A stretch of 32,003 nucleotides of DNA from Nitrospirota bacterium (GTDB taxonomy: Bacteria > Nitrospirota > Nitrospiria > JACQBZ01), in NCBI GenBank assembly GCA_016194285.1, contig JACQBZ010000084.1, forward strand, positions 1-32,003. Reading direction: 5' to 3'. The notes under the pieces were generated by a model. That model made no database searches, was not told the origin of the DNA, and saw nothing but the letters and a program-made list of their open reading frames with translations. Positions 1 to 32,003 of the stretch are shown in pieces (position 1 is the first letter of the stretch; each line of letters opens with the position of its first letter). The translations under genes were made by a program, and so were the position numbers.

Positions 1-71
1 AGCTTTCTTTTGAGCAGCGTTCGTTCATCAGGTTTCAACCGGCGCAAGCCGATGTTTCTGGAACGTGCCAT
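1..71 (-). CDS. Partial CDS, N-terminus of an unknown basic protein
   Basis: Only the first 23 codons are present; the gene runs off the left edge. It opens with ATG at 69-71 behind a very good Shine-Dalgarno (AAAGGAGGGACC). The visible peptide is rich in Arg and Lys, has no signal peptide, and is not long enough to assign. It follows the secreted protein gene ending at 111 on the same strand after a 39-nt gap, so it may be the last gene of that run. Confidence 0.5.
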   Translation of the reverse strand, partial: MARSRNIGLRRLKPDERTLLKRK

Positions 72-110
72 ACGGGTCCCTCCTTTTGGGAACCAGTATA
101 GCACATATTA

Positions 111-743
111 TTAGATAATAATAGTTGCATGAGCACTAGAATCCGTCTGTGTTCCGCAGGGATCAGAGTGAGTGCTCTGGCCGATGACGGTGATGGGTCC
201 TGCAGACACTCCAACATTGAAGGTTTTTCCGTCTTCAGTTGCTATCGCGAACGACGTGCCCCGACCCGGCCCCGGCTGAATCGATCCATGGCCTTCTTTC
301 GTTGTAGCGCTGCTCTTTTCACCTAGACCGCCCCTGCCATTGGGACAGAGATATTCATCGTTAGTCTTCCGGGAGGAGAAGGAGTAGGTATAGCCGGCCT
401 GGCCGGTAAAGGAGACGAGCCTGACCCCGCTGACATTGCTTCCAATGCGGGACGGATCCGTGCCATCGTCATACTCGAAATAGAAATCGGCCATCTTCGA
501 GTAGTCAAGGTCAGGGACTTGCATTATCACCTTTGCATTTAAGGTCCACTCACTGTTGTCGGTATACCCATCCGCGCTGGTCCCGGCGTTGTGAGACATG
601 GTCTGTTTGTATTGCACGGTCAGCGTCGCGCGCTGCATCCCTTGCGCTGGCTGGCCACGGTCCCCGGCCACTTCACTCCGCGCCATCAGCAGCAACAACA
701 CTGCCAGATAGACCGATACGATGACCACTGCAGATGGCTTCAT
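111..743 (-). CDS. Secreted hypothetical protein
   Basis: A 210-residue protein starting at ATG 741-743. Residues 1 to about 26 form a signal peptide (hydrophobic VVIVSVYLAVLLLL core). The mature part is rich in Ser, Thr, Gly and Tyr and looks like an all-beta extracytoplasmic protein; it has two cysteines far apart. I recognise no family. A longer reading to 1385 in the same frame exists, but that upstream part only shadows the OmpA-like gene. There is no convincing ribosome site, so translation may depend on the upstream OmpA-like gene, whose stop lies 44 nt away. The start region (first nine codons plus 5' flank) is duplicated at 2246-2285. Confidence 0.7.
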   Translation of the reverse strand: MKPSAVVIVSVYLAVLLLLMARSEVAGDRGQPAQGMQRATLTVQYKQTMSHNAGTSADGYTDNSEWTLNAKVIMQVPDLDYSKMADFYFEYDDGTDPSRIGSNVSGVRLVSFTGQAGYTYSFSSRKTNDEYLCPNGRGGLGEKSSATTKEGHGSIQPGPGRGTSFAIATEDGKTFNVGVSAGPITVIGQSTHSDPCGTQTDSSAHATIII

Positions 744-759
744 TCGACTCGGGCCGGCT
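721..759. repeat. Direct repeat copy 1 (start region of a secreted protein gene)
   Basis: About 39 bp here match 2246-2285 with a few substitutions and one indel. On the minus strand both copies carry the codons MKPSAVV plus the upstream flank. Here the copy is the working start of the 111-743 gene. Confidence 0.65.
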
Positions 760-787
760 TGGGGTAAGCCTCGTTCAACCGTTTTCC

Positions 788-1717
788 TCACTGTTCGACG
801 AGTTCGACCCGCCGGTTCTTGGCGCGGCCTTCGTCGGTGCCGTTGCTCACGACGGGAACCAGCGGGCCGACGCCGTCGGCGCGGAGCCGCGCTGCCACCA
901 CGCCGTACTTCTTCACCAGCACGTCGACTACGGCTACGGCCCTGCGCTTGGAGAGATCCATGTTGGACTCGAGCATGCCCACGTTGTCGGTGTGGCCGAC
1001 CACGTGGAGCTTGAGCTTGGGATCCGCCGCCATGAGCTTCTGCACTTCCTTGAGCGCCGCATCGGACTCGGGCTTCACATCCGCTTTCCCGGTGTCGAAG
1101 AGGATCCCGTAGACCGCCACGTGGCCGGTGCGCGCGATCTCCTCTTGGAGGGCCTTCGCGTCCACCACCACCATGCCTCCCTGCATCGGCTTCACCTGGA
1201 TCACGGCGATGCGCTGCGTCCCGAAGGTGGTGCCGTGCTGCTGGGTGAGGGCGATCGCCACGTAGACGTCGCCCTGCGGGCGGGAGAGCTTCGCCGCCAG
1301 ATAGCGGTTCTCGTAGCTCGGATCGAAGCCCGCGCCCTGTCCCCACCCCTGGATCCGCCCTTCGCCGCATTGCTCGTTCTTGCAACTGAAGAGGGTCTGG
1401 AAGCCGGCCTTCTTGAGCGCGTCCTCGTAGTTCCGGAAGATCTCCATCTCCGACCGGTTCTCGGGGAAGAAGTACTGCGCCTCGAAGACCTTTCCCTCGA
1501 GGTTCACCGATCGCTCGTACTGCATCTCGCCCTTCACCTTTCCGGTCACAAGGGTGAACTCGTCGAATTCGCGGGTGGACGGCGCGTTCCCCATCACCTC
1601 CGATCCCGGATAGCGATTGAAGAGCGGCGGATCGTTCTCATCCGCCATGACGAATGGGATCTGAACCACAGTCATGAGCGCAATGAAACCCATTGTCCAT
1701 TTGATGATAGACCACAT
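788..1717 (-). CDS. OmpA-family outer-membrane protein with DUF4892-like N-terminal domain
   Basis: A 309-residue exported protein. Residues 1-25 are a signal peptide. The region to about residue 170 resembles DUF4892. The last about 110 residues are an OmpA C-terminal peptidoglycan-binding domain, shown by GHTDNVG, NMDLSKRRA and the terminal NRRVELVE pattern. Proteins of this type tether the outer membrane to peptidoglycan. I chose ATG 1715-1717 because GGAGGGGG sits five bases upstream; ATG 1730-1732, five codons earlier, lies on the wrong side of that site. It belongs to a minus-strand run of secreted proteins. The domain family is clear; the physiological role is not. Confidence 0.85.
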   Translation of the reverse strand: MWSIIKWTMGFIALMTVVQIPFVMADENDPPLFNRYPGSEVMGNAPSTREFDEFTLVTGKVKGEMQYERSVNLEGKVFEAQYFFPENRSEMEIFRNYEDALKKAGFQTLFSCKNEQCGEGRIQGWGQGAGFDPSYENRYLAAKLSRPQGDVYVAIALTQQHGTTFGTQRIAVIQVKPMQGGMVVVDAKALQEEIARTGHVAVYGILFDTGKADVKPESDAALKEVQKLMAADPKLKLHVVGHTDNVGMLESNMDLSKRRAVAVVDVLVKKYGVVAARLRADGVGPLVPVVSNGTDEGRAKNRRVELVEQ

Positions 1718-1781
1718 TTTTACCCCCTCCATGTTCTCAATTACTGCGTTGTAAAACTCAATACGGCGCTCTGGGTTCTGT

Positions 1782-2165
1782 TTAGGTCGTCGGTTTCACG
1801 ATCGATATCAGCGTATCGTTCCTCATCTTGCCTGTTTTTGTATCCATCCATGGATTCTGGATGGTGATGTTAATACCGGTGTCACGATTACCCTTCTTAT
1901 ACATGAACATCGCGGTCTCTTTGTCATTACTGAAGAGTTCGAAGCTGGGTTGCTTTTTATAAAAGGCGACCACTTTTTCAAGGCTGTCCTTCGTCACGTA
2001 ACAGAATGCTTCACCAGCGCCTATTCCACTCACAAATTTTGAGATGGCTTCATCGTATTTTGCGCCATCATAGACCTTCACCCCGAATCCCTGCCCAGCG
2101 CTGACCATCTGAATACCACACAAAAATGCCAAACCCAGAAAAACTGCTATGAATTTAGGTCGCAT
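1782..2165 (-). CDS. Small secreted hypothetical protein
   Basis: A 127-residue protein with a signal peptide cleaved near residue 23 (after VSA). The mature part has the pattern VYDGAKYDEA...VVAFYKKQPSF, typical of small periplasmic proteins that often accompany OmpA/DUF4892-type genes, but I cannot name a family. ATG 2163-2165 follows AGGAGGAATTAACG, an excellent ribosome site. It lies 64 nt upstream of the OmpA-like gene and probably shares its transcript. Confidence 0.75.
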   Translation of the reverse strand: MRPKFIAVFLGLAFLCGIQMVSAGQGFGVKVYDGAKYDEAISKFVSGIGAGEAFCYVTKDSLEKVVAFYKKQPSFELFSNDKETAMFMYKKGNRDTGINITIQNPWMDTKTGKMRNDTLISIVKPTT

Positions 2166-2211
2166 CGTTAATTCCTCCTGCTTGGTTTAGTTATACATTC
2201 ATCATTGAGGC

Positions 2212-2268
2212 TCAGTCGGCAGTAACAACCTCGCCAGATGGAACGACGACCACCGCGGATGGCTTCAT
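2212..2268 (-). pseudogene. Remnant or duplicate start of the 743 secreted protein gene
   Basis: On the minus strand ATG 2266-2268 opens MKPSAVVVV, matching the first codons of the 111-743 gene, then diverges and stops after 18 codons. The match includes the upstream flank. It looks like leftover DNA of a duplication or recombination in this run of secreted-protein genes, not a working gene. Confidence 0.4.
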
Positions 2269-2285
2269 TCGGGTAGGGGCCGGCT
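2246..2285. repeat. Direct repeat copy 2 (remnant gene start)
   Basis: Partner of 721-759. Both carry GATGGCTTCATTCG and a flanking GGGCCGGCT block. Confidence 0.65.
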
Positions 2286-3177
2286 ACGGAGTCGCTGTCA
2301 TCTCCTGGAGGGTTTTCCGCGCGAAGCCGGCCGGAGGCTGGAACTCCGCCGCCGGGACCATCCGGCTTTCCGCCTTGATGACCCTATACCCTCCTCCTCC
2401 GCCGTGAGTATCCATCTGAACCGGATACCCCTCGGTTGCAGGCTTCCACGCCGGATCATCACCATGGAGCCCCAGCGCTCCCGGCCCTGAAACGCAGTCC
2501 ATGGCATTCGCTCGCGGGCCTGACACGCAGCCCATCGCCTTGGCCATCTCGGCCCCGAACCGCTTCAGCTTTTTGGGATCGAACTCCTTCCACGGCGTGA
2601 TGTCGTTCGCAATCCAGATCGCCCAGTCCGGCGACCCATCGACAACGATATCGTAACGGACCGCCGGGTGGCCTGCGATGATTTTCTGCTCATCGGTTTT
2701 TCGGATCTCGACCCGGGCCGCAGGGGCGGTTTGGGGGGGCGGCTGGGCCTGTTCCATTTGGGAGCGCATCCTCTGCTCCATCATCTTCCGCTGCTCGGGC
2801 GGCAATCCCTTGAGCGCCTCCTGCATCTGTTTCATCGCCTGTTCCATTTGGTTCGGTCCCTGAATCATCTTGAAATAGTCCTGAAATGGAGCCGTCGCAT
2901 ACCGCCGCTTCTGGTAATCCACCTGGGTGACGGTCTCAGCGTTGAAGTCCCAGATGAAGGCTGAGACCGGCTTCCCTACTGTCCCCACCGGTGCGGGTTC
3001 ATAGATGAGCGTCTTCATCCGGTTCGCCTGTAGGATCAGTTGTTGCCGGCTCTCTTCCGCGACCGCTCCGCTCGGCAGTCCGCTCACCTGATCGATGACC
3101 CACCCGGCTGACGCCTGGCCCGTCAATAGAAGGATGCCCACCATGACACTCACTGTGATGATCTGATAGGGAATCAT
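2284..3177 (-). CDS. Secreted DUF4412-like protein
   Basis: A 297-residue exported protein with a signal peptide of about 24 residues. The early mature part (IWDFNAETVTQVDYQKRRY) has the style of DUF4412 periplasmic proteins. A Gln/Met-rich stretch near residues 108-145 is probably helical or coiled coil and ends in a Pro-rich linker. Near residues 215-235 there is an imperfect tandem repeat, AMGCVSGPRAN / AMDCVSGPGAL, giving two cysteines. ATG 3175-3177 follows AAGGAGGTTACGTT. Its promoter may be the module at 3521-3549, which would leave a leader of about 340 nt; a closer TATAAT box at 3285-3290 lacks a good -35. The family name is tentative. Confidence 0.7.
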   Translation of the reverse strand: MIPYQIITVSVMVGILLLTGQASAGWVIDQVSGLPSGAVAEESRQQLILQANRMKTLIYEPAPVGTVGKPVSAFIWDFNAETVTQVDYQKRRYATAPFQDYFKMIQGPNQMEQAMKQMQEALKGLPPEQRKMMEQRMRSQMEQAQPPPQTAPAARVEIRKTDEQKIIAGHPAVRYDIVVDGSPDWAIWIANDITPWKEFDPKKLKRFGAEMAKAMGCVSGPRANAMDCVSGPGALGLHGDDPAWKPATEGYPVQMDTHGGGGGYRVIKAESRMVPAAEFQPPAGFARKTLQEMTATP

Positions 3178-3520
3178 AACGTAACCTCCTTGCTCTCAGT
3201 TAACTCGTGTTTATTCTTCATAGAAGTCGAAGTGGCTGGACTACCGTGATTGGTGGCATTGGCTTAAGCGGCACAACTAGTGTTATTATAGTTTCTTTAT
3301 AACAACCTATATCTGCTGTTTTTGCAGTATAACACCGAAAATAAATCCGTTCATCTGAAGACGTGGGTAACGGAATGAGTATAAGGTAAACGCGTTACGA
3401 GAGCGAACGATGTATAAACCAGGGCGGATCACGGAGGCGCTCCTCTTCGTCCGACGGATGGTGCCGCGTGTAGGAATCAGAAGCGGCAGGACGGCCCGCG
3501 GCGACGGAATGATTAGGCGG

Positions 3521-3549
3521 ATTATACAGTTTCAAGCGAAACGGGTCAA
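3521..3549 (-). promoter_or_regulatory. Consensus sigma70 promoter, module copy A
   Basis: On the minus strand TTGACC (3544-3549), a 17-nt spacer and a perfect TATAAT (3521-3526). The block 3493-3549 matches 6007-6063 at 43 of 57 positions, including transcribed bases. The stretch 3178-3711 holds no gene that I can support; this promoter is its main content. Confidence 0.6.
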
Positions 3550-3711
3550 CTGGTCGGGGAAGAGGGACGACGTTTTTAGAGGGTCCCTCGACGAAACGCA
3601 TCCCGAACCCGTCGGGCCTGCGGAGACAGGGCCGCGAAGAGAAATCGATTCGCCTCCTCCAGCCACGTCAGGCGGGTCGCGATGGATCACTGCATATATT
3701 TCAGAATGGCC

Positions 3712-3969
3712 TCATCCGCCGCTCAACGCCTGCACGATCTGCAGCTCATCGGTCGGGCGAAGCGAGTGCGTCATATCGAACACCTGCTCGCCGTTGACGA
3801 AGAACCGGATGTGCGGCCGCATCTTGTCCTGCTCGTCGATCACGCGGAATCGGAAGCCGGGGTATTGACGGTCGAGGTCGGCGAGCAGTTCGGTGATCGT
3901 CGCGCCGGCGGCTTCGACCTCCCGCTTTTTGGTGTAGGAGAGTAGCGGACCGGGAATCAGCACCTTCAT
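3712..3969 (-). CDS. MoaD/ThiS family ubiquitin-like sulfur carrier
   Basis: An 85-residue beta-grasp protein ending in Gly-Gly, the tail that MoaD/ThiS carriers use for adenylation and thiocarboxylation. Visible landmarks are the KVLIPGPLLSYT first strand, ATITELLADLDRQYPGF, IRFFVNGEQVF and ALSGG. Its start overlaps the stop of the upstream beta-propeller gene in ATGA (3966-3969), so the two are translationally coupled. No moaE, thiF, moeB or thiG is nearby, so a standard molybdopterin or thiamine role is not supported by context. The pairing with a BNR propeller gene is one I recall from other bacteria, but its function is unknown to me. Confidence 0.85.
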   Translation of the reverse strand: MKVLIPGPLLSYTKKREVEAAGATITELLADLDRQYPGFRFRVIDEQDKMRPHIRFFVNGEQVFDMTHSLRPTDELQIVQALSGG

Positions 3970-5186
3970 CGCATTTCGGCGGCTTCCACCGCGTAGATTT
4001 CAGGAAGATTCCGGGCGATGCAGGCCCATCGATGGCCTTCGTCACGGCTCATCCAGAGCTCTCCGCTCGTCGTCCCGAGGTACAGCCCCACGGGATCAAG
4101 CGCGTCCGCCGTCATGGCCTGGCGCTTCACCGTCCACCATGCCTGGCTCTTGGGCAGGCCGGAATCGAGGCGAAGCCAGCTCTTTCCGCCATCGCGCGTG
4201 ACATAGGCGCCGGGCTTGCCTTCCGGGCTGGTGCGCGGCCAAACCGTCGTGCCGTCCATCGGGAAGACCCACACGGTGTCCGCATCGCGCGGGTGCACCA
4301 CCATCGGAAAGCCGATGTCGCCGACCCGCTTTGGCATGTTCCTCCCGATGCGCACCCACTCGTTCGACGGCCGATCGATTCGGTAGATGCCGCAGTGATT
4401 CTGTTGATACAGCCGGTCCGGGTTGCTCGGACAGAGCCGGACGCAATGGGGGTCGTGAAAGGCGATCGTGGCGGGGTCGAACCCCTCGACCACTTCCATT
4501 CCTTTTACGATCGGCGCAAAGGTTCGGCCGCGGTCGACCGATTCGTGCACGCCGCCACCCGACATGGCCATGTAGAGATGCACGGGATCGCGCGGGTCGA
4601 CGATGATCGAGTGCAGTTTCGGTCCATCCGGCGTGCCGTCCTGCACGCTGCCCATCCAGGTTCGGTACAGCGGATCGTCGTTGATGACGGAGAACGGCTC
4701 CCACGCGATGCCTCCGTCGTCGGAGCGGAAGAGTCCCTGCGGCGAGGTACCCGCGTACCACGCGTTCGGCTCGTTCGCGTGGCAAGGCGTGAGCCAGAAC
4801 GTGTGGTCGACCACGCGGCCCGGCATTTTCGTATCCGGGCCGTCCGGTGCCTTGGCGAACGCGGGCGGCCGGGTTGCTTCCTTCCAGGTACGGCCGAGAT
4901 CCGTGGAGTGATGGACGGTCGGACCGAGGTGACCGGTTTTCGTCGCCGCCAGGAGCGTTCGGCCGTCGCGCGGGTCGAGCACGAGGTGATTGACGATGTG
5001 GCCGAGGAAGTGCGGTCCGTCGACCCGCCAAGTCCTTCGTGTCGCATCGCCGTGAAACAGCCACGCGCCCTTGCGCGTGGCGACGAGCACCACCACCCGA
5101 CGCGACGGGCGTCGGCGCGGGGCTCGCGTTGCGCGAGCGGATGGCCCCTGCTTTCGAGTTGCTGACTTCTTGGTCGTGCGCGCCAT
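3966..5186 (-). CDS. BNR/Asp-box beta-propeller protein (sialidase-like fold)
   Basis: A 406-residue protein. Residues 1-30 are a very basic, Ala/Arg-rich tail with no signal peptide, so it is probably cytoplasmic. The rest shows repeated Asp-box motifs (S-x-D-x-G-x-x-W): STDLGRTW, SDDGGIAW, SVDRGRTF, TRDGGKSW and SRDEGHRW, diagnostic of a sialidase or sortilin-type propeller. Such genes are often labelled exo-alpha-sialidase, but I see no evidence for sialidase chemistry. ATG 5184-5186 follows AAGGAGGAGTGATT; the frame is open to 5261, but that part overlaps a truncated AHSA1 gene. Its stop overlaps the MoaD-like start. The region appears more GC-rich than its neighbours, and its 5' junction cuts another gene, which suggests acquisition by recombination. 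Confidence 0.85.
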   Translation of the reverse strand: MARTTKKSATRKQGPSARATRAPRRRPSRRVVVLVATRKGAWLFHGDATRRTWRVDGPHFLGHIVNHLVLDPRDGRTLLAATKTGHLGPTVHHSTDLGRTWKEATRPPAFAKAPDGPDTKMPGRVVDHTFWLTPCHANEPNAWYAGTSPQGLFRSDDGGIAWEPFSVINDDPLYRTWMGSVQDGTPDGPKLHSIIVDPRDPVHLYMAMSGGGVHESVDRGRTFAPIVKGMEVVEGFDPATIAFHDPHCVRLCPSNPDRLYQQNHCGIYRIDRPSNEWVRIGRNMPKRVGDIGFPMVVHPRDADTVWVFPMDGTTVWPRTSPEGKPGAYVTRDGGKSWLRLDSGLPKSQAWWTVKRQAMTADALDPVGLYLGTTSGELWMSRDEGHRWACIARNLPEIYAVEAAEMR

Positions 5187-5223
5187 AATCACTCCTCCTT
5201 TGTGTGACGCCAAGTGAGACTCG

Positions 5224-5415
5224 TCATACGCCGCCCGGACGGAAGTCCATCTTGGCGACACGCACGGTGAAGCCTTTCGGCCCCCACCAATGCTTCATGC
5301 GCTCCGGGTCAGTAAACGCCTTCCAGACCAGATCACGCGGCGCATCGAATGTGCGCGAGATAACAAACTCCCAGTCGGTGGATCCCTTAGCGGAAATATT
5401 TTTTCTTTCGGCCAT
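5224..5415 (-). pseudogene. Truncated SRPBCC/AHSA1-type protein
   Basis: The 63 residues match the N-terminal third of AHSA1-like START-fold proteins, usually about 150 residues (FVISRTFDAPRDLVWKAFTDPERMKHWWGPKGF), ending at MDFRPGGV and a stop. I find no continuation of the domain in any frame downstream; the sequence passes straight into the ribosome site of the beta-propeller gene. The start (ATG after AAAGGAGAAGAAAC) overlaps the end of the ArsR gene by 29 nt, the usual ArsR-AHSA1 arrangement. The fragment is probably non-functional, and the break likely marks where the propeller-MoaD DNA was joined. Confidence 0.75.
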
Positions 5416-5764
5416 GTTTCTTCTCCTTTTTTTGGAGTTCGTGCAAATACTCGTCCAGGCGATCGAAGCTCTCGTCCCAGAAACGGCGATAGCGATCCGC
5501 CCACTCGGCGACCTCCTTCAGCGGGCTCGCCTCGAGGCGGCACGGCCGCCATTGCGCCTCGCGGCCGCGCGCGATCAGGCCGGCGCGCTCCAGCACCTTA
5601 AGATGCTTCGAGATCGCGGGAAGACTCATCTTGAAGGGCGCGGCCAGCTCGTTGACCGAGACCTGGCCCGAGATGAGGCTTGCAAGGATCGCACGCCGGG
5701 TAGGATCGGCAAGGGCCGCGAAGGTGGTGCTGAGACGATCAGGTGACACTCTGTGCTTAGCCAT
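5387..5764 (-). CDS. ArsR-family winged-helix repressor
   Basis: A 125-residue regulator with the ArsR winged-helix pattern: LADPTRRAILASLISGQ, VNELAAPFKMSLPAISKHLK, VLERAGLIARGREAQWR. The recognition helix is in MSLPAISKHLKVL. It lacks the metal-binding cysteine box of true ArsR/SmtB and belongs to the subgroup found next to AHSA1 genes. ATG 5762-5764 fits the family; an alternative start at 5842 lies upstream of the promoter. It is transcribed from a promoter whose spacer and start region are both palindromic, pointing to autorepression. Its partner AHSA1 gene is truncated, so the remaining target may be the downstream propeller-MoaD pair. Confidence 0.85.
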   Translation of the reverse strand: MAKHRVSPDRLSTTFAALADPTRRAILASLISGQVSVNELAAPFKMSLPAISKHLKVLERAGLIARGREAQWRPCRLEASPLKEVAEWADRYRRFWDESFDRLDEYLHELQKKEKKHGRKKKYFR

Positions 5765-5770
5765 ATGGGT

Positions 5771-5790
5771 ATTTAACCTTAAGGTAAAAT
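5771..5790. promoter_or_regulatory. Palindromic operator at the ArsR transcription start
   Basis: A 20-bp palindrome centred on ACCTT|AAGGT with one mismatching pair. It overlaps the predicted start site and lies seven bases upstream of the ArsR start codon. The AAGG half also serves as a weak ribosome site. Confidence 0.5.
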
Positions 5791-5814
5791 ACAACCGACG
5801 GAATCGGTTGTCAA
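5786..5814 (-). promoter_or_regulatory. ArsR promoter with operator in the spacer
   Basis: On the minus strand TTGACA (5809-5814), a 17-nt spacer and TATTTT (5786-5791). Nearly the whole spacer is the inverted repeat ACCGA-N5..7-TCGGT (5792-5810 with flanks). A dimeric repressor bound there would block polymerase directly. Confidence 0.65.
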
Positions 5815-5862
5815 GCATTATTTTTGACTTATTAACCGACACGACCGGCGGGGAAGCGAAAA

Positions 5863-5927
5863 GAAAAAGGGACAGGCTACTTTTTCTCAGGGATTACTTT
5901 TTAGAGAAAACAGCCTGTCCCCTTTTC
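5863..5927. repeat. REP-like hairpin with GGGGACAGGCT arms
   Basis: Arms 5863-5878 and 5912-5927 pair at 15 of 16 positions (GAAAAAGGGACAGGCT against its complement). A second inner stem TTTTCTC/GAGAAAA (5882-5888, 5904-5910) lies in the loop. Elements with the GGGGACAGGCT core are typical of REP sequences moved by RAYT-type tyrosine transposases; no such gene lies in this window. It sits in the gap 5815-6088. Confidence 0.6.
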
Positions 5928-6034
5928 CGTTCGGCGGATGGGATCGTGTATAGGTTAATGACGGAAGGAACGGCTCGACTGAGTTCGCCGAAATCTCACC
6001 GAAGTCGGCCCGCGCCGGAGGAATGATGGGAAGG

Positions 6035-6063
6035 ATTATACCGTTTTAGGTCGAACCGGTCAA
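6035..6063 (-). promoter_or_regulatory. Consensus sigma70 promoter, module copy B
   Basis: On the minus strand TTGACC (6058-6063), a 17-nt spacer and a perfect TATAAT (6035-6040). It lies 26 bases beyond the NTF2-like gene stop and points through the REP hairpin to the ArsR gene about 270 nt away, which has its own promoter. It is the second copy of the module at 3493-3549. Confidence 0.6.
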
Positions 6064-6088
6064 GCCGCCTAGGTTCAGGAGCGACTCC

Positions 6089-6502
6089 TCACTGATCGGC
6101 CGTGCCGCTAAAGACCGGCGAGCCGTGATGATGCACCATCAGCCATCCTTTCGGCCGCCGGAGGAAGAGATTCGTCGCCAGTATCCGGCTTTGCTGCGAT
6201 TCTCCGTTGTTCACCATGCGGACGTGTTCCATGCAGGTCACCCAGGCCAGATCGCCGTTCACGACGATATCCACATCCGTCACCTCGAACCGAATCCCGG
6301 TCGTGTGATTGAAGACTAGGACCCAACTGTCTCGGACCGCCGGCCAGCCGGACCGGAGGTCCCAGCCGGGATGGACGCACTTGACCGGCACGTCCGTCGC
6401 CCAGACGGATTCCATTTGATGGATATCCAGACTCTCAAAGGCCCGGTAGAATCGCTCATTCGCTTGTTCGATCTCAAACTCCTGATTCTCAAGGGAAGAC
6501 AT
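6089..6502 (-). CDS. NTF2-like/SnoaL-type protein
   Basis: A 137-residue single-domain protein with the NTF2 or SnoaL pattern: an N-terminal helix with ANERFYRAFESLD, then VWATDVPVKCVHPGWD and a curved sheet with W and H residues (MVHHHGSPVF at the end). Such domains bind small molecules or act as isomerases; nothing visible fixes the ligand. ATG 6500-6502 follows GGAGGTGGCGCG; twelve codons upstream are open but lie before this ribosome site. It diverges from the radical SAM gene and shares an overlapping promoter region with it. Confidence 0.8.
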   Translation of the reverse strand: MSSLENQEFEIEQANERFYRAFESLDIHQMESVWATDVPVKCVHPGWDLRSGWPAVRDSWVLVFNHTTGIRFEVTDVDIVVNGDLAWVTCMEHVRMVNNGESQQSRILATNLFLRRPKGWLMVHHHGSPVFSGTADQ

Positions 6503-6543
6503 CGCGCCACCTCCTGGCCGGTTGCAAACGTCCTTCACCCTCG

Positions 6544-6576
6544 TGATATAATACCACCGCTTGCATCAATGGACAA
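6544..6576. promoter_or_regulatory. Overlapping divergent promoters sharing one -10 region
   Basis: Plus strand: an extended -10 TG-A-TATAAT (6544-6552) for the radical SAM gene at 6580. Minus strand: TTGTCC (6571-6576), 17 nt, TATTAT (6548-6553) for the NTF2-like gene. The two -10 boxes overlap by five bases, so polymerase cannot occupy both at once. Confidence 0.6.
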
Positions 6577-6579
6577 CCG

Positions 6580-7503
6580 ATGAGCCCCTATTACCGCTCC
6601 TACAACCGGTACCTCAAGGAACATTTCCCCTGCAAGGTCTATAAGATCCCGATCGATGCCGGATTCAGCTGTCCCAATATCGACGGAACGGTCGCGTACG
6701 GCGGCTGCAGCTATTGCGACAACAAAAGCTTCTCTCCCAACTCCCGCACGGCCCCGCGGCCGATTCGCGACCAGATTCTATCCGGAATGGAGTTTTATCG
6801 AAGACGCTTCGACGCCGAAAAATTCATCGTTTATTTTCAGGCCTTCACGAATACCCACGGTCCCGTTGATCACCTAAAACGCCTGTATAACGAGGCGCTG
6901 GCTTATCCGAATGTCGTCGGCCTTTCGATCGGAACGCGACCGGACTGCGTCCCCGAACCCGTGCTGGATCTCCTGTCCGATTATCATGCCCGGACGCATC
7001 TCTGGATCGAGTACGGTCTCCAGAGCATCCATGACGGCACCATGGCCGATCTCAACCGCGCCCATTCCTATGCCCAGTTCCTGGACGCGGTCGAACGGAC
7101 CCGACGGCGCGGTCTTCGCATCTGCACGCATGTCATCCTGGGCCTGCCGGGCGAAACGCCGGGGATGATGATGCAGACCGCGGACGAGGTGGCCCGCCTG
7201 AGCCTGGATGGAATCAAGATCCATCATCTCTACATCGCCAAAAACACGGCGCTGGCCCGGCTCCACGAACGGCAGCCCATTAAAACATTGTCGCTGGAGG
7301 AATACATCCCGCTCGTGTGCGACTTTCTGGAACGCATGCCGCTCGCAATGGTCGTCCAACGTGTCATGGGCGAATTAAACGCCGATTACGTCGTGGCGCC
7401 GCTCTGGGGCAAAACCAAATCCGAGATTCTTCGACTCATCGACCAGGAGTTCGAGCGCCGCGGAAGCCGCCAGGGCCAACGATCTTCGACGACCGTGACC
7501 TGA
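6580..7503 (+). CDS. Radical SAM protein, TIGR01212/YhcC family
   Basis: A 307-residue radical SAM enzyme of the YhcC/TIGR01212 type. The cluster cysteines are C31, C43 and C46 (CPNIDGTVAYGGCSYC), the longer first spacing typical of this family. GLSIGTRPDC, WIEYGLQS and THVILGLPGE follow in the usual order. It binds a 4Fe-4S cluster and SAM; from what is known of relatives a role in nucleic acid or tRNA modification is possible, but I cannot fix the reaction. ATG 6580 lies about 20 nt after the predicted transcription start, with only a weak GGAC ribosome site. The mutY gene begins one base after its stop, forming a two-gene operon. Confidence 0.9.
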   Translation: MSPYYRSYNRYLKEHFPCKVYKIPIDAGFSCPNIDGTVAYGGCSYCDNKSFSPNSRTAPRPIRDQILSGMEFYRRRFDAEKFIVYFQAFTNTHGPVDHLKRLYNEALAYPNVVGLSIGTRPDCVPEPVLDLLSDYHARTHLWIEYGLQSIHDGTMADLNRAHSYAQFLDAVERTRRRGLRICTHVILGLPGETPGMMMQTADEVARLSLDGIKIHHLYIAKNTALARLHERQPIKTLSLEEYIPLVCDFLERMPLAMVVQRVMGELNADYVVAPLWGKTKSEILRLIDQEFERRGSRQGQRSSTTVT

Positions 7504-7504
7504 G

Positions 7505-8647
7505 ATGACCCCAGTAAAAAATCGGCGGAGCCTTCAAAAAAAGCTGCTGAGCTGGTATCGCCGCAACCGGCGTGACCTGCCTTGGAGAAGGACCGGCGAT
7601 CCCTACAGGATCATGGTTTCGGAAATCATGCTTCAGCAGACCCAGGTCGCCACGGTCATTCCGTACTATCTTCGTTTCATAAAAACTTTTCCTACACCGT
7701 CGTCGCTGGCCCGGTCCCCTCTGCAAAACGTCCTGAAGCTCTGGGAGGGGCTGGGCTACTACACCCGCGCCCGCAACCTGCACCGCGCCGCCCAGGCCAT
7801 CCACGAACAATGGAACGATCAAGTTCCATCCACCGTCGAAGGACTTTCTTCGCTACCGGGAATCGGACGATACACCGCGGGCGCCGTTGCCAGCATCGCG
7901 TTTGACGTCAAGGCGCCCGTTCTGGACGGAAACGTCCGCCGCGTGTTCTGCCGAATCTTCGCGATACGGAAAGATCCGCGACAGGCCGCCGTTCAAGACC
8001 GACTCTGGGGACTCGCGGCAGACCTTCTCCCGGATCGAAACGTCGGCGACTTCAATCAAGCCCTGATGGAGCTCGGCGCCGCGGTCTGTCTTCCCCGAAC
8101 GCCTTTCTGCTCCCTCTGTCCGGTGCGGAAATCCTGCCGGGCCTATCAATTAGGACTTCAAGATCGGCTCCCGCTCCGGATCGAAAGACGAACCGTTCCG
8201 CATAATAAAATAGCCGTCGCACTGATCCAAAACGGCCGCGGCTTATTGATGGGTCCGAGACCGGAAGGGGGACTCTTGGCCGGATTATGGAGTTTTCCAG
8301 AAATGGACGGGTCGAAAGCGACAACGCATCGGCGGATCGAACAGGAGATCGAGAAACGGTTCGGACTGGAGCCGAACCTGCTCCGGCCGCTCGAACCGGT
8401 CACACACACCTTCTCACATAAACGAATCACCTATCATCCTTATCTGTTCAACTGCGTCTCGGCATCCAAACGTTTACCAGAGCCATGGCGATGGATTCCG
8501 GCGGCCAAGATCGCCGATTATCCTCTTCCAAATGCGACCCGGAAGATATTCGATCAAATCGCAGTCGATGTCCAGCTCGCAAAGCGAGCGACTCCCCTGC
8601 CGCTGGCGGCGGAACGAGCGACGGTCTATCGCAAGAGGCCCAAATAA
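7505..8647 (+). CDS. mutY: A/G-specific adenine DNA glycosylase MutY
   Basis: A 380-residue base-excision repair enzyme that removes adenine mispaired with 8-oxoguanine. Catalytic Glu40 lies in SEIMLQQTQV, the helix-hairpin-helix is LPGIGRYTAGA (residues 117-127), catalytic Asp141 is in VLDGNVRR, and the 4Fe-4S cysteines are C195, C202, C205 and C211 (C-x6-C-x2-C-x5-C). The C-terminal third has the NUDIX-like 8-oxoG recognition domain (LWSFPEMDG, THTFSHKRITYHPY). Length is normal. It starts one base after the radical SAM stop with no strong ribosome site, so it is probably translationally coupled. Confidence 0.97.
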   Translation: MTPVKNRRSLQKKLLSWYRRNRRDLPWRRTGDPYRIMVSEIMLQQTQVATVIPYYLRFIKTFPTPSSLARSPLQNVLKLWEGLGYYTRARNLHRAAQAIHEQWNDQVPSTVEGLSSLPGIGRYTAGAVASIAFDVKAPVLDGNVRRVFCRIFAIRKDPRQAAVQDRLWGLAADLLPDRNVGDFNQALMELGAAVCLPRTPFCSLCPVRKSCRAYQLGLQDRLPLRIERRTVPHNKIAVALIQNGRGLLMGPRPEGGLLAGLWSFPEMDGSKATTHRRIEQEIEKRFGLEPNLLRPLEPVTHTFSHKRITYHPYLFNCVSASKRLPEPWRWIPAAKIADYPLPNATRKIFDQIAVDVQLAKRATPLPLAAERATVYRKRPK

Positions 8648-8700
8648 TTTTCGAAAAATAAGTTCCAACAAACCCTGAAGCCTGGACCTGGCCGATTGAA

Positions 8701-8718
8701 GGACCGCGGCCGCCGTCC
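8701..8718 (+). terminator. Possible hairpin terminator after mutY
   Basis: A GC-rich palindrome (GGAC-C-GCGGCCGC-C-GTCC) 53 nt past the mutY stop, followed by TATTTATCTT. The U tract is poor, so termination is uncertain. Confidence 0.35.
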
Positions 8719-8726
8719 TATTTATC

Positions 8727-8755
8727 TTGACATTACGGACAAAGAGTATTAATCT
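8727..8755 (+). promoter_or_regulatory. Sigma70 promoter upstream of the 8918 small ORF
   Basis: TTGACA (8727-8732), 17-nt spacer, TAATCT (8750-8755). Predicted start near 8762, giving a leader of about 155 nt that contains a small GGCCT/AGGCC hairpin (8861-8879). It likely drives the 46-codon ORF and the membrane protein gene. Confidence 0.5.
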
Positions 8756-8917
8756 GACACTACACTTTATCCAAACGGCAACGACCTCTCAAAACCGATC
8801 AAAGTAGTATCCTCCACAAGCTTGCTCGTTGCACTTCTCCCTGTTGTAATCTTCCATCCGGGCCTGTAAAACCAAGGCCGCGATTTAAATCCCGGAGCCG
8901 GAACCAAGGAGGCTCTG

Positions 8918-9058
8918 ATGACAAGTCATTCCTCTTCCTTTTTTTCATCGCCCCTTACGGGAAATCCTTGCGCCTCCCGTGCGCCTCCTTCGCGGTTTTA
9001 CCTTGAAAATTCAGAACACACCGAAGCCTATTGGAAAGAGAAAGGAGGTGCGGCATGA
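8918..9058 (+). CDS. Small 46-codon ORF coupled to the membrane protein gene
   Basis: ATG 8918 sits five bases after a perfect AAGGAGG. The frame runs 46 codons and its TGA overlaps the next gene's ATG in ATGA (9055-9058). The peptide is Ser/Pro-rich at the start, has one Cys, and ends in a charged stretch (YLENSEHTEAYWKEKGG). It has no signal peptide or membrane segment. Its last codons contain the downstream gene's ribosome site. It is either a genuine small protein or a leader ORF for the membrane protein; I recognise no relatives. Confidence 0.5.
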   Translation: MTSHSSSFFSSPLTGNPCASRAPPSRFYLENSEHTEAYWKEKGGAA

Positions 9059-10023
9059 AACTGAGTCGGACGATACGCCAAACAAACGATTCGGAAGATA
9101 TAAACACGGGAGGAATCCTTCTACTCCTGTTAGCGGCCGTGATTGTCTCCTTCACTGTTTCCTTGTGGCACGCCAATCGGCTCTCCCCGCAGCGTGTCGA
9201 TCACGGTACGGTGCAGGAAACCCTCGGCGATCGGATTCAGGTCGTGGGACGCTTCGATCAGGATCGCCAAGCCAAGATTCAACAGCAATGGGACAGAACC
9301 GTGCAGCAGTTCCAGGCGTTTTGGATTGGACAACCGGCAAGGTTGCAAGAAACTCTCGGCCTGGCGATCGCGTATACGGCCCGGAATATCTGGATGGAAC
9401 AAAAGCGACTCCGGACCGCCATCCCGGCCGCCAGAGAAGCGCTCGAACGATTTGACCGGGAGAAGACAACCCGCTGGCAGGAAAAACTGGGGACGGCCGT
9501 GCTCGCAGCCTACCGGCGCGCCCCCGAGGGAGGGGCCGCTTTTCAGGCGGCTTTTGAGCGGGAAACGATCCGTCAAAGAAAGGTCGAGGAGCGGACCGCC
9601 CGAGGTCTGGAGTCCAACCTCAATTATTTAATGACTCAGGAAACCGGACTTCGCGGGGCCGTTCCCCAGATGTACCACGAGGCCATCGAATCGGCCCATC
9701 GATCCGCCCGGATGTATGACGAATCACACATGGCATGGACACGACGCATCCTTAACGAGTTGAATGCCGATCTTTCCTGGAAGAGGCAGCCCGAGGATTA
9801 CGTCCAAATGGCCGGCAGTGTCCGGGAAATCCTCGGTGGTTTTCGCGGAGTCGGCGGATTTGTGGAGTACGGCTGGCCGGCGCTGGCCGGCTTGCTGGCG
9901 GCCATGGCTTGGTGGGGAATAACCGTCCCCAAAGACCCAGTTAAGCCCCGATTTAGTGAGGAGGAGGGCCCAACGACCGAAACAACGACGACGCCTCACC
10001 AATGGAAAAAAGAGGCGGCCTGA
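9055..10023 (+). CDS. Two-TM membrane protein with a helical periplasmic domain
   Basis: A 322-residue protein with one membrane segment near residues 20-38 (GILLLLLAAVIVSFTV) and another near 271-292 (WPALAGLLAAMAWWG). Between them lie about 230 residues rich in Glu, Arg, Gln and Ala, predicted helical, with the architecture of a sensor-like periplasmic bundle. The 30-residue C-terminal tail is hydrophilic and Thr-rich; no signalling domain is attached. ATG 9055 follows AAAGGAGGTGCGGC and overlaps the stop of the 46-codon ORF. I do not recognise the family and infer no function. Confidence 0.75.
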   Translation: MKLSRTIRQTNDSEDINTGGILLLLLAAVIVSFTVSLWHANRLSPQRVDHGTVQETLGDRIQVVGRFDQDRQAKIQQQWDRTVQQFQAFWIGQPARLQETLGLAIAYTARNIWMEQKRLRTAIPAAREALERFDREKTTRWQEKLGTAVLAAYRRAPEGGAAFQAAFERETIRQRKVEERTARGLESNLNYLMTQETGLRGAVPQMYHEAIESAHRSARMYDESHMAWTRRILNELNADLSWKRQPEDYVQMAGSVREILGGFRGVGGFVEYGWPALAGLLAAMAWWGITVPKDPVKPRFSEEEGPTTETTTTPHQWKKEAA

Positions 10024-10066
10024 AGACTGTGTCCGACCGACATCGATGCTCCGGGTTCGTCCCTGC

Positions 10067-10735
10067 TCACAACAACGCATGCAATCTCCCGATCTCGGCC
10101 ATGACGGCATCCACGATCCGGTGCGATGTCTCGACGCTGTCGGGTTGATCATAGAATCGGCGGAGGTCCATCGGCGGACCGTAGGCGACCTTCGCCCGAC
10201 GTCCGATTCGGGGGATCCAGGCGTCCCGCGGGAGGATCTTGTCCGTTCCCTTGACCGCCACCGGAAGAATCTTCGCCGGGCGGGCGTCATAGATCACCTT
10301 GCCGACACCCGAACGGCCCGGAAGCAGCCGGCCCGTTGTGGACCAGGTCCCTTCCGGAAAAACGACGAGCACGTCCGTTTTGAGGGCCTCGATCATCCGC
10401 TCCATGGATCCGACATCCCGCCGCCCACGCCGAACCGGGAAGGCCCCGATCATGTACATTACCCACCTCGAAAACGGCGGGGTGAAAAGCTCCTCCTTTG
10501 CGGCCGCGCGCCACCAGACAGGCGAGAATCGCGGCATGGCCGTGATCCCGATCAAAAACGGATCCAGGGCCGAGATATGGTTGGACAGGATCAGCACGCC
10601 CCGCTCGCCTCGCGAGGGGATATGCTCGCGTCCGAAAACCTCGACTCGATTGACGACTCGGAAAAGAAGATCCAAAAGGGATAGGGCCGTCAAATGCAGA
10701 AGATTGATTGCGAATCCCGGCCCCGTACGCTTCAT
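10067..10735 (-). CDS. 1-acyl-sn-glycerol-3-phosphate acyltransferase-like protein (PlsC family)
   Basis: A 222-residue membrane-associated acyltransferase of phospholipid synthesis. The catalytic H-x4-D motif is H53-D58 in SNHISALDPF, and FPEGTWS is the substrate-phosphate motif; FPVRRGRRD is the third block. Residues 10-28 form a hydrophobic anchor. Length is normal for PlsC. ATG 10733-10735 has no Shine-Dalgarno, but a promoter (TTGACA-17-TAGATA) ends eight bases upstream, so the message is probably leaderless. It diverges from the pterin dehydratase gene, with overlapping promoters. Relatives can also act on lyso-lipids, so the exact substrate is open. Confidence 0.88.
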   Translation of the reverse strand: MKRTGPGFAINLLHLTALSLLDLLFRVVNRVEVFGREHIPSRGERGVLILSNHISALDPFLIGITAMPRFSPVWWRAAAKEELFTPPFSRWVMYMIGAFPVRRGRRDVGSMERMIEALKTDVLVVFPEGTWSTTGRLLPGRSGVGKVIYDARPAKILPVAVKGTDKILPRDAWIPRIGRRAKVAYGPPMDLRRFYDQPDSVETSHRIVDAVMAEIGRLHALL

Positions 10736-10737
10736 GA

Positions 10738-10767
10738 TTGCTTTATCTATTCCTCGGGGAATAAAAT
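10738..10767 (+). promoter_or_regulatory. Possible promoter of the pterin dehydratase gene
   Basis: TTGCTT (10738-10743), 18-nt spacer, TAAAAT (10762-10767). It lies opposite the plsC promoter, and its -10 box touches the plsC -35. Confidence 0.4.
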
Positions 10768-10772
10768 GTCAA
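10744..10772 (-). promoter_or_regulatory. plsC promoter, predicted leaderless
   Basis: TTGACA (10767-10772), 17-nt spacer, TAGATA (10744-10749). Eight bases separate the -10 box from the ATG at 10735, leaving no room for a ribosome site. Confidence 0.6.
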
Positions 10773-10820
10773 TAGTTATATCGAGAGCGTCTTGGATCAG
10801 GATTGCACGGAGGAGAGATT

Positions 10821-11114
10821 ATGGCCGAGAAATTATTGACCGGCGAGATCCAACAAAGGCTGAAAGCACTGAACGGCTGGCAGTGGGCGGACAACGCCAT
10901 TAAAAAACAATACGTCTTCGAATCTTTTATGCCGGCAATCCGATTCGTGAACCGTGTGGCCGAGCTGGCCGAGGCCGCCGATCATCACCCCGACATCACG
11001 ATTAATTATCGAAAAGTCACGATGGTCCTCGCCACCCATTCCGCCGGGGGATTGACCCAAAAAGATTTCGCGCTGGCCGAAAAGATCGATGGAGCGGTGA
11101 TCGAACCGCGTTAA
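10821..11114 (+). CDS. phhB: 4a-hydroxytetrahydrobiopterin dehydratase (PCD/DCoH)
   Basis: A 97-residue protein of the pterin-4a-carbinolamine dehydratase family. The active-site block is ADHHPDITINY (His55, His56, Pro57) with His73 in ATHSAGGLT, in canonical spacing. The enzyme dehydrates 4a-hydroxytetrahydropterin after aromatic hydroxylase turnover; no phenylalanine hydroxylase is seen here, and family members also occur without one, with a proposed link to molybdopterin. ATG 10821 follows ACGGAGGAGAGATT. Its stop shares the bases TTAA with the convergent gene at 11111. Confidence 0.93.
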   Translation: MAEKLLTGEIQQRLKALNGWQWADNAIKKQYVFESFMPAIRFVNRVAELAEAADHHPDITINYRKVTMVLATHSAGGLTQKDFALAEKIDGAVIEPR

Positions 11115-11566
11115 CGAGCCGGCCCCTCCAACGCCAGGAGGCACCGGGCCACTTTATGCGCGACCTGCTGCGGCGACGATAAATCGAGGACCGTCTGGAA
11201 AACGATGGCGTAGTGATCCGGGGTCGCCTCGGCTGTTTCCTCCAGCCCCTCCCGAAGGAGCGCCGCGCGGTACCGATCCACGACCGCCTTCAAGTGGTAC
11301 CGGGCGACCCGGACCAGCTCATCATCCGCCATGTCCTCCGTCTGGTCGCCGGTCAGGAGGTTTCTCATCTCTTCCATGTCGACGCCGAACTGGCAGGCTA
11401 ATCGCCCGTCGCCGAAAAGCTCCACCAGGCAATCGGCCTCTGGAAGGTTCAACAGCAACGACCCGCCATGTTCACCCTCGCCGGTGAGCCGCTCATACGA
11501 CCAACCCAATTTTTTAAAGGCCGCCTCGATGTCATCCAGAAGCGGGCGATTTTCAGGACTGGACAC
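11111..11566 (-). CDS. Conserved-looking hypothetical acidic protein
   Basis: A protein of about 151 residues, acidic, without signal peptide or membrane segment. The front half (LLDDIEAAFKKLGWSYERL, GGSLLLNLPEADCLVELF) alternates helix and strand like small chaperone or YbjN-type folds; the rest is helical. This is a structural impression only. I chose GTG 11564-11566, eight bases after AAAGGG; GTG 11573-11575 abuts the ribosome site. It overlaps the end of the TPR gene by 14 nt, so it lies in the DCC/unknown/TPR operon. Confidence 0.7.
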   Translation of the reverse strand: MSSPENRPLLDDIEAAFKKLGWSYERLTGEGEHGGSLLLNLPEADCLVELFGDGRLACQFGVDMEEMRNLLTGDQTEDMADDELVRVARYHLKAVVDRYRAALLREGLEETAEATPDHYAIVFQTVLDLSSPQQVAHKVARCLLALEGPAR

Positions 11567-11825
11567 GGGTCCCACCCTTTCCGGATTGTCTTAACCGTTC
11601 CAGGCGCATGCGGTTTTCGCTCAGCTTCGGGAGATGGTATTTTTCGTCGATCTCCACCACCCGTTCCAGAAGATTGATCGCTTCCAGATAAGTGGCGGCC
11701 AGATTCCAGGGATTTCCGGTCCGCCGGTCCAGGTCCAGCGCCCGTTGATAGTAGGAAAGCGCCTCGCCGTACCGTCCCTGCTGAAACAGCCGGTTCCCTT
11801 CTTTGTTTAAAGTCGAAGAGGACAT
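11553..11825 (-). CDS. Small TPR-repeat protein
   Basis: A 90-residue protein with tetratricopeptide repeats: KEGNRLFQQGRYGEALSYY followed by RALDLDRRTG is a canonical unit, and AATYLEAINLLERVVEID begins a second. It is likely a cytoplasmic adaptor. ATG 11823-11825 follows GCAAGGATGTC; the open frame upstream to 11921 is Arg/Ser-rich read-through without a ribosome site. It overlaps the next gene at 11566 and lies 43 nt after the 81-residue protein gene. Confidence 0.78.
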   Translation of the reverse strand: MSSSTLNKEGNRLFQQGRYGEALSYYQRALDLDRRTGNPWNLAATYLEAINLLERVVEIDEKYHLPKLSENRMRLERLRQSGKGGTRVQS

Positions 11826-11868
11826 GACATCCTTGCACGGGTCAGAAGACGGATTTTTTAGCGGTCTG

Positions 11869-12114
11869 TTACGGCTTGAGTTCCGAGATGGCCTCGCGCA
11901 CGCGGTCTTCAACCTCGTCATGGATCAAATCGTCCGAAACGAGGTCCACGATGTCGTCTTCGGAAACCGTGATGAACTTGCGGGCCTTTCCTTTGGAAAG
12001 CGAGATCAAAAACAGACTGTTGCTGGCCGAGGTCGGGATAACAACGGTCACCTGGGGATCGATGGCCTTGACCATTTCGATGAATTTTTGCTTGCCCTCC
12101 TCAAGCTCGGACAT
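11869..12114 (-). CDS. Small conserved-looking hypothetical protein
   Basis: An 81-residue acidic alpha/beta protein: helix (EEGKQKFIEMVKAIDP), strands (VTVVIPTSASNSLFLISLSK), then acidic helices (DLIHDEVEDRVREAISEL). No cysteines, signal or membrane segment. ATG 12112-12114 follows GGAGGGGACG; the longer frame to 12249 lies before this ribosome site. I do not know its function. Confidence 0.75.
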   Translation of the reverse strand: MSELEEGKQKFIEMVKAIDPQVTVVIPTSASNSLFLISLSKGKARKFITVSEDDIVDLVSDDLIHDEVEDRVREAISELKP

Positions 12115-12203
12115 CGTCCCCTCCCTCTTCGCACCCAAGTTCTTCCTTTTGAGCCTGCAGTCTATAGGCAGAAGCCCGCATCTGTCAAGTAGTCGCACTC
12201 CTG

Positions 12204-12596
12204 CTAAGGCGTCGGGCCGAATAATCGGTACCGGTTGCGTGCCAGCCAATCATAAAACCGGGAGGCGAGCCAGGGCACGCCGGGGAGGTAAAACAGCCAC
12301 GCCAACCATCGGCCGCCCGCCAACTGCGGCAGCATCGCGCGGAACGCGTCCATGCCGATTCGGAGCTGTCCCCCGTTATCGATGAACAGCATGGCCCGGG
12401 GCGGCTCCCCATGCGGCCACAATCCCGCCGAATTTTCCCGGTCCAGATCCGGAAACCATTCCGGGAACTGGGGGTCCTGAAAGGCCAGATACCGGATTCG
12501 CCGATGACGGTCCCACCGGACGACGAGGCCTTGAGCCCAGCGGCAAAGCTCGCACTCACGGTCGTAAACCAGCGTGTTGGGGATAAGACGACTCAT
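12204..12596 (-). CDS. DCC family thiol-disulfide oxidoreductase-like protein (DUF393)
   Basis: A 130-residue protein with the family motif near its start, YDRECELCRW (D-x2-C-x2-C, a thioredoxin-like redox pair). IRYLAFQDPQFPEW and a C-terminal LAWLFYLPGVPWLASRFYDW segment are also typical of the DCC family. It probably exchanges thiols; the partner is unknown. ATG 12594-12596 lacks a clear Shine-Dalgarno, lying after a GGGCC-repeat stretch. It is the first of a minus-strand group of four and diverges from the small CxxC protein gene. Confidence 0.87.
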   Translation of the reverse strand: MSRLIPNTLVYDRECELCRWAQGLVVRWDRHRRIRYLAFQDPQFPEWFPDLDRENSAGLWPHGEPPRAMLFIDNGGQLRIGMDAFRAMLPQLAGGRWLAWLFYLPGVPWLASRFYDWLARNRYRLFGPTP

Positions 12597-12713
12597 GCCC
12601 GATCTAGGCCCAAAGGCCCATGGCCCTTGTTCATCTAGGTCTTCTGCAATCCGTATTCGGGTCTTCCGGTGGATTGTTTAACCCACGGAAGGCGGCTAAA
12701 GTAAACATTAAAT

Positions 12714-12733
12714 ACACCCGATTCTCCGGGTGT
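12714..12733 (+). other. 5' leader hairpin before the small CxxC protein gene
   Basis: ACACCCG / CGGGTGT with a six-base loop, ending 12 nt before the AAAGGAGGTG ribosome site. A possible promoter upstream is TTGTTT-17-TAAAGT (12674-12702). The stem leaves the ribosome site free, so it would stabilise rather than block the message. Confidence 0.4.
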
Positions 12734-12756
12734 TCAACTAAGAAAGGAGGTGTCCC

Positions 12757-12954
12757 ATGACATGTCCGCGCTGTGAAGGATTGATGGTGGAAGAGAGGCT
12801 TGAGGATTTGCGAGACGATACCGGTCAGATCTTCTTCCATGCCTGGCATTGCATCGCCTGCGGCGAGATCCTGGACCCGGTGATCCTGTCCAACCGGCAA
12901 CAGAACCCCAAGCCGATCCGCCACGGAAACAGAAACCTGCTGGTTTATAACTGA
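12757..12954 (+). CDS. Small zinc-ribbon-like CxxC protein
   Basis: A 65-residue protein with two CxxC knuckles (CPRC at residues 3-6, CIAC near residues 32-35), the arrangement of a zinc ribbon. ATG 12757 follows AAAGGAGGTGTCCC. Nothing attached suggests more than a metal-binding or nucleic-acid-binding role. Its last ten bases overlap the convergent DUF971 gene. Confidence 0.82.
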   Translation: MTCPRCEGLMVEERLEDLRDDTGQIFFHAWHCIACGEILDPVILSNRQQNPKPIRHGNRNLLVYN

Positions 12955-13277
12955 GAAACTCGCTCGGACGCGCATGTCGGACACGGGCAGATTCTGCGCA
13001 GTAGATCAAACGCGTAGATGCCCGTGGAATGCCCGTCGCTCCATTCGATATGAATGGCATACTGCCCCACCGCGCTGATTCGCAACGGCCGGATGTCCGG
13101 CGGGATCATGCCCGGGCGGATCATCTTTCGCCCCGTCCATTCCTCGATGCAAGCCGCGCAGTGGCAATGCTCCCGCAAATACGGCGCGGGATAAATCCCT
13201 TCATGGCCGTCGCTCCAGGCCACGCGAATCGAACCATCCTCCCGCTTTTCGATCTCAACCGGTTGAACCCGATCCAT
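12945..13277 (-). CDS. DUF971 domain protein
   Basis: A 110-residue protein built around the DUF971 fold, related to the N-terminal domain of gamma-butyrobetaine hydroxylase: RVAWSDGHEGIYPAPYLREHC, an HCHCAAC cysteine cluster, then AIHIEWSDGHSTGIYAFDLLR and a CPCPTC tail. The several cysteines and histidines suggest zinc or iron-sulfur binding. ATG 13275-13277 follows GGGAGGAACGC. It begins 14 nt after the CCA-transferase-like gene stop, in the same operon. Confidence 0.88.
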   Translation of the reverse strand: MDRVQPVEIEKREDGSIRVAWSDGHEGIYPAPYLREHCHCAACIEEWTGRKMIRPGMIPPDIRPLRISAVGQYAIHIEWSDGHSTGIYAFDLLRRICPCPTCASERVSQL

Positions 13278-13291
13278 GCGTTCCTCCCCGC

Positions 13292-14650
13292 CTAAGACGG
13301 TTCTAATGGAAACTGCCGCCGTACCCATTCCACCGCCTCGTCGCGGCTCTTGATCGATCCTTCCAGCTGCGCGTCTTCCAGAAGGGTGAGAATCTTAGAA
13401 AAAAGGGGTCCAGGCGGATATCCCATTGCGATCAGGTCGTCTCCGGTCAGCAACCGCTCCGGCCGGATCTCCTCCGGCCCCAGCTCGGCCAATTTTTTTT
13501 TGCAAAATTCCCAATTCGTCAGATCGCCGTGACTGGCGAGACAGTCCAGCCGGTGAAGCTCCAGATGGTCCGAAAAATAGGGCTGGCGAAGAAATCGCTT
13601 GAGCGTGCTTTCCCTCATCCGCTGAACGTCTTTGAAACGGAGATGATCGCGGACCAGATCGGCCACCCGCTCGGTCTGCTCGTTCGAGAGACGGAGCCGC
13701 CCGCAGATGGTCTCGGTCATCCGCGCGCCCACTTCACAGTGGTTGTCGAAGCGGATCCGGTCCCGAATCGAAAAGGTCGGCGGTTTTCCGACATCGTGCA
13801 ACAAGGCCGCCAGCGCCAGCTCGAACGACGGCCGGTTCAGGTTTTTGAGCAGGAGCATCGTGTGAGTCAACACATCCCCCTCCGGATGAAACTCCTTCGG
13901 CTGTTCCACACCGGCCATGGCCGAGACCTCCGGCAGAATCGTTTTCAGCAGACCGGTCTTGACGAGCAGGGAAATGCCGTCGGAAGGATTCGGTCCGGTC
14001 AGCATTTTTTTGATCTCGTCCCGGATCCGCTCGGCACTGATCTGTTGAATCTGTCCGGCCAGATCCCGGATGGCCGCTTCGGTCTCGGGCTCGATGATGT
14101 ATCCGAAACGGGCCGCGAACCGGACGGCCCGCATCAGTCGGAGCTTGTCTTCCTCAAAGCGTTCATGGGGATCACCGATGGCTCGAATCACGCCAGCCGC
14201 AATGTCCCTCCGGCCTTCCACATAATCGATGATCTCCTTTTTCAGCGGGTCGTAAAACATCCCGTTGATCGTGAAGTCCCGTCGCGCGGCGTCTTCCCGA
14301 TCATCGGCGTAATGCACCTCCGCCGGGTGCCGCCCGTCAATATAACGGCCATCCGAACGAAAGGTGGTCACCTCAAACTCAAACCCGTTCTCGATCACCT
14401 TGACCACCCCGAAGCTGACGCCGACCGGAACGGTCTTGAGAAAGAGCTTCATCACCTGCTCCGGACGCGCGTCGGTCGCCACATCGTAATCCTGAGGCTC
14501 GTGCCCCATGACGAGATCGCGGACCGACCCGCCGGCCCAGTAGGCCCGGAAGCCCGCTCCCCGGAGGACCTTGACGATCTTGACCGCTTTATCACCCATT
14601 GCGCTCATGAGGGTATATTCTACTGCAACCGCGCCGGGATTGTCACCCAT
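13292..14650 (-). CDS. CCA-adding enzyme / poly(A) polymerase family protein with HD domain
   Basis: A class II nucleotidyltransferase of about 452 residues, maturing tRNA 3' CCA ends or adding poly(A). GGSVRDLVMG is followed by catalytic D54 and D56 (QDYDVATD), then RRDFTINGMFYDP, GDPHERFEEDKLRLMRAVRFA and an HD-domain ALLHDVGKP motif in the C-terminal half. Start is ambiguous: ATG 14648-14650 overlaps the cold-shock-like stop and has a distant GGAGG, while ATG 14606-14608 or 14597-14599 would fit the family N-terminus better without a ribosome site. It sits in the lipoprotein/cold-shock/DUF971 operon. Whether CCA or poly(A) is the product cannot be read here. Confidence 0.93.
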   Translation of the reverse strand: MGDNPGAVAVEYTLMSAMGDKAVKIVKVLRGAGFRAYWAGGSVRDLVMGHEPQDYDVATDARPEQVMKLFLKTVPVGVSFGVVKVIENGFEFEVTTFRSDGRYIDGRHPAEVHYADDREDAARRDFTINGMFYDPLKKEIIDYVEGRRDIAAGVIRAIGDPHERFEEDKLRLMRAVRFAARFGYIIEPETEAAIRDLAGQIQQISAERIRDEIKKMLTGPNPSDGISLLVKTGLLKTILPEVSAMAGVEQPKEFHPEGDVLTHTMLLLKNLNRPSFELALAALLHDVGKPPTFSIRDRIRFDNHCEVGARMTETICGRLRLSNEQTERVADLVRDHLRFKDVQRMRESTLKRFLRQPYFSDHLELHRLDCLASHGDLTNWEFCKKKLAELGPEEIRPERLLTGDDLIAMGYPPGPLFSKILTLLEDAQLEGSIKSRDEAVEWVRRQFPLEPS

Positions 14651-14882
14651 CCTTCTTTTCGCCTCCGGCGGGTCTGACCACCGTCGCGACGGGAGCTTTG
14701 GGCGTGGTGGGTCCCCGAAACTCGTCGAATTCGAACTCCACCTCATCGCCCGGACGCAATTTTTCAAAATCCAGCCCTTCGAGATGGCTGTGATGAAAAA
14801 AAAAGCTCCGGCCGTCCGAAGCTTCAATAGTGCCGGATCCGCGACCGGCCTCGATCCTTTTGATTTTGCCTTTTAACTTCAT
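14643..14882 (-). CDS. Cold-shock-domain-like small protein
   Basis: A 79-residue OB-fold protein: GKIKRIEAGRGSGTIEASDG, RSFFFHHSHLEG, LRPGDEVEFEFDE. FFFHHS corresponds to the RNP2-like VFVHHS of cold-shock proteins; RNP1 (KGFGFI) is altered to RGSGTI, so it is a divergent member. It probably binds single-stranded nucleic acid. The C-terminal tail is Pro/Lys-rich. ATG 14880-14882 has only a weak AGG ribosome site. The stop overlaps the next gene's start, so they are translationally coupled. Confidence 0.85.
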   Translation of the reverse strand: MKLKGKIKRIEAGRGSGTIEASDGRSFFFHHSHLEGLDFEKLRPGDEVEFEFDEFRGPTTPKAPVATVVRPAGGEKKDG

Positions 14883-14920
14883 GGGCCCAACCTGTTTTTC
14901 ACCGTGTCTCTCTTGACCCG

Positions 14921-15379
14921 TTACTTCGCCGGGTGAGCGGTCGAACAGGTAGAGCAGCGGTGCATCCCGCCCATAACGGCCGCTATCAAGTCGTAGAGAT
15001 ATTCACGCTCCCCTTCATCCACCCAGCTCAGGTAGGCGCCTTCCCATCCCCTCAAATAGACCTCCCGCAGGAAAAGATAGACCGGCATCGACTCCTCGTA
15101 TCCCTCACGCTTCAAGCGGTCTCGAATCCAGGCCATGGCCTGTCCGTGCGTGACGGTCCCGTGCTTCTCAAGGGCCTCGTCCGCTTCCGTCAAAATCCGC
15201 GCAAATTTATAAAAATCGTCCGGGTGCCCATCGAGATATTTCGTCGCGACCGCCTCCAGACCGAGGAGGTTCATCCGACGATCCGAAATCGGGATCTGTT
15301 CGTACGCCGGCCCCGACCGGCAGGCGGTCAGGCTCAATAAAACCACAAGCCCCGTAAGGAAAATCCGAAGTACGCACAC
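14921..15379 (-). CDS. Predicted lipoprotein
   Basis: A 152-residue protein with a type II signal peptide and lipobox LTAC (Cys20). The mature part is mainly helical and acidic, ending in a CSTC pair. No family recognised. The start is GTG 15377-15379; there is no Shine-Dalgarno, and a promoter's -10 box (15387-15392) ends seven bases upstream, so the message looks leaderless. It is the first gene of the operon with the cold-shock-like, CCA-transferase-like and DUF971 genes. Confidence 0.75.
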   Translation of the reverse strand: MCVLRIFLTGLVVLLSLTACRSGPAYEQIPISDRRMNLLGLEAVATKYLDGHPDDFYKFARILTEADEALEKHGTVTHGQAMAWIRDRLKREGYEESMPVYLFLREVYLRGWEGAYLSWVDEGEREYLYDLIAAVMGGMHRCSTCSTAHPAK

Positions 15380-15386
15380 AGCTTAC

Positions 15387-15415
15387 CATATACGCCCATA
15401 AAAAATATCCGTCAA
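15387..15415 (-). promoter_or_regulatory. Sigma70 promoter, predicted leaderless, for the 15379 lipoprotein operon
   Basis: TTGACG (15410-15415), 17-nt spacer, TATATG (15387-15392) on the minus strand. Transcription should begin at or next to the GTG at 15379. Confidence 0.6.
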
Positions 15416-15446
15416 GAGGAAATAAGGATTCAGCGGATGCGGCAGG

Positions 15447-15475
15447 TTGATTTTAGATCCAAGATGCAGTATCCT
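15447..15475 (+). promoter_or_regulatory. Possible promoter of the uracil-DNA glycosylase gene
   Basis: TTGATT (15447-15452), 17-nt spacer, TATCCT (15470-15475). Predicted start near 15482, giving a leader of about 18 nt without a Shine-Dalgarno. Confidence 0.4.
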
Positions 15476-15499
15476 TAGCCCAAAATTTCACGGCGCACA

Positions 15500-16090
15500 A
15501 TGATTCCTCTCCAACAATTCTACGAAGAGATTAAAGACTGCCGTAAATGTCGGCTGTGCGAGTCTCGCACACATGTCGTGTTCGGCGAAGGCAACCCCAA
15601 TGCCGAGATCATGTTCATCGGCGAGGCGCCCGGCGAGAATGAAGACCTTCAGAACCGGCCCTTCGTTGGCGCGGCCGGGAAACTGCTTACGGATCTCCTG
15701 GGCAGCATCGGCTTGAAGCGCGAAGACGTCTATATCGCCAATGTGATCAAATGCCGCCCGCCGGAGAACCGAAACCCCCAGACGGACGAGATCGATGCCT
15801 GTCTGCCGTATCTCTGGAAACAGATCGAGATGATCAAGCCCCGCGTGGTTTGCACCCTGGGCAATTTTGCGGCCCAGGCGCTTCTGGACAAGAAAGTGTC
15901 GATCACCAAAGTGCGCGGTCAGCATTTTCAGGTGAGGAACTTCCTGGTTTTCCCCATCCTCCACCCGGCCGCGGTACTGCATCAGGGGAATCTGCGCCCG
16001 GCTCTTTCGGAAGACTTTCAAAATCTGAAAAAGTTTCTGGCCAAAGGAATCCAGCCGGCCTCTCAACCCGAGCAGATGGGTTTCTTCTGA
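15500..16090 (+). CDS. Family 4 uracil-DNA glycosylase
   Basis: A 196-residue 4Fe-4S uracil-DNA glycosylase. Cluster ligands are C14, C17, C85 and C101; motif A is GEAPGENED (residues 41-49) and motif B is HPAAVL around His155. These enzymes excise uracil from deaminated DNA. The last five residues, QMGFF, resemble the QLxLF-type sliding-clamp binding peptide, suggesting recruitment to the beta clamp. ATG 15500 is the only plausible start although no strong ribosome site is seen. The endonuclease V frame begins at its stop codon, so two deaminated-base repair enzymes are linked. Confidence 0.94.
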
Positions 16091-16767
16091 AAAACACACC
16101 CCTCCATTCCTGGAACGTTTCTCCGAAAGAAGCCGTTGAGATTCAAAAACAACTCTCGGCCCGAGTCATCCAGAGAAATCATCTCGAAACGGTGCGCTTT
16201 GTGGCCGGTGCGGATATTGCACTTTCCAAAAACCCGCCGCGGGCTTTTGCCGGCGTGGTGGTTCTGAGCTTTCCCGACCTGAAAATCGTCGAGGAATGCG
16301 GAATGGTTTCAAAGCTGACCTTTCCCTATATCCCCGGTTTGCTGGCCTTTCGCGAGGCCCCGGCCCTCTTGAAGGTCTTTGATCGGATCCGGCACGAACC
16401 GGACCTGCTGATGATCGACGGCCAAGGCATGGCTCACCCCCGAGGTTGCGGCATCGCATGCCATATCGGATTGTGGCTCGATAAACCGACGATCGGGTGC
16501 GCAAAGTCACATCTATTTGGAAAATACCGGCAACCCCCGCTAAACAGAGGGAGCTGGACTCCCCTTACGGGAAATCACGATCAACGGATCGGGGCCGTCG
16601 TGCGGACGAAAGATAAAACAAATCCGATCTTCGTTTCGGTGGGGCATAAGATCGACCTGCCTTCGGCCATCCAGTACGTCCTGGCCTGTTCCCAAGGCTA
16701 TCGAATTCCTGAACCGACACGACAGGCGGACCATTTCGTCGCACGTTTGAAGCGGGAAAAAATTTAA
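16087..16767 (+). CDS. nfi: Endonuclease V with non-standard start
   Basis: About 226 residues of endonuclease V, which nicks DNA near hypoxanthine and other deaminated bases. The catalytic set is present: Asp43 in AGADIAL, Glu90 in PYIPGLLAFRE, Asp111 in IDGQGMAHPR, and GCAKSHLFGKY. No ATG, GTG or TTG exists in this frame between the UDG stop and the catalytic region; two GTGs near 16192 would remove the first strand and helix. The best explanation is CTG 16087-16089 overlapping the UDG TGA in CTGA, by termination-reinitiation. The open frame extends upstream to 15751, but that part only shadows the UDG gene. A sequence error or programmed frameshift is possible. Confidence 0.85.
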   Translation: MKNTPLHSWNVSPKEAVEIQKQLSARVIQRNHLETVRFVAGADIALSKNPPRAFAGVVVLSFPDLKIVEECGMVSKLTFPYIPGLLAFREAPALLKVFDRIRHEPDLLMIDGQGMAHPRGCGIACHIGLWLDKPTIGCAKSHLFGKYRQPPLNRGSWTPLTGNHDQRIGAVVRTKDKTNPIFVSVGHKIDLPSAIQYVLACSQGYRIPEPTRQADHFVARLKREKI

Positions 16768-16857
16768 TGAGAAACCCAATAAAATAAATGAACTAGACCG
16801 CTCTATAGTCACCCGATCCCCCGGCGCCGCGGAATGCCTTTTCGCCTAAAATTCTTG

Positions 16858-16886
16858 TTGACAATTTTTTTTTAATCTCATACAAT
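16858..16886 (+). promoter_or_regulatory. Strong sigma70 promoter, predicted near-leaderless
   Basis: Perfect TTGACA (16858-16863), 17-nt T-rich spacer, TACAAT (16881-16886). Only nine bases separate it from the ATG at 16896, and they contain no ribosome site. Confidence 0.75.
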
Positions 16887-16895
16887 TTTCCTCCC

Positions 16896-17384
16896 ATGCA
16901 AATTAAACATTTCATTCTGGCCTTCTTTATGGCTGCGGTCGTTCAGGCTTCGATCGCTCTGGCCGCCGAAGATGCCCCAAAACCGGCCGACGCTCCAAAG
17001 CCGGCTGCCATATCAAAACCGCCCGAAGCTCCCAAAGTGATCAGCAATCCCGATATCAGTGTGGATGTGCTCGACTATTCCTGGAAAAAAGGCTACACAT
17101 GGGAGAACTTCAACAAAACCGAATGTGTCTGGTCGGCCAAGGTCAAAAACAACAACCCGGAACCGCGTCATATCTGTATCGATTATGAATTCCTGGATGA
17201 GGACAATTTACTGGTTTTTCACAACGGAAAATGTGAAGTCGTCCTGGGCAAGTCGGAAGGAATCATCACGAGCAGTATTATGGTTCAGAGCCGCTTGGTT
17301 GAGGATATCAAAAAAAGCAACGTCATCCCCTTGGAAGCTCACAAGCTCCATTCGTTTGTTCCCGCCCCACCTGTTTCTCAATAA
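16896..17384 (+). CDS. Secreted hypothetical protein
   Basis: A 162-residue exported protein. Signal peptide to about residue 23 (ALAA), then a Pro/Lys/Ala-rich linker with a DAPKPA repeat (about residues 26-46), then a beta-rich domain of about 100 residues (VWSAKVKNNNPEPRHICIDYEFLD) with two cysteines, reminiscent of FxLYD-type immunoglobulin-like folds. No family is certain. ATG 16896 has no ribosome site; the consensus promoter directly upstream predicts a leader of three to four bases. It converges with the gene ending at 17414. Confidence 0.75.
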   Translation: MQIKHFILAFFMAAVVQASIALAAEDAPKPADAPKPAAISKPPEAPKVISNPDISVDVLDYSWKKGYTWENFNKTECVWSAKVKNNNPEPRHICIDYEFLDEDNLLVFHNGKCEVVLGKSEGIITSSIMVQSRLVEDIKKSNVIPLEAHKLHSFVPAPPVSQ

Positions 17385-17413
17385 AGAGTGACTAGGACGC
17401 CGATGGTTCTAAT

Positions 17414-18436
17414 TTATCGTTGAGGCCCGTGTGTCGGCTGAGCGGATTCTTGCGTCTGTTTGGACGCGGCGGGAGCCGTTTCTTCGAAGGGGAACTCCAG
17501 ACGATTGTCTCGGAGAGGTACGCGGGACGAGATGCGCACTTCGATCTTCCCGTTCTTCAAGTCTTGAACGCTTTCCAGCTTGAGCGGTTTCGCTTCATGA
17601 AGGATTGTTGCATTTTCACGATCTTCCGGCCGGAGCAAAGACCGCAGATCGATTTCCATCCGATGAATGACAGGCTGAGTCAGACCGCTCGATAGGTCAA
17701 CGACCACCACGTAATCCTCATCCCCGATCTGATCGCCGAACGCAATCTTCCGGTCGTGATCAAACCAAAAAAAACCGTTCGGAATAATCGTATGCCGTTT
17801 GTTTTCTTCCGGGACCCAGACCCGATAGTGCTTCTTGCCGGCATTGCTTTCCGGATAGATGGGATGTCCGACCTCGGTCAACCATCCAATGGGATCATTT
17901 CGGTATGCGTCTTCACCCCGCATACGATTTCCAGCCGCTGAATCGGCCAGGTCATAAACCAGGACCAGATCACTCATCACGGGCGGCTCGGCCGTCTGCG
18001 GCGGGTAAAATTTTCGATAACTCAGAAACCGACCCGTTGGAGACTGCGTGTTTCCAAAACCGATAAAGGAATCGGCCTCTTCCCGGTTTTTCAGATCAAT
18101 CAAGGTGGTCACGGGTGAGTGAAGGTTGGCTTCCTCGCCCATGACAATCAGCTTTCCCTGAAAGATGGAAAGATTGAAAACCTTAGCCGTAACATTGTCC
18201 AAATAAACGGGATACTGGCGGTTGTTGATTATGTCGGTGACCGAGAAAGTAAACTTAACCCTGCCGCCCGTTTTTGGATCAAACCAAGGCTCCCCCGCAC
18301 CCGTTAAAATCGCTCGGTACTCTCCATCTTCGGCCGTGATTGACTTTTGAGTGTTGTCCTCCGCATAACTGTGGATCGTTGGATGAAATGACAAAACCGC
18401 CAACAACCCGAATAAAATTTGTGAAATAAAGGACAT
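17414..18436 (-). CDS. Secreted hypothetical protein
   Basis: A 340-residue exported protein with a signal peptide of about 25 residues. The mature part alternates beta segments and acidic turns (FSVTDIINNRQYPVYLDNV, KIAFGDQIGDEDYVVVVDL), suggesting a beta-propeller or sandwich of the periplasm; the tail is Gln/Ala/Pro-rich and disordered. I recognise no family. ATG 18434-18436 gives the clean signal peptide; a GTG 12 codons earlier is less likely. The gene begins 46 nt after the SDR stop and may be co-transcribed. Confidence 0.75.
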   Translation of the reverse strand: MSFISQILFGLLAVLSFHPTIHSYAEDNTQKSITAEDGEYRAILTGAGEPWFDPKTGGRVKFTFSVTDIINNRQYPVYLDNVTAKVFNLSIFQGKLIVMGEEANLHSPVTTLIDLKNREEADSFIGFGNTQSPTGRFLSYRKFYPPQTAEPPVMSDLVLVYDLADSAAGNRMRGEDAYRNDPIGWLTEVGHPIYPESNAGKKHYRVWVPEENKRHTIIPNGFFWFDHDRKIAFGDQIGDEDYVVVVDLSSGLTQPVIHRMEIDLRSLLRPEDRENATILHEAKPLKLESVQDLKNGKIEVRISSRVPLRDNRLEFPFEETAPAASKQTQESAQPTHGPQR

Positions 18437-18482
18437 TGTTTCACCCAAAAGCCCGTCCCAGGCAATGATCACACGGGATCCC

Positions 18483-19310
18483 TTAGGGTTGTGCGGCCGA
18501 TTTCGAGATCAACGCAGCGATCCGGTTAACACGTTTTCGGATGATCCAGTCGGCCAATCGAGGCGCCATGCTGTTCAGCCGGATGACAAGCTTGGTGGAG
18601 AACGGGAGAATCGACTCGACCCGCTTTTCCGCCACCATATCGAGGATACGGAATGCAATACGATCGGCCGAGATCGGACGGATCTCTTCACGGATACCCG
18701 GAAGGCTTAAAAAATCCCTGGACATGGGCGTATCCACAATGCCCGGACAGAGAAGGGAGATACCGACACCCGTGCCGTTCAACTCCATGCGCAACGCCTC
18801 CGAAAGTCCCACGACCGCAAATTTTGACGCGCAGTATCCGGTCTCCATCGGAAAGCCCCTTCTTCCGGCCGTCGAGGCGATATTCACGATGTGACCGCTC
18901 CTCTGCCGGAGCATCACGGGCAATACGGCCCGAATGCAGGTTGCGGTCCCAAAATAATTTACGGACATCATGGCCTGCAGTTCTTCGAGGCTCAATTCCA
19001 AAAAGGGGTTGAAGAAAATGACCCCCGCGCCGTTGATCAGGTAATCGATCCGGCTATAGCGATCCATCACCTGTTCGATCCCCTTCTGAATTTCAACGGG
19101 TGAACAGACATCGGCCGCCAGAATGAGGCCCTCCCGATGATCGTTGGTTCTAATTTCGGAGGCCAGGGCTTCCAATCGAGGCCGGTTACGGGCCAGGAGC
19201 GCCACCCTTGCGCCTTCGCGCGCAAAAGCCAGCGCAGTGGCGCGACCAATACCGCCGGAAGCGCCGGTGATCACCACGATCTTATTTTTAAATTTTTCTG
19301 CTGCTTTCAC
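18483..19310 (-). CDS. Short-chain dehydrogenase/reductase
   Basis: A 275-residue classical SDR. The NAD(P)-binding motif is TGASGGIG (residues 15-22), NGAG is at 93-96, and the catalytic triad is Ser146, Tyr159 and Lys163 (YCASK). Arg41 after the second strand (LLARN) hints at NADP. The C-terminal 45 residues are basic and amphipathic, as in membrane-associated SDRs. Start is GTG 19308-19310, five bases after the Rieske stop, so translation is probably coupled. The substrate is unknown. Confidence 0.92.
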   Translation of the reverse strand: MKAAEKFKNKIVVITGASGGIGRATALAFAREGARVALLARNRPRLEALASEIRTNDHREGLILAADVCSPVEIQKGIEQVMDRYSRIDYLINGAGVIFFNPFLELSLEELQAMMSVNYFGTATCIRAVLPVMLRQRSGHIVNIASTAGRRGFPMETGYCASKFAVVGLSEALRMELNGTGVGISLLCPGIVDTPMSRDFLSLPGIREEIRPISADRIAFRILDMVAEKRVESILPFSTKLVIRLNSMAPRLADWIIRKRVNRIAALISKSAAQP

Positions 19311-19315
19311 ACCGT

Positions 19316-19681
19316 TTAATCAGTCACCATGCCGATCCGAATCTGCTCCCCTTCGATCTGCACGGGATAGGTTTGGACTTGAACGGCAGGATTCATCGGG
19401 GAACAACCCGTCTTCAGATGAAATTGCCATCGGTGCCATGGACAGGTCAGCACTATCCCCTGGACGGTTCCGGCCACCAACGGACCGCCTTCATGCGGAC
19501 AGAGATTGTCAACGGCATAGAACTCGCCTCCGATATTAAACAAGGCGATCTCGATTCCTTGGACATAAACGACGCGGGCTCGACCGGGATCAATCTCGGA
19601 TGTTTTGGCCACCGTAAAAAACTTTGTCTTCAGACCGCGACCATCCTTTCCTAGGCACAACCACAACCGCCCGATCCGCAT
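19316..19681 (-). CDS. Rieske [2Fe-2S] ferredoxin-like protein
   Basis: A 121-residue single-domain Rieske protein. Cluster ligands are C61-x-H63 (CPHEGGPL) and C80-x2-H83 (CPWHRWQF), spaced as in NirD or dioxygenase-type ferredoxins. There is no signal or membrane segment, so it is a cytoplasmic electron carrier. ATG 19679-19681 follows GGGGGGAGCGCACGG and overlaps the end of fmdB by 31 nt. The first 16 residues before KTKFFTVAK are unusual for the family, so a shorter form from an internal non-ATG codon is possible. It may deliver electrons to the SDR or to an oxygenase elsewhere. Confidence 0.92.
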   Translation of the reverse strand: MRIGRLWLCLGKDGRGLKTKFFTVAKTSEIDPGRARVVYVQGIEIALFNIGGEFYAVDNLCPHEGGPLVAGTVQGIVLTCPWHRWQFHLKTGCSPMNPAVQVQTYPVQIEGEQIRIGMVTD

Positions 19682-19869
19682 CCGTGCGCTCCCCCCATTC
19701 GGGGAGGGCCGACGTTTCCCTCTACTTTTGAGGCAAAGGTGGAAAAGAGGCGCTGAATTTTATTCGTCCCGCAGTGAGGACAAATCGTCTCGCCGGCTTG
19801 AACATGAACGCTTTGTAACAATGTAAACGACTGGGTGCAACGTTCGCACCGATATTCATACATCGGCAT
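19651..19869 (-). CDS. FmdB family zinc-ribbon protein
   Basis: A 72-residue protein with the FmdB/CxxC zinc ribbon: MPMYEYRCERC near the start and CPHCG at about residues 31-35. The tail is Gly/Cys-rich (GCGSGGCGC), common in the family. Proposed roles are regulatory or metal handling. ATG 19867-19869 has AAGGAGG ten bases upstream. A promoter TTGTAA-17-TAAAAT lies at 19902-19930. It heads an FmdB-Rieske-SDR operon. Confidence 0.92.
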   Translation of the reverse strand: MPMYEYRCERCTQSFTLLQSVHVQAGETICPHCGTNKIQRLFSTFASKVEGNVGPPRMGGAHGCGSGGCGCA

Positions 19870-19901
19870 GAGATGGAACCTCCTTCTCGCTGTTTAGCAT
19901 A

Positions 19902-19930
19902 ATTTTAATATGGGGCCGTCAAAATTACAA
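19902..19930 (-). promoter_or_regulatory. Possible promoter of the fmdB-Rieske-SDR operon
   Basis: TTGTAA (19925-19930), 17-nt spacer, TAAAAT (19902-19907) on the minus strand; predicted start near 19895. Confidence 0.5.
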
Positions 19931-19965
19931 GACTAAAATCGACAGGGTTTGAGAGGAATCCGAAC

Positions 19966-20535
19966 TTACGTCGGCAGGCTTTTGGGGAAAAAACCTTCAA
20001 AAAACTTCCGTTCCGTATCGGTAAGCTGGACCTTGGATGAGGAATCTTGGAAAACCGGAGAAGCGGAGGCTGTCGGCGAGGTCATTTTCCGACCGGAAAT
20101 CAATACGGGATCCAAGAGAAGCCCCCTTTCATGATTCAGTTCCACGGCGCGGTACTCATAGAGATCGATATCAAATGCGATGAAGGCGATGGTCTCCTGC
20201 AGGGTCGTCGAAAAAGAGGGAGCAATCAGGGTCGCACGGGGCGACGGCGAGAATTCCACTCCTTGCTTATTAAATAACCGGATCAGGAGCGAGTGGTGAC
20301 GAACGATCCAGTTTAATTGTCCAAGAGCCTTCAAAAGAATGGCATCTTCTTCCACGATGGAGGATATCAGCAACACAAAACGTCGTTCCTCATCGACCCC
20401 GAGACAGAGCGGCCCCGATTGGGACCCCAAGTCTTGCTCCAACAGCTCGATCTTGCCGGCCAAATCCTGAAGCTGGGTCAGCACGAGTTTCTGAAGAGCC
20501 GTGTTATCTTGCAGAACAATTCGTTGTAGTTTCAT
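19966..20535 (-). CDS. Unknown protein of the ParA cluster
   Basis: A 189-residue soluble protein. The N-terminal helix (TALQKLVLTQLQDLAGKIELLEQDLG) looks coiled coil. The core alternates strands and helices (GVDEERRFVLLISSI, RATLIAPSFSTT, IAFDIDLYEYRAVEL), vaguely like PD-(D/E)xK-type proteins; I cannot confirm this. The tail is Ser/Pro-rich and may be flexible, ending in RKFFEGFFPKSLP. ATG 20533-20535 follows GGAGGGACA and overlaps the preceding stop in ATGA. It is the last gene of the MerR-ParA operon. Confidence 0.75.
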   Translation of the reverse strand: MKLQRIVLQDNTALQKLVLTQLQDLAGKIELLEQDLGSQSGPLCLGVDEERRFVLLISSIVEEDAILLKALGQLNWIVRHHSLLIRLFNKQGVEFSPSPRATLIAPSFSTTLQETIAFIAFDIDLYEYRAVELNHERGLLLDPVLISGRKMTSPTASASPVFQDSSSKVQLTDTERKFFEGFFPKSLPT

Positions 20536-21479
20536 TGTCCCTCCACGATGTCCGCCGCGCGATGGAGCCAATCAAAAAACGAAGTGGCGGCCGCAGATCG
20601 AATGGGGGCCATCCCCGTCTCCTGTTGAAGATTCCGGGCCGCAATGGAAAAACCCACAGAGGTTTGAGCGGTTTGATCCAAAAGGGCCAGCGGCACCTTC
20701 GCCGCGATAGAGCGCTCAATCAGCGGATCCTCCGGAATCACTCCATACCATTCCAAAGTTTTTCCTAAGAATCGCGTCACCGCGTCGCTTAATTTATTCA
20801 TACAAGCCGCCCATTCCTCTTTGTCCTGCTTTCCGAACCCAAGAAGGCCGATCCGTAGACCGGGCTGAAGACGATACAAATATTTACAGACCCGGTAGGT
20901 CTGAAGAATCGTATCGGCATTAAGATCCACGGATAGAATAACGCCTTGTCCAAGACCCACCCATTTCTCAAAAGAGGGATTTTCTTCGTAAACGGCATGA
21001 ATCAGAATCTGCTCCGCTTTCTCTTCCTCCTGGCGTAAAATTTGGAAGAGAATCTGCTGCTCTTCCAAGGCGAACCCTCGGAGTTCATCCGGACACAATC
21101 GAAAACTCAAAATCTTCATTCCCATCGGACCATCCAGAACGATCTGTTTCTGCGATTGTTCCAACAGGTCGTTTAACGACGGCTGAATCTGGGCGGTTCC
21201 AAAGACTTTATCCAGCGCGGGCAACGGTGCCGTCTCGATCACCAGCACTTGCCGTCCGCACCGCGCCAGCTCGACGGCCAGGTTGGCCGTAAAAAAGGCC
21301 GACGGCAGCCGAGGAACAAGACTGAGGGTCAACCAGACCTTTGTTCTCAAATTCACAGCCTGTCCAAACTTCCGAGCCGGTGGGTTCATCCGATTGAATG
21401 CCGGCGTGGCAGCGGAACCGGAGAGAAAAAGATGCGAGATATCATCAAGACCTTTTCCCAGCCTTTTCTTTGAGTCCAT
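20532..21479 (-). CDS. Degenerate ParA/MinD-like protein with ParB-like N-terminal peptide
   Basis: A 315-residue protein. Residues 40-290 follow the MinD/ParA layout: strand, loop, TANLAVELARCGRQVLVIE, and a C-terminal LGFGKQDKEEW...LEWYGVIPEDPLIERSIAAKVPL like the end of MinD/FlhG. But the P-loop is replaced by SLVPRLPSAFF (no glycines, no lysines) and the D-x-D after the second strand by IETA, so it should not hydrolyse ATP. Residues 4-12, KKRLGKGLD, match the N-terminal peptide of ParB/Spo0J (K-R-L-G-K-G-L) that stimulates ParA ATPase. ATG 21477-21479 follows GAGGACCAACGG. It lies 14 nt after parA and overlaps the next gene, so it may be the ParA partner here. Confidence 0.82.
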   Translation of the reverse strand: MDSKKRLGKGLDDISHLFLSGSAATPAFNRMNPPARKFGQAVNLRTKVWLTLSLVPRLPSAFFTANLAVELARCGRQVLVIETAPLPALDKVFGTAQIQPSLNDLLEQSQKQIVLDGPMGMKILSFRLCPDELRGFALEEQQILFQILRQEEEKAEQILIHAVYEENPSFEKWVGLGQGVILSVDLNADTILQTYRVCKYLYRLQPGLRIGLLGFGKQDKEEWAACMNKLSDAVTRFLGKTLEWYGVIPEDPLIERSIAAKVPLALLDQTAQTSVGFSIAARNLQQETGMAPIRSAAATSFFDWLHRAADIVEGQ

Positions 21480-21493
21480 CCGTTGGTCCTCGA

Positions 21494-22378
21494 TTATAAA
21501 ACGGATCGCTTCGATGGATCCGGAAGAATTTCTTCGATGAGAATCGGACCCAAAAATTTCTGGGCTTCGATCTCCGGAATTCCCGGCACCGCTTTTTCCG
21601 CGATGGCCCCGATGGGAACAGCGGCTTCCTGAAGGACGACCTCTTGGGCCAGGGCCATATAATCCACAGCCCCCTTCGCATGGGGGTCAAACTCGGTGAT
21701 CGGCAAACCGTGGCTGGCCGCCTCCCGAAGTCTTACATTGTTACGAATCATCGTCTTAAAGGTGCGGTCCATAAAGTGCCGTTGCACTTCACCTAATATT
21801 TCCTGAGCAAATCGCATGCGACTGTTCACCATCGTGGCCAGGGCCCACACCGCCACATCATGACCGGTATGTCGGGCTACAACATCGACGATCTCAATCA
21901 ACTTTGCCAGACCATGAAGGGAGAAAAAGCTCATCTCAACCGGAACGATCGCCTCATCGCTGGCACGCAATGCGTTAAAGGTCAACATCCCCAGACTGGG
22001 CGGTGAATCAATGATGATGTAATGATAGGAACGCCGCAAGGCCTCAATCGCAGAGAGCAGCCGCTGCTCTTTCTGTGAGACCGACGCCAGAAGCGGCTCC
22101 GCCGAACTGAGCGTAATATTGGCAGGAGCCAGATCGAGATTGGGACAGATCGATTCATAGATCACATCATCCAGGCAAGTGGCCTGCGTTAAGACCTCCG
22201 TCATTCCTTTGGTAAGATCCTCCGGTTTGAGGTTCAGCCCGAGAGAAGCATGGCCCTGTGGGTCCAGATCAATCAAGAGCACACGCCGGTTCAGCTTCGC
22301 AAGAGAAGCCGACAGGTTAATCGCTGTGGTTGTTTTACCGCATCCCCCTTTTTGATTAATGATTGAAATCGTGCGCAT
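21494..22378 (-). CDS. ParA/Soj-family ATPase
   Basis: A 294-residue ParA-type ATPase with the deviant Walker A KGGCGKTTT (Lys10 signature, Lys15), DLDPQGHAS (A'), and IDSPPSLG (Walker B). NNVRLREAASHGLPI is the Soj-type motif near the C-terminus. Such proteins form ATP dimers on DNA and position chromosomes, plasmids or protein complexes. The last 50 residues (AAVPIGAIAEKAV...) extend beyond typical Soj. No parB is nearby; the degenerate ParA-like protein is the likely partner. ATG 22376-22378 follows AAAGGAGGAGTAT. CCGAT motifs at 21-bp steps lie upstream. Confidence 0.93.
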   Translation of the reverse strand: MRTISIINQKGGCGKTTTAINLSASLAKLNRRVLLIDLDPQGHASLGLNLKPEDLTKGMTEVLTQATCLDDVIYESICPNLDLAPANITLSSAEPLLASVSQKEQRLLSAIEALRRSYHYIIIDSPPSLGMLTFNALRASDEAIVPVEMSFFSLHGLAKLIEIVDVVARHTGHDVAVWALATMVNSRMRFAQEILGEVQRHFMDRTFKTMIRNNVRLREAASHGLPITEFDPHAKGAVDYMALAQEVVLQEAAVPIGAIAEKAVPGIPEIEAQKFLGPILIEEILPDPSKRSVL

Positions 22379-22394
22379 ATACTCCTCCTTTCAA

Positions 22395-22462
22395 CATCGG
22401 TGAATGGACATCCTCCGATGGGAACAGAACCTCAACCGATGATCGAATTCCGATCGCCGATC
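22395..22462. repeat. CCGAT motif cluster between merR-type gene and parA
   Basis: Five CCGAT(G/C) motifs: 22395-22400 (inverted), 22415-22420, 22436-22441, 22450-22455 and 22457-22462. The motifs starting at 22415, 22436 and 22457 are exactly 21 bp apart, two helical turns. Candidate binding sites for the regulator or the partition proteins. Confidence 0.45.
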
Positions 22463-22474
22463 GACAGAAAAGTA

Positions 22475-22954
22475 TTATGACGCCTTATCAATCTGTTGGG
22501 ACGGCCCATGACTTTTGTGGATCTTTCGATACTTGCTAAGCTCTTGAACGCGTTTCTGCCACTTATCTACGGCGCGTTGGATTTCCGCGACCTCGACGAT
22601 CCACTGCTGACCGGAGATCGCCTCAAATACCGTTCCCTCGTAAAATACCAGGACCATGTCACCCGTTGCGACAAGCGTCAGCTCCGCGAGCGGACGCTTG
22701 ACAGTCGGAAGAAGCCTCTGAAGCTCTCCGATGCTTTGACGAATGCGCTGAAGCGATACACCGGCATCCAATAATTTTTTCGCTGTCTTGAAAGAAACAA
22801 GATCTTGGAAGGTATAGCGGGAATGGCCACCCGATGTGCGAGAACTCGGTTTGATTAGACCACTATGATCCCAGTGCTGTATTTGGCGCCGGGTCAAACC
22901 GATGATTTCGCTAACCTCATGAGAGGTGAAGAAGACTTTTTCATTGTTACTCAT
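22475..22954 (-). CDS. MerR-family DNA-binding regulator
   Basis: A 159-residue protein with an N-terminal MerR winged helix (TSHEVSEIIGLTRRQIQHW, then GLIKPSSRTSGGHSRYTFQD) and a helix resembling the MerR dimer helix (LLDAGVSLQRIRQSI). The C-terminal half has a small beta region (LTLVATGDMVLVFYEG) and a basic helix, with no cysteine pair for metals. ATG 22952-22954 lies about 30 nt after the promoter; a five-codon ORF (ATG 22962-22964) overlaps it. The protein probably controls the operon it heads, with parA 96 nt downstream. Confidence 0.88.
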   Translation of the reverse strand: MSNNEKVFFTSHEVSEIIGLTRRQIQHWDHSGLIKPSSRTSGGHSRYTFQDLVSFKTAKKLLDAGVSLQRIRQSIGELQRLLPTVKRPLAELTLVATGDMVLVFYEGTVFEAISGQQWIVEVAEIQRAVDKWQKRVQELSKYRKIHKSHGPSQQIDKAS

Positions 22955-22991
22955 CGTTGCTCATCGAATTCTCAACGATCCACCCGTGTTC

Positions 22992-23020
22992 TTTATAATA
23001 CGGTGCGGAATAAAAGTCAA
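22992..23020 (-). promoter_or_regulatory. Sigma70 promoter of the MerR-ParA operon
   Basis: TTGACT (23015-23020), 17-nt spacer, TATAAA (22992-22997) on the minus strand. The flanking 23021-23146 is AT-rich with an inverted pair TGTGCAAAT (near 23047) / ATTTGCACA (near 23109). Confidence 0.7.
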
Positions 23021-23146
23021 GAAAAAAGCACATTTTGTTTAAAAGATGTGCAAATTTACTAATATCGTTCTGTAACTAATTGAATTATTTTAATTTATCA
23101 TAAAAAACATTTGCACAGGATCCTGTGGATTTGATAGAATTAGTGC

Positions 23147-23866
23147 TTACAGAGGTTTGACCGTTGAAAGAATCTCGGTCAATTTTCCAATCGAAAGAAC
23201 ACCCTCCGGCACATCCGGATTATGACCTCGATTGAGATAGATCGGAATAAGACCCGCCGCCGCGGCACCCATTACATCGTCTTTTAAACTATCGCCGACG
23301 TGAACCGCTTCACGGGGCTGGAGATGGTGGTGTTGCAATGCCTTCAGAAAAATCTGAGGATCCGGTTTAGCTGCACCCTCTCGACTCGAAACCTGGATCG
23401 AGTCCAAATATTCAAAGATCTCCAAATCCGTACAGACCGTGAGGATTCGCGAATCAAAGTTTGAGATAACGCCCAGAACAAATCCGGCTTTCTTCAGATC
23501 GTGAAGTGCCGCACGGGTCTCCGGATAGAGTTCCCATCCCCGAATACCGGCAAAGGCTCGAAATACCTCCTCAAAATATCGATCAAAGTTTCGGATCATT
23601 CCGACTCTCCGGAAGACTTCGAAAACAACAGCGTACCACCACTTTTTCTCCGACCGTCTCAGAAGACCCGCCTGGAGTCTTGAAAAGGCCAGGGGCGGTG
23701 CTTTCGGAAAAATCTCGCGAAAGGCTTGCTCGATCGCCTCCGGTGTGGTCCGTACACCATAAGGTCTTGCAATTTCCCAATAGACCTGTCCCACTCCGCC
23801 CCGCACTTGGAATAGCGTTCCAACCGCATCAAAAAAAATCGCCCTGGCATAAATAGAACTGGACAT
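23147..23866 (-). CDS. HAD-superfamily hydrolase
   Basis: A 239-residue HAD phosphatase-type protein with a helical cap. Motif I is FFDAVGTLF (nucleophile Asp13), motif II VISNFDS, the Lys is in EGAAKPDPQIF, and motif III is HVGDSLKDDVMGA. The second Asp of motif I (the acid/base, D-x-D) is Val here, as in HDHD3/REG-2-like members, which may reduce phosphatase activity. ATG 23864-23866 has a weak AGGTG ribosome site nine bases upstream. It is separated from the DJ-1 gene by three hairpins. The substrate is unknown. Confidence 0.88.
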   Translation of the reverse strand: MSSSIYARAIFFDAVGTLFQVRGGVGQVYWEIARPYGVRTTPEAIEQAFREIFPKAPPLAFSRLQAGLLRRSEKKWWYAVVFEVFRRVGMIRNFDRYFEEVFRAFAGIRGWELYPETRAALHDLKKAGFVLGVISNFDSRILTVCTDLEIFEYLDSIQVSSREGAAKPDPQIFLKALQHHHLQPREAVHVGDSLKDDVMGAAAAGLIPIYLNRGHNPDVPEGVLSIGKLTEILSTVKPL

Positions 23867-23880
23867 ATTGTGGACACCTA

Positions 23881-23972
23881 TGGGCAGAGTCTGTAGCCCA
23901 TCTAGCGAGCAAAGCGAGCGAGAGGGGGAGGCTCCGTCTGGCTCCGCCAGCGGAGGGGGCGACGTGAGCCCC
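23881..23972. repeat. Three successive hairpins (REP-like) between HAD and DJ-1 genes
   Basis: TGGGC/GCCCA (23881-23900); CTCCGTCTGGC/GCCAGCGGAG (23932-23955, one bulge, three-base loop); GGGGC/GCCCC (23956-23972). The last touches the DJ-1 stop codon. Low-complexity AGCGAGC repeats lie at 23904-23922. Clustered hairpins between two genes on the same strand resemble REP/BIME elements. Confidence 0.45.
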
Positions 23973-24523
23973 TATGAAAGACGCGCCAAAACACTCCGGT
24001 TGACCTCCTCCATTTTAGAGCTGCCTCCCAAGATCTCGACCAGTTTCATTGCAAATTCCATGGCGGTGCCTGGGGCACGGCTTGTAACGATATGACCGTC
24101 CACAACGACTCGATCCTCGCTGTACTTCACCTCCGAAAGATCTCTTTGAACCGATGGATGACTGGTAATGTTTTTCCCGTCAAGAAGTCCGACGGCCGAT
24201 AGAACCAGCGGGGCCGCACAAATGGCCGCGAGGTAACAACCACGGCTCTCCATGTCTTGAAGAATCTGTCTGACCTTTGGATTCTTCTTTAAATGCTCGG
24301 TTCCGGCGGACCCTCCTGGAAGAACGATCATATCGAACGAATTCGCGGTGACGGAATCAAGCAAGACATCCGAAGCCACCCTGATCTTGTTTCGGCCTTC
24401 AATTTCACCCTTGACCGTCCCGGCAACCGTCACTTCAATTCCAGCCCGACGAAGTATGTCGATCACGGTCACGGCCTCGATCTCTTCAAAACCGGGCGCT
24501 AACGGAACCAATACCCTCTTCAT
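23972..24523 (-). CDS. DJ-1/PfpI family protein
   Basis: A 183-residue DJ-1-type protein. The nucleophile elbow is AAICAAP with Cys102, FEEIEA (Glu14/16) carries the partner acid, and LPGGSAGTEHL and HPSVQRDL are typical. Length and motifs match the YajL/DJ-1 branch, linked to protein protection from oxidative or glyoxal damage. ATG 24521-24523 follows AAAGGAGGGGGTT. A promoter and a terminator-like hairpin 60-160 nt upstream suggest attenuation or a separate small RNA. Confidence 0.92.
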   Translation of the reverse strand: MKRVLVPLAPGFEEIEAVTVIDILRRAGIEVTVAGTVKGEIEGRNKIRVASDVLLDSVTANSFDMIVLPGGSAGTEHLKKNPKVRQILQDMESRGCYLAAICAAPLVLSAVGLLDGKNITSHPSVQRDLSEVKYSEDRVVVDGHIVTSRAPGTAMEFAMKLVEILGGSSKMEEVNRSVLARLS

Positions 24524-24572
24524 AACCCCCTCCTTTAACGGTGCTATTGTATGGAGCTACAGGTATCGATGT

Positions 24573-24619
24573 CAAACAAAACGAAAGGCCCAAGCGCTCC
24601 GAAGAGGACTTGGGCCTTT
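24573..24619 (-). terminator. Intrinsic terminator upstream of the DJ-1 gene
   Basis: On the minus strand AAAGGCCCAAG (24609-24619) pairs perfectly with CTTGGGCCTTT (24584-24594), the inner loop holding CTC-TTCG-GAG, followed by CGTTTTGTTTG. The form is very like the rrnB T1 terminator. No known gene ends here: the rhodanese stop is about 260 nt upstream. Confidence 0.7.
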
Positions 24620-24678
24620 ACGTAGGGCACGCAAGGGTCACGCGGGGTCTACCCGTGAGAGATCCGATAGGATCTCTG
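24575..24678 (-). ncRNA. Candidate small RNA or attenuator leader
   Basis: A promoter (24684-24711), a hairpin at the presumed 5' end (AGAGATCC/GGATCTCT, 24658-24677), a second possible CACG/CGTG stem, and a classic terminator bound about 100 nt with no ORF. It lies directly upstream of the DJ-1 gene on the same strand, so it is either an independent sRNA or a leader that prematurely terminates. No known riboswitch motif was recognised. The remainder of the 24524-24880 gap is AT-rich and I see no gene in it. Confidence 0.4.
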
Positions 24679-24683
24679 TTTTA

Positions 24684-24711
24684 AAATTAACACGGAATTA
24701 TAAATTGTCAA
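24684..24711 (-). promoter_or_regulatory. Promoter of the candidate small RNA / DJ-1 leader
   Basis: Perfect TTGACA (24706-24711), 16-nt spacer, TAATTT (24684-24689) on the minus strand. The -35 is strong and the -10 is mediocre. Confidence 0.45.
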
Positions 24712-24880
24712 GAACTTCAACTAATTGAAAAACAAAAGCATTAAATCTATTTTGATCTCTCTAAAAACCCATTTCAGTGGGCCATTTTTTCGAAGAAATT
24801 TTGTAACCATTGACTCCGCGCAAGAGAGGTGAAGAGCTGAAATTTTTTAACCGGAAAGAAAACGAAGGGAAGGCAATCCG

Positions 24881-25231
24881 CTACCGGTAGCGGGGAACTT
24901 TTGGGTCGACTTTCAGCGACCAGGCATCGATCCCGCCGGCTAGGTTTTTGACGTTTTTGAACTGCCGGTCTTTTAGAAAGCGGGTCGCCTTCAGGCTTCG
25001 TACACCCATATGACAATACACGATGATCTCGGCATCCGGGTTGATTTCCGTAAACCGTCGGCCCAGCTCACCCATCGGGATGGTCACGGCGTCATTCAGA
25101 CGATTGATCGCCACTTCCCAGGGCTCGCGGACATCCAACAAAACGACTTTCTCCTCGCGGTCGAGTTTGGCCTTCGCCTCTTCCGGCGAGATGTTCAAGG
25201 ACGGGTCTGATTGAAACATATTGAAGAACAT
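24881..25231 (-). CDS. Rhodanese-domain sulfurtransferase
   Basis: A 116-residue single-domain rhodanese. ISPEEAKAKL starts the domain, LLDVREPWEV is conserved, and active-site Cys73 lies in CHMGVRS, a GlpE-like loop; NLAGGIDAWS closes it. It probably moves sulfane sulfur. ATG 25229-25231 has no ribosome site, but TTGACC-17-TATGAT ends six bases upstream, so transcription should start on the A of ATG. A perfect 16-bp palindrome (24878-24893) spans the stop codon. Confidence 0.92.
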   Translation of the reverse strand: MFFNMFQSDPSLNISPEEAKAKLDREEKVVLLDVREPWEVAINRLNDAVTIPMGELGRRFTEINPDAEIIVYCHMGVRSLKATRFLKDRQFKNVKNLAGGIDAWSLKVDPKVPRYR

Positions 25232-25237
25232 ATTTTT

Positions 25238-25266
25238 ATCATAAGTCAGCCGTTCGGGCTGGTCAA
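25238..25266 (-). promoter_or_regulatory. Rhodanese promoter, predicted leaderless
   Basis: TTGACC (25261-25266), 17-nt spacer, TATGAT (25238-25243). The ATG at 25231 coincides with the expected +1. Confidence 0.7.
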
Positions 25267-25276
25267 CACTTTTTTA

Positions 25277-25316
25277 CAGCAAAACAAAAGGCTCACCTGA
25301 ACAAGCGTGAGCCTTT
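25277..25316 (-). terminator. Intrinsic terminator of the DUF5666-like gene
   Basis: AAAGGCTCAC (25287-25296) pairs perfectly with GTGAGCCTTT (25307-25316) around a ten-base loop; read on the minus strand it runs into TTTTGTTTTGC. It lies 32 nt after the stop at 25349. Confidence 0.8.
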
Positions 25317-25348
25317 CTTAAAACCACACGGGACGGTCTCAATGCCCT

Positions 25349-25711
25349 TTACTTCGTCAACTTGATCACGCCGGCCTCTTTCTTCCCGTTGCGATCCCAG
25401 TAGCTCACGGTCACTTTCGAATCCGGCTGCAATCCGTCCAGTCTCAAACGCTCCCGCCCCCTCTTAAGCTGCGTCTCGGGAGTGATCACGAAATTCTGTT
25501 CCCCGCGCCGGTTCTTGATGCTGAAGGTATGGGCCGTCAGATCGACGTCCTTGACCGTCCCGGTGATATGACGCACGGCGGCCATCTTCATCTGCCCATC
25601 GACAACGGGCCTGACCTCCAATGAACTCGATGCCAGTTGTTGAGCCACCACTGTACCGACCAAAAGAAAACTGACAAGACCCGAACCAAAAAACGCCAAG
25701 GTACGATACAT
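25349..25711 (-). CDS. Small secreted DUF5666-like protein
   Basis: A 120-residue exported protein with a signal peptide to about residue 23. The mature part has a DUF5666/OB-like pattern: ITGTVKDVDLTAHTFSI, FVITPETQLKRG, LDGLQPDSKVTVSYWDRNG, AGVIKLTK. ATG 25709-25711 follows AGGAGGTGGCCG; an earlier start at 25789 would add 26 residues before the signal peptide and lacks a ribosome site. It is a single-gene unit ended by a good terminator. The role is unknown. Confidence 0.78.
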   Translation of the reverse strand: MYRTLAFFGSGLVSFLLVGTVVAQQLASSSLEVRPVVDGQMKMAAVRHITGTVKDVDLTAHTFSIKNRRGEQNFVITPETQLKRGRERLRLDGLQPDSKVTVSYWDRNGKKEAGVIKLTK

Positions 25712-26052
25712 CGGCCACCTCCTGTGGTTGTTGAACTTCGTTGTGAATTTGTCCCGTGCGCTGAGAGCAGATTGCAGGGTCTGTGCCAAGCTTCAGCGCA
25801 GTGAGGCGTCGGGCCGAAGTGCAATGAAACTTCGAGGATTATTCTAAAAGAGGTTTTTAAAAGTACAGACAACGGGTGGATCGATATGTCTCATCATTCA
25901 GGTCGGATGGCAGGATGGGACTTCATCGTTCATAATATTTCTGTGATTTGTGTTCGCCCCCGCAACGCGTATATTCGATCTGCATCATTATATATAGGGG
26001 GATAGGGGGTGTAATTGTAGGGGTTTAAATTCTGAGGACACCATACTTAATT

Positions 26053-26113
26053 CCCGGCAGGCTCCCCTTCGGCCTCGCGCGCGGGGGATGATGAAGGGGT
26101 CATGTCCGCCGGG
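26053..26113. repeat. Long nested hairpin after the outer-membrane operon
   Basis: Outer arms CCCGGC (26053-26058) / GCCGGG (26108-26113) and inner arms CCCCTTC (26064-26070) / GAAGGGG (26093-26099). It begins 12 nt after the small lipoprotein stop (minus strand), so it could end the operon transcript, though the U tract is poor. The rest of 25712-26052 holds no gene that I can see, only an AT-rich stretch with G runs at 25997-26023. Confidence 0.45.
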
Positions 26114-26124
26114 CAACTTAACGC

Positions 26125-26313
26125 TCAATAATCGTTGCCGCGCCGGTCTTCTTCTTTCTTCAAGTCCTGCATTCCCTTATCGGAGTCCTGCTTGATCTTC
26201 TCGCTGTCGGGACGCTCGGGCGGCGTCGACGCGCAACCTCCGAGCCATACCGTTACCAGGATTAAAAAAATCCCTAAGAGCACAACGGCCGTTTTAAACC
26301 TGTGTGATTTCAT
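26125..26313 (-). CDS. Small lipoprotein
   Basis: A 62-residue protein with a type II signal peptide and lipobox LGGC (Cys27). The 35-residue mature part is very hydrophilic (many Lys, Asp, Glu). ATG 26311-26313 overlaps the stop of the LPP20-like gene in ATGA, with AAGGAAGACAA as ribosome site. It is the last gene of the outer-membrane operon. No function is recognised. Confidence 0.75.
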   Translation of the reverse strand: MKSHRFKTAVVLLGIFLILVTVWLGGCASTPPERPDSEKIKQDSDKGMQDLKKEEDRRGNDY

Positions 26314-27410
26314 TTGTCTTCCTTTCCGTAGATGAACTCGGCGATCTGACGACCGACGTCATCGGCCACTTCTCGCTCGGCCGTCCGCAACGCGCGAGCC
26401 TCGGCCTCCAACGCCGTCAGGTGCCCTTCCCGTCCTTGTCGAGCCACGCTGCCGATCACTTGCTGCGACGCCTTGTCGGTCAGATCAAACGCCGCCGACC
26501 AGCGCACAAAATGCGTCCGCTGCGGTCCGCTCGCCGGCATCTGCACCGGTTCAAGAGTCACCGCGCCTTTGACCAACAGATCGGGCTGGAGATCGGAGGC
26601 GGCCGGCCCCGCCGAAACGACCGGCAGTCCCTGACGGTTCAGCCCTTCCACGATGGCCACCCGAATCGGCTCGCTGTTTTCGCCGGTGACTTCGACCATG
26701 ATTCTAAAATTTTTCGCCAGAAACTCCCGAAGGTCCCGGTTGATGACGGCCAGGCTGACCCCGCTCTCGGATCCTTTCCCGGTCGGGTTGACGACGCGGA
26801 GCTCCGTGTTATAAGCCTCGCGGAGCAGAAGATTTTCGACCGCCGAATGGAGGGCTCGGACCGTTTGAAGTTTGTGGTCCCCCTCTTTGGCCTGTTTTAA
26901 AAGCTCTTCCACCTTGAGATCCAGCGAGGTGATCCGATCCCGAAGGGCCGACGCGGCGTGTTGTCGGTCCATCACGGCCAAGACATAGTAGATCGCCTTG
27001 GATTCATCCAGCCAGGTCTCGGCGATCGTCACGTTTTCCAGCACCTTCTTGGTCGAGACCTCCGTCGCCTGCTCGATGTTGATCTGTCGGCTGTCCTCCG
27101 TCCGTCCTTTGGCATCCGACTGGAAATACTTTTCCCATTCCTGCGTCTTGGAGTTGATCTCGGCCGCAAAGATCTTCGAGATTGCGGCGTAAGCCCGGTC
27201 CTCCGCCGCCTGACGGGTGTCCGCATAGCCCACGCCGGTCAGGTAAATGACGGCGGGATATTTTTTGCTGGATCCATTGACCCAATCCGGCGGAGCGGCC
27301 GCGCGAACGAGGGAGACCAGGCCGAGAAACACGGACAGTCCGGTGGTCAAAATAATCCACCCGCGCAAAACACGGGGTGAACTTCGATGTCTGGTTCGTT
27401 CGGAACCCAT
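26310..27410 (-). CDS. Exported LPP20-like protein
   Basis: A 366-residue protein with a long basic n-region and hydrophobic segment (residues about 15-37), but no lipobox cysteine. The N-terminal mature part has the LPP20 pattern PPDWV...IYLTGVGYADTRQAAEDRAYAAISKIF. The second half (LREFLAKNFRIMVEVTGEN, PDLLVKGAVTLEP) resembles LpoB/FlgO-like assembly domains. ATG 27408-27410 follows GAGGGGACGTT. It is 21 nt after the COG3014 gene. Together with LpoB it suggests a cell-envelope complex. Confidence 0.82.
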   Translation of the reverse strand: MGSERTRHRSSPRVLRGWIILTTGLSVFLGLVSLVRAAAPPDWVNGSSKKYPAVIYLTGVGYADTRQAAEDRAYAAISKIFAAEINSKTQEWEKYFQSDAKGRTEDSRQINIEQATEVSTKKVLENVTIAETWLDESKAIYYVLAVMDRQHAASALRDRITSLDLKVEELLKQAKEGDHKLQTVRALHSAVENLLLREAYNTELRVVNPTGKGSESGVSLAVINRDLREFLAKNFRIMVEVTGENSEPIRVAIVEGLNRQGLPVVSAGPAASDLQPDLLVKGAVTLEPVQMPASGPQRTHFVRWSAAFDLTDKASQQVIGSVARQGREGHLTALEAEARALRTAEREVADDVGRQIAEFIYGKEDK

Positions 27411-27431
27411 AACGTCCCCTCTTGTCCTAAT

Positions 27432-28829
27432 TTAACGGCCGAGGATCCGGTATCCCAAGAACCGCTTCTCTCCGGCTTTCAGCGTCATCGGCGGAAAGGT
27501 CTTTCGCTCGATCAATCCGCCGCTGCGGTCGTAATACTCCACCGCAACGGTATAACTTCCGGGCAGCACCACCACCCGGGCCAATTGAATCCGATCCGGC
27601 AGCGTCCGCCAGCTGCGCTTGTCCGACTGTTCCGAAGCCAGGGAATAGATGTTCGTGCCGACATCCGCCAAGAAACCGGCCAGCGAATCGTCACCCCTTT
27701 TCTTGGCCACCTCTTTGCGGATGGCTCGGGAGGCCAGATACTTGGCCGTGGCCCGGGCAATCGCTTTAGCCGTGATACGGGCGATGCGGTCTTCCAGGTT
27801 TTTCTTCGCGATGGCGGTGATGTCTTCGGCCAAGAAGACCCGCTGAGAGATGGCGCCGCCCGAAGCGGCTTCCCCGTCCGCCGGAATCAGATGCACCTCG
27901 GCCGTCCCGACCTTGTCGGGCAGCGGCACGAATTTCGGAAGGGCCACGCGAAGGATATAGGTCCCGCCCTTCCCATCCGGGATCGGCGCAGTGATGAAGA
28001 AATCCTCTTTGATCGGAGACCGGCCCGTGTAACTGATAAAGACCAGCTCGCTTTGACCTTGCAACTCCTTTTCGGTCATCCATCGCGTATCCGGAAACTG
28101 TTTGAGATAGTCCTGATGCTCTTCCGTAAAAGACAACGCCGCGGTAACCCTCAGGAGGTCGGCCGGAAGCGGCGTCGGCATCGGCGTTCCGTAGTTCTTG
28201 CGGTAATCGCCGTAGGCCTCGTAGGCCTTGCGGTACGAGATAAAGGCGTCGTTCAGTTCGCCCTTCGCCTCATAGAGAATACCGCTCAAATACTGGGCCA
28301 GCGCGTCCTGCTTGTAGACATTCTTCTTTTCATACTTGTCGTTGAAGAGATTTAACTTGTGATCCACCTTCCGGGCCTCGACCAGCGTCTCGTCCCACTC
28401 ACCGAGATAGACGTAATTGAGCGCCTGGATCACATTGATCATGACCTTTTCGAAATCCTCCCCTTCGTACGGGAGGGTGTTGTCGTTGGTCAGCATGGCG
28501 CCGCTCTCGGCCGAGACGCTCTTGGTATAGAGCTGGTCAATCCGGTCCTCGGCCTGGGCCAGGACCTGATTGCTCTCGGCATACTGACCGGCCAGATGCA
28601 GCATCATGCCCCGATCAAAATCGTAGAGAACGGCATTGCGTTCGCCGTATTCGGCCTTGTGTTTAACGATCACGGCATCGGCCTCGGCGAACTGCTGCCG
28701 GGACTGAAGGTTGTCCACTTGGACGTAATGTTGCACGGGCGGGCCGCAACCCGACAGGACCATCAGAACTGAAACGACAATACCCCGCACAATCGTCGAC
28801 GCGACGCCTCGATGATTGAATTCCCCCAT
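27432..28829 (-). CDS. COG3014-type lipoprotein
   Basis: A 465-residue outer-membrane lipoprotein with lipobox LSGC (Cys28). TPR-like helices follow (HLAGQYAESNQVLAQAED, ALAQYLSGILYEAKGE, FISYRKAYEAYGDY), then a beta-rich domain and the terminal RKTFPPMTLKAGEKRFL, all typical of COG3014 proteins. I chose ATG 28827-28829; a TTG six codons earlier has no ribosome site. Relatives are often encoded beside LpoB and LPP20 proteins, as here. No molecular function is established that I know of. Confidence 0.87.
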   Translation of the reverse strand: MGEFNHRGVASTIVRGIVVSVLMVLSGCGPPVQHYVQVDNLQSRQQFAEADAVIVKHKAEYGERNAVLYDFDRGMMLHLAGQYAESNQVLAQAEDRIDQLYTKSVSAESGAMLTNDNTLPYEGEDFEKVMINVIQALNYVYLGEWDETLVEARKVDHKLNLFNDKYEKKNVYKQDALAQYLSGILYEAKGELNDAFISYRKAYEAYGDYRKNYGTPMPTPLPADLLRVTAALSFTEEHQDYLKQFPDTRWMTEKELQGQSELVFISYTGRSPIKEDFFITAPIPDGKGGTYILRVALPKFVPLPDKVGTAEVHLIPADGEAASGGAISQRVFLAEDITAIAKKNLEDRIARITAKAIARATAKYLASRAIRKEVAKKRGDDSLAGFLADVGTNIYSLASEQSDKRSWRTLPDRIQLARVVVLPGSYTVAVEYYDRSGGLIERKTFPPMTLKAGEKRFLGYRILGR

Positions 28830-28855
28830 GGATGTGGCTTTCGGCAAGGGATGGA

Positions 28856-29455
28856 TTAAAATCCGAGACGGCTCTTCTCGATGATCTTTTTGATTTTTTT
28901 CTGTCCGGACCAGACCTTCAGATTTTTCTCAACATCAAAGAGTTCCAGGTCCACCTGATAGTAGACCGCCTTCACACCACCGGCCTCATCCAAAATCGAA
29001 TTAATTGCACCCTTGAGCATGTAATCGGCGCCGATCTCTTTCCCAAGGCCTTTCGCCGTCTCTTGGGAAGACTGGGACTGCTGCTCCTGACGTTCCTCGC
29101 GTATCTCCTCGCGCTCGGACTTGGCCGCCACGAACTGAACCCGGCCGTCGTTGGTCAATTCGCGCTCCAGGTCTTTTGTGAACGTTTGAACATTAATGTG
29201 CTCGGTGCTCTTATTGGTAACGGTCCCGACGATCACCGTCGGCGCCTTGTTTCCATGCTCCTTTGAAAACCGTTCGATCCACGGCCGGGACAGCACGTCC
29301 TTGATCATCTCCTCGGACACCAGACGGGAATCGGTATCGTTCCACCGGCCGGACAGATCGGTCGTTGTATCGACGCCGACCCGCTCAACCTTGGTCGTCG
29401 CGCAGCCGATGAGACCTCCCAACAGTAAAACAAGCAAAACTCCAATCGGTCGCAT
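28856..29455 (-). CDS. LpoB-like penicillin-binding protein activator lipoprotein
   Basis: A 199-residue lipoprotein with lipobox IGC (Cys18) and the LpoB pattern DLSGRWNDTDSRLVSEEMI, APTVIVGTVTNKSTEHINV, FTKDLERELTNDGRV, EIGADYMLKGAI and VYYQVDLELFDVE. In E. coli LpoB activates PBP1b from the outer membrane; no PBP1b lies here, so the partner is inferred only by family. ATG 29453-29455 follows AAAAAGGAGAAAATCT. It is 15 nt after the protease gene and 26 nt before the COG3014 start. Confidence 0.88.
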   Translation of the reverse strand: MRPIGVLLVLLLGGLIGCATTKVERVGVDTTTDLSGRWNDTDSRLVSEEMIKDVLSRPWIERFSKEHGNKAPTVIVGTVTNKSTEHINVQTFTKDLERELTNDGRVQFVAAKSEREEIREERQEQQSQSSQETAKGLGKEIGADYMLKGAINSILDEAGGVKAVYYQVDLELFDVEKNLKVWSGQKKIKKIIEKSRLGF

Positions 29456-29470
29456 AGATTTTCTCCTTTT

Positions 29471-30508
29471 TTACCGAAACTTTTTATGCATCTCTTCCAT
29501 CAGGTCTTCCATTTCCTTCATCCGGTCCGCGATCAGCCGGTCAAGATTGTAAGGTCGCTTCTCCGTCAGAATCTGAGCCGCCGGTTTCTCCTCTTTCGAT
29601 GGGGACTTCGCATCGGGCGGAGGTTTCACGGACTCGCCCGCCGACTTTTGAACCGGCGTAATCGGCTTTTCCACGGTCGGAGGGGGCGTCGGAGAGGGTG
29701 CCTCGGTTTTCTCGACCGATCGGGGCGCCGTCGCGGAGGATGCCGCCGGAGATTGCGAGGGGGATTCGTACCCGACGGTCACGCCTTGCGAGGCCAACCA
29801 GTGTTGGGCCACGCTGGATTTGAGCGCGAAGTTGATCGAGGTGATGGTCAATCCGTCCGCCGCTTTCCGTGAGATCATCGTGTTGACCCCCACCATGGCT
29901 CCCCGTCCATCGAGAAGCGGCCCCCCGGAATTACCGCGGTTCAGACTGGTTTCGGTCTGGAAAATATCCTTGCCCTTGACCCCGTTAAAATTCTCCATCT
30001 CGGCGCTGATCGTTCCGGTCGTCAATGACCACAACCCGCCGGTTTCCGGATGTCCGATGGCCACGACGGGATCTCCGATCGCCACGTCCTCCGGATTTCC
30101 AAGGGACACCACGGTCAACCCGGCCGGCGGGTTCTCCATCCGCAGCAGGGCCATGTCCAGAGACGCATCAAAGGCCACGAGCTTGGCCTCGACACGGCGG
30201 GCCAGATCCTTGTCCATGTTCCCGGTCACGCGATCCGGTTTTAGGAACAGGCTCAATCGCCGGTACGGTTGGTTCGTCTCCTTGTTGATGACGACATGCG
30301 CGTTCGTGATCACCAGCCCGTCGGCGCGAATGATCGAACCGGTCCCCCCGCTGCCCAGGCGGCCGTCATCGCTGGCCAGGATCAGGACCACCCCCGGCCC
30401 GATGGATTCATAGATTTCCTTGGGAGTATAGGCCCCGGCCGCGTGCGCAGAAAACCCAACGGCCGCGAAGAGCAGAAGAGCGGTCGCGATGCGATGATTC
30501 CGTTTCAT
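29471..30508 (-). CDS. Periplasmic trypsin-like serine protease (HtrA-like, no PDZ)
   Basis: A 345-residue exported protease. Signal peptide to about residue 26. The catalytic triad is His71 (ITNAHVV), Asp118 (DASLDMALL) and Ser194 (NRGNSGGPL), in HtrA/DegP order. Residues about 250-310 are Pro/Ser/Lys-rich and replace the PDZ domains; the C-terminus is a short helix (RLIADRMKEMEDLMEEMHKKF) that may bind partners. ATG 30506-30508 follows AGAGGACAAGCGACC. It lies 21 nt after the LPP20-like gene and upstream of LpoB, an unusual place for a protease. Confidence 0.88.
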   Translation of the reverse strand: MKRNHRIATALLLFAAVGFSAHAAGAYTPKEIYESIGPGVVLILASDDGRLGSGGTGSIIRADGLVITNAHVVINKETNQPYRRLSLFLKPDRVTGNMDKDLARRVEAKLVAFDASLDMALLRMENPPAGLTVVSLGNPEDVAIGDPVVAIGHPETGGLWSLTTGTISAEMENFNGVKGKDIFQTETSLNRGNSGGPLLDGRGAMVGVNTMISRKAADGLTITSINFALKSSVAQHWLASQGVTVGYESPSQSPAASSATAPRSVEKTEAPSPTPPPTVEKPITPVQKSAGESVKPPPDAKSPSKEEKPAAQILTEKRPYNLDRLIADRMKEMEDLMEEMHKKFR

Positions 30509-30529
30509 GGTCGCTTGTCCTCTTGGGAA

Positions 30530-31123
30530 TTACTGGCCCCGTTTTTGCTCTTCGGTCGCAAGGCTGTCGAACGATTTTTCCGCGTTCTTCTTCACATAAT
30601 CCCGGACGGACGAGTTTAATTCTTTGACCTTGTCCAGGCTGTTCTTGAAATTTTCAAGATCCAGACGGGCCAGAGAGTAGATCGTATCGTCCGAAGGATC
30701 CGTCCAGTGATCGATGATCATCACCCCGTTCAACGTCGCGGCCGAAAAGGTCTTGATCGCCTGTTCGACATACTGCTCTTCGCTCGTGGGCGACGCGCTG
30801 GTCACGGCCCCCCCGCCCGTCGTGGAGGCGGAGTAATCCTTCATCAGCGAAGCGGTGTAGGTCTCGAAGATCTTGGTGATCTCGGCGCGGGCCCGGTTCT
30901 CGGACGTGGTCTGCGCCAGCGGCCGGTTCCGCACCCCCGTCACGGCCCCGACCCCGTAAAATACTTTGTTGCCCGCATCGTTAAACGCCCCGCTGCCCTT
31001 GGTCACCCATTCCGGCGGCTGGGCGCCGGCCGGGTGTCGACCGGCACAGCCCGTCATCGAGATCGGCAGCAGCGCCGCCAAGACAAACCCGAGAATGATT
31101 GCCCTTGAACTCATTTCTTTCAT
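30530..31123 (-). CDS. LPP20-like lipoprotein
   Basis: A 197-residue lipoprotein with lipobox MTGC (Cys26). The mature part starts PPEWVTKGSGAF, then FYGVGAVTGVRNRPLAQTTSENRARAEITKIFETY, which is the LPP20 pattern. The C-terminal part is helical and charged. ATG 31121-31123 follows GGAGGAGGCC. It shares its fold type with the 26310-27410 protein, so the operon holds two LPP20-like proteins. No promoter is clear in the 57-nt gap to the upstream beta-barrel gene. Confidence 0.85.
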   Translation of the reverse strand: MKEMSSRAIILGFVLAALLPISMTGCAGRHPAGAQPPEWVTKGSGAFNDAGNKVFYGVGAVTGVRNRPLAQTTSENRARAEITKIFETYTASLMKDYSASTTGGGAVTSASPTSEEQYVEQAIKTFSAATLNGVMIIDHWTDPSDDTIYSLARLDLENFKNSLDKVKELNSSVRDYVKKNAEKSFDSLATEEQKRGQ

Positions 31124-31180
31124 GGCCTCCTCCTTATGGATACCGTTGATCCAATAAAATATCCTTAACAGTTTAACACA

Positions 31181-31837
31181 TCAGAAGACATAATGAAGCG
31201 ACAAAATCGGACCGCTCATGACATCCTTATCCCTGTAACAGGAAAACGGGGGGGGTTGTCCGCAGGAAACTTTACCCGAGGGATAATCGATCCGATGGTA
31301 ACCAAATCCCACCCCTGCCACCAACGGCCAGCGGATGCCGGCATAGCTCAGTCCTCCCTCGATCAAAAACCCCTGGATCAAGGCCAGATTCAAGTACGCC
31401 GCCCAACGTTTACTCGTGAGAGGATAATCCAGAAGGAGTCCGGGGCCGACCTGGCCCAACACATCCGTCTTCGTGCAACCCGTGCAATTAAGATCGGTCG
31501 TTTGCTGATTCCGCATATAACCGACATAGGGACTCACGCCCGTCAGGATCGTATAACCGATGGCCAGGTCCAGTTCGGTCACATCCACCTTCGAACTTTG
31601 AGAGAACAACGGACTTGAAAAAGAAGACGGCTGTTCCGCAACATTGAGACTCACGGCCGACGCCTCTGCACCGACAAACCAATGACGGAACGAAACGTTC
31701 AATACCGCCGCCGGCATCCAGGCCCCACCCAGAGTAACATTCATCTCCTCCGCAGCCGCCGGCGGGGCTAAAACAACGACAAGGAGCGAAAGGGTCAGAA
31801 CCCGCCCAAGACAGTCCGGTCCGCGGCGGCTTCCCAT
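31181..31837 (-). CDS. Predicted outer-membrane beta-barrel protein
   Basis: A 218-residue exported protein with a signal peptide cleaved near residue 29. Alternating aromatic/Gly strands (VTLGGAWMPAAVLNVSFRHWF, DLAIGYTILTGVSPYVGY, AAYLNLALIQGFLIEGGLSY) end in the terminal HYVF, a C-terminal Phe typical of Bam-inserted barrels. Four cysteines may form two pairs (CTGC and C..C near the end). ATG 31835-31837 has GGAG at a long spacing. It is probably the first gene of the seven-gene outer-membrane transcript; its own function is unknown. Confidence 0.8.
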   Translation of the reverse strand: MGSRRGPDCLGRVLTLSLLVVVLAPPAAAEEMNVTLGGAWMPAAVLNVSFRHWFVGAEASAVSLNVAEQPSSFSSPLFSQSSKVDVTELDLAIGYTILTGVSPYVGYMRNQQTTDLNCTGCTKTDVLGQVGPGLLLDYPLTSKRWAAYLNLALIQGFLIEGGLSYAGIRWPLVAGVGFGYHRIDYPSGKVSCGQPPPFSCYRDKDVMSGPILSLHYVF

Positions 31838-31957
31838 CGTTCAGTCAACACTCCGTTTTCGGTGCAGGTCATGGAATGGCGCGTCTTTTTTTCCGGACAG
31901 GAAGAAGTCCAATTTGCCCTCGCGGCCAGAAATTAAACGGACAAGGGATCTTTCAGA

Positions 31958-31986
31958 ACTATAAGGAGTTTCCTTGCGATTGTCAA
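31958..31986 (-). promoter_or_regulatory. Strong sigma70 promoter of the outer-membrane operon
   Basis: Perfect TTGACA (31981-31986), 17-nt spacer, TATAGT (31958-31963) on the minus strand. Predicted start near 31951, leaving a leader of about 114 nt in which I see no supported ORF. Confidence 0.75.
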
Positions 31987-32003
31987 ACAATTCCATCTCC
32001 AAA

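Follow-up and report, generated by a model that had tools for sequence, protein, structure and literature searches.

A four-gene cluster of a Nitrospirota bacterium probably encodes a ParA-type module for positioning cargo, with a degenerate MinD-like protein standing in for ParB; its cargo, at least in those relatives with a glycogen-binding module on ParA, would be glycogen/alpha-glucan. All four genes lie on the minus strand of the window (the whole 32,003-nucleotide stretch of DNA that was analyzed, contig 95 of a 2.31 Mb draft genome that is in 102 contigs and 89% complete), as the initial annotation had described. The upstream gene, whose position is conserved, encodes a MerR-family regulator of 159 residues (22475..22954; Pfam MerR_1, E 4.5e-17) and is followed by genes for a ParA ATPase of 294 residues (21494..22378), a 315-residue pseudo-ATPase of the MinD/FlhG fold, here termed pseudo-MinD (20532..21479), and a protein of 189 residues (19966..20535), the last two sharing the ATGA overlap already noted for them, at positions 20532-20535. 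New here, relative to that annotation, are the occurrence of a ParB-like peptide on a DUF4912 protein, the glycogen-binding module (CBM) on the ParA of relatives, and the EndoMS/NucS fold predicted for the 189-residue protein. A gene for a 352-residue protein with no Pfam match (window positions 17414-18472) is a conserved neighbor of the operon, lying beside it in five genomes of the window's family.

The P-loop and D-x-D of pseudo-MinD had been described as lost, and our alignments agree: the SGKGGVGKT of FlhG aligns with SLVPRLPSA in pseudo-MinD (residues 53-61; 21297..21323, minus strand), and the D-x-D is E-T-A. What the protein has in common with FlhG/FleN and MinD is the fold, the P-loop being intact in 0 of the 22 homologues aligned. 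The best PDB match to its AlphaFold2 model (pLDDT 76) was FlhG (4rz2, Foldseek E 2e-15), and the structure search also revealed a resemblance to BcsQ, whereas Pfam by itself failed to identify the protein (CbiA, E 0.06). The MinD likeness proposed earlier is consequently upheld, but the accompanying label of ParA paralog is loose, because pseudo-MinD is nearer to FlhG/MinD than to ParA. Its N-terminus as modeled is basic and disordered, with KKR near the start and nearly all of residues 1-43 at a pLDDT under 50. The dN/dS of pseudo-MinD (0.14-0.17) indicates purifying selection, ruling out a decaying pseudogene, and together with the values for ParA (0.10-0.16) and the 189-residue protein (0.22-0.30) leads us to conclude that none of the three is decaying. 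A short tail motif, SFFxxL, is conserved near the end of pseudo-MinD (window positions 20532-20591) and may be a further docking motif.

The start of pseudo-MinD was originally likened to the ParB/Spo0J peptide that stimulates ParA, and this likeness is borne out by the ParB of the same genome, which begins MQKKALGRGLDALF where pseudo-MinD begins MDSKKRLGKGLDDISHLFLS. The putative ParA-docking peptide comprises residues 4-20 of pseudo-MinD (KKRLGKGLDDISHLFLS; 21420..21470, minus strand) and has the consensus KKLGKGLEDISHLFLS across homologues, which includes the LG[KR]GL core of the ParA-binding motif of ParB. Over 22 loci the peptide is the best-conserved part of the protein, with a mean pairwise identity of 70% versus 27% for the MinD-like body and 10% for the linker; this conservation across phyla argues that the ParB likeness is not due to chance. 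The LGKGL core is kept in most pseudo-MinD homologues, and in one (G029) T replaces the central K/R. Residues L11, R13, L15, L18, and I19 of Myxococcus xanthus ParB are the tested residues of its ParA-binding motif (PMC12462528), and L7, K9, L11, and I14 of the window peptide fall on the first four of these, all of them positions that proved important in M. xanthus. An extension of the peptide, ISHLFLS, is specific to the pseudo-MinD family. A lone near-match to the peptide pattern, EEISHLFLT, in a genome in which no copy of the system was recognized (L087, G044:C331:5000-9500) is probably due to chance.

Omnitrophota carry the same peptide on one more operon protein, which is unrelated to pseudo-MinD and combines DUF4912 with a Glucodextran_B-like end. 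A search of 285 Omnitrophota genomes with a strict peptide pattern returned nine matches, all of them in the module locus (five on pseudo-MinD and four on DUF4912), and the reversed control returned none. The peptide was absent from the DUF4912 copies at three loci (L119, L121, and L122), and a search of the window's own genome for further copies found only that of pseudo-MinD. Two unrelated proteins next to a single ParA have this short tag in common, and the reading that we prefer is that it serves to dock onto, or to activate, that ParA.

The ParA of the window (Pfam AAA_31, E 7e-54) has the intact Walker motifs ascribed to it, namely the deviant Walker A KGGCGKTT (INQKGGCGKTTT) and LLIDLDPQG. 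The ParAs of the module form one group in the phylogenetic tree (support 100/100), apart from both the Soj of the same genome and M. xanthus ParA. By mapping residues onto M. xanthus ParA and comparing 25 loci, we found that the position of L150 is L or I in all 25, that those of L152, L155, and L187 stay hydrophobic, and that the position of the DNA-binding R238 is R or K in every locus, so that, as far as sequence can indicate, much of the ParB-binding pocket is kept and the DNA-binding arginine with it. The residue Y81 of M. xanthus ParA, for which a contact with the arginine of ParB is predicted, is conserved as Y throughout the 15 CBM-bearing ParAs; the window's clade and two further families have T or F instead, so that the details of docking must differ in these. 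Two residues of the R13-binding site are altered in the window's clade (Y81 to T and E117 to L).

The initial annotation reported that no ParB or parS was visible, and we likewise found no parS-like site in the window at up to two mismatches and, by Pfam, no ParB domain among the four operon products. A normal parB does exist elsewhere in the genome, with a ParA of its own: contig C83 (L002:1438-3097) carries a canonical parA-parB pair, the ParA of which has 38% identity to that of the window. Since chromosome partitioning already has its own parA-parB, we rejected plain partitioning as the first choice for the function of the module. Segregation of some other DNA site, with the 189-residue protein as a centromere-binding factor linked to ParA by pseudo-MinD, has in its favor that ParA keeps the position of its DNA-binding arginine and that the 189-residue protein has the predicted fold of a DNA endonuclease. 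Its AlphaFold2 model (pLDDT 78) matched EndoMS (5gkj, E 9.5e-5) and NucS (2vld, E 8.9e-5) in Foldseek, and the profile of its family matched NucS 2vld weakly (E 0.014); Pfam by itself left the window's protein unidentified. The match to the EndoMS/NucS mismatch endonucleases covers their C-terminal NucS domain only, and none of the copies compared keeps the catalytic E-x-K, its place being taken by I-S-S in the window and by N-L-G or D-V-S in relatives; the protein is, as modeled, a PD-(D/E)XK fold of the EndoMS/NucS type devoid of the catalytic E-x-K. A conserved LTxxExxFF near its C-terminus (window positions 19966-20025) is a possible further docking motif. Taken with the P-loop loss in pseudo-MinD, the loss of E-x-K indicates a module of one live ATPase and two dead enzymes. 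Nonetheless, we regard segregation of another DNA site as unlikely, as the genome already has parA-parB, the window has no parS, there is no replication gene among the annotated neighbors, and the glycogen-binding modules on ParA would be left unexplained.

The core of ParA, pseudo-MinD, and third gene was found in Nitrospirota, Zixibacteria, Omnitrophota, and a fourth lineage (G415 and G701), including five relatives from the window's family and five genomes from other families of its class. ParA and pseudo-MinD occurred together in the loci examined, in several phyla; at two Nitrospirota loci (L130 in G089 and L085 in G105) both are present and no third gene was recognized beside them. Conservation of the four-gene order, raised as a check on the original proposal, thus holds across phyla for the three-gene core but not for the MerR gene, which was found at nine loci, all in Nitrospirota. 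The flanking genes vary between lineages, and such differing neighborhoods around a conserved core show that the cluster behaves as a module. One genome of the window's family (G004; 1.7 Mb, 96% complete) has neither pseudo-MinD nor glycogen synthase. At five Omnitrophota loci (L118, L120, L122, L124, and L126) the row of genes continues into UppS, CdsA, Dxr, and a PDZ/M50 (RseP-like) protease, a run of envelope and lipid-carrier genes.

The evidence regarding cargo comes from the relatives. A C-terminal AMPK1_CBM module is present on ParA in 15 of the 25 loci (E 1e-11 to 3e-13 in three ParAs tested singly), and the solved structures nearest to it are the glycogen-binding domains of AMPK beta (CBM48 type). 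The equivalents of AMPK W100, W133, and N150, the last of which we take to be a sugar-binding residue, are kept in all 15 ParA-CBMs, as is K126 in the form of K or R. In AMPK the substitutions W100G and K126Q abolish glycogen binding and W133L weakens it (PMC6274970). The ParA-CBMs therefore resemble AMPK beta in their sugar-binding residues, and differ from it in that the host protein is a ParA and not a kinase subunit. Additionally, the Omnitrophota operon runs on into DUF4912 and a GH57 glucan-branching enzyme, and in one Zixibacterium a GH57 branching enzyme directly follows the third gene; no other loci showed a GH57 neighbor. Based on the sequences of these modules and their neighbors, glycogen/alpha-glucan particles are most likely the cargo in the CBM-bearing relatives. 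The window ParA has no AMPK1_CBM and a profile search of its whole genome found none, so the cargo of the window's own system rests on kinship. In the tree, a single event, whether gain or loss, is sufficient to explain the distribution of the module, although its placement is weakly supported (68/59). Separate AMPK1_CBM-type proteins were also observed in the fourth lineage, one of 159 residues (E 5e-16) that lies upstream of the G415 operon for ParA-CBM (L127:4872-5348) and a similar one of 115 residues in G701. Co-occurrence with glycogen synthase was considered as a test of cargo and dropped: the gene is present in 25 of 26 system-bearing genomes versus 343 of 396 Nitrospirota overall, and being so common its presence does not discriminate.

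The CBM on ParA, the GH57 neighbors, and the MerR gene of Nitrospirota would also suit an ATPase switch that senses glycogen or sugar, in which glucan bound to the ParA-CBM alters the ATPase state and thereby controls the branching enzyme or MerR-dependent transcription. We consider such a switch improbable, because the conserved ParB-like peptide, the pocket, and the DNA-binding residues fit nucleoid-based positioning better and MerR was found at Nitrospirota loci only. A role like that of FlhG, BcsQ, or TadZ in placing an envelope machine (type IV pilus or polysaccharide export) appears very unlikely, for while the pseudo-MinD fold is like those of FlhG and BcsQ and a pilin gene lies directly upstream of ParA at Omnitrophota loci, there is no homologous pilin at Nitrospirota or Zixibacteria loci and no pilus machinery was recognized in the operons.

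We therefore favor a cargo-positioning ParA module with pseudo-MinD in the role of ParB. The original suggestion that the dead protein replaces ParB as ATPase activator or cargo adaptor is partly supported: the peptide is conserved, the gene pair co-occurs elsewhere, and the normal parB of the genome has a separate ParA, so that each condition set in advance for refuting the suggestion came out in its favor; the activation and positioning steps, like the cargo, are those that we infer. ParA-ATP dimers would coat the nucleoid, while the body of pseudo-MinD and the dead nuclease-fold protein would hold the cargo or a scaffold. The disordered pseudo-MinD peptide would dock in the pocket of the ParA dimer and trigger ATP hydrolysis, and the cargo would then move along the ParA gradient, with McdAB and ParABS as precedents. 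Where ParA bears a CBM, it may also be bound directly by the glucan; the window's clade would have lost the CBM or never gained it. In its most specific form, ParA-driven placing and partitioning of glycogen/alpha-glucan particles with pseudo-MinD (and, in Omnitrophota, the glucan-linked DUF4912 protein) as ParB-like activators, the proposal is one that we advance tentatively.

The module is like chromosomal ParABS (Soj/Spo0J) in the deviant Walker A of its ParA, the LG[KR]GL core of the peptide, and much of the pocket (PMC12462528), and unlike it in having no ParB or parS and in carrying the peptide, extended into ISHLFLS, on a MinD-fold pseudo-ATPase. With McdAB, PpfA-TlpT, and PomXYZ it shares the pairing of a ParA/MinD ATPase with a partner that has a positively charged, disordered N-terminus (PMC10241942). 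It differs from those systems in that the partner has a MinD fold of its own and is dead, in that the ParA of relatives is fused to a glycogen-binding module, and in that it includes a third protein, a dead nuclease fold.

Known ParA systems serve DNA, carboxysomes, chemoreceptors, flagella, and division sites, and we found no report of one that serves glycogen. Our search of the open-access literature found no publication linking ParA with CBM48, DUF4912, or glycogen placement, an absence that is not proof. In Escherichia coli the inheritance of glycogen is uneven and favors the old pole (PMC12706056). If our reading is correct, the module would, to our knowledge, be the first system that actively positions a carbohydrate store; it would extend the list of ParA cargoes and make it possible to test directly how a storage polymer is shared out by bacteria. 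It would also mean that the trigger peptide of ParA is reusable on unrelated proteins. Even if the cargo is set aside, pseudo-MinD would provide an orphan clade of ParA with a defined partner.
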